NCBI RefSeq assembly: GCF_002214585.1
Contig: NZ_CP014862.1
Location: forward strand, 1,612,001-1,676,000
Length of the DNA stretch: 64,000 nt
DNA from: Thermococcus profundus
Lineage (GTDB): Archaea; Methanobacteriota_B; Thermococci; Thermococcales; Thermococcaceae
Direction: 5' to 3'
Shown: positions 1-64,000 of the stretch, piece by piece
How positions within the stretch are numbered: the stretch's first letter is position 1
Layout of the letters: each line of letters begins with the position of its first letter
Position numbers and translations under genes: made by a program
The notes under the pieces: generated by a model
The model's input: the letters and a program-made list of their open reading frames with translations, nothing else
Database searches by the model: none
Told to the model about the DNA's origin: nothing

Positions 1-1
1 C

Positions 2-367
2 GAGGTGCAGAGAGCGGTCTGGAAAGGGAAGCTCAAACACGGGATAGCGGTTGTCTTCACCCGACACACCACAACGGGTCTTATGATTAACGAACCAGAA
101 AGCGGCCTTCTAGAGGACTTCAAAGAGAAAATGAAGGAGCTGATTCCAAAGGGGGTCGGCTACAAACACGACAGGATAGACCACAACGCCCACTCCCACC
201 TCAGGGCGGGGCTGTTCCTGAACACGGAACTCGTCATTCCAGTGGACGAGGGGGAGCTCCTCCTCGGAACCTGGCAGAGGATACTCTTCGTTGAACTCGA
301 CGGCCCGAGGCACAGAAGGGTCTCAGTGATGCTCTGCCCCTGCAGGGAGTACCCAGAGGAAGAGTGA
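2..367 (+). CDS. YjbQ family protein (UPF0047), 5' end missing
   Basis: The reading frame is open from base 2, so the N-terminus lies outside the window; a GTG at 5 is unlikely to be the true start. The visible part is about 121 residues, roughly 15-20 short of the usual length. Family signatures are the Thr-rich TRHTTTGLMINE near the start, DHNAHSHLRAGL in the middle and GTWQRILFVELDGPRHRR near the end. YjbQ proteins are small cytoplasmic beta-rich trimers. Some complement thiamine-phosphate synthase mutants, but the native role in archaea is not settled. The next gene starts 40 bases downstream with its own TATA box (AAGCTTATC near 376), so the two need not be co-transcribed. Confidence 0.85.
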   Translation, partial: EVQRAVWKGKLKHGIAVVFTRHTTTGLMINEPESGLLEDFKEKMKELIPKGVGYKHDRIDHNAHSHLRAGLFLNTELVIPVDEGELLLGTWQRILFVELDGPRHRRVSVMLCPCREYPEEE

Positions 368-407
368 GGGCGAAAAGCTTATCATGTGAAACGCAGAGCA
401 CCTTCAG

Positions 408-770
408 ATGAGGGTAGTAAAGGTTCCCGGCAATGAAAGGATCGGGGTTGTCCCATACGGATCCGTTCCAGAGGTCGAGCTGGACATAGAGATCGTGCCC
501 AAGAAGGGGGAGCTGATAGTTCGGGTTACCAACCCCAACACGGTGAAGGTCGAGACGACCAACGAGATCGAGCTCTACGAGAAGAGCACTGGGTTCTGGA
601 GGAAGCTCGATCCGGGGATAGTCTTCATAGAGCGCAGGATAGTGCTGGTACCCGGGGAAACCTACGAGCAGAGGCTTCCCGTGGATCTGGAGCCCGGGAG
701 GTACAGGCTGGTGAAGTTCGCCTACGTCGGGGGGGCGAAGGTAAAGGTTGAGAAGGAGTTCAGGGTTTAG
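408..770 (+). CDS. Small Ig-like beta-sandwich protein, function unknown
   Basis: This is a 120-residue protein with no signal peptide or membrane segment. The order of alternating short strands, a central FWRKLDPG, then LVPGETYEQRLPVDLEPG and a terminal GRYRLVKFAY resembles the Big_14-like bacterial Ig fold, in which a Trp and a late G-x-YR-L-x-K are typical. I infer the fold only from that pattern. A TATA-like AAAGCTTATC lies about 29 bases before the ATG, so the mRNA is probably leaderless. The last 11 bases overlap the end of the convergent helicase gene (760-2676). No function can be assigned. Confidence 0.7.
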   Translation: MRVVKVPGNERIGVVPYGSVPEVELDIEIVPKKGELIVRVTNPNTVKVETTNEIELYEKSTGFWRKLDPGIVFIERRIVLVPGETYEQRLPVDLEPGRYRLVKFAYVGGAKVKVEKEFRV

Positions 771-2676
771 TCCAGAACCTCCTCAGATAGAGCCTCATCC
801 TGGCTAGATCCACTGGCTTCATCTCCTCTGTAATCCAGTCCGGGAGATCCTTTTTCACGTTCCTCCAGAGGACGCGGTAGTCAAGGATTATTATGCTTCC
901 CCTCTCCTCCGCTGAACGGTGAACCCTTCCAGCCGCCTGGACGAGCTTCCTGTGGGCGGGGAGGTAGTAGCCGTAGTATCGTCCTTTTCCAGGGAACTTC
1001 TTCTCAAAGTACCTTATCTGAGCCTCAATTCTGGGTGTGGGCCTCGCGTAGGGCAGACCGACCAAAACAACCCCGTTCATCTCGTCCCCGGAGTAGTCCT
1101 GTCCCTCGCTGTTCCTGCCCCCCATCACGCCGAGTAAAACCGCCCCGTTGGCCCTCGCGTGGGCCTTGAACTGGGCAACGAGAAGGTCGTTCTCCTTAGA
1201 GGAAGATCCCTGCTTTTCGATGAAGACCGCCTTACCGGTCTCCTCAAGCCTCACCTGGAGGTTGGCGGAGAGCAATCCTTGGAGAACCTCATATGAGGCA
1301 GTAAAAACTCCAACGTTCCTGGGGATAAACTTAACGGCCTCGACTATGTAGTCCGACATCCTCCGATAGGTATCCATCGACCTCTCATCTCCCCTCGTGG
1401 AGACGTCCCTGGCAACGAGGACGAGGGCGTTTTCCCTCTTCACCATCCTGGGGAACTTCTTCAGGCGAGAGTTCTCGATCCCCATAACGTCCCTGAAGGC
1501 TTCGAGCGGAGTCAGGGTTCCGGACATGAAAACCGCGCTCTGGACGTCTTTAACAAAGCTCAAGGCCCTTGAGGGATCCAACGCCACAAGTTCAAGGCTT
1601 AAGCCGCCGCTCCTGCTCATGAGGAAGAGATAGTCGTCCCTCCCGATGAGCGAGAGCCAGAGGAGGAGGAACTCACCAACCCTGCCTATGTAGGAGCGCG
1701 GGGGCTTCCCCTTCTCTATCCTGTCCTCCCTTATCGAATCTCCAACAGAAACCATCTCGTTCAGGGTCTTTACAAGCCAGCGGGTATCGAAGCCGAGGAC
1801 ATCGATCACGTGCGCGAAGACGAGCTCCGGCTGAACCGGGGCCTCCTCCACGTTTCTCTCGGACAGCTTCTCCTGGAAGAGGATCTCCAGACCGCGGCCC
1901 AGGATGCTGAGGAAGTTGGCTATCTCGTGCTCCCTGTACTCGTCAGCTTCTTTTATCGCCCTGTTGATGGTGTGGATGCTCATCCTGTCGCTCAAAGCTG
2001 AGATGGCCTGGTCAGGGAGGTTGTGGGCCTCGTCGAAGATTACTATCAGATCCGAGTAGTCGAGGTCGAGGTAGGTCAGAAAGTTCTCCCTGATAGAGGG
2101 GTTGAGCATGTAGAGGTAGCTCGCCACGATCACGTCAGCCTTGTGGGCAACGAGCCTAGTGACGTCGTAGGGGCATATCTCAAGCGTCTCCGCGTAGCTG
2201 AGGATCTCAGCCGGGTGGCTGGGACTTTCAAGGAAAAAGTGCGTGAGCTCGTCGAGCTCGGCCTTTTTCTTCTTCTCGTTCTCGTAAAACTGGCACTTGC
2301 CCGCTTTCCTCAGGTTCTTGCAGACGACCATCGCGGTATAGGCGTCGCTCGTGTACTCGCGCAGGTAGTTGTGGAGGCAGAGCTCCTTCCTGCTCCTCAT
2401 CTCAACGCCCGAAACCGGGGTTTTCTTCCTTATCTCCTTCAGCTCCTCGACAACCCTGTCCATCTGCCTGTGGGTTCTGGCTAGATAGAGAACCTTGTAG
2501 CCCATCTCCTTGGCATAGGGGAGAACGCCCGCGAGGACGCTTATCGTCTTTCCAAAGCCGGTCGGGGCTTCTATAATGACGTTCTCCCCGCTGGTGACGG
2601 CTTCCTGGACCAGCTCTATGAACTCAGCCTGGTGGGGTCTCGGTGATTTGTAGGGAAAGTATTCCAGATTCGCCAT
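760..2676 (-). CDS. XPD/Rad3-family ATP-dependent DNA helicase with Fe-S cluster
   Basis: At 638 residues this is the usual length for archaeal XPD. Walker A is EAPTGFGKT at residues 36-44. Four cysteines at about 100, 119, 128 and 168 are spaced as in the 4Fe-4S domain of XPD/FancJ helicases. Walker B is FDEAHNLPD, and a C-terminal helicase lobe ends with QAAGRVHRS (motif VI). XPD helicases unwind DNA 5'-3' and belong to superfamily 2. In archaea they are assigned to nucleotide excision repair, although partners are poorly defined. The ATG is preceded by a GGAGAG-type ribosome binding site. The gene converges on the Ig-like gene with an 11-base overlap and diverges from a small membrane protein at 2765. 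Confidence 0.93.
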   Translation of the reverse strand: MANLEYFPYKSPRPHQAEFIELVQEAVTSGENVIIEAPTGFGKTISVLAGVLPYAKEMGYKVLYLARTHRQMDRVVEELKEIRKKTPVSGVEMRSRKELCLHNYLREYTSDAYTAMVVCKNLRKAGKCQFYENEKKKKAELDELTHFFLESPSHPAEILSYAETLEICPYDVTRLVAHKADVIVASYLYMLNPSIRENFLTYLDLDYSDLIVIFDEAHNLPDQAISALSDRMSIHTINRAIKEADEYREHEIANFLSILGRGLEILFQEKLSERNVEEAPVQPELVFAHVIDVLGFDTRWLVKTLNEMVSVGDSIREDRIEKGKPPRSYIGRVGEFLLLWLSLIGRDDYLFLMSRSGGLSLELVALDPSRALSFVKDVQSAVFMSGTLTPLEAFRDVMGIENSRLKKFPRMVKRENALVLVARDVSTRGDERSMDTYRRMSDYIVEAVKFIPRNVGVFTASYEVLQGLLSANLQVRLEETGKAVFIEKQGSSSKENDLLVAQFKAHARANGAVLLGVMGGRNSEGQDYSGDEMNGVVLVGLPYARPTPRIEAQIRYFEKKFPGKGRYYGYYLPAHRKLVQAAGRVHRSAEERGSIIILDYRVLWRNVKKDLPDWITEEMKPVDLARMRLYLRRFWTKP

Positions 2677-2764
2677 GGTCTCTCCAGATGGGTTGGGGGG
2701 CAGGCTTTTAATTTTTCCCCGCTAAAGTTTTTAAGAGGGAGACCCACTCACTACGGCGATAAAG

Positions 2765-3067
2765 ATGGACGAGGACAGGGCGCTGAAGATCATCGAATAC
2801 GGCATCGAGGCCCTTTTGATAGGCTGGTTCACGTACCTCTTCGCTTACCAGAACTACCTCCTCTACAGGTGGCACAGGGGGCTCCCGCTTCCCTCAAAGT
2901 TTCCGTCCCTCCTACTCGGGATAGCGGCGGGTGCGGGATTCCTGGCGTATGAACTGTGGAAGATGAAGAAAACCCCCTCACAATCGCAGGCACCCGTGGA
3001 AAAACCCTCTCCAGAGGCAGCAGGAGAAACCGATGAAACTCAAGACCACAACAATCCAGGAGAATGA
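2765..3067 (+). CDS. Small two-helix membrane protein, unknown
   Basis: This is a 100-residue protein with two predicted membrane helices, roughly residues 12-32 (ending FTYLFAYQNYLLY) and 47-64 (LLLGIAAGAGFLAYEL). They are joined by a short basic loop, and a polar Pro/Glu/Gln-rich tail of about 35 residues follows. No family is recognised. The promoter AAAGTTTTTAAGAG lies near 2722-2735, about 30 bases before the ATG, giving a nearly leaderless transcript. The gene is transcribed away from the XPD-like helicase and converges on the aminopeptidase gene at 3115. Confidence 0.65.
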   Translation: MDEDRALKIIEYGIEALLIGWFTYLFAYQNYLLYRWHRGLPLPSKFPSLLLGIAAGAGFLAYELWKMKKTPSQSQAPVEKPSPEAAGETDETQDHNNPGE

Positions 3068-3114
3068 TAGAGTCAGGTGCTGTTCTGGACGTCATAAAGA
3101 AATGAAGGAAAGGT

Positions 3115-4176
<1,062 letters not shown>

Positions 4177-4316
4177 TTAGATTTCCATCTGAATGTGGTG
4201 CGCGAGATATTTAAGGTTTTAGGTGGGAGAGCAGTCCCTCAAGGGTTAGGCAGTCATCGCAGTTTCTCTGAAGTTATTGCCACAAGGACAGACGTAGTCA
4301 TGTTCCCCAGTTGTGG

Positions 4317-4386
4317 AATTTCATGATTATCCTCCAACTGGATTATCCAGTACTGGACAAAAATTCGATGCTAATGTCATGAAATT
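4317..4386. repeat. Spaced 10-bp inverted repeat between aminopeptidase and 4385 gene
   Basis: AATTTCATGA at 4317-4326 is matched by TCATGAAATT at 4377-4386, with a smaller palindrome CTGGAT-T-ATCCAG between them. The stretch 4216-4384 holds no convincing gene. The right arm runs just into the stop codon of the leftward gene ending at 4385, so it could act as a bidirectional transcript end, or it could be the residue of a small element. Nothing else is seen in this gap. Confidence 0.35.
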
Positions 4387-4981
4387 AGGGATAAATCCTC
4401 ACCCCCATCGCCCTCTCGCCGTTGTCGTAAATCTCCTTGATTTTGAAGAGGTATGCGGGCGTTCTCTTCCAGTCTCTCGGCTTCTCCGGCCGGTGAAATG
4501 TGTCGTGGACGGCGTTGGTGTACTCCCAGACTTCATCTCCTTCATGAACCTCAACCTCACAGCGAACTTCGTATGAGGTGCTCGGAGGAGTGAAGAAGAG
4601 CACCGTCGCTTCTTTGCTTCCTCCAGTGACGTTCGTCCATGTGTGCTTTTTGGCCAGCTCAAGGGACACCAGCTTGGTGAAGTCAATCTTTTCCCTCACG
4701 TAGATCTCGTTGAGAAGAAAGTTGAGGGCTTCTCTGGGGTTGTAAGGTCTTCTCAGCTCCTCGCGGAGCTTCTGGAGGGTTTCTTCCAGGTATTCCTCCT
4801 TGTGAATAAAGCCTATCCCCTTGATCGACCCGTTCGGCCCTGCTTTGCCACAGGTTATTATCGCCGGGTTGTGCCTCGTGAAGCCGAGCAGTATCGAGGG
4901 GTCAAACCTCCCCTCCGCCAGCTTCCTTATTCCAGCCACCCTCTCCTCAAAGGCGTATTTAATGAACTCCTCCGGTATCAT
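4385..4981 (-). CDS. Conserved hypothetical protein
   Basis: The product is a 198-residue soluble protein with mixed alpha/beta composition and no membrane segment. The start MIPEEFIKYAFE is preceded by GGTGGTTCG; an open frame upstream of it (to 5038) lacks coding character and overlaps the promoter of sfsA. Recognisable stretches such as HTWTNVTGGSKEATVLFFTPP and EYTNAVHDTFHRP do not place it in a family I know. It diverges from sfsA, whose start is 59 bases away, so the two share a short promoter region. Confidence 0.6.
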   Translation of the reverse strand: MIPEEFIKYAFEERVAGIRKLAEGRFDPSILLGFTRHNPAIITCGKAGPNGSIKGIGFIHKEEYLEETLQKLREELRRPYNPREALNFLLNEIYVREKIDFTKLVSLELAKKHTWTNVTGGSKEATVLFFTPPSTSYEVRCEVEVHEGDEVWEYTNAVHDTFHRPEKPRDWKRTPAYLFKIKEIYDNGERAMGVRIYP

Positions 4982-5040
4982 CGAACCACCGTTTAAGTTT
5001 GCCCCTAAAATTAAAAACGTCTTTCGGTGCAGTAACACCT

Positions 5041-5754
5041 ATGAAGAAACCCGTCCTGATGAAACTCGATGTTGTTCCATGCAAATTCATCGAGAGGCTC
5101 AACCGCTTCGTTGCCCTCGTTGAGGTAAACGGCGAAATCAGAAAGGCCCTTGTAACGAATACTGGCCGCCTTGAGGAGTTCATGGTTGAAGGAAGAAAGG
5201 CCTTCTGCACGCCTAAGAGCGGGGGGAAGACGGACTTCGTTTTGGTGGCCTTCGAGGATTTGGGGGATAAGGGAGCGATAATAGACACCAGAACGCAGGC
5301 TAAGGCCTTTGAGAGGGCCGTTGAACTCGGTCTGGTCCCCTGGTTGAAGGACTGCTCCATAAAAAGGAAGGAGATAACCGTTGGAAAATCCCGCCTGGAT
5401 TATCTCTTCGAGTGCCCCGGCGGTGAATTCTACGCCGAGATGAAGAGCGCGGTTTTGCGGGGCGGTGAAAGGGGAGAGTATGCGATGTACCCCGACTGCC
5501 CGAGCGTGAGGGGGCAGAAGCACATACGGGAGCTGATAGAGCTTTCCAGTTCTGGAAAGAGGGCGATGATTTTCTTCATAGGTGCGATGCCCAGCGTTGA
5601 GAAGTTCAAACCCTACGAGAAGGGCGACCCGGAGATAGCGAGGCTCCTGAAAGAGGCCAAGAAAGCAGGGGTAGAGGTCTACGCGCTGAGCATTGCGCTG
5701 TTGCCCAGCGGAGAAATAACCCTGGAGAGTCCAGAATTGGAAATTGAGGTTTAG
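5041..5754 (+). CDS. sfsA: SfsA family protein (nucleic-acid binding / nuclease fold)
   Basis: The 237-residue length is normal for SfsA. An N-terminal OB-like part contains RFVALVEVNG and ALVTNTGRLEEF. A PD-(D/E)xK-like core follows with SRLDYLFECPGGEFYAEMKSAVL, where Asp, Glu and Lys sit in the nuclease arrangement. The third part is CPSVRGQKHIRELIEL. SfsA was named for sugar fermentation stimulation in E. coli. Its fold suggests a DNA- or RNA-acting enzyme, but the archaeal substrate is unknown. The start MKKPVLMKLDVV is chosen because the upstream codons are atypical. The gene converges on rpoP with 4 bases between the stop codons. Confidence 0.85.
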   Translation: MKKPVLMKLDVVPCKFIERLNRFVALVEVNGEIRKALVTNTGRLEEFMVEGRKAFCTPKSGGKTDFVLVAFEDLGDKGAIIDTRTQAKAFERAVELGLVPWLKDCSIKRKEITVGKSRLDYLFECPGGEFYAEMKSAVLRGGERGEYAMYPDCPSVRGQKHIRELIELSSSGKRAMIFFIGAMPSVEKFKPYEKGDPEIARLLKEAKKAGVEVYALSIALLPSGEITLESPELEIEV

Positions 5755-5758
5755 GCAG

Positions 5759-5908
5759 TCAGATGGCCTTGACGCGCCTGGCCACGCGGGGCCTGGGCTT
5801 GTAGAGTATCTTGCTGCCGCAGTAGGGGCAGCGGACTTCCCTTGTGTTCTCGAGGTCGAGCTCGACCTCCCTTCCGCACTTTGCGCAGCGGTAAACGGCC
5901 ATAACCAT
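5759..5908 (-). CDS. rpoP: DNA-directed RNA polymerase subunit P (Rpb12-like)
   Basis: This is a 49-residue protein, MVMAVYRCAKCGRE... to RRVKAI. Cys8, Cys11, Cys27 and Cys30 form one zinc ribbon, and an Arg/Lys-rich tail KPRPRVARRVKAI follows. This matches archaeal RpoP, the counterpart of eukaryotic Rpb12, which stabilises the polymerase and helps open-complex formation. An alternative start two codons downstream (MAVYRC) is also possible. The gene lies 25 bases downstream of the L37Ae gene on the same strand, the usual archaeal pairing, and is probably co-transcribed with it. Confidence 0.93.
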   Translation of the reverse strand: MVMAVYRCAKCGREVELDLENTREVRCPYCGSKILYKPRPRVARRVKAI

Positions 5909-5933
5909 AGCTACCACCCGAAGATAAAAGGGA

Positions 5934-6194
5934 TCAGGCCTTGGAGGCCGTAACGCGCTTGGCGACCTTTCCAGCAGGGGTGGTCGGCAGGTAGGCGCCT
6001 CCGGCGAAGGTAGCGCCGCACTTCTGGCACTGCCATATTCCAGTGCTTATCCTCCTAACGGCCTTCCTTCCGCAGACCGGGCAGACGTGCTTCTGCTTCA
6101 TTTTGGCCTCAACGGCCGCGACCCTTCTCCTTATCTTGAGACCGTACCTGGGACCAAACCTTCCAGCTGAACCGACCTTGACAGTCCTTCCCAT
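5934..6194 (-). CDS. rpl37ae: Large-subunit ribosomal protein L37Ae (eL43)
   Basis: The 86-residue protein begins [18 protein letters not shown] and carries a zinc ribbon at Cys38, Cys41, Cys56 and Cys59 (CPVCGRK and CQKCGAT). This is diagnostic for eL43, a 50S protein that binds 23S rRNA. The start is set by GAGGTGA a few bases upstream; earlier in-frame GTG/ATG codons overlap that site. The promoter GGTTTATAAAACG at about 6252-6264 (reverse strand) sits back to back with the promoter of the small modifier gene. It leads the L37Ae-RpoP operon. Confidence 0.95.
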
Positions 6195-6251
6195 GATCAT
6201 CACCTCTAACCATCAACCGCTTTTCACGACTGTTGGGTTTTTCAGGGGACG

Positions 6252-6295
6252 TTTTATAAACCTTTGCATGATCGGAAGAGCCCATTGGGTTTATA
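6252..6295. promoter_or_regulatory. Divergent TATA boxes for rpl37ae and the ubiquitin-like gene
   Basis: Reading leftward, TTTATAAAACG at about 6252-6262 is a strong archaeal TATA box for the L37Ae-RpoP operon. Reading rightward, GGGTTTATAAGACC at about 6283-6296 is a TATA box about 40 bases before the small-modifier ATG. The two boxes are about 30 bases apart in a 134-base gap, so pre-initiation complexes on the two promoters could interfere with each other. Confidence 0.7.
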
Positions 6296-6328
6296 AGACC
6301 GGAACCCCAGATTGGGGCGGTGGTGGGA

Positions 6329-6532
6329 ATGATAAGGGTGAAGGTTCTCGGAAGGGGCATTGAGAGGGAAATAGAGTGGAGAAAGGGGCTCCTAGTAAAG
6401 GATGTCCTGCGCGAGGTCGGCTTCAACACGGAGAGCGCGATAGCGAGGGTGAACGGAAGGGTCGCATTGGAAGATGAACCAGTAAAGGACGGGGATTCCG
6501 TGGAGGTAATTCCCGTGGTCTCGGGGGGATGA
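6329..6532 (+). CDS. Ubiquitin-like small archaeal modifier (MoaD/ThiS fold)
   Basis: This is a 67-residue beta-grasp protein. It starts MIRVKVLGRGIEREIEW after a GGTGGTGGG ribosome binding site and ends EVIPVVSGG; the C-terminal Gly-Gly is the site that is adenylated by an E1-like enzyme. Such proteins act as sulfur carriers for tRNA thiolation or molybdopterin, and in archaea can be conjugated to lysines (sampylation) to target proteins to the proteasome. No E1 gene lies in the window. A PAC2-family gene sits 1.4 kb downstream, though in a separate transcript. Confidence 0.85.
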   Translation: MIRVKVLGRGIEREIEWRKGLLVKDVLREVGFNTESAIARVNGRVALEDEPVKDGDSVEVIPVVSGG

Positions 6533-6614
6533 TTTCGACTATCGCCGATTTCATTATTGGCATTAAGCGAAAACTTTTTAAGTTTCCAGCGCGCTATAAC
6601 TTCCGGTGAACAGC

Positions 6615-6830
6615 ATGGAGTCGGGAATAAAATTGTTAAAACGCAGGCTTGACGTTGTGAAGAAGCAGAAGGAGTACCTCATTCTCGAGGAAGCAAAACT
6701 CGTGAGGATGGCCCGTCAGAGGGAGAAGGTAGCCCACAAGCTTGAGAGGGTCAAGAAGGAGAAGTTCCGCGTTCTGGCGGAGGAGGCAAAGCTCCTGAGG
6801 GTCATCAAGCAGAGCGCAAGGCCGGCCTGA
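6615..6830 (+). CDS. Small coiled-coil protein made of two tandem repeats
   Basis: The 71-residue, Lys/Glu/Leu-rich protein is probably entirely helical. Residues 12-35 and 43-66 are copies of one repeat: L-(D/E)-x-V-K-K-(Q/E)-K, then L-x-E-E-A-K-L, then R-(M/V)-x-x-Q, offset by 31 residues. The ATG at 6615 is preceded by GGTG; an in-frame GTG at 6606 overlaps that site. The promoter AAAACTTTTTAAG lies near 6568-6580. No known family is recognised. Its strongly basic-acidic helical make-up suggests a helical hairpin that oligomerises or binds RNA or a ribosome-linked partner; this is only inference from sequence and neighbourhood. Confidence 0.7.
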   Translation: MESGIKLLKRRLDVVKKQKEYLILEEAKLVRMARQREKVAHKLERVKKEKFRVLAEEAKLLRVIKQSARPA

Positions 6831-6924
6831 TTCTTCCCAATTTTCGGATTTTCCGGTTACACTCCACAACTTTAAAAAGGCTTTTCTCGTAGGTTTAGCG
6901 GGATAAAGATAAGAGGTGATTCTC

Positions 6925-7752
6925 ATGCCAAGGAAGGCCAGAGAGTATCCCGAAGAGGGGGAGTTCGTCGTTGCCACCGTTAAGAACATTCACCCTTACG
7001 GTGCTTTCCTCAAACTCGACGAGTACCCGGGTAAGGAGGGCTTCATGCACATAAGTGAGGTGGCCCCGACCTGGGTGAAGAACATCAGAGACTTCATCAA
7101 GGAAGGTCAGAAAATAGTCGCCAAGGTCATCCGCGTTGACCCCAGCAAGGGGCACATTGATTTGAGCCTCAAGAGGGTGAACCAGCAGCAGAGGAAGGCC
7201 AAGCTCCAGGAGTACAAGAGGGCGCAGAAGGCCGAGAACCTGCTCAAGATGGCGGCGGAGAAGCTTGGGAAGGACTTCGATACTGCCTGGAGAGAAGTTT
7301 GGGTTCCCCTTGAAGAGGAGTACGGGGAAGTGTATGCCGCCTTTGAGGACGCCGCCCAGAACGGGATTGAAGTCCTAAAGGACATAATAAGCGACGAGTG
7401 GATTGAAGCCCTCAGGCCGATAATAGAGGCGTACGTCGAGATCCCAACGGTTACGATAGATGCGGAGTTCGAGATAACCGTTCCGAAGCCGAACGGGATA
7501 GAGATAATCAGGGAGGCCCTGATAAGGGCCAGGGACAGGGCCAACGAAGACAAAGAAGTGAAGGTCAAGTTCTCATACCAGGGCGCCCCGAGGTACAGGA
7601 TAGACATCACGGCGCCAGACTACTACAAGGCCGAGGAGGTTCTTGAGGACATAGCGGAGGAGATCCTCAGGGTCATCAAGGAAGCCGGGGGAGAGGCGAC
7701 GCTGATAAGGAAGGAGAAGCGCATTAAGAAGGTCAAGAAGAGGGGTTCCTGA
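6925..7752 (+). CDS. eif2a: Translation initiation factor aIF2 subunit alpha
   Basis: This 275-residue protein is the alpha subunit of the aIF2 heterotrimer, which brings initiator Met-tRNA to the small subunit. An S1-type OB domain (residues about 8-85) contains FVVATVKNIHPYGAFLKL and GHIDLSLKRVN. A helical domain follows, then an alpha/beta C-terminal domain with GIEIIREALI and YRIDITAPDYYKAEEVLE. The ATG is preceded by GAGGTGAT; the promoter ACTTTAAAAAGG lies near 6870. Its stop codon overlaps the nop10 ATG (TGATG), and the PAC2 gene follows two bases after nop10, making a three-gene operon. Confidence 0.97.
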   Translation: MPRKAREYPEEGEFVVATVKNIHPYGAFLKLDEYPGKEGFMHISEVAPTWVKNIRDFIKEGQKIVAKVIRVDPSKGHIDLSLKRVNQQQRKAKLQEYKRAQKAENLLKMAAEKLGKDFDTAWREVWVPLEEEYGEVYAAFEDAAQNGIEVLKDIISDEWIEALRPIIEAYVEIPTVTIDAEFEITVPKPNGIEIIREALIRARDRANEDKEVKVKFSYQGAPRYRIDITAPDYYKAEEVLEDIAEEILRVIKEAGGEATLIRKEKRIKKVKKRGS

Positions 7753-7931
7753 TGCACTTCAGGATAAGGAAGTGCCCAAACTGCGGCAGGTACACACTCA
7801 AGGAGGTCTGCCCTGTCTGCGGGGCTAAAACCAAGGTAGCCCACCCGCCGCGCTTCTCACCGGAGGATCCCTACGGGGAGTACCGCAGAAGGCTGAAGCG
7901 CGAGCAGATGGGCATAGCGAGGGGGGAGTGA
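7752..7931 (+). CDS. nop10: Nop10, H/ACA ribonucleoprotein and ribosome biogenesis protein
   Basis: This is a 59-residue protein. Cys8, Cys11, Cys20 and Cys23 (KCPNCGRYTLKEVCPVCG) form the zinc knuckle of archaeal Nop10, and HPPRFSPEDPYGEYRRRLK is the conserved linker and helix that packs on the pseudouridine synthase Cbf5. Nop10, with Cbf5, Gar1 and L7Ae, forms H/ACA particles. The ATG overlaps the aIF2-alpha stop, the arrangement usual in archaea. A candidate H/ACA guide RNA occurs in this same window at 52789-52848. Confidence 0.96.
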   Translation: MHFRIRKCPNCGRYTLKEVCPVCGAKTKVAHPPRFSPEDPYGEYRRRLKREQMGIARGE

Positions 7932-7932
7932 G

Positions 7933-8736
7933 ATGAAGGAGTCGTTCGTGTACATGCTCGAGAGGCCAAAGCTTAGGGATCCCGTCTTCATCGAGGGGCT
8001 CCCTGGAATAGGTCTCGTCGGAAAGCTCGCCGCGGATCACCTTATACAGGAGCTCAACGCGGTCAAGTTCGCCGAGCTCTACTCACCGCACTTCATGCAC
8101 CAGGTTCTCATCAAGAAGGGCTCGATAGTAGAGCTGATGAAGAACGAGTTCTACTACTGGAAGAATCCGGACGAAGAAGGAAGGGACGTCATCATAATCA
8201 CCGGCGACCAGCAGGTTCCGCCAACCGACAGCCCCGGCCACTACGAGGTCGTTGGGAAGATGCTGGACTTCGTCAGCGAGCTGGGGGTCAGGGAGATAAT
8301 CACCATGGGCGGCTATCAGGTGCCGGAGCTCCAGGGTGAGCCGAGGGTTCTCGCAGCCGTAACCCACGAGGAGCTCGTTGAGTACTACAGGAAGAAGCTT
8401 GAGGACTGCAAAGTCGAAGTTGTCTGGAGAGAGGATGAAGGAGGGGCAATAGTCGGCGCCGCCGGCCTGCTCCTCGGCATCGGCAAGCTCCGCTCAATGT
8501 ACGGCATAAGCCTCCTGGGGGAGAGCCTCGGATACATAGTCGATCCGAAAGCCGCTAAGGCCGTCCTTTCTGCCGTAACGAAGATCCTCGGAATACAGGT
8601 GGACATGTCGGCCCTCGACGAGAGGGCCAAGGAGACCGAGGAGATCCTCAAGAAGGTCCAGGAGATGCAGAGGGCGATGCTGGAGCAGGGCATGCCCCAG
8701 TCAACGCAGGAGGAAGAGGACAGGGGCTACCTTTGA
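7933..8736 (+). CDS. PAC2-family protein (proteasome assembly chaperone-like)
   Basis: The 267-residue protein opens with DPVFIEGLPGIGLVGKLAADHLI, the typical PAC2/DUF75 N-terminus, followed by TGDQQVPP and REIITMGGYQVPEL. The last 40 residues are charged and helical with KETEEILKKVQEMQRAM, resembling the C-terminal tail by which archaeal Pba proteins contact the proteasome 20S core. Which of the archaeal PbaA/PbaB-type proteins it corresponds to cannot be settled here. The ATG follows the nop10 stop directly, with GGGGGGAGTGAG upstream, so it is the last gene of the aIF2-alpha operon. Confidence 0.85.
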   Translation: MKESFVYMLERPKLRDPVFIEGLPGIGLVGKLAADHLIQELNAVKFAELYSPHFMHQVLIKKGSIVELMKNEFYYWKNPDEEGRDVIIITGDQQVPPTDSPGHYEVVGKMLDFVSELGVREIITMGGYQVPELQGEPRVLAAVTHEELVEYYRKKLEDCKVEVVWREDEGGAIVGAAGLLLGIGKLRSMYGISLLGESLGYIVDPKAAKAVLSAVTKILGIQVDMSALDERAKETEEILKKVQEMQRAMLEQGMPQSTQEEEDRGYL

Positions 8737-8842
8737 ACCTCCTTTCATAACTTTCCTCGCAGTTTCAATACCCTGACTGAGAACTACAGCCCGAAAGTCC
8801 CTAGAACATAGAAAGGTTAAACAGCCAAAAAAAATGGAAAAC

Positions 8843-10213
8843 TCAATCCTTAATTGCCTCCTCCAGAAGCCTAATCCCGATCTCAAGGTACTCCTCAGCT
8901 TTCTCCTCGCTCTTCGCCTCACTGAAGACCCTGATTATCGGCTCGGTCCCGCTAGCCCTCACGAGCACCCAGCCGTCCTCGAAGAGTATCTTCGCCCCGT
9001 CGGTGGTGTCTATCTTGTAGCCCCTATTCTCTGCTAGCTGAGCCACCTTGGCGACGATTGCTTTTCTGTCGCCTTCAACGTGCCTCTTCGTCTTGAACTG
9101 ATAGTACTTCGGAAGTTCGTCTATAAGCTCGCTGAACTTCTTTCCGCTCTTCGCGAATATCTCAACTATCTTCGCCGTCGTCATCGCCCCATCCCTGCCG
9201 AGCACGAAGTCCGGGAAGATAACGCCGCCGTTCTCCTCGCCGCCGATGGTGCCGTTGTTCTCTAGGAGAGCCCTGGCAACTATGAGGTCTCCAACCTTAG
9301 TTCTCATGATCTTTGCACCGTTCCTCTTGGCTATATCGTCGAGCAGGTTCGAGGTCGCTATTGTCGTAACCAAAAGCCCTCCACCTTTCTCCCTCAGCAC
9401 GGCATCCGCAACGAGGGCGAACGTCTTATCGCCCTGGATGAAGCGGCCGTTCTCGTCGATGAAGACGGCCCTATCGGCGTCTCCGTCCTGGGCAACGCCG
9501 AAGTCGGCTCCGAGGGCCTTAACTATCTCCTTGAACTCCCTCAGATTCTCCTCGTTTGGCTCCGGGTTTCTAGCTGGAAAGTGGCCGTCCGGGTGAGCGT
9601 TTACCGAAACGACCTTGCATCCAAGTTCCCTCAGGAGGTAGGGCAGAGTAAGAGAACCGGCACCGTTCGAGGTGTCCACGACAACGAATGGTTTCCTCTT
9701 CTTTATCGCCTCAACGTTAACCCTGTTTTTTATCGCCTCGATGTAGAGCTTCACTATGTCCTCATTCCTCAACTCACCTATCTCGTCCCACTTTGCCCTG
9801 TAGAAGTCCTCATTGAAAAACAGCTCCTCAACGATTGCTTCCCTCTCCTTCTTCAGCCCCATGCCGTTCGGTTCAAGGAGCTTTATGCCGTTGTATTCCG
9901 GTGGGTTGTGAGAGGCAGTTATAACGGCTCCACCATCAGCGTTGAAGTGGTCGGTCGCCCACTGGATCGCCGGGGTTGGGGCTATTCCAACGTCTATGAC
10001 GTCGCAGCCAGTGCTCAAAAGCCCGCTTATGAGGGCATCCTTCAGCATCTCGCCGCTCACCCTCGTATCTCTGCCGACAACGACGAGCGGTCTCTCCCTG
10101 CCTTCCCTCTTTAGGAGCGTCCCAAAGGCCATGCCGATTTTAAGGGCGAACTCGGGCGTTATCCTCTCGTTCGCTATCCCCCTAACGCCGAAGGTTCCAA
10201 AGAGCTTTCCCAT
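8843..10213 (-). CDS. Phosphomannomutase / phosphoglucomutase family enzyme
   Basis: This 456-residue alpha-D-phosphohexomutase is cytoplasmic. It shows the active-site serine loop ITASHNPPEYNG (Ser101), the Mg-binding AQDGDADRAVF near residue 240, the sugar-binding GGEENGGVIFPD, and the phosphate-binding RASGTEPIIRV near the end. It interconverts hexose 6- and 1-phosphates. Sitting 1 base behind the mannose-1-phosphate guanylyltransferase, it most likely supplies mannose-1-phosphate for GDP-mannose, with phosphoglucomutase activity possible. The start MGKLFGTFGVRG is standard for the family; the extra upstream codons lie inside the intergenic junction. Confidence 0.9.
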   Translation of the reverse strand: MGKLFGTFGVRGIANERITPEFALKIGMAFGTLLKREGRERPLVVVGRDTRVSGEMLKDALISGLLSTGCDVIDVGIAPTPAIQWATDHFNADGGAVITASHNPPEYNGIKLLEPNGMGLKKEREAIVEELFFNEDFYRAKWDEIGELRNEDIVKLYIEAIKNRVNVEAIKKRKPFVVVDTSNGAGSLTLPYLLRELGCKVVSVNAHPDGHFPARNPEPNEENLREFKEIVKALGADFGVAQDGDADRAVFIDENGRFIQGDKTFALVADAVLREKGGGLLVTTIATSNLLDDIAKRNGAKIMRTKVGDLIVARALLENNGTIGGEENGGVIFPDFVLGRDGAMTTAKIVEIFAKSGKKFSELIDELPKYYQFKTKRHVEGDRKAIVAKVAQLAENRGYKIDTTDGAKILFEDGWVLVRASGTEPIIRVFSEAKSEEKAEEYLEIGIRLLEEAIKD

Positions 10214-10214
10214 T

Positions 10215-11609
10215 TTACTCCCTCCCAAAATCATCTTCAAAACGGACTATGTCGTCTTCACCCAAATACTCACCTATCTGAGTCTCGATGACCTCAAGGA
10301 CAACCTTCCCGGGGTTCTCAAGGCGGTGAATGACTCCAGCGGGGATGAAGGTGCTCTCCCCGGGGCGGAGGAGTATCTCCTCGTCTCCAACGACTACCTT
10401 CGCGGTTCCCCTCACAACGACCCAGTGCTCGCTCCTGTGGTAGTGCATCTGGAGCGAGAGCTTTTTACCCGGAAGGACGGTCAGGCGCTTTATCTTGTAG
10501 CGGTCGTTTTCTTCAAGCACTGTGTAGCTCCCCCAGGGCCGGTAGGCAGTCCTGTGAACTATCGCCCTCTCATCGTTCCTCTCCTTGAGCCTCTTATAAA
10601 CCTCCTTAACCCTCTGCCCCTCCCCACGGTGGGCTATAAGGAGGGCATCGTCGGTGTCGATTACGATGAGGTCTTCAACGCCAACGGTGGCGGTAAGCCT
10701 CTCGGCCATGATGAGGTTGTTCCTCGAGTTTATGCCGATGTGGTATGCCCTCTTCCCGCCGATCCTTACCGCGTTCCCGTTCTCGTCCTTCTCGAGGACT
10801 TCGTAGATCGCGTCGAAGCTTCCGAGGTCGTTCCAGTAGACGTTGAGGGGAACGACCGCGGCCTTGTCGGTCTTCTCCATGACGCCGTAGTCGATGCTTA
10901 TGTCAGGGGCCAGCTCGTAGGCCTTCTCTATGTTTTCCTCCTCGAAGGCCCGGAGAACATCTGGAGCATGTCTGGCCACTTCCTCAAGGAAAACCTCCGT
11001 ATCGAGCATGAACATGCCGCTGTTCCAGTAGTAGCCTTCTTCAACGTAGCGTTTGGCCGTCTCCAGGTCGGGCTTCTCCTTGAACTCCGCGACGCGGTAT
11101 CCCAGGAGGGCATCCCCTTCTCTGAGGGCTTCACCGGGCTTTATGTAGCCGTAGCCGGTGTGAGGCCTGGTCGGCTTTATTCCAAACGTTACGAGATGGT
11201 CTCTGGCGAGCCTCTCCGCATTTTTGAACGCCTTCTCGTAGGCTTCTCCAGCATCTATCAGATGGTCGCTCGGAAGGACGGCGACCACGGAATCTCCGAA
11301 GGCGTCCTCAATGCGCCTTATCCCCCAGTATATTGCCGGGAGGGTGTTCCTCCCCCTCGGTTCGAGAAGGATATTTCCCTCGGGGAGTTCCAGGCCGAGT
11401 TCGTGGAGGTCATCTAGAACCCTGAACTTGTACTTCTTATTCGTCACGACGAAGATTTCATCAGGCTTCGAGAACTTAAGAGCCCTCTCAACGGTCTTCT
11501 GGAACAGGCTTCTATCATCGAGGAAGCGGACGAACTGCTTGGGCATCAGCTCCCTGCTGAGCGGCCAGAGCCTCGTTCCCTTCCCACCGGCGAGAATGAG
11601 CGTCTTCAT
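10215..11609 (-). CDS. manC: Mannose-1-phosphate guanylyltransferase / mannose-6-phosphate isomerase
   Basis: The protein has 464 residues. The N-terminal nucleotidyltransferase domain begins MKTLILAGGKGTRLWPLSRE and has AVLPSDHLI and EKPDLETAKRYV. The C-terminal cupin part (from about residue 345) has RPWGSYTVLEE, LQMHYHRSEHWVVVRGTA and IPAGVIHRLEN, as in bifunctional ManC/AlgA enzymes. It makes GDP-mannose from mannose-1-phosphate for glycoprotein and glycolipid sugars. The ATG is preceded by GGTGATCCCC. It forms a tight operon with the mutase downstream. Its promoter lies in the 77-base gap before glkA's 3' end. Confidence 0.93.
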   Translation of the reverse strand: MKTLILAGGKGTRLWPLSRELMPKQFVRFLDDRSLFQKTVERALKFSKPDEIFVVTNKKYKFRVLDDLHELGLELPEGNILLEPRGRNTLPAIYWGIRRIEDAFGDSVVAVLPSDHLIDAGEAYEKAFKNAERLARDHLVTFGIKPTRPHTGYGYIKPGEALREGDALLGYRVAEFKEKPDLETAKRYVEEGYYWNSGMFMLDTEVFLEEVARHAPDVLRAFEEENIEKAYELAPDISIDYGVMEKTDKAAVVPLNVYWNDLGSFDAIYEVLEKDENGNAVRIGGKRAYHIGINSRNNLIMAERLTATVGVEDLIVIDTDDALLIAHRGEGQRVKEVYKRLKERNDERAIVHRTAYRPWGSYTVLEENDRYKIKRLTVLPGKKLSLQMHYHRSEHWVVVRGTAKVVVGDEEILLRPGESTFIPAGVIHRLENPGKVVLEVIETQIGEYLGEDDIVRFEDDFGRE

Positions 11610-11686
11610 GGGGATCACCTTCGTATCCTCTGCCACTACTTTGCCATCTCTGTTTTTAACTTTGGCGAAAATTGTGTAAAAGGAAG

Positions 11687-14250
<2,564 letters not shown>

Positions 14251-14255
14251 ACCCA

Positions 14256-14555
14256 TCACCACATTATCCTCGCCATCTGGGCGTGGGGAACGCCCTCAAC
14301 CCGCAAAATCCGTTTCTCATCCACGTAGCCCAGCTCAACGGCCTTGGAGACGCACCTCTCTCCGGTGAGGTTGGCTATCGTGGCCTCGCTCAGCAACCCC
14401 TCCAGGGCATCTTCCTCAACGAGGTCGCCTTTGTAAAAGCGCTCCTTCACCTCCAGCTTGAGCTCTCCCTCCCGGAAGGTCTTACCCAACAGCTCCTCGT
14501 CACAGGCGGCAACGACGACCTCCCCCTGAACCCGGTAGACCTTGACGTAGATCAT
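14256..14555 (-). CDS. DUF424 family protein
   Basis: This is a 99-residue archaeal protein, starting MIYVKVYRVQGEVVVAACDEELLGKTF and containing LLSEATIANLTGERCVSKAVELGYV, which matches DUF424 as I know it. The function is not established; association with translation genes is usual, and here it precedes nmd3. A strong TATA box GGTTTATAAACG (reverse strand, about 14587-14599) lies upstream, divergent from the Phr promoter. The ATG at 14555 is preferred to the earlier ATG because it follows GTGAGG. Confidence 0.8.
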   Translation of the reverse strand: MIYVKVYRVQGEVVVAACDEELLGKTFREGELKLEVKERFYKGDLVEEDALEGLLSEATIANLTGERCVSKAVELGYVDEKRILRVEGVPHAQMARIMW

Positions 14556-14628
14556 GATCCTCACTCCCCTGAGAGGAGTGGGTGGAACGTTTATAAACCT
14601 GAGTCCAGACCAAAAAACTTAAAGGCAT

Positions 14629-14653
14629 TTTTTCTTACATTAGGTTAGTAAGG
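14629..14653 (+). promoter_or_regulatory. Phr operator in the phr promoter
   Basis: The known Phr site in Pyrococcus is a TTTT..T-x-AC-N5-GT-x-A..AAAA palindrome around the transcription start. Here TTTT-TC-TTAC-ATTAG-GTTA-GT-AAGG is found, matching both inner half-sites exactly and the left outer half; the right outer half is AAGG instead of AAAA. A TATA-like ACTTAAAGG (about 14618) lies upstream, so the operator covers the start site. That is the position from which Phr blocks RNA polymerase recruitment at its own gene. Confidence 0.75.
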
Positions 14654-14669
14654 TGGGGGAGGTGAGATC

Positions 14670-15260
14670 ATGGAATCAGACATGGGAAGGCTCCTCGACA
14701 TACTCGGCAACGAGACGCGGAGGAGGATACTCATCCTTCTCACCAGGAGGCCGTACTACGTGAGCGAACTGAGCCAGGAGCTAGGGGTAGGGCAGAAGGC
14801 CGTCCTCGAACACCTGAAAATCCTGAAGAGCGCGGGTCTCGTGGAGGAGAGAACCGAGAAGATACCCCGCGGCAGGCCCAGGAAGTACTACACCATAAGG
14901 CGGGGCTTCAGGCTGGAGGTAATGCTCACGCCCTACGTCTTCGGAACGGAACTTTACGAGCCCAGGAAAATAAGGGCGGGGGAAGTTTACTCCGAGGCGA
15001 GGGAGCTTATAAAGTCCACCGAGCCAGCGGAGGAAAAGGTTAGAGAGCTCGTTGAGTTCCTTGGGCAGATCGAGGAGAGGCTGAGGGAGATGCTCGAAGC
15101 CAAGAGGGAGCTTGAGGAGGTCAGGCTGATGGTGGAGACCTACATAGAGAACCTCCTCCGGAGGGTGGCACAGGAAAACGAGGAGCTCTTCGACGAGATA
15201 ATGCGTGAGGTAAGCCCGAAACTCCCGAGGAGGATGATCAAAAGCCTCAACGACTTTTAG
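14670..15260 (+). CDS. phr: Phr, heat-shock transcription repressor
   Basis: This is a 196-residue dimeric winged-helix DNA-binding protein. RLLDILGNETRRRILILL, YYVSELSQELGVGQKAVLEHL (recognition helix) and IPRGRPRKYYTI (wing) agree nearly residue for residue with P. furiosus Phr. A long helical dimerisation arm follows at about 118-165 (EERLREMLEAKRELEEVRLMV, a coiled coil). Phr represses heat-shock genes such as the small Hsp, an AAA ATPase and itself at normal temperature. The ATG follows GGGGGAGGTGA. Its own promoter contains a matching operator. Confidence 0.92.
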   Translation: MESDMGRLLDILGNETRRRILILLTRRPYYVSELSQELGVGQKAVLEHLKILKSAGLVEERTEKIPRGRPRKYYTIRRGFRLEVMLTPYVFGTELYEPRKIRAGEVYSEARELIKSTEPAEEKVRELVEFLGQIEERLREMLEAKRELEEVRLMVETYIENLLRRVAQENEELFDEIMREVSPKLPRRMIKSLNDF

Positions 15261-15298
15261 GAACCAAAAAGAGGCAAAAATTGAAGGGAAGGGCTAAT

Positions 15299-15502
15299 TC
15301 AGAGGATCTTGCCCTCTTCCTTCATCCTGACGAGCCTCGTTATGTAGCCGGCGATCCTGTTCCTGATGGTCTTGCTGGTGACGTTGGTGAGCTCCTCGAC
15401 CTTCTTCTTGTTGTGCTCGAAGTCCCTGGTGAACTGGTCAGGGTACCTGTCAAACAGCTCGCGTGCGGTTCTCTTGATGAAAGTCTGCTTAATGTTCCCC
15501 AT
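15299..15502 (-). CDS. rps17e: Small-subunit ribosomal protein S17e (eS17)
   Basis: The 67-residue protein [20 protein letters not shown]...EEGKIL matches archaeal eS17, a 30S protein. [20 protein letters not shown] is its signature second half. The start is set by GGAGGGATCGAT directly upstream; an earlier open stretch up to 15541 has no ribosome binding site. It converges on phr with 38 bases between, and the amidohydrolase gene upstream lies on the same strand 54 bases away. Confidence 0.95.
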
Positions 15503-15556
15503 ATCGATCCCTCCAGTTAGCCTGAACCAAGCCATAGCCAAATCTCAAGGGGCATT

Positions 15557-16804
15557 TTAAAACTTTTCCATGAGGCCCGACCAGTCCAGGCCGAGCTTCA
15601 CGAAGATGCCATTCCTGTAAACGATCTCACCCCCAACGACGACCATCTCAACGTCGCTCCCCCTGGCGGAGTGAACCAGGTGAGAGTAAGGATCCTTCCC
15701 CGGAAGGAACTGGGGCTTCTTAGCATTTATCAGGACCAGGTCGGCGAGATAACCCGATTTTATCAGTCCGGCCTTTATTCCCAGTGCCTTAGCCCCTCCG
15801 ACGGTGGCCCACCTGAAGATGTCCCTCGAACCGATAGGCTCCGCCCCACCTTTCAGAAAGCTCCCCACCAAGGAGGCGGCCCTCATCTCAAGGAACATGT
15901 CCATTATACCAACGGGGTTGGGGGAATCGTTGGCTAGGGCCACGTTTCCGCCGGCGGAGACAAACGGCTCAAGATCCACAGTTCTTCCCTCAAGCCGTAC
16001 GTTGCTGGTCGGGCAGTGAACCAGAGTGGCCCCGCTCATTCCGTACTCCCTCAGCTCTTCCCCTTGAAGGTAGACGCCGTGAACTCCGACCAACCTTCCG
16101 CCGAGGGCGCCGCTCCTTTTGAGATACTCAACGGGACCAAAGCCGTAGCGCTTCCTCAGACTTCTCACTTCTTCCCTGCTCTGGGCAACGTGAATATGGA
16201 TCAGCGCGTTCTTATCCCTCGAAAACTCGGCTATTTCCTCCATCAGCTCAAAAGAAACCGTGTTCGTTGCGTGTGGGGCGAGGGTAGGAGTCACCAGTTC
16301 GCTCCTGCCATCCCACCGCTCGAAGAACCTAAATCCCTCCCCAGGCTCGGCCAGCGGGAAATCGACCAGATCCATTACCGTCTGCCCCACGAAGGCCCTT
16401 ATCCCAACCCTTTCAGCGGCCTTAGCTATCCCGTCAGCGAAGAAATAGTGGTCGTTTATAACGGTGGAGCCGTTTGATAGGGCCTCCGCAGTTCCCAGAA
16501 GGGCCCATCTGCCAACCTCTTCGGCGGTCCATTCCCTTTCCATCGGCCATATTATCTCCTCCAGCCACTTCTCCGTTGGGAGGTCGTCGCCAAGCCCCCT
16601 AAACTTTGCCATTGCCACGTGAGTGTGAGCGTTCACGAGCCCGGGGATGACGAGGTATCCATCTCCCCCGTAGATCCTATCAACTCCGAGAGATCGAAGT
16701 TCGTCCGCGGACAGAACGGCAGAGATCGTCTTCCCATCGACCAGAACCGCATGGTTTCTAAGAACCTTCTCAGCGTCTACAACGGTACCCACTAGGGCGA
16801 ACAT
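15557..16804 (-). CDS. Amidohydrolase, MTA/SAH deaminase-like
   Basis: The 415-residue metal-dependent hydrolase belongs to the chlorohydrolase/AtzB-TrzN clan. The metal site is built from PGLVNAHTHVAMAKFRG (HxH), HIHVAQSREEVRSL, GVHGVYLQGEEL and LANDSPNPVG. Archaeal members with this layout are annotated as 5'-methylthioadenosine / S-adenosylhomocysteine deaminases, but guanine-, cytosine- and other deaminases share the fold, so the substrate is inferred. There is no signal peptide, so it is cytoplasmic. It could share a transcript with S17e downstream. The start is the only good ATG. Confidence 0.8.
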   Translation of the reverse strand: MFALVGTVVDAEKVLRNHAVLVDGKTISAVLSADELRSLGVDRIYGGDGYLVIPGLVNAHTHVAMAKFRGLGDDLPTEKWLEEIIWPMEREWTAEEVGRWALLGTAEALSNGSTVINDHYFFADGIAKAAERVGIRAFVGQTVMDLVDFPLAEPGEGFRFFERWDGRSELVTPTLAPHATNTVSFELMEEIAEFSRDKNALIHIHVAQSREEVRSLRKRYGFGPVEYLKRSGALGGRLVGVHGVYLQGEELREYGMSGATLVHCPTSNVRLEGRTVDLEPFVSAGGNVALANDSPNPVGIMDMFLEMRAASLVGSFLKGGAEPIGSRDIFRWATVGGAKALGIKAGLIKSGYLADLVLINAKKPQFLPGKDPYSHLVHSARGSDVEMVVVGGEIVYRNGIFVKLGLDWSGLMEKF

Positions 16805-16907
16805 TCCAATCCCCTTTGAACATCTGTCGGAACCATACTTAAATTTTCTGCCGAAATGACATGAGAGCGCCCAAAGGGTTTAAATTGGAGAAATTCAAGG
16901 GAGGAGT

Positions 16908-16967
16908 ATGCCGCCGATACTCAGGGTATCAAAGGGAGTAATGGCCCTAGAGATCTGGATGAATTGA
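16908..16967 (+). other. Possible 19-codon upstream ORF before asnS
   Basis: An ATG preceded by GGGAGGAG opens a frame of 19 codons (MPPILRVSKGVMALEIWMN) that stops 71 bases before the asnS start. A TATA-like GGTTTAAATTGG lies near 16878-16889, at the right distance to start a transcript just ahead of it. A second TATA box (GTTATAAACTC, about 16999-17009) sits between it and asnS. The last sense codon is an Asn codon. It may be a leader ORF, a truncated gene remnant, or chance. Confidence 0.3.
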
Positions 16968-17038
16968 CGCTTTTCTGTCCAGTTTGGATAATCGCTACCG
17001 TTATAAACTCCCCCTCAAAGCCTCTGGAGGTGGTAAAG

Positions 17039-18334
17039 GTGATTGATAAGGTTTATTGCGCTGACGTTAAGCCCGATATGGAAGGAAAGAGGGTTAAGCT
17101 GGCTGGATGGGTTTACAGGAAGAGGGAAGTCGGAAAGAAGGTCTTCATCGTCCTCCGCGATTCAAGCGGAATCGTCCAGACGATATTCAAGAAGGAGCTG
17201 AGTGAAAAAGCATACGAAGAGGCGAAGAAGGTCGGGATAGAATCCAGCGTCATAATCGAGGGAACGGTCAGGGCAGATCCACGTGCGCCGACTGGGGTCG
17301 AGGTTCAGGCCGATAAGATTCAGATAATCCAGAACGTAGACTTCTTCCCGATAACAAAGGACGCCAGTGAGGAGTTCCTCCTCGATGTGAGGCACCTCCA
17401 CCTGCACTCCCCAAAGGTCGCGGCGATAATGAAGGTAAAAGGTACGCTCATGCAGGCAGCAAGGGAATGGCTCCTCCAGGATGGCTGGTACGAGGTCTTC
17501 CCGCCGATCCTCGTCACAGGAGCCGTTGAGGGAGGAGCGACGCTCTTCAAGCTCAAGTACTTTGACAAGACTGCCTACCTCAGCCAGTCGGCCCAGCTCT
17601 ACCTTGAGGCGGCTATCTTCGGCCTTGAGAAGGTCTGGTCGCTTACGCCAAGCTTCAGGGCCGAGAAGAGCAGGACGAGGAGACACCTCACCGAGTTCTG
17701 GCACCTCGAGCTCGAGGCCGCGTGGATGGACCTCTGGGACATCATGAAGGTCGAAGAGGAGCTTGTGAGCTACATGGTGCAGAGGGCGCTTGAGCTGAGG
17801 AAGAACGAGATTGAACTCTACCGCAAGGATGATATCAAGACGCTAAAGAACGCGGTTCCGCCCTTCCCAAGGATAAGCTACGACGAGGCTATAGACATAC
17901 TCCAGAGCAAGGGCGTAGATATCGAGTGGGGCGAGGACATGGGGGCAGACGAGGAGAGAATCCTCACCCAGGAGTTTGAGGCCCCGTTCTTCGTCTACGG
18001 CTATCCGAAGGGCATCAAGGCCTTCTACATGAAGGAAGACCCAGAGGACCCGAGGAAGGTCTTAGCGGCCGACATGCTCGCACCGGAAGGATACGGCGAG
18101 GTTATAGGCGGCTCCCAGCGTGAGGACAACTACGACAAGCTCGTGGAAAGGATAATCGAGGAAGGGATGGATCCGAAGAACTACGAGTGGTACCTCGACC
18201 TCAGGAAGTACGGCAGCGTTCCGCACAGCGGCTTCGGTCTCGGCCTTGAAAGGCTCGTCGCCTGGGTGCTCAAGCTCGACCACGTCCGCTGGGCCACCCT
18301 CTTCCCGAGGACGCCGAGCAGGCTCTATCCGTAG
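17039..18334 (+). CDS. asnS: Asparaginyl-tRNA synthetase
   Basis: This 431-residue class IIb synthetase has an N-terminal OB-fold anticodon-binding domain (VKLAGWVYRKREVGKKVFIVLRD), then motif 1, motif 2 (FRAEKSRTRRHLTEFWHLE) and motif 3 (GFGLGLERLVAWVLKL). The sequence tracks P. horikoshii AsnRS rather than AspRS, for instance in EGGATLFKLKYFDKTAYLSQ. It starts with GTG (V-I-D-K), supported by GGAGGTGG six bases upstream and by the Pyrococcus N-terminus; a much longer in-frame extension to 16964 runs through the promoter. The stop codon is followed at once by a 9-bp hairpin. Confidence 0.95.
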   Translation: MIDKVYCADVKPDMEGKRVKLAGWVYRKREVGKKVFIVLRDSSGIVQTIFKKELSEKAYEEAKKVGIESSVIIEGTVRADPRAPTGVEVQADKIQIIQNVDFFPITKDASEEFLLDVRHLHLHSPKVAAIMKVKGTLMQAAREWLLQDGWYEVFPPILVTGAVEGGATLFKLKYFDKTAYLSQSAQLYLEAAIFGLEKVWSLTPSFRAEKSRTRRHLTEFWHLELEAAWMDLWDIMKVEEELVSYMVQRALELRKNEIELYRKDDIKTLKNAVPPFPRISYDEAIDILQSKGVDIEWGEDMGADEERILTQEFEAPFFVYGYPKGIKAFYMKEDPEDPRKVLAADMLAPEGYGEVIGGSQREDNYDKLVERIIEEGMDPKNYEWYLDLRKYGSVPHSGFGLGLERLVAWVLKLDHVRWATLFPRTPSRLYP

Positions 18335-18358
18335 CAACCTTTGCCTGCGCAAAGGTTG
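18335..18358. terminator. 9-bp hairpin directly after asnS, also left end of repeat region
   Basis: CAACCTTTG-CCTGCG-CAAAGGTTG starts at the base after the asnS stop codon. There is no T-run behind it, so factor-independent termination of the usual archaeal type is not obvious. The same CCTGCGC core, followed by a GATCAA(A/G)GTTCGTGG block, recurs inverted just before tRNA-Arg (19263-19345). The hairpin is therefore also a candidate boundary of a repeated element. Confidence 0.4.
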
Positions 18359-18707
18359 ATCAAAGTTCGTGGCTCTCCACGTATTTTTCATTCTTAAAAT
18401 CGTGATTCTATGCGGAGAGCTAATTATATGCCTGGAGCTCCTTGTGACTATTGCATGGGTGGTTTTTCTTTTGACGCCCTTCGGGCGTCAGACATGATGT
18501 AAACCCTCTAATAATGCAAGTTAGCAAAGATCCAGACGCTATATACGCTAAGCTTGTTATCAATCACTTTACACGGCAAATTAAAGAAGAGAGCCACAAC
18601 TTTAACAATCACATTGTAGGGATTTCATTGGATAAAATCTTCACTAAAGAAACTTTGTCCGTGAAGTTTAATTAGAAGATACCTTCTCGTAAGAGTGCTG
18701 GATACAT

Positions 18708-18893
18708 AGTGTGCACTTTTTGGTTATTAACAGGAGGTTTAACTCTAAAAGCAGGCTTTGGGGAGGTTTTCTTTTTTGTTCTGGCATCCGTAGGACGCCT
18801 CGTTGGGAGCAAGCACTCATGAAACTGACTTTTTAAGAGTAAACCTCATGAGAATTAGTATTTTCAAAAAAGCATACTGTTTTCCGCCAGCGC
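18708..18893. repeat. Repeat unit X, copy 1
   Basis: The unit runs from TGTGCACTTTTTGG to TTCCGCCAGCGC. Copy 2 is at 19853-20039 in the same orientation. Shared blocks are TGTGCACT, GGTTTAACT, TTGTTCTGGC, the odd palindrome (GGCATCC-GTA-GGACGCC here), CTTTTTAAGAGTAA, TTTTCA(A/G)AAAAA and TTCCGCCAG. Overall identity is moderate, so the copies are old. One G-C pair of the palindrome has become a wobble in this copy, so the folding potential of the RNA is kept. Confidence 0.6.
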
Positions 18894-19126
18894 TTGCGCA
18901 AGCAAGCTGTTCGGGGTGTGAGGACGTTAGCCCCCCTGTAGTTTAAGAAAAGACGGGGTTGTGGGGCGAAGCCCCACTCCGGGGGTTTGAGAGTACAGGA
19001 AGCTTTTGGAAAAAGCTTCACCAAAAGTTTGTGGTTCTTGAAGTGTTCTGCCTCTCTTGGTGGATTTTCAGTATAAAGGCGCTCTTTTAGAGGGGAATTC
19101 ATTATTCATATCTGGTTCTTATTTGC

Positions 19127-19285
19127 GAGTTTAATTTTTAGATAGACGCCCAAAGGGCGTCAAGATGTGAGAAACTCCTTTTAAAAAAGCTGGCACTCGT
19201 GGGATTCCATCTTAGGAGAGCTTTTTAGAATAAAAATCAATGTAAAAGGGCAATTTTAGAAGGAACCACGAACCTTGATCAAACT
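19127..19285. repeat. Repeat unit Y, copy 1
   Basis: The unit runs from GAGTTTAATTTTTAG to CCTTGATCAAACT. Copy 2 is at 19619-19778 in the same orientation. The last 37 bases are nearly identical between copies (GGCAATTTTAGAAGGAACC, then ACGA.C.TTGATCAAACT). The odd palindrome GACGCCC-AAA-GGGCGTC at 19145-19161 is followed by GAGAAACTC in both copies. A third, partial relative may start at 18462 (GACGCCC-TTC-GGGCGTC). Confidence 0.6.
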
Positions 19286-19350
19286 CAACGGGACTATCGT
19301 CCCGTGCGTTGAAGCTTCGCTTCAACGTCGCGCAGGCGAAGTTTGTTTTC

Positions 19351-19427
<77 letters not shown>

Positions 19428-19449
19428 ATGCAGTTCTGGATATGGGGGC

Positions 19450-19462
19450 GGTTTTATAAGCT
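19450..19462 (-). promoter_or_regulatory. TATA box for tRNA-Arg
   Basis: The reverse strand reads AGCTTATAAAACC, a near-consensus archaeal TATA box, centred about 29 bases before the first base of tRNA-Arg. The mature 5' end is therefore close to the expected transcription start. Confidence 0.75.
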
Positions 19463-19618
19463 TTATCCTAAGTGTCCCCCACGGGGATAATGTGGTAATC
19501 CTTTGGGATACTTAAGTAAGGTTTGTGGCTCCCGCTAAAAGTACCCTTTTCAAAGGATTTTCTTTAGAAACTTGTCTTCTTGCCGTGAATTCCAAATTTT
19601 AACGGGTTTTCTTTTTGT

Positions 19619-19778
19619 GAGTTTGCTTTGTAATCGGCGCCCTTTGGGCGTCAAAGCGAGAGAAACTCTTTTTAAGTAAGCAAGAATTACAAGAATTCAC
19701 TGCTTAATCGCCCCTTGTACAAGTGAAAATCCCTGTAGAATGGCAATTTTAGAAGGAACCACGAGCTTTGATCAAACT
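19619..19778. repeat. Repeat unit Y, copy 2
   Basis: This is the partner of 19127-19285. The odd palindrome here is GGCGCCC-TTT-GGGCGTC (19636-19652), with one wobble-type change that would still pair as RNA. The 3' block GGCAATTTTAGAAGGAACC is identical to copy 1. The middle 60 bases have diverged strongly, so it is the two ends of the unit that are kept. Confidence 0.6.
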
Positions 19779-19852
19779 TTTGCTTGGCAAACAAACTTTG
19801 CATTGCAAAGTTCGATCAAAAAAATGCCCTCCCCGCAAAATGCTAATCATTA

Positions 19853-20039
19853 CACTGTGCACTCTTTTTGTGCCCTTAGCAAAGGTTTAACTTTAAGAGC
19901 AGGTTTTTAAGACGTTTGCTTCTTGTTCTGGCGTCCTTTGGACGCCTTGTGAAGAGCAAACGCTCCTAAAATAGCCTTTTAAGAGTAACTCCCTTGAAAA
20001 TCCGCGTTTTCAGAAAAATACGCTATTTCCGCCAGCTCT
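19853..20039. repeat. Repeat unit X, copy 2
   Basis: This is the partner of 18708-18893. Its palindrome is the perfect GGCGTCC-TTT-GGACGCC at 19930-19946. Flanking AAACGTC/GACGTTT-like and GAGCAAACGCTC blocks give further short palindromes around it. The unit ends 19 bases before the 3' end of tRNA-Asp, whereas copy 1 ends about 460 bases from a tRNA, so its position relative to the tRNA is not fixed. Confidence 0.6.
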
Positions 20040-20058
20040 TTCGTCAGAAAGGGCTGTA

Positions 20059-20136
20059 TGGCGCCCGGGCCGGGATTTGAACCCGGGTCACGGGAGTGAC
20101 AGTCCCGTATGATGGGCCGGGCTACACCACCCGGGC
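20059..20136 (-). tRNA. tRNA-Asp (anticodon GTC)
   Basis: This is a complete cloverleaf on the reverse strand with encoded CCA (20059-20061). The acceptor pair is GCCCGGG/CCCGGGC with discriminator G. The anticodon arm is CGGGA-CTGTCAC-TCCCG, giving anticodon GTC for Asp, and the T arm contains GGGTTCAAATCCC. It lies 7 bases after the 3' end of 5S rRNA on the same strand and has no TATA box of its own, so the two RNAs must come from one transcript. This is the usual Thermococcales arrangement. Confidence 0.97.
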
Positions 20137-20143
20137 GCGTGAT

Positions 20144-20270
20144 AGTGGCCGGCGGCGTCCCCGGTTTCCCGCCCCCTCCCGGAGGGCAGTACACCCGGGA
20201 TCGCTGGCGGGCTTAACTTCCGGGGTCGAAACGAGACCGGGTGTAACCCCGCCGCCCTGACCGCCGTACC
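20144..20270 (-). rRNA. 5S ribosomal RNA
   Basis: On the reverse strand the sequence begins near GGTACGGCGGTC, continues through ACACCCGGTCTCGTTTCGAC, CCCGGAAGTTAAGC and GGTGTACTGCCCTCC, and ends GACGCCGCCGGCCACT. These are the invariant loops B, C and E and helix I of archaeal 5S rRNA. The ends are set by helix I and may be off by a few bases. A TATA box GTTTATAAAG lies at 20292-20301, 26 bases before the proposed start. No 16S or 23S gene is nearby, as expected in Thermococcales where 5S is unlinked. tRNA-Asp follows directly. Confidence 0.95.
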
Positions 20271-20291
20271 GGTACTGACCTCCCGAGATGA

Positions 20292-20301
20292 CTTTATAAA
20301 C
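20292..20301 (-). promoter_or_regulatory. TATA box of the 5S rRNA-tRNA-Asp transcript
   Basis: The reverse strand reads GTTTATAAAG, a full-strength TATA box placed 26 bases before the 5S start. It lies only 20 bases beyond the stop codon of the DUF996 gene on the same strand. Confidence 0.85.
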
Positions 20302-20320
20302 TTTACGGTGGGGGAGGAGT

Positions 20321-20986
20321 TCACCAGACGAAGTCATCCACCGGGACATCTGGCTGAGGGGACTTCTTGGCGATCCTCTTGGGGAGGTTTGAGAAAGCTA
20401 TTATCTGGTAGATGTCCGATACGAGGAGCAGTATGACGCCGACCAGTATTATGATGGTCAGAACGCCCCACCACAGGAACTTTGCAGTCTCTTTAAACTC
20501 CTTGACCCCAGTTATCTCGTACATCGCTTCCCAAGCCTTCTTCTGGTAGTACGCCCCCAGTATTATTCCCGCTATCACGGCGATTCCACCGAGGACGATG
20601 GCGGCGATCGCAGATGCGGATGGGCCCTCGTCGTTCCCCTCAATGATATCAACGGTGGAACCCGGTTCAAACGTGAACTCGCTGGAAGTGTGCGATTCGG
20701 TACCGTTGACCATTACGACCGCTATTATGAGTATCACCGCTATTATTGCCGCCGCCAGCACTACGATAAAGCCTTTGAGGTAGTTCTTGAAGGGCCTCTC
20801 GTCCCCCATTTTGCTACCTATGCCGTGGAGCGCTATCAGAACCAGGACGAGACCCAGGAGCGCTATAATGCTCCCCACATAGGGAATGGCCCCCATAAGA
20901 CCCAGTATTGATCCTACCAATCCAAGGGTTCTCTCACTGCTTATGTCGATGGACTCCTCCGGTGATGAGACAGAGTACGGCTCCAT
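20321..20986 (-). CDS. DUF996 family membrane protein
   Basis: This is a 221-residue integral membrane protein with about five predicted helices: TLGLVGSILGLMGAIPYVGS, IIALLGLVLVLIALHGI, IVVLAAAIIAVILIIAVVMV, IAAIVLGGIAVIAGIILGAY and VLTIIILVGVILLLVSDIY. An extracellular-like acidic loop of about 35 residues follows the third helix. The opening S-x-E-R-T-L-G-L-x-G and GxYY after the fourth helix are typical of DUF996, an archaeal family of unknown function. It is transcribed leftward toward the 5S promoter and away from DUF63. Confidence 0.8.
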   Translation of the reverse strand: MEPYSVSSPEESIDISSERTLGLVGSILGLMGAIPYVGSIIALLGLVLVLIALHGIGSKMGDERPFKNYLKGFIVVLAAAIIAVILIIAVVMVNGTESHTSSEFTFEPGSTVDIIEGNDEGPSASAIAAIVLGGIAVIAGIILGAYYQKKAWEAMYEITGVKEFKETAKFLWWGVLTIIILVGVILLLVSDIYQIIAFSNLPKRIAKKSPQPDVPVDDFVW

Positions 20987-21156
20987 TGGATACCACCGTA
21001 GGAGATAAGAACTTCAACCTTAAAAGTATTGCTAAAACTGCCGTCAGTTTTGTGGTATCGGGAGGACTGACCAACTGAGTTCAGGAGGACATCAGAAAAA
21101 CCTCAAGCCGGCTCAAAGTTTATTAATCTGGGAGATTAATCTGGGCGGGTGATAAA

Positions 21157-21945
21157 ATGCTGGAGTCAGTATGGCACTTCCTCAACGAATACTTCATCGA
21201 ACCGATGTACACGAGGAGCGGCTACAACGCGATAAACACTTTCGTCTACGCCCTCCTCTTTGGACTTGGAGTCATATATTCATACAGGTATATAATCAAA
21301 CCCCTGAGGATCAAAGTTGATGAGAGGCTCTTCTGGGCGGTAACCCCAATGGTGGTCTTCGGGTCAACCGTAAGGGCGCTGGTCGATGGGGGAGTTCTGG
21401 AGCCCAACCCCTGGATTCTAACCCCCGGGATATTCTTCACGGCCTTCATCCTCATAGTCCCGGCCCTGATAGCAGACGCCAAGCTGAAGACCTACCCCAA
21501 GATCACGATAGCCTGGGGCACGGTACTGGCCCTCTGGGCGAACTACCTCCTCTTCGCCAACGCAAAGGACTGGAGGGCATACGAGCTGACGATGCTTCAC
21601 ACCCTTGCGTCTTGGGCCGTGGTTCTGGCATACTACAAGTGGAGGCCCTTCGACAAGCTCTACCTCTACGCGGTTCTCGCCCACATGTACGACATGGGCT
21701 CAACCGTCGTCGGAATACACTACTACGGCTACAGAGAGGTCCACTGGATCGAACACCACCTAGTCCAGTGGTTCGGCCCCTACTTCTACTATCCCTGGAT
21801 AACCGTGATCCTCATAGCGGTTTACTACGGCCTCAAATACCTCGTCCCAGACGAGGAGGAGAGACGCTTCTGGTACCTGGCGATCTACATACTCGGCCTC
21901 GGCCCCGCCGTGAGGGACCCTGCCCAAATGGTGCTCCAGCTCTGA
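21157..21945 (+). CDS. DUF63 family membrane protein
   Basis: The 262-residue protein has about seven membrane helices. It contains INTFVYALLFGLGVIYSYRYI, WAVTPMVVFGSTVRALVDGG, HMYDMGSTVVGIHYYGYREVHW and AVRDPAQMVLQL, all typical of the archaeal DUF63 family, whose function is unknown. Conserved His and Asp residues inside or next to helices suggest a possible enzyme or transporter, but nothing more can be said. The ATG follows GGTGATAAA. A tandem ATTAATCTGGG repeat sits at the promoter (21123-21146), next to the TATA-like AGTTTATTAAT. Confidence 0.82.
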   Translation: MLESVWHFLNEYFIEPMYTRSGYNAINTFVYALLFGLGVIYSYRYIIKPLRIKVDERLFWAVTPMVVFGSTVRALVDGGVLEPNPWILTPGIFFTAFILIVPALIADAKLKTYPKITIAWGTVLALWANYLLFANAKDWRAYELTMLHTLASWAVVLAYYKWRPFDKLYLYAVLAHMYDMGSTVVGIHYYGYREVHWIEHHLVQWFGPYFYYPWITVILIAVYYGLKYLVPDEEERRFWYLAIYILGLGPAVRDPAQMVLQL

Positions 21946-22080
21946 TTTTTTTCATTTTTATCCACCGTTTCTGGAGTTTTACAGGGCATTAAAGGAACGA
22001 CCGACTTGTAGGGGTTCAAAAGACCTGCAGGACACAGTTAAAGTTATAACCCCCTTTTCCATAAATGCGCTGGTGATACC

Positions 22081-23169
22081 ATGAGGAAGGCTGCAATAAT
22101 ATTGGCGGCTGTTGTCCTGTTGTCTGTTTTTGGTGTTTTTGCGGCACCTGGAGTCAGCGCGGCTGAGAATTCAGAGAAGGTCGTTATAGCAGTTGACCTC
22201 GCCCACGGAGAGAACCCGAAGGGCCTGAATGACGTGACCTACAAGAACCAGACCCTAACAGAGGGAATGCTCAAGACCCTGACGGACTACACGTTCGTCT
22301 ACTTCGGCGACGCCAAGTACGAAGACGAGCTCGGCATTAAGAAGATCGGCGACAAGATAACCTACGACGCCCTCGCAAACAACAACGTCAAGATACTCAT
22401 CATAGGCCAGCCATCAAGCCCGCTCTACCCGGAGGAGGCCGAGGCCGTCAAGAAGTGGCTTGAGGAGGGTGGCCACATCCTTTGGATAGCCGGTGACTCC
22501 GACTATGGAAACGGTGCGAAGACCCAGCAGTTCGTTAACAGCTTCCTCGACCAGCTCGGACTCACCAACCTCAGGCTCGACCTTGCCTCAGTTGAGGACG
22601 CCATGAGCAACGCTGGAGGCAAGCCCTACCGTGTTGTGGCTTATGCCGACCCGGATAAGGACACTCCGAAGAGGGACACTCTCGTTCAGGGCTTCGAGCA
22701 CGGCGGTGCCGTTCTCGTCCACGGCCCGGGCGTTGTCGCATGGATCGACAACCCAGACGGAAGCGGCGACTGGCACGCTCTCAGCGGTGACTCAAAGCCG
22801 AAGAAGGCCTACATCCTCATCCACAGCAACAGCAGCTCGGACATAGTTGAGAACAACGACCCGGCCGCGAACGCTTACACCGCTGGTGACAAGGGTGAGT
22901 TCCCGATCGCCGCCGCTCAGATCATCGAGCTTAAGGACAAGGACCCGAGCGTTGTTATTGTCAGCGGTGAGACCCCAATAGGCGGCTACGAGCCAATGTG
23001 GAGCAGTGTTTATTACAAGAAGCCGCTCGACGGCCCCAAGGTTGTATCAAACATCTTCAAGTGGAGCACCGAAGTTGCCAAGAAGAGCAGCTCCGGATCA
23101 GGCATCTGCGGTCCAGCGGCCATCATAGGCCTGGCGGTAGTACCGCTCCTCCTCAGGAGAAGGAAGTGA
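22081..23169 (+). CDS. Exported CGP-CTERM protein, DUF4350-like
   Basis: The 362-residue protein has a signal peptide (residues 1-27, cleaved near VSA-AE). A Rossmann-like domain follows with VVIAVDLAHGEN, ILIIGQPSSPLYPEEAEAVKKW and EGGHILWIAGDSDYG, which resembles the DUF4350/GATase-like domain used for binding rather than catalysis. The C-terminus has a Ser-rich linker, GICGPAAI, a short hydrophobic run and LLRRRK: the CGP-CTERM signal of Thermococcales, thought to mediate processing and lipid anchoring outside the cell. It lies 73 bases before the ABC transporter genes and is probably functionally tied to them. Confidence 0.82.
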   Translation: MRKAAIILAAVVLLSVFGVFAAPGVSAAENSEKVVIAVDLAHGENPKGLNDVTYKNQTLTEGMLKTLTDYTFVYFGDAKYEDELGIKKIGDKITYDALANNNVKILIIGQPSSPLYPEEAEAVKKWLEEGGHILWIAGDSDYGNGAKTQQFVNSFLDQLGLTNLRLDLASVEDAMSNAGGKPYRVVAYADPDKDTPKRDTLVQGFEHGGAVLVHGPGVVAWIDNPDGSGDWHALSGDSKPKKAYILIHSNSSSDIVENNDPAANAYTAGDKGEFPIAAAQIIELKDKDPSVVIVSGETPIGGYEPMWSSVYYKKPLDGPKVVSNIFKWSTEVAKKSSSGSGICGPAAIIGLAVVPLLLRRRK

Positions 23170-23242
23170 ACCTTCTTTACTTCTTTTTTATCCACCGACA
23201 GCCTTTTATTTGGTCCGTTAAAATTCCAAGGGGGATGGTACC

Positions 23243-24691
23243 ATGAAACGCTCTATTGGCGCCCTGTTGATAATCCTCCTAGGTTTAAGCGTAGTTGCCA
23301 GCGGGTGCATAAGCGGAGGCGGAAGCTCAGGAAGTTCTGGAGGCGGGATAACCCTCACAATAGTGACCAGACACGACGCAACTATACAGTACAAGGTCAA
23401 GCAACTCTTCCTCAAGAGCGATATAGCGAAGCAGTACAACATTAAAGACCTCAAGTTCATAGGCGTTCCGGAATCCCTCTGGCCGAACTTCGTAAAGAAA
23501 GGCGCCGATGTCGGCTGGGGTGGGGGTCCGACCCTCTTCGACGACATGTACAGGATGGGCTACCTCTCACCGATAACCGACCAGAGGATACTCGACCTCA
23601 TCGGCAAGCAGATCCCCGAGGATCTCGCAGGGATGCCTATGGTAAGAAAGAACGGAAGCCAGGTCTACTGGGTAGCGGCGGCGCTCTCGTCCTTTGGTTT
23701 CACCGTGAACAAGCAGGTTCTTCAGAAGCAGGGTCTCCCGTTCCCGGAGAAGTGGGAGGACATAGCCTCACCCGACTGGGCCAGGGATCCGCAGATGTAC
23801 GGTATAGCGGACCCGACCAGGAGCACCTCCAACACGAGGATATACCAGATCATCCTCCAGGCCTTCGGATGGGATGAAGGATGGAGGATGATGACGCTCA
23901 TCGCGGCGAACTCCAAGATCTACGAAGCCAGCGACGCCGTCAGGGACTCCGTAATCAACGGAGAGATAGCGGCCGGAAACACCATCGACTTCTACGGCTA
24001 CACGGCCATGAAGCAGAACCCCAACTGCGTCTACGTCATCCCGGCTGGAGAGAGCATCATAAACGGCGACCCGATAGCCCTCCTCAAGAACGCCAAGCAC
24101 CCTGAGGCGGCGCAGGCGTTTATCTACTGGGTCCTAACCGAAGGACAGGCCGTCTGGATGAGCCCAGACATCAACAGGCTTCCAATCAACGCCGAGGTCT
24201 TCAACAGGACCATCACCAACGACGAGGCCAGCGTTCTCTTCAATGGCCAGCACGCTGGAGAGACCTACGCCCAGGCCGCTCCCGCCCTCTACAAGGCTTA
24301 CCAGCTCTCAATATCAAGCAAGGGCATACCGTTTGACGACGCCAGAGCCCTCAAGACTGTCAACTCACTCCAGTACTACTTCAAGGCGACCCTCGTCGAC
24401 GATAGTGGTCCTCTCCACCAGGCCTGGATGGCGATAGTCAAGGCTTACAGGGACGGGAAGATCACGGAGGAGCAGTTCAACCAGCTCAAGGACGAGCTCA
24501 CCGCCCCGATAGAGTTCAAGGATCCAGAAACCGGGCAGACGGTCACCTTCACCGAGGAGTACGCGGCTAAGATCAACGACAAGATCGCCAACGATGCCGG
24601 CTTCCAGAGCCAGATAATGGACGAATGGCGCAGTGCCGCTCAGGAGAAGTACAACAAAGTGCTCGATGATCTCCACAAGATAACCGGTTGA
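23243..24691 (+). CDS. ABC transporter substrate-binding lipoprotein
   Basis: The 482-residue protein has a lipoprotein signal: KR, a hydrophobic stretch, then VVASGC with the lipidated Cys22, followed by a Gly/Ser-rich linker. The mature part is a type II periplasmic-binding fold related to iron(III)/phosphonate/polyamine binders, with LTIVTRHDATIQYKVKQLF, SSFGFTVNKQVLQKQGLPFP, GEIAAGNTIDFYGYTAM and KHPEAAQAFIYWVLTEGQ. The substrate is not evident. The permease and ATPase follow. A 200-base gap with a hairpin (GGGTAT...ATACCC, 24798-24819) separates it from the permease and may favour higher expression of the binding protein. Confidence 0.9.
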   Translation: MKRSIGALLIILLGLSVVASGCISGGGSSGSSGGGITLTIVTRHDATIQYKVKQLFLKSDIAKQYNIKDLKFIGVPESLWPNFVKKGADVGWGGGPTLFDDMYRMGYLSPITDQRILDLIGKQIPEDLAGMPMVRKNGSQVYWVAAALSSFGFTVNKQVLQKQGLPFPEKWEDIASPDWARDPQMYGIADPTRSTSNTRIYQIILQAFGWDEGWRMMTLIAANSKIYEASDAVRDSVINGEIAAGNTIDFYGYTAMKQNPNCVYVIPAGESIINGDPIALLKNAKHPEAAQAFIYWVLTEGQAVWMSPDINRLPINAEVFNRTITNDEASVLFNGQHAGETYAQAAPALYKAYQLSISSKGIPFDDARALKTVNSLQYYFKATLVDDSGPLHQAWMAIVKAYRDGKITEEQFNQLKDELTAPIEFKDPETGQTVTFTEEYAAKINDKIANDAGFQSQIMDEWRSAAQEKYNKVLDDLHKITG

Positions 24692-24796
24692 TCTCCCTTT
24701 CCCTTTTCATTTCAGGGACTATTTTGGAGCTCATTTTTGTCCATTCAACTGAACTAAATTGACATGAATTTGACTAAGCGCGGCCCCTTGGCCGAT

Positions 24797-24820
24797 GGGT
24801 ATTTTAGAGCCCATACCCAG
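24797..24820 (+). terminator. Hairpin between binding-protein and permease genes
   Basis: GGGTAT and ATACCC (24798-24819) enclose a short loop TTTAGAGCCC, downstream of GCGGCCCCTTGGCCG, which is itself a short palindrome. TATA-like ACATTTAAAACATGC follows at about 24822-24836, giving the permease its own promoter. The arrangement would allow partial termination after the binding-protein gene and separate initiation. Confidence 0.35.
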
Positions 24821-24891
24821 AAACATTTAAAACATGCTTATAGACCCCGATTTTGTTGGAGAACATGGCGTCAGAATGAGGTGATCGTCCG

Positions 24892-26739
24892 ATGAAAGTC
24901 AACAAATGGAGCGAGAGACTGTTTGGAACCCCCCTGCCCGATGGTGTTGTCATAACGTCGTTTCTCTTCCCACTGCTGTACATCGTGGGATTCCTCATAA
25001 TCCCGGTCTTTGTAATGCTAGCGACGGCGTTCGAGTACAACGGTCATATCTCCGCCCACTGGTTCACAAGCATCTTTAGTTCAGCATACTACTTCAACCC
25101 CCTCCATCCCGACGGATACCTTGTAAAGACGATAACCTACGGCGGAAGGGAAGTATACTACCTCTACGGCTGGGACTTCGGTGTCGTCATCAACTCAGTG
25201 CTGGTTTCCATAGCCGTTATGATTCTGACCACGATCCTCGGAACTGTCTTCGCGTTCATCATGGCCCGCTACGACTTCCCTGGCAAGAACATCATGAGGA
25301 TACTGCTCTTCATTCCCCTCCTCGTCACGCCCTTCGTTAACGTCGTTGTCGTTAAGAAGATGTTCCTCCCCGATGGGATCATAAACTGGATACTCCACGA
25401 GCACCTCCACCTCCTCCCGAAGCCCATCTGGATCGATGGTCTCATCGGTGTCATCGTTGCCCAGACGATAACCTACTATCCAATCGTCTACCTCAACGCC
25501 TACGCGAGCTTTATCAACATCGATCCCTCCCTCGAGGAGCAGGCGGAGAACCTCGGGAGCAAGGGCGTCCACCTCTTCAGGACTGTCACCTTCCCGCTCG
25601 CCCTCCCCGGAATAATGAGCGGCGCGATACTCGTTGGAATATTCAGCCTCGAAGACCTCGCGGCTCCGATAGTCTTTCAGGGAAGCCCAATAGCCAAGAA
25701 GCTCATGTCCTACCAGATCTACAGCTCGTTTGTTTCAGGATTCGCCGTGGGCAACCCGCAGATGGCAGCTCTGGCCCTAGTCATGCTGACGCTGGCCATA
25801 ATAATGTTCCTCGCCGTCAGGTGGTACGTTGGCCTAAGGCAGTACGCCATGCTCAGCAAGGGCGGAAGGTGGAACCCAAGGGTGGCGAAGCCCAAGTGGT
25901 GGCAGGCGCTCCTCATAGCCTTCGTTGCCGTTCCAGTGCTCCTCATAACGGTGTTCCCCCAGATAGGTGTCCTCCTACTGGCGTTCTCCAAGAGCTGGTA
26001 CGGAACCTGGCCAACAGGGTTCACACTCGACAACATGAAGGCAATAATCACACAGCCGGACATAGAGAGGGTCATCATAAACAGCCTCACGTATTCGACC
26101 GTTGCTGTCCTCATCATAATCCTCCTCTCCCTAACCTCAGCCTACGCATCCAACAGGTTCAAGAAGGCCAAGCTTGCCCCGGTTATTGACAGCCTTGCCA
26201 CCATACCCATAGCGGTTCCTGGTATCGTCATAGCCATGAGCTATTTCTTCTTCTTCTCGACGGTGCCGCCGTTCAAGGGAAGCACACTCGACCCAACCAA
26301 CCTGCTGGAGTTCTTCCCGGGAGCGGCGCTGATACTGGCATACTCGATCAGGCGTCTGCCCTTCGCGGCGCGTTCGATCTCAGCGGGACTTCAGCAGGTC
26401 CACGTCTCCCTTGAGGAGGCCTCCATGAACCTCGGCGCCGGAAGGTGGAAGGCCCTCACGAGCGTCATAATCCCAATGATATATCTCAACCTCTTCGGCG
26501 GCGCAATGCTGAGCTTCGTCTACTGTATGAGCGAGACCAGCGTCGGCATCACCCTCGGTTCGATAAACTCGACCTGGTACCCGATAACGGCGAAGATGAA
26601 GGAGCTCATCATAGGCGCCGTTGGAAGCGCGAACCTTGCCGCCGCCCTCGGTGTCTTCCTGATGGCCGTCCAGATAACGGCCATAGTCGTAGCCAACCTG
26701 ATAACCAAGCAGAGGTACTCCTTCATAGGTCTCACCTGA
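24892..26739 (+). CDS. ABC transporter permease, fused double-domain (FbpB-like)
   Basis: The 615-residue membrane protein has two binding-protein-dependent permease domains fused in tandem. Each contains an EAA loop for docking the ATPase: LEEQAENLGSKGVHLFRTV with PLALPGIMSG (about residues 205-240) and LEEASMNLGAGRWKALTSV with IPMIYLNLFGG (about 505-535). There are roughly twelve membrane helices. Fused FbpB-type permeases serve iron(III), phosphonate, sulfate-like and polyamine-like importers. The ATG follows GAGGTGATCGTCCG. The ATPase gene starts 10 bases after its stop. It forms one importer with the lipoprotein at 23243. Confidence 0.92.
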   Translation: MKVNKWSERLFGTPLPDGVVITSFLFPLLYIVGFLIIPVFVMLATAFEYNGHISAHWFTSIFSSAYYFNPLHPDGYLVKTITYGGREVYYLYGWDFGVVINSVLVSIAVMILTTILGTVFAFIMARYDFPGKNIMRILLFIPLLVTPFVNVVVVKKMFLPDGIINWILHEHLHLLPKPIWIDGLIGVIVAQTITYYPIVYLNAYASFINIDPSLEEQAENLGSKGVHLFRTVTFPLALPGIMSGAILVGIFSLEDLAAPIVFQGSPIAKKLMSYQIYSSFVSGFAVGNPQMAALALVMLTLAIIMFLAVRWYVGLRQYAMLSKGGRWNPRVAKPKWWQALLIAFVAVPVLLITVFPQIGVLLLAFSKSWYGTWPTGFTLDNMKAIITQPDIERVIINSLTYSTVAVLIIILLSLTSAYASNRFKKAKLAPVIDSLATIPIAVPGIVIAMSYFFFFSTVPPFKGSTLDPTNLLEFFPGAALILAYSIRRLPFAARSISAGLQQVHVSLEEASMNLGAGRWKALTSVIIPMIYLNLFGGAMLSFVYCMSETSVGITLGSINSTWYPITAKMKELIIGAVGSANLAAALGVFLMAVQITAIVVANLITKQRYSFIGLT

Positions 26740-26749
26740 GGTGATGATA

Positions 26750-27811
26750 ATGGTCGATGTCAAGCTTGAAAACGTAGTTAAGGAGTTCGATGGCGTTCAG
26801 GCCGTTAAGGGGATAAACCTCCACATAAAGCACGGCGAGCTGTTCACCCTCCTCGGGCCGAGCGGCTGTGGAAAGACCACGACGCTTAGAATGATAGCTG
26901 GCCTGGACTACCCCACGAGCGGAAAGATCTACTTCGACGACCAGGAGGTAACCTATCTCCCCTCCTACGAGCGCGGCGCCGTTCTCGTTTTCCAGAACTA
27001 CGCCCTCTGGCCCCACATGACGGTCTTTGACAACGTCGCCTACGGCCTAAAGCTCAAAAAGCTCCCCAAGGAGGAGATAAGGAAGAAGGTAGAGTGGGCC
27101 CTCGAACTGGTCAAGCTCAAGGGCTTCGAAGACCGCTATCCCACACAGCTCTCAGGTGGGCAGCAGCAGCGTGTCGCGATAGCGAGGGCTTTGGTGGTAG
27201 AGCCGAAGGTTCTCCTCCTCGATGAGCCCCTAAGCAACCTCGACGCAAAGCTGAGACTTGAGATGCGTTCCGAGATAAGGAGGATTCAGCGCGAGCTGGG
27301 AATAACCGTCATCTACGTTACCCACGATCAGGAGGAGGCCATGGCAATAAGCGACAGGATAGCTGTCATGAACGTCGGAACCGTCGAGCAGGTGGGAACG
27401 CCGAGGGACATCTACGAGAGGCCAAAGAGCGAGTTCGTTGCCAGCTTCATGGGTAAGACCAACGTCATCCGCGCAAAAGTCGTAGAGAGGGATGGGAACA
27501 AGGTAACAGCCGAATTCGAAGGGCTCCGCCTCGATGGCCTCCACTACGAGGGCGATAAAGATGACGTCGTGCTCGTCATAAGGCCCGAGAGGATAAAGCT
27601 CCACCCCGTTGAGAACGCCGTTTCCATCGAGGGCACCGTTGACCTCGTTGAGTACTACGGCTTCTTCACCGAGGTCGTGGGACTCTTTGGGGATACCAGG
27701 ATAATCGCGAGGACGATAAGCGACAGGGAAGTCCAGGGGCTCCGCCCGACCCAGCCGGTCACGTTCTACATCGACCGCGAGGACATAATAGTCCTGCCCA
27801 AGCAACTCTGA
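26750..27811 (+). CDS. ABC transporter ATP-binding protein (FbpC/PotA-like)
   Basis: The 353-residue protein has Walker A GPSGCGKTTTLRMIAG (about 35-50), Q-loop VFQNYALWPHMTV, signature LSGGQQQRVAIARAL, Walker B KVLLLDEPLSNLDAKLR and switch His VTHDQEEAMAI. A TOBE domain follows from about residue 285 (VVLVIRPERIKL). This is the MalK/PotA/FbpC subgroup with a regulatory TOBE domain. The start MVDVKLENVV is chosen because GAGGTGAT precedes it; a GTG at 26741 overlaps that site. It completes the importer with the permease and binding protein. Confidence 0.93.
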   Translation: MVDVKLENVVKEFDGVQAVKGINLHIKHGELFTLLGPSGCGKTTTLRMIAGLDYPTSGKIYFDDQEVTYLPSYERGAVLVFQNYALWPHMTVFDNVAYGLKLKKLPKEEIRKKVEWALELVKLKGFEDRYPTQLSGGQQQRVAIARALVVEPKVLLLDEPLSNLDAKLRLEMRSEIRRIQRELGITVIYVTHDQEEAMAISDRIAVMNVGTVEQVGTPRDIYERPKSEFVASFMGKTNVIRAKVVERDGNKVTAEFEGLRLDGLHYEGDKDDVVLVIRPERIKLHPVENAVSIEGTVDLVEYYGFFTEVVGLFGDTRIIARTISDREVQGLRPTQPVTFYIDREDIIVLPKQL

Positions 27812-27847
27812 ACTTTGCCCCTTCTATTTTTGATTTGGGTGGTTCCA

Positions 27848-28411
27848 ATGCTGGAATTGCTTAAGGAGGGCCAGGTTTACGAGCTTCTGCTGGTCTCAAA
27901 GTCCAATGTCACCCCCGTTGGAGTCGTGAGGAAGGGGGAAACACTTCACTTCAAGCTCTTCCCAGGTAAGAGTTTCAAAGACCTCCTCGAAAACAACAGA
28001 ACAGCCATCCAAATTACTTGGGACGCCGAACTTCTTGTGAGAACTGCCCTCAACCTCAGCGTCAGCATCTCCTTTGAATCCAGCGGAGGGCATCGGTGGA
28101 TATCCAGTCTTCCAGGCTGGCTTGGAAAAGTCGAGTGCAGAAGAGAGGTCTGGAAGGATGAGATAGGGACTGCAGAAGTCCTCAGATGCGAGTTCTTCCC
28201 AGAAAGGAGGCTTCCTGGGGAATTAACACGGGTGCCCTTCAGCAGGGCGGACTGCGTTCTCGTGGAGATGGCAGTTCTATTCACGAGGTACATAGTTAGA
28301 CCTTCACCCGAGCAGAGGAATAAAATCCTCGACCTGTACAGCCTATACCGGCACCTAGGCGGAACCTCCGACACCGCAGAATACATTGTCGGACACCTTA
28401 AAGGAGCTTGA
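27848..28411 (+). CDS. DUF447 family protein (flavin-reductase-like barrel)
   Basis: This 187-residue soluble archaeal protein starts MLELLKEGQVYELLLVSKSN, with TPVGVVRKGETLHFKLFPGKSF, then RADCVLVEMAVLFTRYIV. DUF447 proteins have an FMN-binding split-barrel fold like flavin reductases; their reaction is unknown. The ATG is preceded by GGTGG. Only 36 bases separate it from the ATPase gene, so it is likely on the transporter transcript. It contains several cysteines (around residues 93, 118 and 137), which is unusual for its neighbours. Confidence 0.75.
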   Translation: MLELLKEGQVYELLLVSKSNVTPVGVVRKGETLHFKLFPGKSFKDLLENNRTAIQITWDAELLVRTALNLSVSISFESSGGHRWISSLPGWLGKVECRREVWKDEIGTAEVLRCEFFPERRLPGELTRVPFSRADCVLVEMAVLFTRYIVRPSPEQRNKILDLYSLYRHLGGTSDTAEYIVGHLKGA

Positions 28412-28522
28412 ATTGCGAGGGGCCAAAAAAGGAAGGCAGCATTTTATCTCCTTCCGGTTCGAAAATAGCATGCAGAGGAAACGTTTTAAGCCCCGCCGGT
28501 TTCCTTATTACCTGGTGATACC

Positions 28523-30526
28523 ATGCTAAGGAAAGTCCTCTCCCTGCTGCTTGTCTTGACTGCCGTTTTCGCCACCGTTGGCTACGTTTCAGCAGAGGAG
28601 TACTCCCACACCTACAGCGACTACCTCCACCAGCCAGCACCCGTCGTTCCGGCGTTTACGATCCCTGGAGGCAGTTTTGAGCTCTACCTGAAGGGCAGCG
28701 ACATAACCGTCAGCTCGATAGAGGCAGTTTCAGTACTTCACGGCCCGTACCAGCTGAACATCCTCGGAACCTCCCCAGGGGAGAATGGAATGAGCGTCGT
28801 TAAAGTGGGCACTCCGAAGGACATAACCCCAGACACCTACTTCCTCCTCATAAAAACCAACAAGGGCACCCTGGTTCTGCCGAACGGCCTGAAGGTCTTC
28901 AAGGAGTGGCCGAAGGAGCTCAAGCTCGCCTGGACGAGCGACACGCACGTTACCACGGGCGCAAAGGTCGGCTACGTCTGCGGCGACTACTTCCAGAGCA
29001 ATATCTACAAGCTTGAGAAGATGTGTTCAAACCCGATCCCGCTCCACAGCGTTGTCGCCACGTACAGCGCATACCTCTACTGGGGAATGAAGGGAGCAAC
29101 CCTCATGATAAACACCGGCGACGAGGTTGACACCAGCGGCGACATGGTGGGCTACAAGGTCATGTTCGACATAACCAAGGACACTTCGGCCGCTGACATT
29201 CCAGTTGTTGGAATCAAGGGCAACCACGATGACCCGCCGACCGTTTACACCCAGATCCTCGGCCCGAAGTACTTCTACGTGACCGTAGGAAAGTTCCTGA
29301 TAATAGGCCTCGATACCGGCGGTGACCAGGGATACCCAACGATGGATCAGATAGAGTGGATGGAGAAAGTTCTCGACGAGCACAAGAACTACACTCCAAT
29401 TATCCTCTACCACCACCCATACTTCTTCGACCCCGGATGGAACTACCTCGGCGGCGTGCTGAAGGGCCTTGACCCACAGAGCGACTGGGATCAGATAAAG
29501 GGCCACCTCCGCAGGAGCTGGCTCACCGATGAAAACATCGCCAAGCGCTTCCTCGAGGACATAGTCAAGTACAACGTCCCGCTCACCATGAGCGGCCACA
29601 TCCACCACGACATGTACTGGCTCTACATCGATAAAGAGGGCAACAAGCACTACTTCCTCACCCTGACCTCAACCGGCGCCCCGGACAAGGAGACCAACCC
29701 GGCTACTCACCCAGGATACAGCCCGACTTGGTACGGAAGCAACCTTGTGATCATAACAGAGAACGGGAGCGTCCAGATGCCCTATGTCAACGTGGACATA
29801 CAGAACGACAAGGTCAGGAGCGACTTCATGAGCGTCCCGGTTCCGCAGAGGTTCCTGGCCTTCAGGCAGGTTTCCCAGGAGGGCACAGTTGTTAAGTTCG
29901 TCAACGAGCTCAACGAAAGCGTTTCGGGCCCAATAGTCCTTCCAATACCCCAGGGCGCCAACGTCGACCCCGACGCCACAAACATAACCTACACTGTCGT
30001 TGGAGAGAGGCAGATAGGTGATCAGTACTACGTTATGCTGAACGCCACAGTACCCCAGGGAGTTTCCCAGCTCGTTATCGACACCGAAAAAGACACCGCA
30101 AAGCCATCCCTCCAGATAGCCTACCTCCAGCCCAGCCACCCGAAGCCGAACTCCAACTTCATCGTCTACTTCATGGCCCAGGACAACCTCGGCATAAGGG
30201 ATCTGTATGCAGTCGTGTACGATGAGAAGGGCAATCCTGTTAAGTACGGCAAGGTCGAAAAGTTCCCAGGGGAACCATCAAGCGGAAAGCCTGGGGATAC
30301 CTTCTACATCGTCCAACTTCCGGGCCTTAATGAAGGCAAGTACAAGATAGAGATAGTCGCAGAGGATTTCTATGGGAACAAGGCAACGACCACAAAGGAG
30401 ATTACGATAGGCGGCACCAAGAAGAGCACAACGACAACCACCAGCGAGGGAGGAAAGGGAATCTGCGGACCGGCCGCTATAGTGGCCCTAGCCGCGGTTC
30501 CCGCCTTGCTCCGTAGGAGGAAGTGA
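28523..30526 (+). CDS. Exported CGP-CTERM metallophosphoesterase
   Basis: The 667-residue protein has a signal peptide (1-24, cleaved near VSA-EE). The catalytic domain carries all calcineurin-type blocks: WTSDTHV, MINTGDEVD, GIKGNHDD, ILYHHPYF and MSGHIHHD. Ig-like domains follow (QIAYLQPSHPKPNSNFIVYF, then KYKIEIVAEDFYGN). A Thr-rich linker, GICGPAAI and LLRRRK form the CGP-CTERM anchor. It should hydrolyse phosphate mono- or diesters outside the cell. TATA ACGTTTTAAGC lies near 28480 and GGTGATACC precedes the ATG. Its position behind an ABC importer suggests it releases or trims the imported compound. Confidence 0.92.
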   Translation: MLRKVLSLLLVLTAVFATVGYVSAEEYSHTYSDYLHQPAPVVPAFTIPGGSFELYLKGSDITVSSIEAVSVLHGPYQLNILGTSPGENGMSVVKVGTPKDITPDTYFLLIKTNKGTLVLPNGLKVFKEWPKELKLAWTSDTHVTTGAKVGYVCGDYFQSNIYKLEKMCSNPIPLHSVVATYSAYLYWGMKGATLMINTGDEVDTSGDMVGYKVMFDITKDTSAADIPVVGIKGNHDDPPTVYTQILGPKYFYVTVGKFLIIGLDTGGDQGYPTMDQIEWMEKVLDEHKNYTPIILYHHPYFFDPGWNYLGGVLKGLDPQSDWDQIKGHLRRSWLTDENIAKRFLEDIVKYNVPLTMSGHIHHDMYWLYIDKEGNKHYFLTLTSTGAPDKETNPATHPGYSPTWYGSNLVIITENGSVQMPYVNVDIQNDKVRSDFMSVPVPQRFLAFRQVSQEGTVVKFVNELNESVSGPIVLPIPQGANVDPDATNITYTVVGERQIGDQYYVMLNATVPQGVSQLVIDTEKDTAKPSLQIAYLQPSHPKPNSNFIVYFMAQDNLGIRDLYAVVYDEKGNPVKYGKVEKFPGEPSSGKPGDTFYIVQLPGLNEGKYKIEIVAEDFYGNKATTTKEITIGGTKKSTTTTTSEGGKGICGPAAIVALAAVPALLRRRK

Positions 30527-30527
30527 A

Positions 30528-30659
30528 CCCTTCTCCTTTTCTTTTCTCCAGCATCCTTTCATTCTCAATCTCCCTCCTGATTGTCTCTGCCCCTTCCTCA
30601 GTGCTCTCCATCTCGGTCAAGTACTTACACCCAAAGACTTGAGAAAGGATAATTCCTTT
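30528..30659 (-). pseudogene. Possible gene fragment antisense to the intergenic gap
   Basis: On the reverse strand a frame is open from an in-frame TAA at 30660 down into the phosphoesterase 3' end. It reads KGIILSQVFGCKYLTEMEST, then EEGAETIRREIENERMLEKR. The Glu/Arg-rich helical composition and the use of AGG, GAG and ATC codons look like genuine Thermococcus coding sequence, but there is no start context and no family match. It may be the tail of a gene lost when its 5' part was deleted. Chance cannot be excluded. Confidence 0.35.
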
Positions 30660-30727
30660 TTACCTACATTCCCACCTACACAAAAGCGTGTTAAACTTTG
30701 AAAACGTTATTTTTACGGTGGGTAAGG

Positions 30728-32494
30728 ATGGACATACGAAAGACGGTTAGGGTAGGGATAGTCATAATGCTAATCCTCAACCTAGTCGCAGTCAGTGGAG
30801 TGTTCATCTACGCCAGCAAAGCGAAGGCGGACGGGGCAGTGATAGACATAGCCGGCAGGCAGAGGATGCTCACCCAGAAGATGTCGAAGGAGGCACTTGC
30901 GATAGCAGTGGGCAATGATAGCTATCGAAAGGACCTTCTAGCAACGGCCGAGCTTTTTGATAAAAGCCTGAGGGCCCTGCTCTACGGTGGAACCGCCCCA
31001 ATACACAGCAAGGAACAACCAGTTCCTCCGGCGCCACCTGAAGTCAGGACTCAACTCGAAAAGGTGGAGGCACTCTGGCAACCGTTCTACAAAAACGTTC
31101 AGATAGTGGCCACTAAAGACCCGAGTGACCCGCAGTTCAAGGCTGCCCTTGATTACATCCTGGCCCACAACGTTGAGCTCCTTACCGAGATGAATAAAGC
31201 GGTTGGACTCTACAGCAACACGTACGGCAGGAAGCTTACGTACCTTAAGATTTACCTTCTGATAATGCTGGCCCTCAGCATCTCAGTTGGAGTTTATCTT
31301 CTTAAATTCCTTGAAAGGGTAATCGATGATTTTATGTCCCTACATGAAAAGAGTGTAAAGCATGGGAAGACACTCGAGAAGGAGCCGAAACATCTCGTTG
31401 ATTACATCACTGCCCTCTCAAGAGGCGATCTCACAGCGGAACCTAAGGGAGGGAGCGGAGAGTTTGAGAAGGTTCATAGAGCCCTCAACGAGTTCAGGGA
31501 GAGACTGATTAAAACGGTGAGTACTTTAAACGAAATAACATCGGAGCTGAAGTCAAACTCGGAGCGGCTTCTCAAGATGTCAAAGGATGGTGTTAGCTTA
31601 GTTGAACAGGGCACTGAAGCCGTCCGACAGATAGCAATCGAGGCCCAGAGACAGCAGGAGAACATCAACGAGATTACTGAGGGAATGCGCTACGTGGGGG
31701 AGATAAGCGACCAGAGCGTTCGTTCCATGGAGGAATTTGAAGAGTCCATGAAAGAAGTTGTGAGCATGGCCAACGAGGGAAGGGAGAGAAGCCGCGTCTC
31801 CGCCGAGAAGATAAAGAGAATTCAGAGTATCATAGGAGACGTAAAAGATGCCGTTGACTCCATAAGGAATATGGGCAAGAACATTGAGAACATCACCAAC
31901 GTGATAACTGGTATAGCAGAGCAGACAAATCTCCTTGCCTTAAACGCCGCTATTGAGGCTGCCAGGGCTGGTGAGGCAGGCAAAGGCTTCGCAGTCGTTG
32001 CGGAGGAGATACAGGAGCTTGCTGAAGAAAGCAAAAAGGCAGCTGAGGACATAAGGGCCATAATAACACAGATGTCAGACAGGATAGAGAACACGGTAGA
32101 ACTGACGGAGCACAGCGTCAGCACGGTTGAAGAGAGCTCATCAAGCCTAGAGGAGACGGTTCAGTACCTCGAAAACATCGCCGAGATGATTGAGGAAGTG
32201 GCTCCCAAGATGGAAGAGGTTAAAGACGGCATCATACGCACGAAGGAGGAAGTTGAAAAGGCATTGAGGGCAATGGAAAACCTGGCTGCCTCTGCAGAGG
32301 AAACCACCGCCTCAACTGAAGAAGTGACTTCCACGATGGAGGAGCAGGAACGCATTGTCCGCTCACTCGAGGGCATGGCCGCCACAATAAACAGCGCGGT
32401 TGGCAGGGTGGTTCCAATAGTGGAGTCGTTCAAGTTGCCCAAGAGGGGACTCGCCAAACGGGTTGTTGAGGGGGTTAGGAGCCACCTCCCGTGA
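30728..32494 (+). CDS. Methyl-accepting chemotaxis protein with PilJ-type sensor
   Basis: The 588-residue protein has membrane helices at about 9-29 and 172-194. The extracellular part between them contains [18 protein letters not shown], the conserved first block of the PilJ/NarX-like type IV-pilus sensor domain. A HAMP-like linker leads to a long coiled-coil signalling domain whose hairpin tip is [20 protein letters not shown], then [17 protein letters not shown], which contacts CheA/CheW. No che genes lie nearby. The ATG at 30728 follows GGTGGG. TATA-like TGTTAAACTTTG lies near 30691. The 3' end overlaps the Ski2-like helicase gene by 20 bases. Confidence 0.93.
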
Positions 32495-35021
32495 TGGGCC
32501 TATGCCCTCGCCCCCCGTTTTTAAATTGAATCCTCCTGCCCTCCTCGATCTCCCTTCTAAGGAGCTTCGCCTCTTCTTCAGCCTTCCTCACGCGGAAGAC
32601 CCTCGCTATCCTCTCGATGGCCTCAAGCTTCCTAACGATGCCGTCGAGCCATGTGAAGACGTCTCCCGGATAGACTATCAGTCCGTAAACCTTCCTGAAG
32701 TGCTCCGCTATCTGAGTGGGGTGCTTTCCGCTCCGCCTCAGCTCGATTATCATGTTGCTGACGCGCTCCATGGCATATTCCGCGCAGTCCTCCTCGGGGC
32801 ACATGAAGAACTCCTGGTACATCGTGAAGAGCCTCTCGGCGGCGTTGGGACTGAGCTCCGGAATCACCCTGTCGAGTTCATCGAGGATTGATGCGAAGCT
32901 CGGCGAGAAGACGTTGGCGCTTAGTCTTCCCCTCACAGCTCCCTCAAGCTCCCTCTGGAGTGTTCCGCTTAGGTAGAGGTTCTCAAAGGGGAGGAGCTTA
33001 ACGGCTATCCACCTTGCTTCCTTCTTTCCAAGGTTCTCCCTGATGAACGCGGCCTCCTTGGGGAGGAGGAAGCTCATGCTAACTGCCCTTCCGTAGGGAG
33101 TGACCTCAACGATAGGCCGCTTCACTCTCACAAAACCGAACTCGGCCAGTTTCTCAAGGACCTTCTCGGCGTTCTGGTTGGCGCCGATACACTTGGATTG
33201 AACGTCTTCAATGACGTCAAGCCTGTTGAAGACACAGGAGTGTGCCAGAACGTTGTCCTGCTCGAGTTCGTCGCTCCACTCGACGATAACAGGTTCAATC
33301 GGAGCGGTGAGGAGCTTGAAGGCAACCTCGTCCTCGCTGCCCTCCATTTGGGCCGAGTACTTCCTTCCAGGCTCAACTATGAGGTAGACCTTCCCCTTCT
33401 CGTGGTAGAGCGGTCTCCCTGCCCTTCCGAGCATCTGGTGGAATTCCCTCACGCTCAGCCACTTGTTGCCCATCGCGAGGCTCTCGAAGATGACCTGGGA
33501 AGCGGGAAAGTCCACGCCAGCTCCGAGTGCCGCTGTTGTTACAACAACATCGAGCATCTGGGCCTGGAACTCGATCTCTGTGAGCTTCCTCTGTTTGTAG
33601 GGCAGGCCTGAGTGGTAGGGCTTCGCCTTCAGCCCCTTGCTCGTGAGGTAGGCGGCCAATTCGTGGGTTCTCTTCCTTGAGAAGGTGAACACTATGCTCT
33701 GGCCTTTATAGCCCTGCTGGGACTTCCTGCTCGCCTCGGCGCGGCAGAGGGCCGCTATATGCCTCCACTTCTCGCTCTCGTTCCTTGCGATTATAATGTG
33801 CCTCTCCAGGTCAACCGGCCTCTCGTCGTAAAGCACCAGTTTTAACCCAAGCTCCTTCGCCAGCTCCTCCGGATTGCCGACAGTTGCCGAGAGGCCTATG
33901 AACTGGGCCCTTGGGTAGAGCTTTCTAAGGCGCGCGATGAGGCCGTCTAGGCGGGGCCCGCGCTCCTCATCATCCAAAGTGTGAATCTCGTCGATGACTA
34001 TCGTCCCAACGTTCCCTATCTTTCTGCCAGCGCGGAGGAGGTAGTCAATTCCCTCGTAGGTTCCGACGATTATGTCGGCGTCTATGCCCGTATCAACGAC
34101 AACAAGCTCATCTCTGGTCTTTATCCTGCTCATTCCGACCCTTATCGCCACTCGGAGGCCGAGCTTGGAATACCTACGCTTAAAGTCCTCGTATTTCTGA
34201 TTTGCCAGAGCCACCAGCGGGACAAGGAAGAGCATCTTCCGGCCTTTCATCCCCTTCGGAACGCCGGCGAGTTCCCCAATCAGAGTTTTCCCGCTTGCGG
34301 TTGCGGAAACCACAAGGAGGCTCTCACCATCGAGCAGGCCGTTCTTTACCGCCAAACTCTGAACGGGAAGGAGCTCGTTAACTCCTTCTCCTTTTAGAAC
34401 CTCCTTAAACTTCTCCGGAACCGGAAGCTCGTCCACTTTGACTTTCTCAACCTTAACGTGCTTCGCCTTCAGCTCGTCCCACTTGGTTATCTCGGGGTGT
34501 TTGGTCGGGTCGAAGCGCGGGTCGAAGGCGTAGAGAACTTTATCCAAATCCCTGAACCTCTCCAGGAGCTTCTTAGCCTGGTCGAACATGGCGATGCTCT
34601 TGAAGCGGAAGCGGAGCTCCCTTTTAAGCTCATCCTCGGCACATCTCTCGCAGATGTACTCGTCGTGGTACTTTATGCGGTTTCCTGAGGTTAGAACGGT
34701 TATTTTACCTTCAAGAAGGCAGAGGCGGCAGAGTTCGGCCTTCTCAACGCGCTTGTTCTGCAGTCTCCTCTTGAAGTAGTCCTCCCACTCGTCGGCATTC
34801 ACAAGGACGATTCGGGCCTGACGGAGGAGCTTTTCAATCTCCTTCGGATTCCTGTACTGGCTCCCCTCAAGGACCTTGAAGAGCCGCCCCTCGCGCATTA
34901 TAAATCGGTATATCGCGTCAGCTTTGAGGTTCTGCATCTGAGAGAGTTTTTCAGGCTCGTTTTCAATGAAGAATGCCTCAAGCTCGTTCTTCTTCCTTCC
35001 GGGTCTCACGACGAAGAGCAT
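32475..35021 (-). CDS. Ski2-like RNA helicase (ASH-Ski2 type)
   Basis: The 848-residue superfamily-2 helicase has an N-terminal region with a zinc-binding pair ([10 protein letters not shown] and [10 protein letters not shown]). RecA lobe 1 carries Q-motif LLPVQSLAV, Walker [28 protein letters not shown] and [11 protein letters not shown]; lobe 2 carries [11 protein letters not shown] and [15 protein letters not shown], followed by Ski2-type winged-helix and ratchet domains. In Thermococcales such ASH-Ski2 proteins have been linked to the 5'-3' exonuclease aRNase J and to ribosomes, implying RNA decay or ribosome quality control. It diverges from S8e over a 101-base promoter region. Confidence 0.88.
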
Positions 35022-35122
35022 TCACTCACCCTCCACCGGTTGAAGGTAAGAAAAGCTTATAAACGCACCTCCCAAAGTGGCGTTAGGTCGAACGAGACTC
35101 AGGATCATATGAGGTGAGAAGA

Positions 35123-35515
35123 ATGGCCATCTGGCAGGGAAGATCACTCAAAAAGCCTTCAGGTGGAAGGATCGTTCTCGCTAGGAAGAAGAGGAAAAGG
35201 GAGCTCGGAAGAGAGCCGGCCAACACGAAAGTTGGAGAGGACAGGGAGAAGAGGAAGATCATAAGAACCTACGGCGGCAACAGGAAGGTTCGCCTAATCG
35301 AGGCCCTCTACGCCAACGTCTTCGAGGGCGGAAAGGGAAGGAAGGTCAAGATACTCAACGTTATTGAGAACCCCTCAAACAGGCAGTACGCGAGGAGGAA
35401 CATCATCACCAAAGGGGCCATCATCGAGACCGAGGCCGGCAAGGCCATCGTCACCAGCAGGCCCGGCCAGGACGGGGTTGTCAACGCCATTCTTATCAAG
35501 GAAGAGAACGCCTGA
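35123..35515 (+). CDS. rps8e: Small-subunit ribosomal protein S8e (eS8)
   Basis: The 130-residue protein [17 protein letters not shown]...[16 protein letters not shown] is a full-length archaeal eS8, a 30S protein. The start ATG follows GAGGTGAGA; an in-frame GTG three codons before overlaps that ribosome binding site. The promoter AAGCTTATAAACG lies at about 35053-35065, leaving a leader of roughly 35 bases. It is monocistronic here: upstream is the divergent Ski2-like helicase, downstream the convergent AlbA_2 gene. Confidence 0.96.
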
Positions 35516-35574
35516 GCTCTTTTCTCCTTTAAACCACTTTGGCTTTTCTTAACAGTTAAGCGTCACCGTAAAGC

Positions 35575-35643
35575 ACTGTAAATGGAAAAAGTTTACAGTA
35601 AACGACCCCCAGCGTAAAATTTTGGGGTTTACGTGAGTTAACG
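35575..35643. promoter_or_regulatory. Downstream copy of the AlbA_2 operator-like module
   Basis: The block is a direct repeat of 36945-37013 at a constant offset of 1370 bases. It contains the inverted repeat ACTGTAAA (35575-35582) / TTTACAGT (35592-35599), the perfect palindrome GTTTAC-A-GTAAAC, and 22 bases (35611-35632) identical to the upstream copy that include GTAAA...TTTAC. It reaches just past the AlbA_2 stop codon. On the reverse strand AAACTTTTTCC resembles a TATA region, but no gene follows before the 3' end of S8e. Confidence 0.7.
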
Positions 35644-36930
35644 GTTCAGGAGGTAACGCCTCTGAGAGCCCCTCCCTTCGCTCCTCACGAGGCCCCATCC
35701 CTCAAGTTTCTTGAGCCTCTTAAGAAGGGTGGGCTTTGATATTCCAAGCTCTTCCGCAAGTTCCCCGCTTCTCCTGGGAGTTTCCAGAGCCGATAGGATT
35801 TTTCTGTCAAGTTCATCGAGCAGTCTGCCTGCCCATTTGTGGAAGATGACCTCGAATCTGTTTGCCCTGGTTTTAAACTCAACACCGACGAGGCCGTGTT
35901 TCTTGCACTCTTCCCTTATCATCCTCAGGCCATAACCGTACTTCTCGATGTAGCCGGCATCGTAGAGGAGAGAGCACAGGTTGGGATTCCTCGGAACGTG
36001 TTCGGGGTCGTTTAGATCAACTCCCGGCATTAAGCCCCCAGGGTTTCTTATCACAAGCCTGTCCGGGTAAACAAAAACCCTGACGTCCGCTGGGATGGCA
36101 TAGTTCCTGTGGGCAAAAGCGTTTATCAAAGCTTCTCTAACCGCCCTTGGGGGATATTCCGGGAGCTTAACCCTCTTCGTCCCAACGACAACTTCGTACG
36201 TCCTGAACTCCCGTGTGAGGGTGTAGAACATGTCATCAACCACGCGCCAGACCGGGCCTGAGAACTCGACGCTCTTTACCGCCTCGTCCCCCTGCATCCA
36301 CACTATCCTACCCCCTGAGTGGGGTATAAAGTCGGTGGCATCCGTGAAGAAGAGAACCCCCGCGTTCGTCAGGCGTTCTCCCTTCACCGCCTTCGAACTC
36401 CTAAGGTATCTCATCCAATCCTCTCTAGGTATCTTCCTGCCCCTGGCCCTCTCAAGGGCGGAGAAGAACCACTCCACGTATTCATTTTTCATCTCTGAAA
36501 GGTCAACCAGTGGGAACTCGTCCCACGTTACAGTCCCCATCTCAGCGGAGAGCATCAGGATTTCCTGGACTGAGAGGGGTCTGATGCTGGAGCCAATTCG
36601 TATGTAAGCGACCCCCCCGATGGAGCACAGCGTCTTTGACCTTGGAACCTCCACGACGAGAACGTCCTTATCTCCGACGCGGACCACGTTAGTTTTCACG
36701 CTTATCGGTGGAGTTATGTTCTGAAGCGCCGAGGACAGGACTTCCTTCGCCTTCTTGGTGTCCACTCCAACGATTCGGCCCTCGTCCGAGACCCCAATAA
36801 GCAGGTAGCCGCCCTCAGCGTTTGCCATGGCGCAGATTTCTCTCGCTATGTTGGAGGTTGCCTTGGCTTTGAACTCAACCCTCTCGTTCTCCCCCTCCCT
36901 GAGGAGTTCTATAAGGGATTCCACATTCAT
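35638..36930 (-). CDS. AlbA_2 (Schlafen-type) domain protein with winged-helix tail
   Basis: This is a 430-residue cytoplasmic protein. Residues about 8-115 form the AlbA_2/SLFN domain (ERVEFKAKAT, EICAMANAEGGYLLIGV, VGGVAYIRIGSSIRPLS). The middle has REALINAFAHRNY, VFVYPDRLVIRNPGGLMPG and GYGLRMIREECKKHG, the HATPase_c_4 block seen in archaeal and bacterial members. The end (from about 375) is a winged helix with LAEELGISKPTLLKRLKKLEGWGL. Such proteins are often called transcriptional regulators and some are linked to phage defence. The start MNVESLIELL is chosen because the earlier frame lies in the operator. Both flanks carry the same operator-like module. Confidence 0.88.
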   Translation of the reverse strand: MNVESLIELLREGENERVEFKAKATSNIAREICAMANAEGGYLLIGVSDEGRIVGVDTKKAKEVLSSALQNITPPISVKTNVVRVGDKDVLVVEVPRSKTLCSIGGVAYIRIGSSIRPLSVQEILMLSAEMGTVTWDEFPLVDLSEMKNEYVEWFFSALERARGRKIPREDWMRYLRSSKAVKGERLTNAGVLFFTDATDFIPHSGGRIVWMQGDEAVKSVEFSGPVWRVVDDMFYTLTREFRTYEVVVGTKRVKLPEYPPRAVREALINAFAHRNYAIPADVRVFVYPDRLVIRNPGGLMPGVDLNDPEHVPRNPNLCSLLYDAGYIEKYGYGLRMIREECKKHGLVGVEFKTRANRFEVIFHKWAGRLLDELDRKILSALETPRRSGELAEELGISKPTLLKRLKKLEGWGLVRSEGRGSQRRYLLNR

Positions 36931-36944
36931 GTTTATCGTTAAAT

Positions 36945-37013
36945 ACCATAAACCTAAAAAGTTTATGGTAAACAACTTCTAGCGTAAAATTTTGGGGTTT
37001 ACAGAATTTAACG
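36945..37013. promoter_or_regulatory. Upstream operator-like module over the AlbA_2 promoter
   Basis: TACCATAAAC (36944-36953) and GTTTATGGTA (36961-36970) form a perfect 10-bp inverted repeat centred on CTAAAAA. On the reverse strand the spacer makes the TATA-like AACTTTTTAGG, about 28 bases before the ATG. A second inverted repeat GTAAA-N9-TTTAC lies further upstream (36984-37002). A protein bound here would cover the TATA box, so repression, perhaps autogenous by the encoded winged helix, is the simplest reading. See the matching copy at 35575-35643. Confidence 0.75.
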
Positions 37014-37032
37014 ACAAAGAGAGCAAAAGAGG

Positions 37033-38112
37033 TCAGAGCTCCAGCTCTTCCCGGTACTTCCTCAGCTCCTTCTCCATGATCCTTCTCGCCTGCTCCTCGA
37101 CCATCGGCTTGACGAGTCCTATAACCCGCTCCTTAAGCTCATCCAGGCCCTCGCCGTTGAGCGCCGAAATCCTTATCGGCTCGAGTCCCTTGGAGCGGAC
37201 AAACTCCTCGATGGCCTTGATCTTCTCCTCCTCGGCTATGTCCACCTTGTTGAGCACCACTATGAACGGGAACTCGCCGAACTCACGGTGGATCTCCTCA
37301 AAGAGGTGGGTCTGCTCTTCTATCGGATAGCCACAGTATTCGCTTGGATCGAAGATGTAGACGATAACCTTTCCAAGGTGCTTCAAGGCCAGTATAGCCT
37401 GCCTCTCCACCTCGTTCCTCTCGCTAAGCGGTCTGTCGAGGAGGCCCGGCGTATCGATCACCTGGTACTTGAGGTAGTGCTCCTCGAACTGGCCGACGTT
37501 TATGCCCTTTGTTGTGAAGGGATAACTGGCAACTTCGGGCTTCGCGTTGGTTAGAGCCCTCAGCAGGGTGCTCTTACCAACGTTGGGATGGCCTGCTATG
37601 ACTACAGTTGGAAGCTCAAGATCGACGACTGGAAGGTCCTTCAGCACGTTCCTGGCCTGGTTGAGGTACTCAAGGTCGTCTTTAATGTCCTTGAGAACGT
37701 CGGCAACACGGCCGTAGAAAGCCCTCCTGAGCCTCGCCATCTCAACTGGGTCCCGTGAATAGCGGATTTTCTCAACGTATCTCTGCTCGAGGTTTCTGAT
37801 GGTCTTTATTGCCCAGTTCACCCTTCCGAGGGAGCGGTGGAACTGGTCTCTATCGACGAGCGTATCAACGAGCTCCCTGTAGAAAGCCGGAAGCTCCGAG
37901 ACTCCGGGGGTTCTGTCGAGGAGTTTGCGGAGGTTGTCCCTTATCACGTTGGAAACCGTCCTCACTCTGAGCTCTTCCCTTCCCCTAGCCTTGGCTCTGG
38001 GGCCGCCCTGGGGAGTGAAAGCCGAAGCCGCCTTCTCGGCCCTCCTGAAGGCCTTGTCGATGAGCTCATCAGCGGTAAGAACCGTGGGCATCTTCTCAAA
38101 CGGATTCTTCAT
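37033..38112 (-). CDS. Nog1-family GTPase
   Basis: The 359-residue GTPase has an N-terminal helical domain of about 165 residues, typical of Nog1. The G domain follows: G1 VIAGHPNVGKSTLLRAL, G2 around YPFTTKGINVG, G3 VIDTPGLLDRP, G4 VVLNKVDIAE and G5 RISALNGEGL. Eukaryotic Nog1 acts in large ribosomal subunit assembly and the archaeal proteins are presumed to do the same. The ATG follows GAGGTGAG. A 70-residue membrane protein gene lies upstream on the same strand, 82 bases away. The downstream 20 bases lead into the AlbA_2 operator. Confidence 0.92.
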   Translation of the reverse strand: MKNPFEKMPTVLTADELIDKAFRRAEKAASAFTPQGGPRAKARGREELRVRTVSNVIRDNLRKLLDRTPGVSELPAFYRELVDTLVDRDQFHRSLGRVNWAIKTIRNLEQRYVEKIRYSRDPVEMARLRRAFYGRVADVLKDIKDDLEYLNQARNVLKDLPVVDLELPTVVIAGHPNVGKSTLLRALTNAKPEVASYPFTTKGINVGQFEEHYLKYQVIDTPGLLDRPLSERNEVERQAILALKHLGKVIVYIFDPSEYCGYPIEEQTHLFEEIHREFGEFPFIVVLNKVDIAEEEKIKAIEEFVRSKGLEPIRISALNGEGLDELKERVIGLVKPMVEEQARRIMEKELRKYREELEL

Positions 38113-38194
38113 AATCTCACCTCAACTGCTTTTTTTCTCGCGGAATAAGAGTTTTTTAAGGGGTTTAAAAAGATGCCTGAGGGGAAGAAAAGAG

Positions 38195-38407
38195 TCACTC
38201 ATTCAAGTCTTTATTGACCTCATAGGCAAAGTATATTACCAGAAGCGCTAGAAACAGCAGTATCGTGGTCATTACCTTACCGACAGTCAGTCCACTGGTG
38301 AAACCTGCCACAACAAGCAGCAGAAACACCAGGACGGTCAGAAGGCCGAGCTTACCGAAGAGTCCCTCATACTTATTGAGGCTGTCAATTATCGCACCCA
38401 ATCCCAT
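38195..38407 (-). CDS. Small two-helix membrane protein, unknown
   Basis: This is a 70-residue protein with two membrane helices (LGLLTVLVFLLLVVAGFT and KVMTTILLFLALLVIYFAYEV), an amphipathic N-terminus and an acidic end VNKDLNE. The ATG at 38407 is preceded by GGGGGTGG; a GTG three codons earlier overlaps that site. No family is recognised. It could be co-transcribed with the Nog1 gene, but a TATA-like CCTTAAAAAAC between them suggests Nog1 has its own promoter. Confidence 0.65.
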   Translation of the reverse strand: MGLGAIIDSLNKYEGLFGKLGLLTVLVFLLLVVAGFTSGLTVGKVMTTILLFLALLVIYFAYEVNKDLNE

Positions 38408-38525
38408 GAATTCCACCCCCTAAGAGATCTTTCTCTAAACCAATTGGGTGCGGAAATATAAAAAGTTATCGCGCCTCCCTCGAAAGGTTTATTTTTGTCC
38501 GTACCAAGGATAATCAGGTGGTATC

Positions 38526-39239
38526 TTGGACTACGCCGTAATGTTACTGAGGGCCCTTTTGGGGACGATTTTGGCATGGCTTCCGGTTAGTCCGGAGATC
38601 GTCCCCAATCTTTCGGGATATCTGTGCCCCATATACGTGGGGGCCGCCTTCGCCGGGGTGTTTTACTTCAGGAGAGAAATAGGCCTGATCCCCCGGGACT
38701 TCATAACCCAGAGCACCGACGAGTGGCCGCGGGTATTCCTGTACTCACTCCTCTTCACGTTCGTCATCGGTTATCCCATAGGGAAAAGAGTCGGAACCCT
38801 CACGGCCTCCCAGCTCATCATCGTGGACATTGTTTTGGGGATAGGCCTCTTGATCCCAGCGGCTCTGACTAATGTTTCATTAAGACTTCCAGAGGACACA
38901 AAGGCCTTCGTGCTCTCAACATCGATGGGGATTGCCCAGGGACTCTCTTCCCCGGGTATAGCACGGGGGGCGCCATCACTCCTTGCCGCCCTGGTAGTCG
39001 AGAAAAACGTCGAACGTGCGGTTAGGGCAAGCCTCCTAGCTTCTTCCGGCTACTTTGCCCTTCGGGCCATTCTAATGGGTGGCCCCGGTGTAGGCAGCAT
39101 AGATGCCATCCTAACTTCCACCGTCTCTTTCCTGCTTTCCCTCTTGGTGCTCGAAGTTATCTTAAGATCCTCCCGCTATGGCAGGAAGTTTGTGATAGCA
39201 TATGCCCTACTATCATTTATTGCACTGCTCTGGAGGTGA
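38526..39239 (+). CDS. UppP/BacA-like membrane protein with degenerate active site
   Basis: The 237-residue protein has about seven membrane helices. LRALLGTILAWLPVSP and YVGAAFAGVFYFRREIG align with the UppP opening (LPISSSGHL, then F-R-R-x-I), and QGLSSPGIARGAPSLLAAL with the UppP P-G-x-S-R-S-G loop. The E-E and S-S-S-G-H residues needed for undecaprenyl-diphosphate hydrolysis are not there. It may act on another polyprenyl phosphate or have lost catalysis. It starts with TTG, judged by GGTGGT five bases upstream; the ATG five codons later is too far. It is followed with 5 bases spacing by the nucleotidyltransferase gene. Confidence 0.6.
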   Translation: MDYAVMLLRALLGTILAWLPVSPEIVPNLSGYLCPIYVGAAFAGVFYFRREIGLIPRDFITQSTDEWPRVFLYSLLFTFVIGYPIGKRVGTLTASQLIIVDIVLGIGLLIPAALTNVSLRLPEDTKAFVLSTSMGIAQGLSSPGIARGAPSLLAALVVEKNVERAVRASLLASSGYFALRAILMGGPGVGSIDAILTSTVSFLLSLLVLEVILRSSRYGRKFVIAYALLSFIALLWR

Positions 39240-39244
39240 AGAAA

Positions 39245-40513
39245 GTGAAGGGTGTTATACTCGCGGCTGGAAAAGGCGAAAGATTGAGGCCCCTCACCGA
39301 CGACAGACCTAAGGTTATCCTCAAAGTGGCCAATAAGCCTATAATAGAGTACGTTCTTGAGAACCTGGATCCTTTCGTTGACGAGTTCGTCGTTATAGTC
39401 CGGTACAAGAAGGAAAAGCTGATCGAAGTTCTCGGCGACGAGTTCAACGGGAAGCCGATAACCTACGTCGACCAGTTACCGGGGGAGGGGACGGCGAAGG
39501 CCATAGAATCGGCGAAAGAACACGTGGGTGAAGAGGAGTTCATAGTGGTCAACGGCGACATATACTTTGATGTTGAAGCAATTAAGGAGCTCATATCTGT
39601 TTTTCGACGCGAAAACGCGGATGCTGCCCTCGTAGTTAAGGAGTTCGACGATCTAAGCCACTTCGGAATGGTAGAGACTGAGGGAAGCCTCGTCAAAGCC
39701 GTAAGGGAGAAACCGGGAAAGGTTAGGGGATACGCCAACCTCGGAATTTACGCTTTCAAACCGATAGTCTTCGACTTCATAGAAAAGACCAACCTCAGCG
39801 AGCGCGGGGAGTACGAGATAACCGACACGCTGAACCTGATGATAGAAGGCGGGAAAAAGGTCGCCTGCGCGGTTTACGACGGCTACTGGAACGACATAGG
39901 AAGGCCCTGGAACCTGCTGGAGCTCAACGAATATATCCTAAAGAACAAGCTCAAACACGACGTCAGGGGAACGGTTGAAGAGGGAGCAGTGCTCATCCCC
40001 CCTGTGGAGGTCGGTGAGGGAACGGTGATAAGGAGCGGGGCCTACATCATCGGGCCAGTCAAGATAGGCAGGAACTCCCGCATCGGTCCGAACTGCTTCA
40101 TAAGGCCCTATACGAGCATTGGAGACAACTGCCACGTCGGAAACGCAGTCGAGGTGAAGAACTCCATCATAATGGACAACTCAAACGCCCCCCACCTCAA
40201 CTACGTCGGTGACTCAATAATCGGCGAGAACAGCAACCTCGGGGCCGGTACGATAACCGCCAACCTGAGGCACGACAGGGGCAACATAAAGGTGGAGATA
40301 AAGGGCAAGCTCGAAGACAGTGGAAGGCACAAGCTTGGGGCTATAATCGGTCACGGCGTCAAAACGGGAATAAACGTCAGCATCTACCCCGGAAGGAAGA
40401 TAGGAAGCGGTTCCCTTATCGGGCCGGGGGTCGTGGTGGATAAGAACGTGCCGGCCGGGACCCTGGTAATCCTCAAGCAGGAAAAGGTCTCGCGGGTGAG
40501 GGGGGATGGCTGA
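39245..40513 (+). CDS. Bifunctional sugar-1-phosphate nucleotidylyltransferase/acetyltransferase (GlmU-like)
   Basis: The 422-residue protein has an N-terminal nucleotidyltransferase domain (1-230) with MKGVILAAGKGERLRPLTDD, VVNGDIYFDV and GYWNDIGRPWNLLE. A C-terminal left-handed beta-helix has hexapeptide repeats from about 245 (GTVIRSGAYIIGPVKIGRN, SSIGDNCHVGNAVEVKNS). The NLGAGTITANLRHD loop is characteristic of archaeal GlmU/ST0452-like enzymes that make UDP-GlcNAc or related sugars. The GTG at 39245 follows GGAGGTGA; a GTG at 39236 overlaps the previous stop. The DUF835 gene overlaps its end by 8 bases. Confidence 0.9.
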   Translation: MKGVILAAGKGERLRPLTDDRPKVILKVANKPIIEYVLENLDPFVDEFVVIVRYKKEKLIEVLGDEFNGKPITYVDQLPGEGTAKAIESAKEHVGEEEFIVVNGDIYFDVEAIKELISVFRRENADAALVVKEFDDLSHFGMVETEGSLVKAVREKPGKVRGYANLGIYAFKPIVFDFIEKTNLSERGEYEITDTLNLMIEGGKKVACAVYDGYWNDIGRPWNLLELNEYILKNKLKHDVRGTVEEGAVLIPPVEVGEGTVIRSGAYIIGPVKIGRNSRIGPNCFIRPYTSIGDNCHVGNAVEVKNSIIMDNSNAPHLNYVGDSIIGENSNLGAGTITANLRHDRGNIKVEIKGKLEDSGRHKLGAIIGHGVKTGINVSIYPGRKIGSGSLIGPGVVVDKNVPAGTLVILKQEKVSRVRGDG

Positions 40514-41642
40514 CAGCATCGCCCTCCTAAACTTCCTATCAAGGTGGATCCTCTTCGCGGCCGTTGCGTACAAAACGTACAGGACACAGGACAAAGGCTG
40601 GGCCCTCATATCCGCCGCGGCTTTCATAAACGCCCTGGACGTTGAAGCGTACATTCTCACCCCATTGGGGATAACAATCCCCAAGCCTGTCTACACAGTG
40701 TCGTCAAAGATCCCCAACTTCTACGTTTCAATACTCGCCCTCTGGGGCAGCTTCCACCTCAAGTACAAAAAGACGTCCTTCCGTCACGTGCTCTGCCTAT
40801 CGGCTATCCTCGTCATTTCATACGTCTGGATATTCCTTCTTGCCGTAGATGCGTTCCACGGCAACTTTGCCCTCAACTCCAGCTTCCCATCCCTGTTGCT
40901 TGGAGGGAGCATCGTTTACCTCAGCGTTGTTCTGTGGAACTACGTTATCCCCAGACGTCTCTGGGACAGGCTCTTTCCCATTGGGCTGTTTATAGTTGGC
41001 GTACTCAATCTAACCTATCCCGTGACAAGGAATATCGAGTGGTATTCACATGTGGCCTTTTTCACTGCCGCCCTGGGAAGACTTCTGGCCGCCCTTGGGG
41101 CGTTTACCTTCGTGTTCTACCCAATTTCGGAGCCATCAGGCCCCCAGAGGATCGAGCTGAAGTCTGGAGCGTATTTCGCCAAAGACGTCAAAGAAGTAAC
41201 AAGAACTATTCCGGACTTCTTCCAGAACGATCTGGTGGCAGTAACCAGAACTTCACCGCACGAGGCCAGGAGAAGGTTCACCCCCGCATCAATGGTGTTC
41301 TGGGTAACAAAAGCCAGGGAGGGGCAGGTTGAGGAGGCCCCGACTGTAGTGGCAATATCCCCAACGAAGCTCGGCATCCTTCAGGATCTCGTCGTGAGGG
41401 AGGTTGAGCAGGGCTTTAGAGTTGTTTATATCGACGCGTTCGAATACCTGTCGGTTGAAGTCGGCTTTCAGAACGCCATGAAGTTCCTGCTGTCGGTGAG
41501 GGACTTCGTGCTCTCCCACGGCGGCCTTCTGATTCTGATAGCTAGTCCAGAGGCATTCAAAGAGCAGGAGTTCAAGATAATCCAGCGCGAGTTCAGGGAT
41601 ATAAATGAGTTACTAGGGACAGAAGAGAAGAAAAAGGCATAG
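40506..41642 (+). CDS. Membrane protein with C-terminal DUF835 domain
   Basis: The 378-residue protein has about seven N-terminal membrane helices (residues 5-210), then a soluble DUF835 domain (about 225-370). The latter contains SGAYFAKDVKEVTRTIPDFF, WVTKAREGQVEEAPTVVAIS, GFRVVYIDAFEYLSVEVGF and GGLLILIASPEAFKEQEF. DUF835 is an archaeal P-loop-like domain lacking a clear Walker A; its role is unknown. The ATG overlaps the GlmU-like stop region by 8 bases, so translation is coupled. The operon pairs it with lipid- and sugar-nucleotide functions. Confidence 0.82.
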   Translation: MADSIALLNFLSRWILFAAVAYKTYRTQDKGWALISAAAFINALDVEAYILTPLGITIPKPVYTVSSKIPNFYVSILALWGSFHLKYKKTSFRHVLCLSAILVISYVWIFLLAVDAFHGNFALNSSFPSLLLGGSIVYLSVVLWNYVIPRRLWDRLFPIGLFIVGVLNLTYPVTRNIEWYSHVAFFTAALGRLLAALGAFTFVFYPISEPSGPQRIELKSGAYFAKDVKEVTRTIPDFFQNDLVAVTRTSPHEARRRFTPASMVFWVTKAREGQVEEAPTVVAISPTKLGILQDLVVREVEQGFRVVYIDAFEYLSVEVGFQNAMKFLLSVRDFVLSHGGLLILIASPEAFKEQEFKIIQREFRDINELLGTEEKKKA

Positions 41643-41654
41643 GCCTCGATTTCA

Positions 41655-42341
41655 TTATCTTTCCCCTGCGGAGGCCATGGATTCCTTCAGGAAGTCCCTT
41701 GTCTCCTCGCTGAACTCTCCAAATGGAACTTCCTCCCCGAACTTGTCGTATACCTTTCCGTCGCGGAAGTTTATCTCGAAGACCTCGTACCTCTCCCCGT
41801 TCTTCTCGTGGAGCTTGATCCCGTGACCCTTTAGGTGAGCCTCAAGGCTGTCTATATCAACGTACTTCCCGCACTTCTCACACTTGTAGAACTGCCAGAA
41901 AACGTAGTCCTGTCCAATGACGGCATTCTCCTTTATGTGGGCTATAAGCCTGCCGCCGAGGTACTCATAAAAGTCCTCCTGGGACAGTTGCCCGTCCTTT
42001 TCCGTTACCTCAAAGCCGCTCCAGACGATATGGTCGTGCACATCGCTGAGCGTCGCTCTAGCGTACTTATAGGTCATCACAAAAGCCCCGTTGTGGACGG
42101 TGAAGACGCCCTTGTCTGGAACAGCTATGATAACTATTCCCTCTTCGTTTAGTTCATCGGCTATTTTGAGTGCGTGCTCCCTGTTGTCCGCGGCAAGGAT
42201 CTTCACCCTGATCCCGCTTTTTTTGTGGATCCCCCCTATTACGTCGTTCCTTATGCTCCAGTGGTAATCGTCAAGATAGCGAACCTGAGTGTAAACCCTC
42301 TTCATCCTGGGGCTGAGGTTTTCGTAGCCCACCTTCACCAC
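41655..42341 (-). CDS. TBP-interacting protein, TIP26-like
   Basis: The 228-residue soluble protein contains [60 protein letters not shown] and a zinc-finger-like [20 protein letters not shown]. It resembles T. kodakarensis TIP26 as I recall it, a protein that binds TBP and inhibits TATA binding. Several GTG codons near the start (42341, 42338, 42332) compete: the last has GGTGGTG upstream, the first lies near the start site predicted from TATA GGTTTATTAAGC (42363-42374). It converges on the DUF835 gene with 12 bases between. Confidence 0.75.
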
Positions 42342-42450
42342 CGGCTGAAAGTGGGTATTTGAGCTTAATAAACCTTAGTGAAAAAGCTTAAAAATGGGGT
42401 AGAGGGCAAAGCTTTTATTGGATTCCGGGTAGAAGTGGTAGGTGATAAAA

Positions 42451-42621
42451 ATGGCAAAGGAAAAGACGACCCTTCCCCCAACCGGCGCCGGTCTCATGAG
42501 GTTCTTTGATGAAGATACGAGGGCAATCAAGGTCAGCCCCAAGGGCGTCATAGCGGTCACGCTCGTCCTCATAGCGTTTGAGGTCTTCCTGCACCTCTTC
42601 GGATCGAGCATCTTCGGATGA
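42451..42621 (+). CDS. Preprotein translocase Sec61-beta subunit (SecG-like)
   Basis: This is a 56-residue protein, MAKEKTTLPPTGAGLMRFFDEDT, with a single C-terminal membrane helix (PKGVIAVTLVLIAFEVFLHLF). PPTGAGLMRF and the short tail-anchored layout are diagnostic of archaeal Sec61-beta, which binds SecYE. The ATG follows GGTGATAAAA. TATA-like GCTTTTATTGG lies near 42411. It diverges from the TIP26-like gene. Confidence 0.93.
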   Translation: MAKEKTTLPPTGAGLMRFFDEDTRAIKVSPKGVIAVTLVLIAFEVFLHLFGSSIFG

Positions 42622-43103
42622 CTTTTCTTTCCACAAACTCTTGCTAACTTTGAGAAAGGCCGTTCATCATTAACTCGACATTCAATACACCATTTTCCCG
42701 GATGGAACCCAAAAGAACCTCGGAATCATCGGATCCATCTTGAGAACCTCTGGGCAGGCAAAAATGTTAAAACAAACGGGGAACCCCATCCCCCACTTCT
42801 TATTCCATCCCAATCCCTATTTGATCCACACTCACTTACTCAACCACGCTGATTTGAGTACACTAAAGATCCCAGCCTGCGCTTTATGCTGCGATTCAGG
42901 CTATTTAAACTTTTCGGATATTGCCCAATTCATTGGAGAAATACCACATATGTCCATCCTTCTAGTGCACAAAAATGTTACGTTGCCCCAGCTCAGAGGG
43001 TCTGATTGAGGTTATTTGTACCCATTTGGAAACAACACAGGGGGAGCATAAGCAAGGCCAACATCCTTCTGCCCTAAAGGGAAAGTTTGCTTAAAAGAAA
43101 AGA
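42622..43103. other. 480-base gap without recognisable gene
   Basis: The stretch is less GC-rich than its neighbours. An 89-codon frame at 42740-43009 begins with TTG, has no ribosome binding site and has atypical codons. On the reverse strand a short frame near 42650-42760 reads DGSDDSEVLLGSIRENGVLN before a stop, which looks more coding-like but is also unsupported. It is probably decayed sequence between secG and purT. No RNA gene or repeat was found. Confidence 0.4.
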
Positions 43104-44399
43104 TCAGCCCCCAAGCACGTGCTTCCGCCTCTCGTAGTCCTGGGAGTGCCAGTTAGCGGACCTCGTCCTGAGCTCTATCGAGTGGGCAACCATCTCGGCC
43201 TTTCTCTTTGCCTTACTCACATCTTTATCCCACGCTATCGCAACACCGAGCCTTCTTCCAGGATACGCTTCAGGCTTGCCGAAGAACCTCACCGTTGCGT
43301 TGGGAACGCTCAGTGCCTTCACTAGACCCCTGAAGCGCGGTGAATAACCGAGGGAGTTGGCCTTGATGACGTGGGTTGCCGCAGGAGTTAAAAGCGGGAA
43401 GAGGCGGTAGCCGTTCACCCACTCACCCGGAATCGGCAGGCCAAGGACTGCCCTAAGGTGAAGCCCAAACTCCGAAAAGCCCGTTGGATGGGATGCCAGA
43501 GTCACCATGCCGGTATCGTGGGGCCTCGGCGAGACTTCGTTTGCCCACACCTTATCACCTTTAACGAACATCTCAACGCCGAAGAGGCCGAGGCCGCCGA
43601 GAACGTCCGTTATTCGTTTAGCTATCCTGTAAACTTCCCTCTCAGCCTTTTCGCTTATCTCAGCCGGCTGCCAGCTTGAGTGGTAGTCGCCGTCTATCTG
43701 GTAGTGGCCGACTGGCTTTGGAAAGGTGGTAACTATTTCGCCGTTCTCGTCATAGTGCCTCACTGCCAGCTCGGTAATCTCCACATCGAAGTCTATGTGC
43801 TCCTCGACGATGAGCTTCTCAGCGCTTCCCCTGGCCTTCTTTTTGGCCTCCTCCCAGGCCTCGGGGATGTCCTCGGGACTTTTAACGAAGTAGGAGCCCT
43901 TTCCGGAGGAGCTCATTATGGCCTTGGTGTGGCATGGGTAGCCTATTCTCTCGCAGGCATCATACAGCTCATCGAGAGTCGATGCGTAGGCATAGCGGGA
44001 AGTAGGAACCTCAGCTTCTTTTGCAAGGGTTTCTCTCGTCCTCTCGCGGTGCATCGCTATCCACGTTGCTTTGGCGTTCGGAACAACGAAGTAGCCGTCC
44101 TTCTCGAGCTCGAAGAGGGCATCCAGGTTTATAGCCTCTATCTCGGGGATTATCGCGTCTGGTTTCTCCCTCTCGACGACCGAGAACAGAAAGTCAGCAC
44201 TCCTCATGTCTCCAACGTAAGAGCGATGGGCGACCTGCATGGCCGGGGCGTTGGCGTAGCGGTCAACGGCGATGACCTCAACACTGAGCCTCTGGGCCTC
44301 GATAGCTATCTCCCTTCCGAGCTCCCCGCTCCCGAGGAGGAGTATCTTCTGTGCCGAGTCGGTCGTTGCGGTTCCGAGTTCGTCACGAAGCTTTATCAT
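43104..44399 (-). CDS. purT: Formate-dependent phosphoribosylglycinamide formyltransferase
   Basis: The 431-residue ATP-grasp enzyme converts GAR to FGAR with formate and ATP (third step of purine synthesis). ILLLGSGELGREIAIEAQRL, EKPDAIIPEIEAINLDAL, MSSSGKGSYFVKSPEDI (ATP loop) and VWANEVSPRPHDTGMVTL are standard PurT blocks. The start MIKLRDELGT follows GGGGTGGTG; a codon three positions upstream is less likely. It is divergent from purM; the shared region holds a TTTATGGC element also found at the purC-purF promoter. Confidence 0.95.
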   Translation of the reverse strand: MIKLRDELGTATTDSAQKILLLGSGELGREIAIEAQRLSVEVIAVDRYANAPAMQVAHRSYVGDMRSADFLFSVVEREKPDAIIPEIEAINLDALFELEKDGYFVVPNAKATWIAMHRERTRETLAKEAEVPTSRYAYASTLDELYDACERIGYPCHTKAIMSSSGKGSYFVKSPEDIPEAWEEAKKKARGSAEKLIVEEHIDFDVEITELAVRHYDENGEIVTTFPKPVGHYQIDGDYHSSWQPAEISEKAEREVYRIAKRITDVLGGLGLFGVEMFVKGDKVWANEVSPRPHDTGMVTLASHPTGFSEFGLHLRAVLGLPIPGEWVNGYRLFPLLTPAATHVIKANSLGYSPRFRGLVKALSVPNATVRFFGKPEAYPGRRLGVAIAWDKDVSKAKRKAEMVAHSIELRTRSANWHSQDYERRKHVLGG

Positions 44400-44443
44400 G
44401 AACACCACCCCTTTATTGACGATAAAATGTTAAAAATTCGAAA

Positions 44444-44467
44444 TATTTAAGCCTTTTTAGCCATAAA
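44444..44467 (-). promoter_or_regulatory. Shared purine promoter element (purT side)
   Basis: The plus strand reads TATTTAAG, CC, TTTTTA, GCCATAAA. The same 24-base block with three changes is at 46428-46451 before purC. On the reverse strand it gives TTTATGGC, an A-run (BRE) and the TATA box CTTAAATA of purT. TATA AAAGCTTTTAAG for purM begins 7 bases to the right. TTTATGGC is the best candidate for a regulator site. Confidence 0.6.
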
Positions 44468-44515
44468 AATGATAAAGCTTTTAAGCCCCAAACTCAACTT
44501 TCACCGGTGGTGCTC

Positions 44516-45520
44516 ATGCTTACCTACGCTCAGGCTGGAGTTGACGATGAAAAGACATCAAGGGCATTGAAGAGCGTTATCTCGCTTGCCAAGGAGACTT
44601 TCAAGTTCAGGAGAGGCAAAATTGGAGAACCGGCCGAGAACCTAGGCCACTACGCGGCATTAATGGACTTCGGGAGCTTTTACTTGGCCATGACAACAGA
44701 CGGCGTTGGGACAAAGGTTCTCGTGGCTGAGTCAGTCGGGAAGTTTGACACGATTGGGATAGACATGATAGCGATGAACGTGAACGACCTGCTCTGCGTT
44801 GGCGCCGAGCCGGTGGCCTTGGTTGACTACCTGGCCGTTAGAGAGCCTGATGAAAAAGTGTTTGAGGAGATAGCAAAGGGCCTTCACGAGGGGGCGAGGC
44901 AGGCGGGGATAGCGATCGTCGGTGGAGAGACCGCGGTCATGCCCGACCTCATAAACGGCTTTGACCTGGCCGGGACGGCCATAGGCGTCGTTGAAAAAGG
45001 AAAGGTGATAACGGGTGAGAGGATTAAACCCGGTGATTCAGTAATAGGAATAGCTAGCTCTGGAATCCACTCCAACGGCCTAACTCTCGCGAGAAAACTT
45101 CTGATCCCTAAGTACGGACTTGAGTACGAGTACGAGGGGAAAAAGCTCTGGGAATGGCTCCTCGAACCGACGAGGATTTATGTCAAAGCGATCCTCGAGC
45201 TGATCGAGAACGTCGAGGTGCACGGTTTAGCCCACATAACCGGCGGCGGCCTGCTCAACCTCAAGCGCATTACTCCCTACGGCTTCTCCCTTGAGATGCC
45301 ACCGATAGAGGGAATCTTCAGGCTAATTTACGAGAACGGCGTCCCTCTGGGTGAGATGTTCCGCGTTTTCAACATGGGCGTCGGAATGATCTCCATTGTT
45401 ACGGCAGAGGAGAAAGATGACGCCCTGCAGGTTTTGAACAGATACTTCGAAAGCTTCGAGCTGGGGACTGTAACGGAGGAGCCGGGAATAAGGATCGAGA
45501 ACTATGGGATAAAGCTTTAA
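44516..45520 (+). CDS. purM: Phosphoribosylformylglycinamidine cyclo-ligase (AIR synthetase)
   Basis: The 334-residue enzyme closes FGAM to AIR with [58 protein letters not shown] and [14 protein letters not shown] are the PurM motifs. The ATG at 44516 follows GGTGGTG. It is transcribed divergently from purT, and a 54-residue protein follows 30 bases downstream. Confidence 0.95.
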
Positions 45521-45550
45521 CCCTCTCTTCTCTCTTTCTTCGGTGGTCTC

Positions 45551-45715
45551 ATGGAGCTGACGGTTAAGAAGAAGGCTTTCCTCGAGGAGCTTCCAGATGT
45601 TGTGAGAGAAGCCGTAGAAGAGTACGGCACTGCCCTAAAGGGCATAGAGATAAAAGAGGACGAGAAGGGATGCTACACCGTCATGATTACCTACGAGCGG
45701 GAACCTCACCGGTGA
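45551..45715 (+). CDS. Small 54-residue protein downstream of purM
   Basis: The frame reads MELTVKKKAFLEELP, DVVREAVEEYGTALKG, IEIKEDEKGCYTVMI and TYEREPHR. The ATG is preceded by GGTGGTC, and codon choice fits the genome. The sequence suggests two or three helices and a strand; no family is recognised. Its last 29 bases overlap the 3' end of the convergent purC gene. It lies 30 bases after purM and is probably on the same transcript. Confidence 0.6.
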   Translation: MELTVKKKAFLEELPDVVREAVEEYGTALKGIEIKEDEKGCYTVMITYEREPHR

Positions 45716-46394
45716 TCCTCTCATAGAGCTTCTCGTAGGCAGAGATAAGATCGCCTTTGTCAAAGCGGAAAACGTCCTTGTCAAGGCTCTCCTTGGTTTC
45801 CGCGTCCCAAAAGCGGCAGGTGTCGGGGCTTATCTCGTCCCCCAGGACGATCTCTCCCCTCGGGTTCTTCCCGAACTCCAGCTTGAAGTCCACGAGGATT
45901 ATACCCCTCTCCTTGAAGTACTCCCTGAGAATCTCGTTCACCCTGAGCGCGATGCGCTCCATCTCCTCAAGCTCCACTTCGCCTATCCCAAGAACCCTCG
46001 CGTGGTGGTGGTTTATCATCGGGTCGTGAAGGCTGTCGTCCTTGTAGTAGAGCTCAACTATCGGCTCCGGCAGTTCGGTTCCCTCCTCGAGGGGGAGCCT
46101 TTTCTTCAGGCTCCCAGCAACGACGTTCCTGACAACGACCTCAAGGGGGTACATCTTCAGCCTCTCGACTATCAGCCTGTTGTCCCCCGCTATCCCTATG
46201 AAGTGAGTCTTTACACCGTTCTCCTCGAGAACCCTGAAGAGGTGCGCGCTGATCTGGGCATTGAGCCAGCCCTTGCCTCTGAACTGAGCCTTCTTATCCC
46301 CATCAAAGGCCGTGGCATCGTCCTTAAACTCCATTATAACCTTTCCATCGTCTAGGGGAATGATTTTCTTGGCCTTGCCCTCGTAAACATCCAT
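45687..46394 (-). CDS. purC: SAICAR synthetase
   Basis: The 235-residue enzyme joins aspartate to CAIR in purine synthesis. MDVYEGKAKKIIPLDDG, FDGDKKAQFRGKGWLNAQIS, VEVVVRNVVAGSLKKRL, ILVDFKLEFGK and LGDEISPDTCRFWD are typical PurC blocks. ATG 46394 is chosen because GGTGA sits 6 bases upstream, while the ATG at 46406 lies almost at the predicted transcription start. The promoter CTTAAATAC (about 46428-46436) is part of the shared purine element, divergent from purF. Confidence 0.95.
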   Translation of the reverse strand: MDVYEGKAKKIIPLDDGKVIMEFKDDATAFDGDKKAQFRGKGWLNAQISAHLFRVLEENGVKTHFIGIAGDNRLIVERLKMYPLEVVVRNVVAGSLKKRLPLEEGTELPEPIVELYYKDDSLHDPMINHHHARVLGIGEVELEEMERIALRVNEILREYFKERGIILVDFKLEFGKNPRGEIVLGDEISPDTCRFWDAETKESLDKDVFRFDKGDLISAYEKLYERITGEVPARR

Positions 46395-46427
46395 AGGCTT
46401 CACCATTTTTATGTAAATTTTTGGAAG

Positions 46428-46451
46428 TATTTAAGGATTTTTTGCCATAAA
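46428..46451 (-). promoter_or_regulatory. Shared purine promoter element (purC side)
   Basis: The plus strand reads TATTTAAG, GA, TTTTTT, GCCATAAA: 21 of 24 bases match 44444-44467. It contains the purC TATA box (CTTAAATA on the reverse strand) and TTTATGGC upstream of it. To the right, AAAGCTTTTAA at 46470-46480 is the TATA box of purF, identical to the one before purM. The distance between GCCATAAA and that box is 18 bases here and 6 at purM. Confidence 0.6.
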
Positions 46452-46556
46452 TAACGCAAATAATGGGCAAAGCTTTTAAACATAAAAACGCTAAGATTTC
46501 ACCGTTAGGATGCAACAAATCAACATCCTTAGGTCAACAAAGTGGCGGGGTTGGCA

Positions 46557-47906
46557 ATGAGGGAGAAGTGTGGGGTCTTTGCAGCAGCGACGGAAAACGC
46601 GCCCAAGAAGGCCTATTACGCCCTCCTAGCCTTACAGCACAGGGGGCAGGAGAGCGCGGGGATAAGTGTCTGGAGGCACAGAATAAGGACCGTCTCAGGA
46701 AAAGGCCTCGTTTCGGATGTCTTCAAGGGACAGAAGCTCTCAAAGCTCAAATCGAACGTTGCGATAGCCCACGTTCGCTACTCCACCTCGGGCTCCCTGA
46801 ACGAAACCCAGCCCCTTGAGACGGAATGTTGTGGAAAGAGGATAGCGGTAGCTCACAACGGCACCCTGACGAACTTCCTGCCGCTGAGAAGGGAGTACGA
46901 GAAATCCGGTGTTAAGTTTCAGCATTCTGTCGATTCAGAACTCCTGGGAATCTCCTTTCTGCGATACCTTAAGGAGACCGGTGACGAGTTCGAAGCCATG
47001 GGGGAGGTCTTCCGCGAGGTAAAGGGTGCCTACTCCGTTGCGTTTCTCTTCGATGGAAAGATACTCGTCGCGAGGGATCCGGTCGGATTCAGACCCCTAA
47101 GTTATGGAACAGGAGACGGCCACTATTTCGCGAGCGAGGATTCCGCCCTAAGGCTCTTCGTGGACGAGGTAGAGGGCGGGAAGATCAGGGACGTGGAGCC
47201 AGGGGAAGTCTTCCTTCTCGATGGTGAATCTTTAGAGAGCCGGGTGCTGGTGAGGGAAAAGCACCACGGTTGCGTTTTTGAGTACATATACTTCGCGAGA
47301 CCCGACAGCACCATAGATGGCGTTAACGTTTATCAGGCTAGGGTCAGGATGGGCCGAGAATTAGCGAGGGAAAGTCCCACCGATGCAGATGTCGTAATAG
47401 CCGTTCCCGACTCGGGGAGGGCAGCCGCCCTTGGATTTTCAATGGAGAGCGGGATCCCCTATTCAGAGGGCCTCATAAAGAACCGCTATATAGGAAGGAC
47501 GTTCATAACTCCCGGTCAGTTCAACCGTGAGCTCAAGGTGAAGCTAAAGCTCTCGCCGGTAAAGGAGGTAATAGATGGAAAGAGGGTGGTTCTCGTCGAT
47601 GACTCGATCGTCCGCGGAACTACCATGAGGAGGATAGTCTCGCTCCTCAGAAAGGCCGGGGCCAGAGAGGTGCACGTCAGGATAGCGTCTCCCCCGATAA
47701 GGCATCCCTGCTACATGGGCATAGACATTCCAACGCGGCACGAGCTCATAGCTGCCTTCGGAAGCGTTGAAAAGGTGAGGGAAGCGATAGGCGCCGACAG
47801 CCTCGCCTACCTGAGCGTCGAGGGTCTCATCAGGGCCGTTGGAAAAAAGGACCTCTGCCTGGCATGCCTCACAGGGGAGTATCCAGAGTGGGCGTTCAGG
47901 TTTTAA
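46557..47906 (+). CDS. purF: Amidophosphoribosyltransferase
   Basis: The 449-residue enzyme catalyses the first step of purine synthesis (PRPP plus glutamine). [11 protein letters not shown] places the nucleophile Cys at position 5, so a four-residue propeptide is removed. [17 protein letters not shown] and [17 protein letters not shown] form the glutaminase domain; [16 protein letters not shown] is the PRPP loop. A Cys pair [12 protein letters not shown] near the end suits an Fe-S or structural cluster. The upstream leader has a 6-bp hairpin AGGATG/CATCCT (46508-46530). The end overlaps the mazF-like gene by 4 bases, convergent. Confidence 0.95.
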
Positions 47907-48262
47907 TCTATGTCAAAAGTTCTCTTGAGAGTCCTTTTGACTTCTTCGAGCTTTTCACTCCTCAGCCCGGCTATTTCTTTGATAATCAAAGACTTTTCAA
48001 CTGTAAAAACGGAAGAACAGTCGATAAAGCTCTTCTTTTTGATCTTTCCTAAGCTCAGATCGCTCTGGGTCAGTTCAACCTGAAATTCCCTGAAATGGGG
48101 CCTGCTCGTTATCTTCAGGACTATCAGGTCGTCGCTTATGGAGTTCAGTTCGTTGGAACTTACAACCAAGACAGGTCTAAGTTTACTCCCCATGTAGTCT
48201 GTGAACGGGAGCTCGAGGAGCACTATATCTCCCTGTTTAAATTTCAAAGAGGCTCTCGGCAT
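47903..48262 (-). CDS. MazF/PemK-family toxin
   Basis: The 119-residue protein has the MazF fold: [46 protein letters not shown] and a C-terminal [19 protein letters not shown]. MazF proteins are mRNA endonucleases held in check by a partner antitoxin. The ATG lies inside the end of the antitoxin gene (26-base overlap) after GGAGGGAGAGG, so translation is coupled. It is convergent with purF, overlapping by 4 bases. Confidence 0.88.
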
Positions 48263-48428
48263 CCTCTCCCTCCTGGAGAAGCTTCAGGTATCCGAGCTCC
48301 TTGAGAGCATCCCTGCCCTCGATCTTCTCTATCCTTATCCGAAGTTTCACCCCTGGAGGAATATCGAGCTTCTCAAGGGGGATTATCACGTCCCCCCGGT
48401 ATACCGCGACTATCTCTTTTGAAGCCAT
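48237..48428 (-). CDS. DUF104 (AF2212-like) antitoxin
   Basis: The 63-residue protein starts MASKEIVAVYRGDVIIPLEK and continues LDIPPGVKLRIRIEKIEG. This is the DUF104/AF2212 pattern (I-x-A-V-Y, G, P-L-E-K-L-D-(I/L), G, R-I-x-I-E), an AbrB-related antitoxin family common in archaea and usually paired with PIN-domain VapC toxins. The C-terminal part [19 protein letters not shown] would bind the toxin. The ATG is 10 bases after the fdh stop. TATA-like GTTTAAAAG (48452-48460) in the last fdh codons could give a leaderless transcript of its own. Confidence 0.8.
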   Translation of the reverse strand: MASKEIVAVYRGDVIIPLEKLDIPPGVKLRIRIEKIEGRDALKELGYLKLLQEGEDAESLFEI

Positions 48429-48438
48429 ATTTGAAAGT

Positions 48439-50448
48439 TTACCTTTGCACTTTTAAACCATTTGGGTTGCCAAGTTTCCTAACCCTTGCCGCCGCGAACT
48501 TGAACTCCGGCGTTCCGGCCTTGTTGAGCGCTGGACTTGTCAGCCTGTTGGCCTTGAAGTGGAAGGGAACAACGATGAGCCGCTGGGGCACGTTTCCAAT
48601 CTCCGCCCTCATCCTGATTCTTCCGCGCCTCGTCTCTATCTCAACCCAGTCCCCGCTCTTTATCCCCAGTTTTTCCGCGTCCTCTTCGTTTATCAGTGCC
48701 CTCGGCTCCCCCATGAGCCTGACGAGTGAGGGGCTTCTCAGCGTCATCTCCCCCGTGTTGTAGTGGCCGATGAGCCTTACCGTCGTGAGGACGAGGGGAT
48801 AATCCTCGTCCGGGGCTTCCCATGGTGTTATCATTTCAACCGCCATGAACCTTGCCTTTCCGTCCGGCGTTGCAAACTCCCAGGTGTGGAGCCTCTTCTT
48901 TGGCAGAAAGATTCCATCCGAGTTCTTCAGCTTCTCAACGCTTTTCTCTTCAAGCTCTGGGAAGAGCCTGAAGTATTCGGCGGTAACTTCTTCAACGGAA
49001 GTGTAGTTGAAGCCCGGGAGTCCAAGCGCCCTCCCCAGCATCGTTAAAATCTCCCAGTCCGGCTTGGAATCACCCACCGGCTCGCAGACCCTCTCGCTCC
49101 ACTGGATCCTCCGCTCACTGTTCATGTAAGAGCCCTCCTTCTCGCAGAAGGCTGAAGCTGGCAGGAGGTAGTGGGCGTACCTGGCAGTCCTCGTGGGGAA
49201 TATATCCTGAACCACGAGAAGGTCAAGCTTTCTCAAACTCTTCCGAACCTTCATGAAGTCCGCTTCACTAACGGCTGGGTTCTCCCCCACAATGTAGAGG
49301 GCCTTTAGGTCGCCCCCCTCTATTGCATCCCAGAGTTCAGTGAGGTAAAGGCCCCTCTCGGTCGGCAGATCTTCAACGCCCCAGAGCGATGCGACCCTCT
49401 TTCTGAACTTCTCATCCGTGAGCGGGACGTAACCGGGCAGGAATTCACTCAAAGCACCCATGTACGCGGCCCCCTGCACGTTGTTCTGGCCGCGCATGGG
49501 GTAGAGACCGCCTTTCTCGCCGATGTACCCGAGGAGGAGGGCAATGTCTATAACCGCCAGGACGTTCTCAACTCCCGAAACGTGCTGGGTGAGTCCCATA
49601 CCCCACATTACCGCCCCGCTTCCGGCAAGGGCGAGGGCTCTGGCCACCTCGACAATGGTTTCTGCGGGAACACCCGTCACCCTCTCCGCGTACTCGGGGG
49701 TGTACTTCCGCACTGCCATCCTGACCTCAGAAAAGCCCACGGTCCTGGAACGGATGAACTCCTCGTCGTAGAGCTCTTCCTCGATTATTACGTGGACAAT
49801 CGCGTTTGCAAGTGCTATGTCCGTCCCGGGTTTGATTATCAGCTTGTAGTCGGCAAAGGCCATTGTCGTGGTTTCCCTGACGTCCACCACGATCACCCTT
49901 GCCCCGCCCTTTCTAGCTCTCCGAATGTAGTCCATGACGACCGGGTGCGTCTCGGCGGGGTTGTAGCCCCAGATGAGCACCGACTTAAAGCGTTCTATGT
50001 CCTCATAGGGGTTTGTCTGCGCACCCGTCCCAAGGGTAAGCTTGAGGGCGTGGACGGAGGCTTCATGACACAGACGGGCGCAGTTGTCTATGTTGTTCGT
50101 GCCGAAGAGGCGCGCTATCTTCTGAAGGAGGTAGTTTTCCTCGTTGGAGACCTTGGATGAAGCCAAAAACGCCACAGCGTCCGGGCCATAGAGTTCCCGT
50201 ATCTCAAGGAGTTTGCCTGCTATTTCATCCATCGCCTCCCCCCAGCCCACAGGAACCATGGAAGAACCAGCCCGCTTAAGGGGGCGCTTCAACCTGTCCT
50301 TTGCATTAACTATCTCAACGGAGTGAAGACCCTTAGGGCAGAGCTTTCCCCTGTTCGGCTCTCCCCTGTAAGGTTTCACCCTGAGGGTCTCAGGATCGAT
50401 AAGGAGTTTGCATCCGAACCCACAGTAGGGGCAGACCACCGTTTTCAT
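48439..50448 (-). CDS. Molybdopterin oxidoreductase, formate dehydrogenase alpha type
   Basis: This 669-residue cytoplasmic enzyme binds a 4Fe-4S cluster through Cys6, Cys9, Cys13 and Cys37. The metal-ligand position is Cys127 in DNCARLCHEASVHAL, as in Cys-type formate dehydrogenases (no in-frame TGA, so no selenocysteine). RGQNNVQGAAYMGAL, VVQDIFPTRTARYAHYLLPA and EGSYMNSERRIQW are typical. The C-terminal dinucleotide-binding part includes LTTVRLIGHYNTGEMTLRSP. The metal is likely tungsten in this group. No beta subunit, hydrogenase or cofactor gene is adjacent, so its electron partner is encoded elsewhere. The ATG 50448 is preceded by GGTGG. Confidence 0.88.
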   Translation of the reverse strand: MKTVVCPYCGFGCKLLIDPETLRVKPYRGEPNRGKLCPKGLHSVEIVNAKDRLKRPLKRAGSSMVPVGWGEAMDEIAGKLLEIRELYGPDAVAFLASSKVSNEENYLLQKIARLFGTNNIDNCARLCHEASVHALKLTLGTGAQTNPYEDIERFKSVLIWGYNPAETHPVVMDYIRRARKGGARVIVVDVRETTTMAFADYKLIIKPGTDIALANAIVHVIIEEELYDEEFIRSRTVGFSEVRMAVRKYTPEYAERVTGVPAETIVEVARALALAGSGAVMWGMGLTQHVSGVENVLAVIDIALLLGYIGEKGGLYPMRGQNNVQGAAYMGALSEFLPGYVPLTDEKFRKRVASLWGVEDLPTERGLYLTELWDAIEGGDLKALYIVGENPAVSEADFMKVRKSLRKLDLLVVQDIFPTRTARYAHYLLPASAFCEKEGSYMNSERRIQWSERVCEPVGDSKPDWEILTMLGRALGLPGFNYTSVEEVTAEYFRLFPELEEKSVEKLKNSDGIFLPKKRLHTWEFATPDGKARFMAVEMITPWEAPDEDYPLVLTTVRLIGHYNTGEMTLRSPSLVRLMGEPRALINEEDAEKLGIKSGDWVEIETRRGRIRMRAEIGNVPQRLIVVPFHFKANRLTSPALNKAGTPEFKFAAARVRKLGNPNGLKVQR

Positions 50449-50520
50449 GGAACCACCGTTAGACAATTAAAAGGCAAAAATAAAAGTTTTACCGAATAAT
50501 TTCAACAAAATAATGTAAAA

Positions 50521-51114
50521 TCACAGGGCCTTCTTCAGGAAGTACTCGTGAACCCTCGTGTCATCTGTGAGCTCTGGGTGGAACTCAAGGCCGATGATGT
50601 TGTCCTGCTCCACTCCAACGACCCTGTCCCCGAGCCAAGCTATCGGCTTGACCCCCTCGCTGAGGAGTTCCACTATCCTGGGAGCGCGGATAAAGACGCC
50701 GGTGAAGGGCTCGTCGCTGAAGGCGAGCTTTATAGGTGCCTCAAAGCTGTCAACCTGCCTGCCGTAGGCGTTCCTGTTGGTCTTAACGTCAAGGAGTCCG
50801 AGGAACTTCTGCTCCGGGGTCGCGCCGATTACCTCCCTTGAGAGCATTATAAGGCCGGCGCAGGTGCCCATGATTGGAAGCCCTTCCTCACCGAGCTTTT
50901 TGACCGGTTCAAAGAGGCCGTTCTTCACCATGAGCCTTGAGATTGTAGTGCTCTCGCCGCCAGGGATGATGATGGCGGAGATGCCCTCAAGCTGTCCAGG
51001 CTTCTTGAGCCAGATGACTTCCCCAGAAACGCCGAGGTTCTCAAGGGCCTTCTTGGCCGCCCAGATGTGCTCTTCGACGTCGCCCTGGAGGCCAATGACA
51101 CCTACCTTGACCAT
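50521..51114 (-). CDS. pdxT: Pyridoxal 5'-phosphate synthase glutaminase subunit
   Basis: The 197-residue class I glutamine amidotransferase has MVKVGVIGLQGDVEEHI at the start, IIIPGGESTTISRLM, the nucleophile in IMGTCAGLIMLS, and the His/Glu pair in GLEFHPELTDD. It feeds ammonia to PdxS. The start is set by GGAGGTGATAGA. Upstream in-frame codons overlap the pdxS end and are not used. It lies 34 bases after pdxS on the same transcript. Confidence 0.95.
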   Translation of the reverse strand: MVKVGVIGLQGDVEEHIWAAKKALENLGVSGEVIWLKKPGQLEGISAIIIPGGESTTISRLMVKNGLFEPVKKLGEEGLPIMGTCAGLIMLSREVIGATPEQKFLGLLDVKTNRNAYGRQVDSFEAPIKLAFSDEPFTGVFIRAPRIVELLSEGVKPIAWLGDRVVGVEQDNIIGLEFHPELTDDTRVHEYFLKKAL

Positions 51115-51148
51115 TCTATCACCTCCAAAAGGGGGAGAAAAGGGAAAA

Positions 51149-52156
51149 TCAGACTCCCCTCTCTTCGAGGCGGACTTCGAGCTCCTCAATCTCCTGGCCG
51201 TGCATCGGCTCGCCTATCTCCTTGCTGATCTCGACGAGAACATCGGGCTCGTCCCAGTGGTTGACTGCCTCAACGATAGCCCTCGCCATCTTCGGCGGGT
51301 TGGAGCTCTTGAAGATGCCCGAACCTACGAAGACACCATCCATTCCCATCTGCATCATCAGAGCGGCATCCGCTGGAGTGGCAACGCCTCCGGCGGCAAA
51401 GTTGACAACTGGAAGCCTTCCGAGCTTCTTTATCTCGAGGAGTATCTTGTAGAGGCCCTCGACGATGTCGCGGTAGGTGTAGTGGCCGTAGATCGGCTCG
51501 TTCTCAAGGACGCTCTTCGGAAGGCCGCTTATTTCCCTCACCTCGAAGGCAAGCCGGAGGTAAGGTTCAGCGAACTTCTCGGCAACTCCGTAGACCTGCT
51601 CGTCCGTCATGCGCTGGAGGAGGGCTATGTTGTCCTTGAGGAGGCGGACGTGCCTCACTGCCTCGACTATGTTTCCGGTTCCGGCCTCGCCCTTCGTCCT
51701 CATCATGGCTGCCCCTTCCCAGATCCTTCTGACGGCCTCGCCGAGGTTCCTGTTGCCGCAGACGAATGGAACGTTGAACTCACGCTTGTCGATGTGGAAG
51801 TACGGATCTGAGGGAGTTAGGACCTCGCTCTCGTCTATCATGTCAACGCCCAAAGCCTCGAGTATCTTTGCCTCGGCAACGTGGCCGATCCTGACCTTCG
51901 CCATCACCGGAATGGTTACAGCGTCCATGATCTCCTGAATCTTCTCTATCGGCGCCATCCTGGCGACGCCGCCGGCTTTTCTGATGTCGGCCGGGACGCG
52001 GTGGAGGGCCATGACGGAAACGGCTCCAGCTTCTTCGGCTATTCTCGCCTGCTCGGCGTTGGTGACGTCCATTATGACGCCGCCCTTCACCATCTTGGCG
52101 AATCCTCTCTTCAGCCTCTCGGTGCCCTTAGCCTGAATAATATCGAGCTTTCCCAT
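51149..52156 (-). CDS. pdxS: Pyridoxal 5'-phosphate synthase subunit PdxS
   Basis: The 335-residue TIM-barrel enzyme makes PLP from ribose 5-phosphate (or ribulose 5-phosphate), glyceraldehyde 3-phosphate and ammonia. [35 protein letters not shown] (catalytic Lys), [34 protein letters not shown] and [14 protein letters not shown] are the conserved blocks. The start [12 protein letters not shown] follows GAGGTGATAAGT. TATA GGCTTATATC lies at about 52205-52214, reading leftward. Confidence 0.97.
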
Positions 52157-52386
52157 ACTTATCACCTCATCGTCCTTCCTTCAGATGGGGATTTGAAGAA
52201 GGGGATATAAGCCTTTCCACGTGTCAGTAGAGAACTGATGAGTAGTGTTGGCACTAAGATACTCCAAAAAATTCAGGTTCCCAATGGATAAAGCTTCTTT
52301 GATAAGACAAGAAAAGAGCCGGTGTCAAATTTAAAAACAAAAAGTTAATAAATTCTTAAACGTAAGTAACCGCGGAGGTGATGCCC

Positions 52387-52764
52387 ATGGTCAGGACGTA
52401 CATCAAGGAGAAAACCAAGGAGTTCACAAAGGAGGAGAAGGAGAAGCGCTATAAGTACCTCGGAAAGGAGGTCATCGATGTTGGCGATCCCGGCCTCGAC
52501 AGCATTCCGGAGTTCTACGGCATAGCCAACGCCATCTGGAGGGACTGGAAGAACGGAGAGATAAGCACGAGAACCGCCCTCGGAAGGCTCGCGCTCCTCA
52601 AGCTTCTGACGTACAAGAGCAGGAACAAGAAAATAGCCGACATCCCGGAGGAGGACCTTGAAGAGGTCAGGAAGTTTATCGACTACATCATCCAGGTCAT
52701 CAAGAACGAGAGCAGGAGAAAGGGCGAACCCGAGGAGGAGAGGACGGTAGAGGAGAAGGCTTAA
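52387..52764 (+). CDS. Conserved hypothetical helical protein
   Basis: The 125-residue soluble protein is highly charged and probably helical. It opens MVRTYIKEKTKEFTKEEKEK and contains SIPEFYGIANAIWRDWKNG and GRLALLKLLTYKSRNKKIAD. No named family is recognised. The start ATG follows GGAGGTGATGCCC; an ATG two codons earlier overlaps that site. TATA-like AAATTCTTAAACG lies near 52348. The H/ACA RNA at 52789 begins 24 bases after its stop on the same strand, so the two may be co-transcribed. Confidence 0.7.
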   Translation: MVRTYIKEKTKEFTKEEKEKRYKYLGKEVIDVGDPGLDSIPEFYGIANAIWRDWKNGEISTRTALGRLALLKLLTYKSRNKKIADIPEEDLEEVRKFIDYIIQVIKNESRRKGEPEEERTVEEKA

Positions 52765-52788
52765 ATTCCCTACCGCTCAACCTTTACT

Positions 52789-52848
52789 GCCCTCCCCACT
52801 CACACTCCCGGGAGCGGTGACCGGGGGGCGGTCGGGGAGGGCACACCC
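52789..52848 (+). ncRNA. H/ACA guide RNA (single hairpin with k-loop)
   Basis: The lower stem is GCCCTCCCC (52789-52797) with GGGGAGGGC (52834-52842). The pseudouridylation pocket is ACTCACA (52798-52804) and GCGGTC (52828-52833). The upper stem is CTCCCGG with CCGGGGG. The apical loop GAGCGGTGA has GA and TGA facing each other, a k-loop for L7Ae. The ACA box is at 52843-52845, 15 nt below the upper stem, the required spacing. The pocket pairs with GACCG-UC-GUGAG, a segment of the conserved 23S rRNA peptidyl-transferase region (near E. coli U2593) as I recall it. The reverse strand has no ACA box. It ends directly at the stop of the convergent gene. Confidence 0.82.
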
Positions 52849-53385
52849 TCACAGGTTGTACCACTCGGGGTTCAGCCTCGGGACCAGCGCCATCAATACA
52901 GCCAGCTTGTTAAGCTCTTTTCTCACAAGCCTTCCATGGGTTAGAACGCCGATTGCACCTATCTTCCGCTTGAGCTCCGGATCGTTCACGAGTTCGCCCA
53001 TCGCTATCCCAACCTCCACGCCCTCCCCAAACACCCGCCCGACTACGCCAGGCGGATACTCAAAGCCGGGCCCGTGGCCGAGGGTTATTCTGCCCTCGCT
53101 ATCAACCACAGCGCAGAACTGGACGTCCATGTAGCCGGTTATGGTTTCTGGAACAGGGTATAGACCCGCCTCAATGCCCACTCCAAAGTCTGCCTCGGTC
53201 TTCGCAATGGCCCGTGTAGCCCTGTTGATGGCCCCCTTAACCGTCTCCTCAAGCCCAACCGGCTGGTCTGGGACTCCGCTGTCAACTTCAACCGGAACAA
53301 CCTCTACTTCACCGTAGATCTCTCGAAATACCTCCCTAACTGCCTCAACTTTGGCAGGATTCGTTGAGCCAACGGCGACTTTCAT
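52849..53385 (-). CDS. Inosine/xanthosine triphosphatase (DUF84 family)
   Basis: The 178-residue house-cleaning phosphatase hydrolyses ITP and [56 protein letters not shown] and [22 protein letters not shown] are family hallmarks. It lies tail to tail with the H/ACA RNA and is divergent from ileS over a 187-base region. A TATA-like GACTTTAACC reads leftward near 53418-53427. Confidence 0.9.
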
Positions 53386-53471
53386 TCAACCACCGACTTT
53401 CCGTTTGTTCTCCCGGTTAAAGTCATTTTCCAGGGAAAACCTTATAAGCTCACTTCCCAACTCTGCCCCGA

Positions 53472-53541
53472 TACCCATGAGGGGGGAGTGTTTTATCCTT
53501 CGCTTCGCCCGTTTCGAGGCGTGAGCCCCCTGTTCTGGGTA
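53472..53541 (+). promoter_or_regulatory. Structured 5' leader of ileS with mini-ORF
   Basis: TATA CTTATAAG at 53441-53448 predicts a start near 53470. The leader begins with TACCCA (53472-53477), then GGGGG (53481-53485), and later CCCCC (53526-53530) and TGGGTA (53536-53541), so the whole 70 nt can fold into one hairpin with a 3/5-nt internal loop. A smaller CGCC/GGCG stem lies inside. A 15-codon ORF (ATG 53477, TGA 53522) lies within it. GGAGGG at 53560 and the ileS ATG follow. Confidence 0.5.
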
Positions 53542-53572
53542 GCTGTAACTATCATTTCTGGAGGGTTCAGCA

Positions 53573-56500
53573 ATGATTAGAGAGCCCGAGTTTAGAGAAT
53601 ACGTCCCAGGAAAGCTTGAAGAAAAGATAGAGCGCTTTTGGCAGGAGAACGACACCTACAGAAAGGTAAAGGAGCTCAGGGAAAACGGCCCGAAGTACTA
53701 CTTCCTCGACGGGCCTCCATATGTGAGCGGCGCCATACACCTCGGTACCGCCTGGAACAAGATCATCAAGGACATGGTGATAAGGTTCAGGAGCATGCAG
53801 GGCTACAACGTGAGAAGGCAACCTGGCTTCGACATGCACGGCCTTCCGATAGAGGTAAAGGTCGAGCAGGCCCTTGGACTCAAGATAAAGAAGGACATAG
53901 AGACCAAGGTGGGTGTTGACAACTTCATCAAGAAGTGCAAGGAGTTCGCCCTCAACAACCTCAAGGTCATGACCGAGCAGTTCAAGCAGCTCGGCGTCTG
54001 GATGGACTGGGACAGCCCGTACATGACGATAAAGAACGAGTACATCGAATCGGGCTGGTTTACCCTAAAGCGGGCCTGGGAGAAGGGTCTCCTCGAGAAG
54101 GACAAGAGGGTTCTACACTGGTGCCCGCGCTGTGAAACGGCCCTGGCGGAGCATGAGGTTCGCGGTGAGTACAAGATAAGGAAGGACCCGAGCATCTACG
54201 TCAAGTTCCCGGTCGAGGGCAAGGACAACGAATACCTGCTCATCTGGACAACAACACCATGGACTCTGCCTGCCAACCTTGCAGTTGCCGCTCATCCCGA
54301 ATACGAGTACGCGAAGGTTAAGGTGGAGACCGAGAAAGGTGAGGAGTACTGGATAATGGCAAAGGCCCTTGTGGAGAGGGTTCTCAACGAGGCCGGCGTC
54401 AAGGGCGAAATCGTCGAGGAGTTCAAGGGAGAGGAGCTGGAGGGAATACGCTACATCCACGTTCTCATGGACGAGTATCCGGTGCAGAGGGAGTTCCACG
54501 AGAAGTACGAGTGGGCTCACCGCGTAATCCTCAGCGAGCACGTAACGCTTGAGGACGGTACTGGATTAGTTCACACAGCTCCTGGCCACGGTGAGGAAGA
54601 CTTTGAGGTCGGCAAGAAGTACGGCCTGCCCATCTACAGCCCCGTCGACGACGAGGGCAGGTACACCGAGGGCAAGTGGAAGGGAGTATATGTTAAGGAG
54701 GCTGACCCGGAGATAATCGAGTACCTCAAGGAAAAGGGCTACCTCGTTAAAGCAGGCGAGATAGAGCACAAGTATCCGCACTGCTGGCGCTGCAAGACCC
54801 CGCTCATATTCCGCGCCACCGACCAGTGGTTCCTCAAGGTGAGCAAGGTCAAGGACAAAATCATAGCCGAGAACGACGAGAAGGTCACCTGGTATCCGGA
54901 CTGGGTAAAAGTTAGGTACGACAACGGCGTCATGAACAGCGGAGACTGGGTCATAAGCAGGCAGCGCTACTGGGGAATCCCGCTCCCGATATGGCAGGCC
55001 GAGGACGGCGAGATATACGTCGTTGGCTCCTTTAAAGAGCTCGTCGAGAAGAGCGTTGCCCTCGAGATAAACGGCGAGAGAATTGAGCTCCCTGAGAGCT
55101 ATGAAGAGAAGCTGAAGGTGATAGAGGACAAGCTCGGGCCGGAAGACCTCCACAGGCCCTACGTCGATGCATTTATCATAAAGGTCAACGGCAAGGAGAT
55201 GCGCCGTGTTAAGGACGTCGTGGATGTGTGGTTCGACAGCGGAATAGCGAGCTGGGCCTCCCTCGACTACCCGAGGGAGGAGGAGCTGTTTGAGAAGCTC
55301 TGGCCGGCGGACTTCATAGTTGAGGGCGAAGACCAGGTTACCAAGTGGTTCTACTCTCAGCAGGCCGCGAGCGTTATCGCCTTCGACACCGTTCCCTACA
55401 GGAAAGTTGCCATGCACGGCTACGTTCTGGACGAGAAGGGCGACAAGATGAGTAAGAGTCTCGGCAACATTATAAGGCCCGAGGAGGTCGTCCAGAAGGA
55501 AGGCAGGGATCCCTTCAGGTTCTACATGCTTTGGGCGACGAACCCATGGGAGAACCTGCGCTTCAGCTGGAAGGGTCTGGCGCAGGTCAAGAGGATGCTC
55601 AATATCCTGTGGAACGTCTATGTATTGAGCGCCACCTACATGAGCCTGGACAGCTTCGACCCGACGAAGCTCAATCCGGAAGAGCTTCCATTCAGGGAAG
55701 AGGACAGGTGGATACTCAGCAGGGTAAACAGCCTCATAGGAGAGGTTACGGAAGGCATAGAGACCTTCAGGCTCACTAGGGCAACGAGGGCCATATACAA
55801 CTTCGTGGTCGAGGATTTGAGCAGGTGGTACATAAGGCTCATCAGGAAGAGGATGTGGGTCGAGGGAGACGACCCGGACAAGCTCGCCGCATACTACACC
55901 GTCTGGAAGGTCTTCGATGTCCTGCTTCGCTTGATGGCACCGTTCACACCCTACATCGCCGAGGAGATATACCAGAACCTCTTAAGGCCCTTTGTTGGAG
56001 CCGAGAGCGTCCACATGCTCGACTGGCCGAAGGCGGACGAGAATGCCATCGACGAGGAGCTTGAAAGGGAGATGGAGTACGTCAGGAGGATAGTCGAGGC
56101 AGGCTCCTCAGCGAGGCAGAGGGCCAAGATAAAGCTCCGCTATCCGGTGAGGAGGATAGTCGTTGAGACCGAGGACGAGACAGTCAAGAAGGCCGTCGAG
56201 AGGCTCAACAGGCTCCTCAAAGACCAGCTCAACGCCAAGGAGGTTGTCGTCGGAAAGGTAGAGCGCGAGCTCATCATAAAGCCGAACTTCGCCAAGGTCG
56301 GACCGGAGTTCAAGGGCGACGCAAGGCTCGTAACCCAGTGGATAAGTGAGCACGGCAAAGAGCTATACGAGAAGGGCGAGATGGACGTTGAGATCGAAGG
56401 AAAGACCTTCCACCTCACGAGGGAGCACCTGACAATCGAGGAGAAGCTGCCGGACTTCCTCGTCGCTGAGGACTTTGAGGGCGGAAGGGTCTTCGTGGAC

Positions 56501-56770
56501 AAGACGCTCACAAGGAAGCTACTCGCTGAAGGCCTCGCTAGGGAGTTCGTCAGGAGGATACAGGAGATGCGCAAGAGGCTCGACCTCGATGTGAACGACA
56601 GGATAGTTGTCACCATAGAGACCACCGACGAGAACCGCGAGCTCTTGCAGGAAAACCTTGACTACATAATGCGCGAGACGAGGGCAGTGGAGGTTCGCTT
56701 TGAGGAAGCTAAAGGATACGTCGTCGAGTGGCCAGAGGTGCAGGCGAAGATAGGGATTGAGAGGGTTTAA
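53573..56770 (+). CDS. ileS: Isoleucyl-tRNA synthetase
   Basis: The 1065-residue class Ia synthetase has the HIGH region GPPYVSGAIHLGTAWNKI (about 48-65) and the editing domain (WTTTPWTLPANLAVA, GTGLVHTAPGHGEEDF). GEDQVTKWFYSQQ, KMSKS as DEKGDKMSKSLGNIIRPEEV (about 620-640), an anticodon-binding helical domain and a C-terminal DUF5915-like tail follow. It is the archaeal/eukaryotic type by length. The ATG follows GGAGGG at 7 bases. Upstream is a 100-nt leader with strong secondary structure (53472-53541). Confidence 0.97.
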   Translation: MIREPEFREYVPGKLEEKIERFWQENDTYRKVKELRENGPKYYFLDGPPYVSGAIHLGTAWNKIIKDMVIRFRSMQGYNVRRQPGFDMHGLPIEVKVEQALGLKIKKDIETKVGVDNFIKKCKEFALNNLKVMTEQFKQLGVWMDWDSPYMTIKNEYIESGWFTLKRAWEKGLLEKDKRVLHWCPRCETALAEHEVRGEYKIRKDPSIYVKFPVEGKDNEYLLIWTTTPWTLPANLAVAAHPEYEYAKVKVETEKGEEYWIMAKALVERVLNEAGVKGEIVEEFKGEELEGIRYIHVLMDEYPVQREFHEKYEWAHRVILSEHVTLEDGTGLVHTAPGHGEEDFEVGKKYGLPIYSPVDDEGRYTEGKWKGVYVKEADPEIIEYLKEKGYLVKAGEIEHKYPHCWRCKTPLIFRATDQWFLKVSKVKDKIIAENDEKVTWYPDWVKVRYDNGVMNSGDWVISRQRYWGIPLPIWQAEDGEIYVVGSFKELVEKSVALEINGERIELPESYEEKLKVIEDKLGPEDLHRPYVDAFIIKVNGKEMRRVKDVVDVWFDSGIASWASLDYPREEELFEKLWPADFIVEGEDQVTKWFYSQQAASVIAFDTVPYRKVAMHGYVLDEKGDKMSKSLGNIIRPEEVVQKEGRDPFRFYMLWATNPWENLRFSWKGLAQVKRMLNILWNVYVLSATYMSLDSFDPTKLNPEELPFREEDRWILSRVNSLIGEVTEGIETFRLTRATRAIYNFVVEDLSRWYIRLIRKRMWVEGDDPDKLAAYYTVWKVFDVLLRLMAPFTPYIAEEIYQNLLRPFVGAESVHMLDWPKADENAIDEELEREMEYVRRIVEAGSSARQRAKIKLRYPVRRIVVETEDETVKKAVERLNRLLKDQLNAKEVVVGKVERELIIKPNFAKVGPEFKGDARLVTQWISEHGKELYEKGEMDVEIEGKTFHLTREHLTIEEKLPDFLVAEDFEGGRVFVDKTLTRKLLAEGLAREFVRRIQEMRKRLDLDVNDRIVVTIETTDENRELLQENLDYIMRETRAVEVRFEEAKGYVVEWPEVQAKIGIERV

Positions 56771-56778
56771 CCCTTCCC

Positions 56779-57049
56779 TCACTTTTCCAAAATTTTCACC
56801 TTCAGCCCGTGCTCCTTAAAACGCTCGAAACCAAATATTTGGATATCTCCCAGCAACTTCTGAGTTCGCTCCCCCAAAGTCCACAGCAGACAGCTTTTCG
56901 AGGGTTAACCATTGCCGGAGTTTGAGCCCTCACATAAGACCTCAAAGGGGGCTGTCGAAGGGAGCGCATACTCCTTCCCGGCGAAGTTGAGCTGAAACCT
57001 GGGTGTTCCCTTAGAACACTTCAATCACGATTCTGAGTTCGCAGGACAT
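56779..57049 (-). pseudogene. Decayed small gene downstream of ileS
   Basis: On the reverse strand ATG (57049) opens MSCELRIVIEVF, then a one-base shift is needed to continue KGTPRFQLNFAGKEYALPS, TAPFEVLCEGSNSGNG. An in-frame TAA then interrupts before PSKSCLLWTLGERTQKLL, GDIQIFGFERFKEHGLKVK and ILEK ending at 56779. Codon choice is Thermococcus-like in each piece. One frameshift plus one nonsense codon in about 90 codons fits a recent pseudogene. The intact family is not recognised. Nothing else is seen in the rest of the gap to 57240, which is AT-rich with the DUF835 promoter AGCTTTTTAAG near 57201. Confidence 0.5.
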
Positions 57050-57240
57050 CGGCTTGCTTCTTTACAAAATTCGCATACTCACTTTATTTTTTTAAGTCAT
57101 GTTTTAGTTTCTCATTAAAAAAGTATATCATAACTCTCAAAAATTCTATTTTACTAATTACACTAGCTAATTGTGCAAGGATACTGAAAGAAAATGGAAA
57201 AGCTTTTTAAGAGTCCCTCCAGAGTGGCAACCGTGGTATC

Positions 57241-57990
57241 ATGGAGAGCTTCACCTTAAAGCTCGACATCGAAATAATAAAGCTCCTCCTCGTCACGTTA
57301 GCCCTCCTCATCCTGTACAAATACCGCCGTATTTTTGAGACCTCCCTCTCCCCAAGCTTAGTCAAGAAAGGTGCGTACGTTACGATGGTTTTCTGGCTCG
57401 GTTTCCTTGCCGACGTCATGAACGATGTGCACCCCACAGGGTTAACCAAGATCCTCGACGATATCATAATCTCATTCGCCCTCGTTCTTGGGACATATTA
57501 CCTAATCGACCACATGAGAAGGGCGAAGATGGAGATAGAACCCTCCAAGGTTCTCAACGGAGAACCTGTTCTTGAGAGCGGTGCGTACATCCTCCCCAAT
57601 GGCAGTGTGGAAAAAGCCCTAAAACTCGCATCGGGCAAAAAGGTCATTGCATTAACGAGGAATCCAGAGCCGTTTAAAAAGTTAGGAATCCCGTATCTCT
57701 GGCTCAGCAAAGTCGAGGGAGAAAACGCGATTGATCCGCTCAGACTGCCCGCAATACTCCATCATTTGATACAAAATGCTGACAGAGATACAGTCATGAT
57801 AATTGATGGGCTGGAGTACCTCATCCTTGAGAACGGCTTTGATCCAGTTGTCAGGTTCCTCACCACCCTAAAGGACAACATCCTGCTAAAAGGGGCGACC
57901 CTTATTGTAGTGGTAGACCCAAAGACCCTAGACCCATCACAACTGGCATTGTTAAAGAGGGAATTCAAAGAAGTCAGCGGAAAACGCTGA
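57241..57990 (+). CDS. Membrane protein with C-terminal DUF835 domain, short form
   Basis: The 249-residue protein has three N-terminal membrane helices (IIKLLLVTLALLILYKY, GAYVTMVFWLGFLADVM, IIISFALVLGTYYLIDHM). A DUF835 domain follows from about 110, with LESGAYILPNGSVEKALKLA, VIALTRNPEPFKKLGIPYLW, TVMIIDGLEYLILENGFDPV and GATLIVVVDPKTLDPSQLALL. It is a shorter relative of the protein at 40506-41642, keeping the same soluble domain on a three-helix anchor. The function is unknown. It has its own promoter and converges on glmA. Confidence 0.82.
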   Translation: MESFTLKLDIEIIKLLLVTLALLILYKYRRIFETSLSPSLVKKGAYVTMVFWLGFLADVMNDVHPTGLTKILDDIIISFALVLGTYYLIDHMRRAKMEIEPSKVLNGEPVLESGAYILPNGSVEKALKLASGKKVIALTRNPEPFKKLGIPYLWLSKVEGENAIDPLRLPAILHHLIQNADRDTVMIIDGLEYLILENGFDPVVRFLTTLKDNILLKGATLIVVVDPKTLDPSQLALLKREFKEVSGKR

Positions 57991-58020
57991 AAAGAAAAAC
58001 AACAAAAACCAAACGAAAGC

Positions 58021-60381
58021 TCAGAGGAGTTCAATCTCAAAGTACTCCCCGGGATGTTCCACCGCTATTCTGAGGATCTCCCCAATGCTTTCATCGACTA
58101 TCTCTCCCCCGCTAACTTTAACTCGTCCAACCCCCCTTAAGGCCACTTCACTGGAATTGGAGAGGTGGTTTCTGAAGGTCAGCACATCACCATCCCACGA
58201 AACCAAAGTGGCAGTGGCATAGACAATTTCAGTATCCTCCTTTCTGAGGCCAAATGGAAGGTAAAGAGTGCCCCTCTTCCTCATCTCAACGCTTTCAAGG
58301 AGGAGGGGTACCTCAATGCCGCTGTATTTTATCCTGCCTTTTACTGGGTGGCCCCTTGGATTGGTGACCGCAAGGTAGGCATAGCCGTTACCCTCAATGG
58401 GAAGAACTATCATGTCGGGATTGGTGACCTCGAAGTCCTCCTTTACACCCTGGAGCTCCTTGAGCTTCAAGACGAACTTTCTGTGAAGGTCGTGGTGGCT
58501 GGTATAGTACTGCAACCTGAATCCGAGAACTACTGCACTTCCCCTGCCCTTCCTGACGAGCGCGCCAACGGGTTTTTCACCCAGGAAGGCTATGGGTTCA
58601 CCGCCCTTTACGCCGCGCACGGTGTTCCTGACAAGCATCCTGTCTATTCCCTCCGCTGAAACGCTGAGGAACTGGATGAGGCGTGGATTCTTCCTCGCCT
58701 TCGCCCTCTCAACTTCAACGCCGAGGAAATCTGCCAGGGCGCTGTAGGGTTCCATATCCTCATCGTAGCGCGGAAGCATCGGGAGTATGACCAGGTTCCC
58801 TCCCCTGGCAACGAACTCAACGAGCTTGTCCTGAACTTCCCTGGACATGAAGTCGAGGCTGTAGACCCAGAGCTGTTCGTAGCTCAAGAGCTCGTCGAGG
58901 GTTGCATCTTCAAGGTCAACGGCATCAAAGGGAGTGTTGCTCATGGCAAGGAGGGTGAAAAGGCCCCTCTCTCCCAGTAGGTACTCGTTCAGGTCGGTGC
59001 TCTCCTCAAGGCCGTCGTAGCCCCAGAGGTTCAAGGCCTCGTAGGGCTCGTAGAGGCCGACCGCAACTTTGGGCCTAAGCTCGGCATCGGCAAGTCCTTC
59101 GGCAGAGGTCATGGTCTCGGAAAGGGCTTTTATGACATTGAAGTGAGGCCTCTCGGATCCATCGAGTCCCACAGGTGAGTAAACGTCCCAGGTTACACCA
59201 TTGTGCGATTCATATCCCGTTGGATTCTCCCCGCCGACGAAGAGATAGTAGTTGATGTTAGGTATGCCCAGTGGTGGAAGAATGGAGTACAGGAGCTCGG
59301 CCTCGGTCGGGTCTATGGTGTGTGCGAGCGAGCTCTGGGTCTCGATGCTTAGCGGCGGCGTTCCGGCTTTCTTAACGTGGTAGCGGTAGATGCCAGTCTT
59401 GTAGTAGATGTGGCCGAGCTTGTCCTCCTTGAAGTCGGAGGAGCGGTAGAAGGAGTACCAGAACTCAGTCCAGACGTGGATCTTAAGGTTGTGCTCCCTC
59501 ATGTAGCTGAAGAAGTGCCTCCAGGCAACCTGAAGGAGGTACGGATCGAGGATGCTGATGGGAACGTCGAACTCTCTCTGCATCTTCTCGTAAATCCAGT
59601 GAACATATTCGTTGATCATCCAGAGCTTGAAGTGGTGCCAGTCAAAGAGCTTTGGGAGGGGCTCGGAAAAGCTGGTCGGAACCTTTATCTCGGAGTAGTC
59701 CTTAAAATCGCCCTTGTAGCGCCTCCTGAGGTCTTCAATGGTGTAGTTCTCCCGGAGCCACCTCTCCCACAGTCCCCCCGGTTTCGTTATTATCTCGTTG
59801 TAGTCCGTTAGGAAGGGCTGAAAGATGGTCTCCCAGTAAGAAGGCTCGTCGTCTATTGCGACGCTTATTATCGGCCCACCCCTCGTGTGGAGGTACCTCT
59901 TCATAACCGGGAAGACGGCGTTGTACCACTCCTCCACGGCTTTAAGATAGGTCGGGTGAAGGTACGTTATGGGAGGATAGTAGATGTCCCTCGGAAGCGG
60001 CCCGTTAGGGCCCTTGGCCAGTATCTCTGGGTGCCCGTCTATCAGCCAGTCGGGAATTCCTCCGTTCCGCCACTCGCCGCAGATGTAGGGGCCGGGGCGG
60101 ATTATGACGTAAAACCCAAGTTCGCTAGCAAGTTCCAGGAAGCCGACTAGGTCCCTCTGGGGGTGCGTCTCGCCCGTGAAGTCAAAGCTCCCCTTCTCTG
60201 GCTCGTGCCAGTTCCAGGCGACGTAGGTGTCAACGGTGTTGAGGCCAGCTTCTCTCATTTTCAAGAGCCTGTCTTTCCATGCATCGGCAGGAACCCTGAA
60301 GAACTGGAGGGTGCCCCCAGCTATCGTAACAGGTTCACCGTCAATTATGTACCGCTTACCGCGAAACTCAACTCTTCCCAT
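58021..60381 (-). CDS. glmA: Exo-beta-D-glucosaminidase
   Basis: The 786-residue glycoside hydrolase (GH35-like) removes glucosamine from chitosan-type oligomers inside the cell. The TIM-barrel domain has LNTVDTYVAWNWHEPEKG, RPGPYICGEWRNGGIPDWL, SVAIDDEPSYWE with Glu179 and PPLSIETQSSLAH with Glu347. These are the positions of the two catalytic glutamates known for T. kodakarensis GlmA. There is no signal peptide. The start MGRVEFRGKRY follows GGTGATAAGA. It is the last gene of the oppC-oppD-oppF-glmD-glmA operon and works on glucosamine disaccharide made from imported diacetylchitobiose. Confidence 0.95.
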   Translation of the reverse strand: MGRVEFRGKRYIIDGEPVTIAGGTLQFFRVPADAWKDRLLKMREAGLNTVDTYVAWNWHEPEKGSFDFTGETHPQRDLVGFLELASELGFYVIIRPGPYICGEWRNGGIPDWLIDGHPEILAKGPNGPLPRDIYYPPITYLHPTYLKAVEEWYNAVFPVMKRYLHTRGGPIISVAIDDEPSYWETIFQPFLTDYNEIITKPGGLWERWLRENYTIEDLRRRYKGDFKDYSEIKVPTSFSEPLPKLFDWHHFKLWMINEYVHWIYEKMQREFDVPISILDPYLLQVAWRHFFSYMREHNLKIHVWTEFWYSFYRSSDFKEDKLGHIYYKTGIYRYHVKKAGTPPLSIETQSSLAHTIDPTEAELLYSILPPLGIPNINYYLFVGGENPTGYESHNGVTWDVYSPVGLDGSERPHFNVIKALSETMTSAEGLADAELRPKVAVGLYEPYEALNLWGYDGLEESTDLNEYLLGERGLFTLLAMSNTPFDAVDLEDATLDELLSYEQLWVYSLDFMSREVQDKLVEFVARGGNLVILPMLPRYDEDMEPYSALADFLGVEVERAKARKNPRLIQFLSVSAEGIDRMLVRNTVRGVKGGEPIAFLGEKPVGALVRKGRGSAVVLGFRLQYYTSHHDLHRKFVLKLKELQGVKEDFEVTNPDMIVLPIEGNGYAYLAVTNPRGHPVKGRIKYSGIEVPLLLESVEMRKRGTLYLPFGLRKEDTEIVYATATLVSWDGDVLTFRNHLSNSSEVALRGVGRVKVSGGEIVDESIGEILRIAVEHPGEYFEIELL

Positions 60382-60386
60382 TCTTA

Positions 60387-61367
60387 TCACCACTTGACGA
60401 CCTTGCTGAGGAAGCGCGGGCTGTCCGGGTTCAGACCCCTCTTTACGGCCTTGTAGTAGGAGAGAAGCTGGATCAAGGGCAAGTGAAGGATCGGGCTGAG
60501 GAGCTCATCGACCTCGGGGAAGCCAATGAAGTAGTCCGCTCCAGTATCCCCGTTGCCTATCGTCAGAACCCTAGCTCCCTGCCCCTGGAACTCCTCAGTC
60601 AACTTTTCGTGCCAGTCGAAGGGTTCATTCACTAGGAGAACAACGAGGGTTCCGTCGTCGGCAACCGATTTGAAGCCGTGCCTGACCTCGAAGGTCGGGT
60701 AGGCCTCACTCCAGAAGAGGGCCATCTCCTTCATCTTCAGCATCGCCTCGAGGGCAACTGGATAAAGGATTCCTGAGCCGAGGAATATGACGTTCCTGAA
60801 GTCAAACTCCTCCGTTATCTCCCGTACGTACCCTTCGTTCTTCAGGATTTCTTTTGTTAGCTCTGAAGCCATTTCAGCATCGTAGGTTTCCTGACCAAAT
60901 GAAGTGTTGAGGAGCTGAAGGAAAGCGAAGTAGAACGCTGGGAAGGAATGGGTCATGACAACGCTCTCCTCGTGGGCGGGAACTACGAGAGCATAATCGG
61001 CTTCCCTCGACAGCGTGCTCTCGTAGGCAGTCAGAGCAAATTTTGGAACGTCCAAAGACTGAAGGGCATTTATGGCCTCGGTTGTCTCTCCGGAGCGGGA
61101 TATTGAAACCAAGAGCTCCGGTTCTCTCACAGGATAGTACTCCCGCGAATACAGAAGTTCGGAGCAGGGGAGGGCCACTCCCCTGCCCCCGCGGTGGGTG
61201 GTTGCCATGGCCAGCGGCTGCGACAGGAAGTAAGAACTGCCGCAACCAGTATACACCACTTCTCTCGGTAACAGGAAGTCGTTATTGGTTACGAACTCTT
61301 CAAAGGCCCTTTGGGCTATCTTTATACCTTCAGGAGTTCTCCTAATTTCTCTAAGTGTCGCGTGCAT
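60387..61367 (-). CDS. glmD: Glucosamine-6-phosphate deaminase, isomerase-type
   Basis: The 326-residue protein has two SIS domains: [20 protein letters not shown] and [18 protein letters not shown] in the first, [22 protein letters not shown] and LVVLLVNEP in the second. In T. kodakarensis the homologue next to glmA converts glucosamine 6-phosphate to fructose 6-phosphate and ammonia. It resembles the isomerase half of glucosamine-6-phosphate synthase without the glutaminase. Its ATG abuts the oppF stop, and glmA starts 5 bases after its own stop. Confidence 0.93.
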
Positions 61368-62336
61368 TCACTCACCCCCGTAAAGATGGCAGGCAACCCA
61401 GTGGTTCTTCTCAAACTCAATGACCTTGGGTCTAACCTTCCAGCATTTCTCGGTTGCAAAAGGACAGCGGGGAGCGTAGTTGCATCCCGCTATCTCATAA
61501 ACAGCGCGCTCCTCTTCTTCGGGCCGTATTTCGCCTTTGAACTCCCATTTTACATTTAGATCGGGCACGCTCTCCAAGAGCATCTTGGTGTACGGGTGGA
61601 GGGGATTCTTGAAGATCTTCTCAGTATCCCCAAACTCCACCAGGCGTCCCCTGTACATTATGAGCGTCGTATCGCTGATGTAGTACCCAAGGGCAAGGTC
61701 GTGAGTAACAAAAAGCACTGAAGTTCCCAGTCTGTCTCTGACTTCCCCGAGGAGGTTCAAGATGTCTATTCTCGTGCTCGCGTCGAGCATTGAAACCGCC
61801 TCGTCCGCAACCAGGAGAGAAGGTTCGACGAGCAGGGCACGGGCTATCAGAATGCGCTGGAGCTGTCCACCGCTGAACTGATGGGGGTACTTCCCCAGAA
61901 CTTCATCGGGATTTAAACCCACATCCTCCAGGGATTTGGCGATCAGCTCGTCCCTCTCGCCCCTGCCGGTCTCTGGGAAGAAGGAATCAAAGACCATGTC
62001 GAAGACCCTATCAATTGGATAGACCGGGTTGAAGCTCGCAAAGGGATCCTGGAATACGGCCTGAACCTGCTTGTAATAGGACTTGAGGCGTTTCTTGTCG
62101 AACTTCATTATGTCCTCCCCTTTGAAGAGTATCCTGCCCGAAGTTGGGGGAAGCAGGCGGAGGATTATCCGCCCAATTGTCGTTTTTCCGCTTCCGCTTT
62201 CGCCAACTAAAGATATGATCTCGCCCTCTCGGATGTTAAAGCTCACGTCATCGACCGCCTTAATCTGAAAGCCCCCAATGAGACCGGATTTAAAGATCCG
62301 GGTCAAGTGCTCGACCTTGACGAGGGGATCACTCAT
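61368..62336 (-). CDS. Oligosaccharide/oligopeptide ABC transporter ATPase (OppF type)
   Basis: The 322-residue protein has Walker A LVGESGSGKTTIGRII, signature QFSGGQLQRILIARAL, Walker B LLVADEAVSMLDA and switch FVTHDLALGYYI. The Opp/Dpp C-terminal extension has CNYAPRCPFATEKCW with Cys residues that can hold an Fe-S cluster. MSDPLVKVEHLTRIF is taken as the start because it overlaps the oppD end by 8 bases; longer frames run inside oppD. By context it imports chitin oligosaccharides (diacetylchitobiose). Confidence 0.92.
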   Translation of the reverse strand: MSDPLVKVEHLTRIFKSGLIGGFQIKAVDDVSFNIREGEIISLVGESGSGKTTIGRIILRLLPPTSGRILFKGEDIMKFDKKRLKSYYKQVQAVFQDPFASFNPVYPIDRVFDMVFDSFFPETGRGERDELIAKSLEDVGLNPDEVLGKYPHQFSGGQLQRILIARALLVEPSLLVADEAVSMLDASTRIDILNLLGEVRDRLGTSVLFVTHDLALGYYISDTTLIMYRGRLVEFGDTEKIFKNPLHPYTKMLLESVPDLNVKWEFKGEIRPEEEERAVYEIAGCNYAPRCPFATEKCWKVRPKVIEFEKNHWVACHLYGGE

Positions 62337-63306
62337 TCGATTCACCTCCGTGCAGATGACAGGCCACAAGATGACCGTCATCAACGGCGGATAGCTTTGG
62401 CTCAACATGCTGGCAGATCTCCATTCCATATGGGCACCTCGGATAGAAACGACAGCCGGATGGGGGGTTAAGAAGGCTTATTGGATAGCCCGGGATTCCC
62501 CTCAGCTTTGTTTGCTTGTAATGCACGCCGATCTTTGGAAGGGACTCAAGGAGAAGGGAGGTGTACGGATGCCCCGGAGAGTTGATGATCTCCTCTGTGG
62601 GGCCAATTTCAGCCACCTTGCCCGCGTACAGTATCATGACCCTGTCGGCTATCTTGTCAAGCAGGGCTAGATCATGGGTTACGAATATTATTGACTTGAC
62701 TATCCCCTCAGCCATGAAGTAGTGAAGGAGCTCAAGAACAACCCTCTGAGTCGTGACGTCGAGCGCCGAGGTGACCTCGTCCGCGATGAGAAGGTCGGGG
62801 TTCATAAGGGTCGAGACGACCATCGTGGCCCTCTGCCTCATTCCCCCAGAGAGTTCCACCGGGTACATGTCGGCGACCTTCTCACTGAGCTTCACCATTC
62901 TCAGTCTCTCTCTCAGTAGCTTTTCGACTTCCCGCCTGTCCTCAGCGCCGTGCTCCCTCGCGAGATCCCAGACGATATCTTTGATCTTCTTAGTGGGGTT
63001 GAGTGCGTTCATAGCGTACTGGGGGATGATTGAAAGTTCCGTGTACTTTATCCTGCGCTCCTCCTCCTTGCTCAGCTTCATGAGGTCTCTACCCTTGAAA
63101 AGGGCCTCACCGCCCATGTGCACCATCGGGGGCTTTCTCAGGATGAGGGAGTGAACGAGGGTCGATTTTCCGCACCCGCTCTCCCCGGCTATCCCGAAGA
63201 CCTCTCCCTCTTTAACGTCAAAGGACACGCCGTCGACGGCTTTAACGTAACCAACGGGAGTTTTGTAGTAGATTTTAAGGTCTCTCACGTCCAGAATTGC
63301 CGTCAT
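62329..63306 (-). CDS. Oligosaccharide/oligopeptide ABC transporter ATPase (OppD type)
   Basis: The 325-residue protein has Walker A IAGESGCGKSTLVHSLI, signature ELSGGMRQRATMVVSTL, Walker B LLIADEVTSALDVTTQ, switch FVTHDLALLDKIAD and the C-terminal CRFYPRCPYGMEICQ Cys cluster. It forms a heterodimer with the OppF-type ATPase. Its ATG overlaps the oppC stop (ATGA). It belongs to the oligopeptide-type (CUT2-unrelated) importer family that Thermococcales also use for oligosaccharides. Confidence 0.93.
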   Translation of the reverse strand: MTAILDVRDLKIYYKTPVGYVKAVDGVSFDVKEGEVFGIAGESGCGKSTLVHSLILRKPPMVHMGGEALFKGRDLMKLSKEEERRIKYTELSIIPQYAMNALNPTKKIKDIVWDLAREHGAEDRREVEKLLRERLRMVKLSEKVADMYPVELSGGMRQRATMVVSTLMNPDLLIADEVTSALDVTTQRVVLELLHYFMAEGIVKSIIFVTHDLALLDKIADRVMILYAGKVAEIGPTEEIINSPGHPYTSLLLESLPKIGVHYKQTKLRGIPGYPISLLNPPSGCRFYPRCPYGMEICQHVEPKLSAVDDGHLVACHLHGGESNE

Positions 63307-64000
63307 TCACCACCCCTCCTGAGCCTCGGGTTGAACACTTCCTCCATCCCAAGGTTGACGAAGAACAGTGCCGTGATGATCAGGGTGATAATCAGCCCGG
63401 GCGGTATGAACCACCACCAGTTCCCAAACTGGAGGGCGTTGTAGGCTATCGCCTTCTGCAGTATCGTTCCCAGAGATACCGTTGTAGTGGGTCCTAGGCC
63501 GATGAAGTCAAGGGTCGCGCTGGCCAGTATGGCGCCGCTGAACTGGAGTATTCCTGCCATGAAGACGTAGGATATCATGTTGGGCATTATCTCCCCGAAG
63601 ATTATCTTTAGATCACCCTGGGCGCTCAGCTTTGCGAGGCTTACAAACTCCCTCTCTTTGAGCGAAAGGGTCTGCGCCCTAACGGCCCTCGCAACCCATG
63701 GCCACCCTGTTATCCCTATTATTACCGCCTGAACCTCAGGGCTTCTGGCCGAGAGATAAGCGGCGATTAGAATCAGCAGAATTATCGAGGGTATGACGAG
63801 CATTATGTTTGTGAACATCATGAGCGTCTCGTCCACCCAGCCGCCTTTGTACCCCGCTATGAACCCTATGGTTATTCCGAAGGCCGTACCTATGAGCGCC
63901 GCCAGGAAAGCCACCCAGAGGCTCGTCCTTAAACCAGTGACGAGCTGCGCGTAAACGTCCTTTCCAAAGGCATCGGTGCCCAAAATGTGAGTAACCCGGA
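63303..64000 (-). CDS. ABC transporter permease (OppC/DppC type), 5' end outside window
   Basis: The visible 231 residues start HILGTDAFGKDVYAQLVTG, the conserved N-terminal loop of DppC, continue with helices (LWVAFLAALIGTAFGITIGF, MLVIPSIILLILIAAYLSA) and the EAA loop LSLKEREFVSLAKLSAQG with GEIMPNMISYV, and end EEVFNPRLRRGGE. About 60-90 residues are missing at the N-terminus. It is one of two permeases expected; oppB and the binding protein should lie just beyond position 64000. It heads the visible part of the glmA operon. Confidence 0.93.
   Translation of the reverse strand, partial: RVTHILGTDAFGKDVYAQLVTGLRTSLWVAFLAALIGTAFGITIGFIAGYKGGWVDETLMMFTNIMLVIPSIILLILIAAYLSARSPEVQAVIIGITGWPWVARAVRAQTLSLKEREFVSLAKLSAQGDLKIIFGEIMPNMISYVFMAGILQFSGAILASATLDFIGLGPTTTVSLGTILQKAIAYNALQFGNWWWFIPPGLIITLIITALFFVNLGMEEVFNPRLRRGGE

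Follow-up and report, generated by a model that had tools for sequence, protein, structure and literature searches.

A Thermococcus profundus AlbA_2-family regulator gene lies between two copies of an operator-like array in a candidate exchangeable cassette

A single regulator gene in the genome of Thermococcus profundus is enclosed by two copies of an operator-like repeat, and this arrangement raises the question of whether the repeats serve the regulation of the gene, its movement between genomes, or both. The window, here meaning the whole 64,000-nucleotide stretch that was analysed, contains the following features at this locus, with half-sites read along the gene:

35120 to 35515, forward strand: rps8e (ribosomal protein S8e; PF01201, 3.2e-41), the convergent neighbour on one side of the insertion site
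35562 to 35644, reverse strand: downstream array, a direct repeat of the upstream one, kept after the stop codon in 13/22 orthologues
Half-sites of the downstream array: 35638-35644 (holds the stop codon), 35628-35635, 35611-35618, 35592-35599, 35575-35582, 35565-35572
35638 to 36930, reverse strand: AlbA_2-HATPase_c_4-winged-helix gene, 430 amino acids, defined by Pfam matches and by an ATG at 36930 that is conserved among orthologues
36932 to 37014, reverse strand: upstream operator-like array, with a homologous array 5' of 21/21 orthologues with an intact start
Half-sites of the upstream array: 37008-37014 (>), 36998-37005 (>), 36981-36988 (<), 36962-36969 (>), 36945-36952 (<), 36935-36942 (<)
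36953 to 36960, reverse strand: TATA-like element TTTTTAGG, between half-sites 4 and 5 and 30 bp before the ATG
37033 to 38112, reverse strand: nog1-like GTPase gene (NOG1_N, 1.7e-38), the upstream neighbour on the other side of the insertion site

The two direct copies align without gaps at an offset of 1370, as a first-pass annotation of this DNA had reported, and extend over 35567-35643 and 36937-37013 with 59/77 bases identical and a longest identical run of 22. The 69-bp module of that annotation is thus part of a larger repeat; its blocks are indeed related (54/69 identical), and the twenty-two bases that it gave as the total of identical positions are the longest uninterrupted run. The 19-mer GTAAAATTTTGGGGTTTAC has exactly 2 matches within the 64,000-nt window, against 0.00 expected, and a search of the whole T. 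profundus genome found no third clear module. With two modules only in its own genome, a regulon or a high-copy repeat was rejected as the nature of the element.

The AlbA_2 gene is the only gene of the cassette, and it reaches into the downstream array with its final two codons and stop (AAC CGT TAA). Its 430-residue product matches PF04326 (2.7e-24), PF13749 (5.2e-19) and HTH_20 (2.6e-8) above the curated Pfam cut-offs, giving the combination of AlbA_2, a RecG-C-like HATPase_c_4 and a C-terminal wHTH that defines SLFN_AlbA_2 / HATPase_c_4 (COG2865-like) regulators and confirming the identity first assigned to the gene. The best fold match of the predicted structure (pLDDT 85) is 3lmm (E 6e-24), followed by Schlafen N-terminal cores. 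Family and fold searches found no recombinase, transposase or nuclease family in this protein. The suggestion of a defence-type cassette gained no support past partial domain matches to the PADLOC argonaute and CARF models, and a known defence system was rejected on that ground. An origin from a virus or plasmid was likewise rejected: relatives are encoded by no viral contig, and plasmid and phage matches lie below 32% identity.

Array anatomy, spacing and arm statistics were derived from 40 related modules. Each array consists of six half-sites of about 8 bp, consensus ACCGTWAA, whose order in gene orientation (> > < > < <) makes the whole nearly symmetrical. Start-to-start steps are mostly 8-9, 17-18, 8 (or 17-19), 17-18 and 9-10 bp, and the variants, a longer central step or a single 27 replacing 18, differ by about one helical turn. 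Such spacing shifts point to a protein that occupies the array along a single face of the double helix.

The inverted-repeat arms described in the first-pass annotation, ACTGTAAA/TTTACAGT and ACCATAAA/TTTATGGT, are present in the sequence. Compensating changes between them had been taken as a sign of selection on complementarity, a claim that fails when arms are shuffled among the 40 modules. The inner dyad in question (half-sites 4/5) has 249/320 complementary positions against 256 +/- 3.6 with shuffled arms, and dyad 2/3 has 244 against 240 +/- 2.9; as the modules are mutually related, kinship would tend to raise, not lower, any covariation signal. The arms of the orthologous upstream copy in G041 match at 3/8 positions only. 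The two compensated changes in the window are genuine, yet they fall within what the repertoire of variants would yield, and arm covariation was rejected as evidence for selection. The same data bear on the idea that the arrays act as RNA hairpins, either a terminator or a processing site, for which the palindromic arms of both copies would speak. We consider this very improbable, given the lack of covariation across the 40 modules, a central step that shifts by about one helical turn of DNA, and an upstream copy that surrounds the promoter and so would mostly not be transcribed from there.

The upstream copy covers the TATA box, as had been proposed, with TTTTTAGG placed 30 bp 5' of the ATG and its TATA-like TTTTT run located between half-sites 4 and 5. 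Half-site conservation is 0.89 upstream and 0.87 downstream, against 0.77 and 0.70 respectively for the spacers. The T-run is retained in 15/16 upstream copies versus 2/11 downstream copies (Fisher P = 0.0001), and the first half-site of the downstream copy, CCGTTAA, includes the stop codon of the gene. With its half-sites conserved and its T-run decayed, the downstream copy looks like a binding array rather than a promoter.

A survey of 94 Thermococcales genomes located orthologues at 60-100% identity in 22/94. Every orthologue with an intact start (21/21) has the upstream array, so that conserved repeated sites overlap the gene's own promoter, as expected of an autoregulated archaeal regulator; modules away from AlbA_2 genes are few, and the proposed tie between module and gene stands. 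Thirteen of the 22 orthologues are bracketed, twelve beside rps8e and one (G001) beside nog1 only. The array is absent at the stop codon in the other 9/22, among them G084, which has a second array 5.4 kb downstream, indicating that the second copy is dispensable for persistence of the gene. This absence argues against a looping or insulating switch, in which the protein would join both arrays, or the downstream array would block antisense transcription from the convergent rps8e, with the duplication selected and mobility incidental. Such a switch would account for downstream half-sites as conserved as the upstream ones despite the decay of the TATA box, and also for the stop-codon repeats of 11-bp period in which paralogues of about 30% identity end (scoring 12-18, where controls reached at most 11). 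Half-sites of solo modules, however, are conserved at 0.85 against 0.71 for their spacers and so can look conserved without a gene, and we regard the switch as rather unlikely.

Rps8e was located in 89/94 genomes, and nog1 adjoins bracketed or solo modules in relatives. Almost all Thermococcus copies lie at this one site, with few new sites seen. The rps8e-nog1 gap holds other DNA, 0.7-2.2 kb, in L047 (G032), L053 (G027), L054 (G018), L058 (G013) and L056 (G025), and may be a general insertion hot spot. In L063 (G001; 7753-9047) and L068 (G055; 1189-2479) the AlbA_2 gene is split across two reading frames, through decay or sequencing error.

Thirteen genomes carry a solo module at the nog1/rps8e site with the gene absent there (one of them, G039, has an orthologue elsewhere). 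The solo occupies the interval from the nog1 end to the rps8e end, or adjoins nog1 where linkage or the contig is broken. Modules without a link to an AlbA_2 gene had been named as the observation that would count against the proposal; gene-less solos do exist, which bears this out in part, yet most of them occupy this one site and are laid out like an empty site or a scar. On the left they are flanked like upstream copies, on the right like downstream copies. Compared with its sister G033, the G044 solo is a mosaic, upstream-type in its left half and downstream-type in its right half. A crossover between the arrays would give such a mosaic; so would integration at a solo array, and the event could have run in either direction. 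Solo sites alone cannot distinguish loss of the gene from an unoccupied target. The solo sites are clean, with no partial gene deletions seen at the rps8e site.

At other loci, AlbA_2 remnants lie directly behind an array in L166 (G075), with a truncated start, and in L174 (G082), where the start codon is fused to the winged-helix end. Solo modules also occur immediately 3' of an ATPase gene, with its stop codon inside half-site 1, at L170:5935-6006 (G031), L169:5224-5302 (G068) and L168:5557-5622 (G001); this looks like the same locus across two genera.

Mapped on a nucleotide tree of rpoB/rpoA, the three states (bracketed, solo, empty) interleave between sisters, requiring 16 state changes against 17.4 with shuffled states (P = 0.29). 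The gene falls into three divergent types, all at the same site, and the unit types conflict with the species tree: G000 and G031 share 0.957 identity in the gene and 0.859 in rpoB/rpoA, and G031 and G061 share 0.70 and 0.911. Array sequences group by type and not by position (0.82 within genomes versus 0.60-0.65 between types). A two-breakpoint model places the tract transferred between G000 and G031 from 490-540 to 1830-1855, inside the arrays (443-524 and 1813-1894) except that the left breakpoint interval runs 16 bp past its array. In two other pairs one breakpoint falls in or at the upstream array, and three further pairs lack this pattern; placement near the edge of the gene could be due partly to the difference in rate between the gene and nog1. 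Comparison of relatives for the whole 1.4-kb unit, as the first-pass annotation had advised, thus finds it present or absent at one nog1/rps8e site, and solo modules, turnover of states and horizontal transfer lend good support to its guess of a mobile cassette. In this comparison a package of about 1.4 kb moves between species, and we infer that it is frequently lost cleanly with a single array remaining.

The bracket is also found outside the Thermococcales. A DPANN (Woesearchaeota) relative at 38% identity is bracketed by repeats of 67-75 nt (85-88%) with CGTAAA/TTTAACG half-sites, and a second genome from the same phylum as the Woesearchaeota (33% identity) has a bracket of 88 nt at 93% with GCGTAAA half-sites; the bracketing pair provides the only strong copies in each of these two genomes. 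In the phylum of the Njordarchaeota contig, one relative (38%) is weakly bracketed by TCGTGAA-like sites, scoring 18.6 against a null maximum of 12.4, and two others have upstream arrays only. The 95th percentile of the bracket score for control ORFs was 13.3, and most top scorers proved to be the AlbA_2 gene itself. The DPANN brackets and that of the Njordarchaeota-contig phylum indicate that the operator-gene-operator form recurs with changing half-sites.

Paralogues of about 30% identity end inside direct repeats that overlap the stop codon, at the 11-bp period given above, the control maximum being drawn from 139 ORFs (L032, L033, L035, L037, L038, L039 and L092:3491-4870). Several of them directly precede a flippase-like gene, the 5' end of which is also present as a duplicate upstream of the paralogue. 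In L022 (G093), the flanks of 1501-2781 place an upstream array and the gene between two direct repeats of about 103 bp, derived from a fragment of the neighbouring gene, an arrangement that resembles insertion with a long target duplication. At L062:10063-11457 (G039), an unrelated ATPase-like ORF near that genome's AlbA_2 gene is bracketed by direct repeats of about 100 bp (bracket score 84; 95th percentile of controls, 13).

Presence or absence at one site and horizontal transfer are properties of transposons and integrative elements, and the cassette might be a mobile element without a known recombinase, whose protein, alone or with a host factor, would excise and insert it with the operators doubling as attachment sites. 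The clean solo sites at rps8e, the interchange of three divergent types at one site, the transfer with both breakpoints inside arrays, and the reappearance of the bracket, with other half-sites, in a second phylum would all be expected of such an element. The protein, however, belongs to none of the recombinase, transposase or nuclease families searched for, orthologues without a downstream array persist, and the Thermococcus copies keep almost entirely to a single site; we judge this explanation unlikely. Looping can be compatible with either this reading or one based on recombination between the arrays.

The explanation that we consider probable is that an autoregulated AlbA_2-HATPase-wHTH regulator, through duplication of its operator array, has become a cassette of about 1.4 kb imported and deleted by recombination. 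The protein would bind several ACCGTWAA half-sites on one DNA face around the TATA box, probably contacting DNA through its winged helix, and when bound at the upstream array would limit its own transcription. The second array, in the same orientation and with its TATA box decayed, begins at the stop codon, and because the arrays are direct repeats the operator-gene-operator arrangement becomes a 1.4-kb cassette. Recombination of array with array would delete the gene and leave a solo array; incoming DNA recombining at the arrays or at the flanking genes would restore a gene, often of another type, at the same site. We presume that swapping proceeds by ordinary homologous recombination and not by a dedicated enzyme; at 75 bp and 70-92% identity, the two repeats offer little length for this process.

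If this is true, autoregulation and gene mobility rest on one DNA sequence. Cultured hyperthermophiles offer a way to test this, because sister species differ by a bracketed gene, a solo array or nothing at one site. It suggests a search for cryptic labile genes among regulators that carry a repeat of their own operator at the stop codon, as Thermococcales paralogues of about 30% identity also do.

A literature search of partial coverage, and therefore weak as evidence, found no description of a regulator bracketed by its own operator arrays. By way of analogy, in solo LTRs and integron cassettes a gene likewise lies between direct recombination sites and its deletion leaves one site; the present locus differs in having no reverse transcriptase or integrase and no cassette array. 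Among autoregulated archaeal wHTH regulators, Pyrococcus furiosus LrpA and Ss-LrpB of the Lrp family are also winged-helix proteins with regularly spaced sites beside their own TATA box, a likeness known here from sequence; the review of these systems describes no stop-codon array, solo sites or cassette turnover (PMC2995911). In the RAYT-REP system, too, palindromic repeats associated with the protein enclose its single gene and also occur without it, but RAYTs are marked by a Y1 transposase domain, and REPs are inverted and numerous (PMC2817692), whereas the repeats here are direct and number one or two per genome, and family and fold searches found no Y1 transposase domain in the bracketed gene's protein. 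Mobile restriction-modification genes with long target duplication share long direct repeats and presence or absence between related genomes, and their repeat is target DNA (titles cited in PMC3874152). A solo module at gene-less sites would fit such a duplication; the repeat described here, in contrast, contains the promoter, travels with the gene to other loci and recurs in another phylum.
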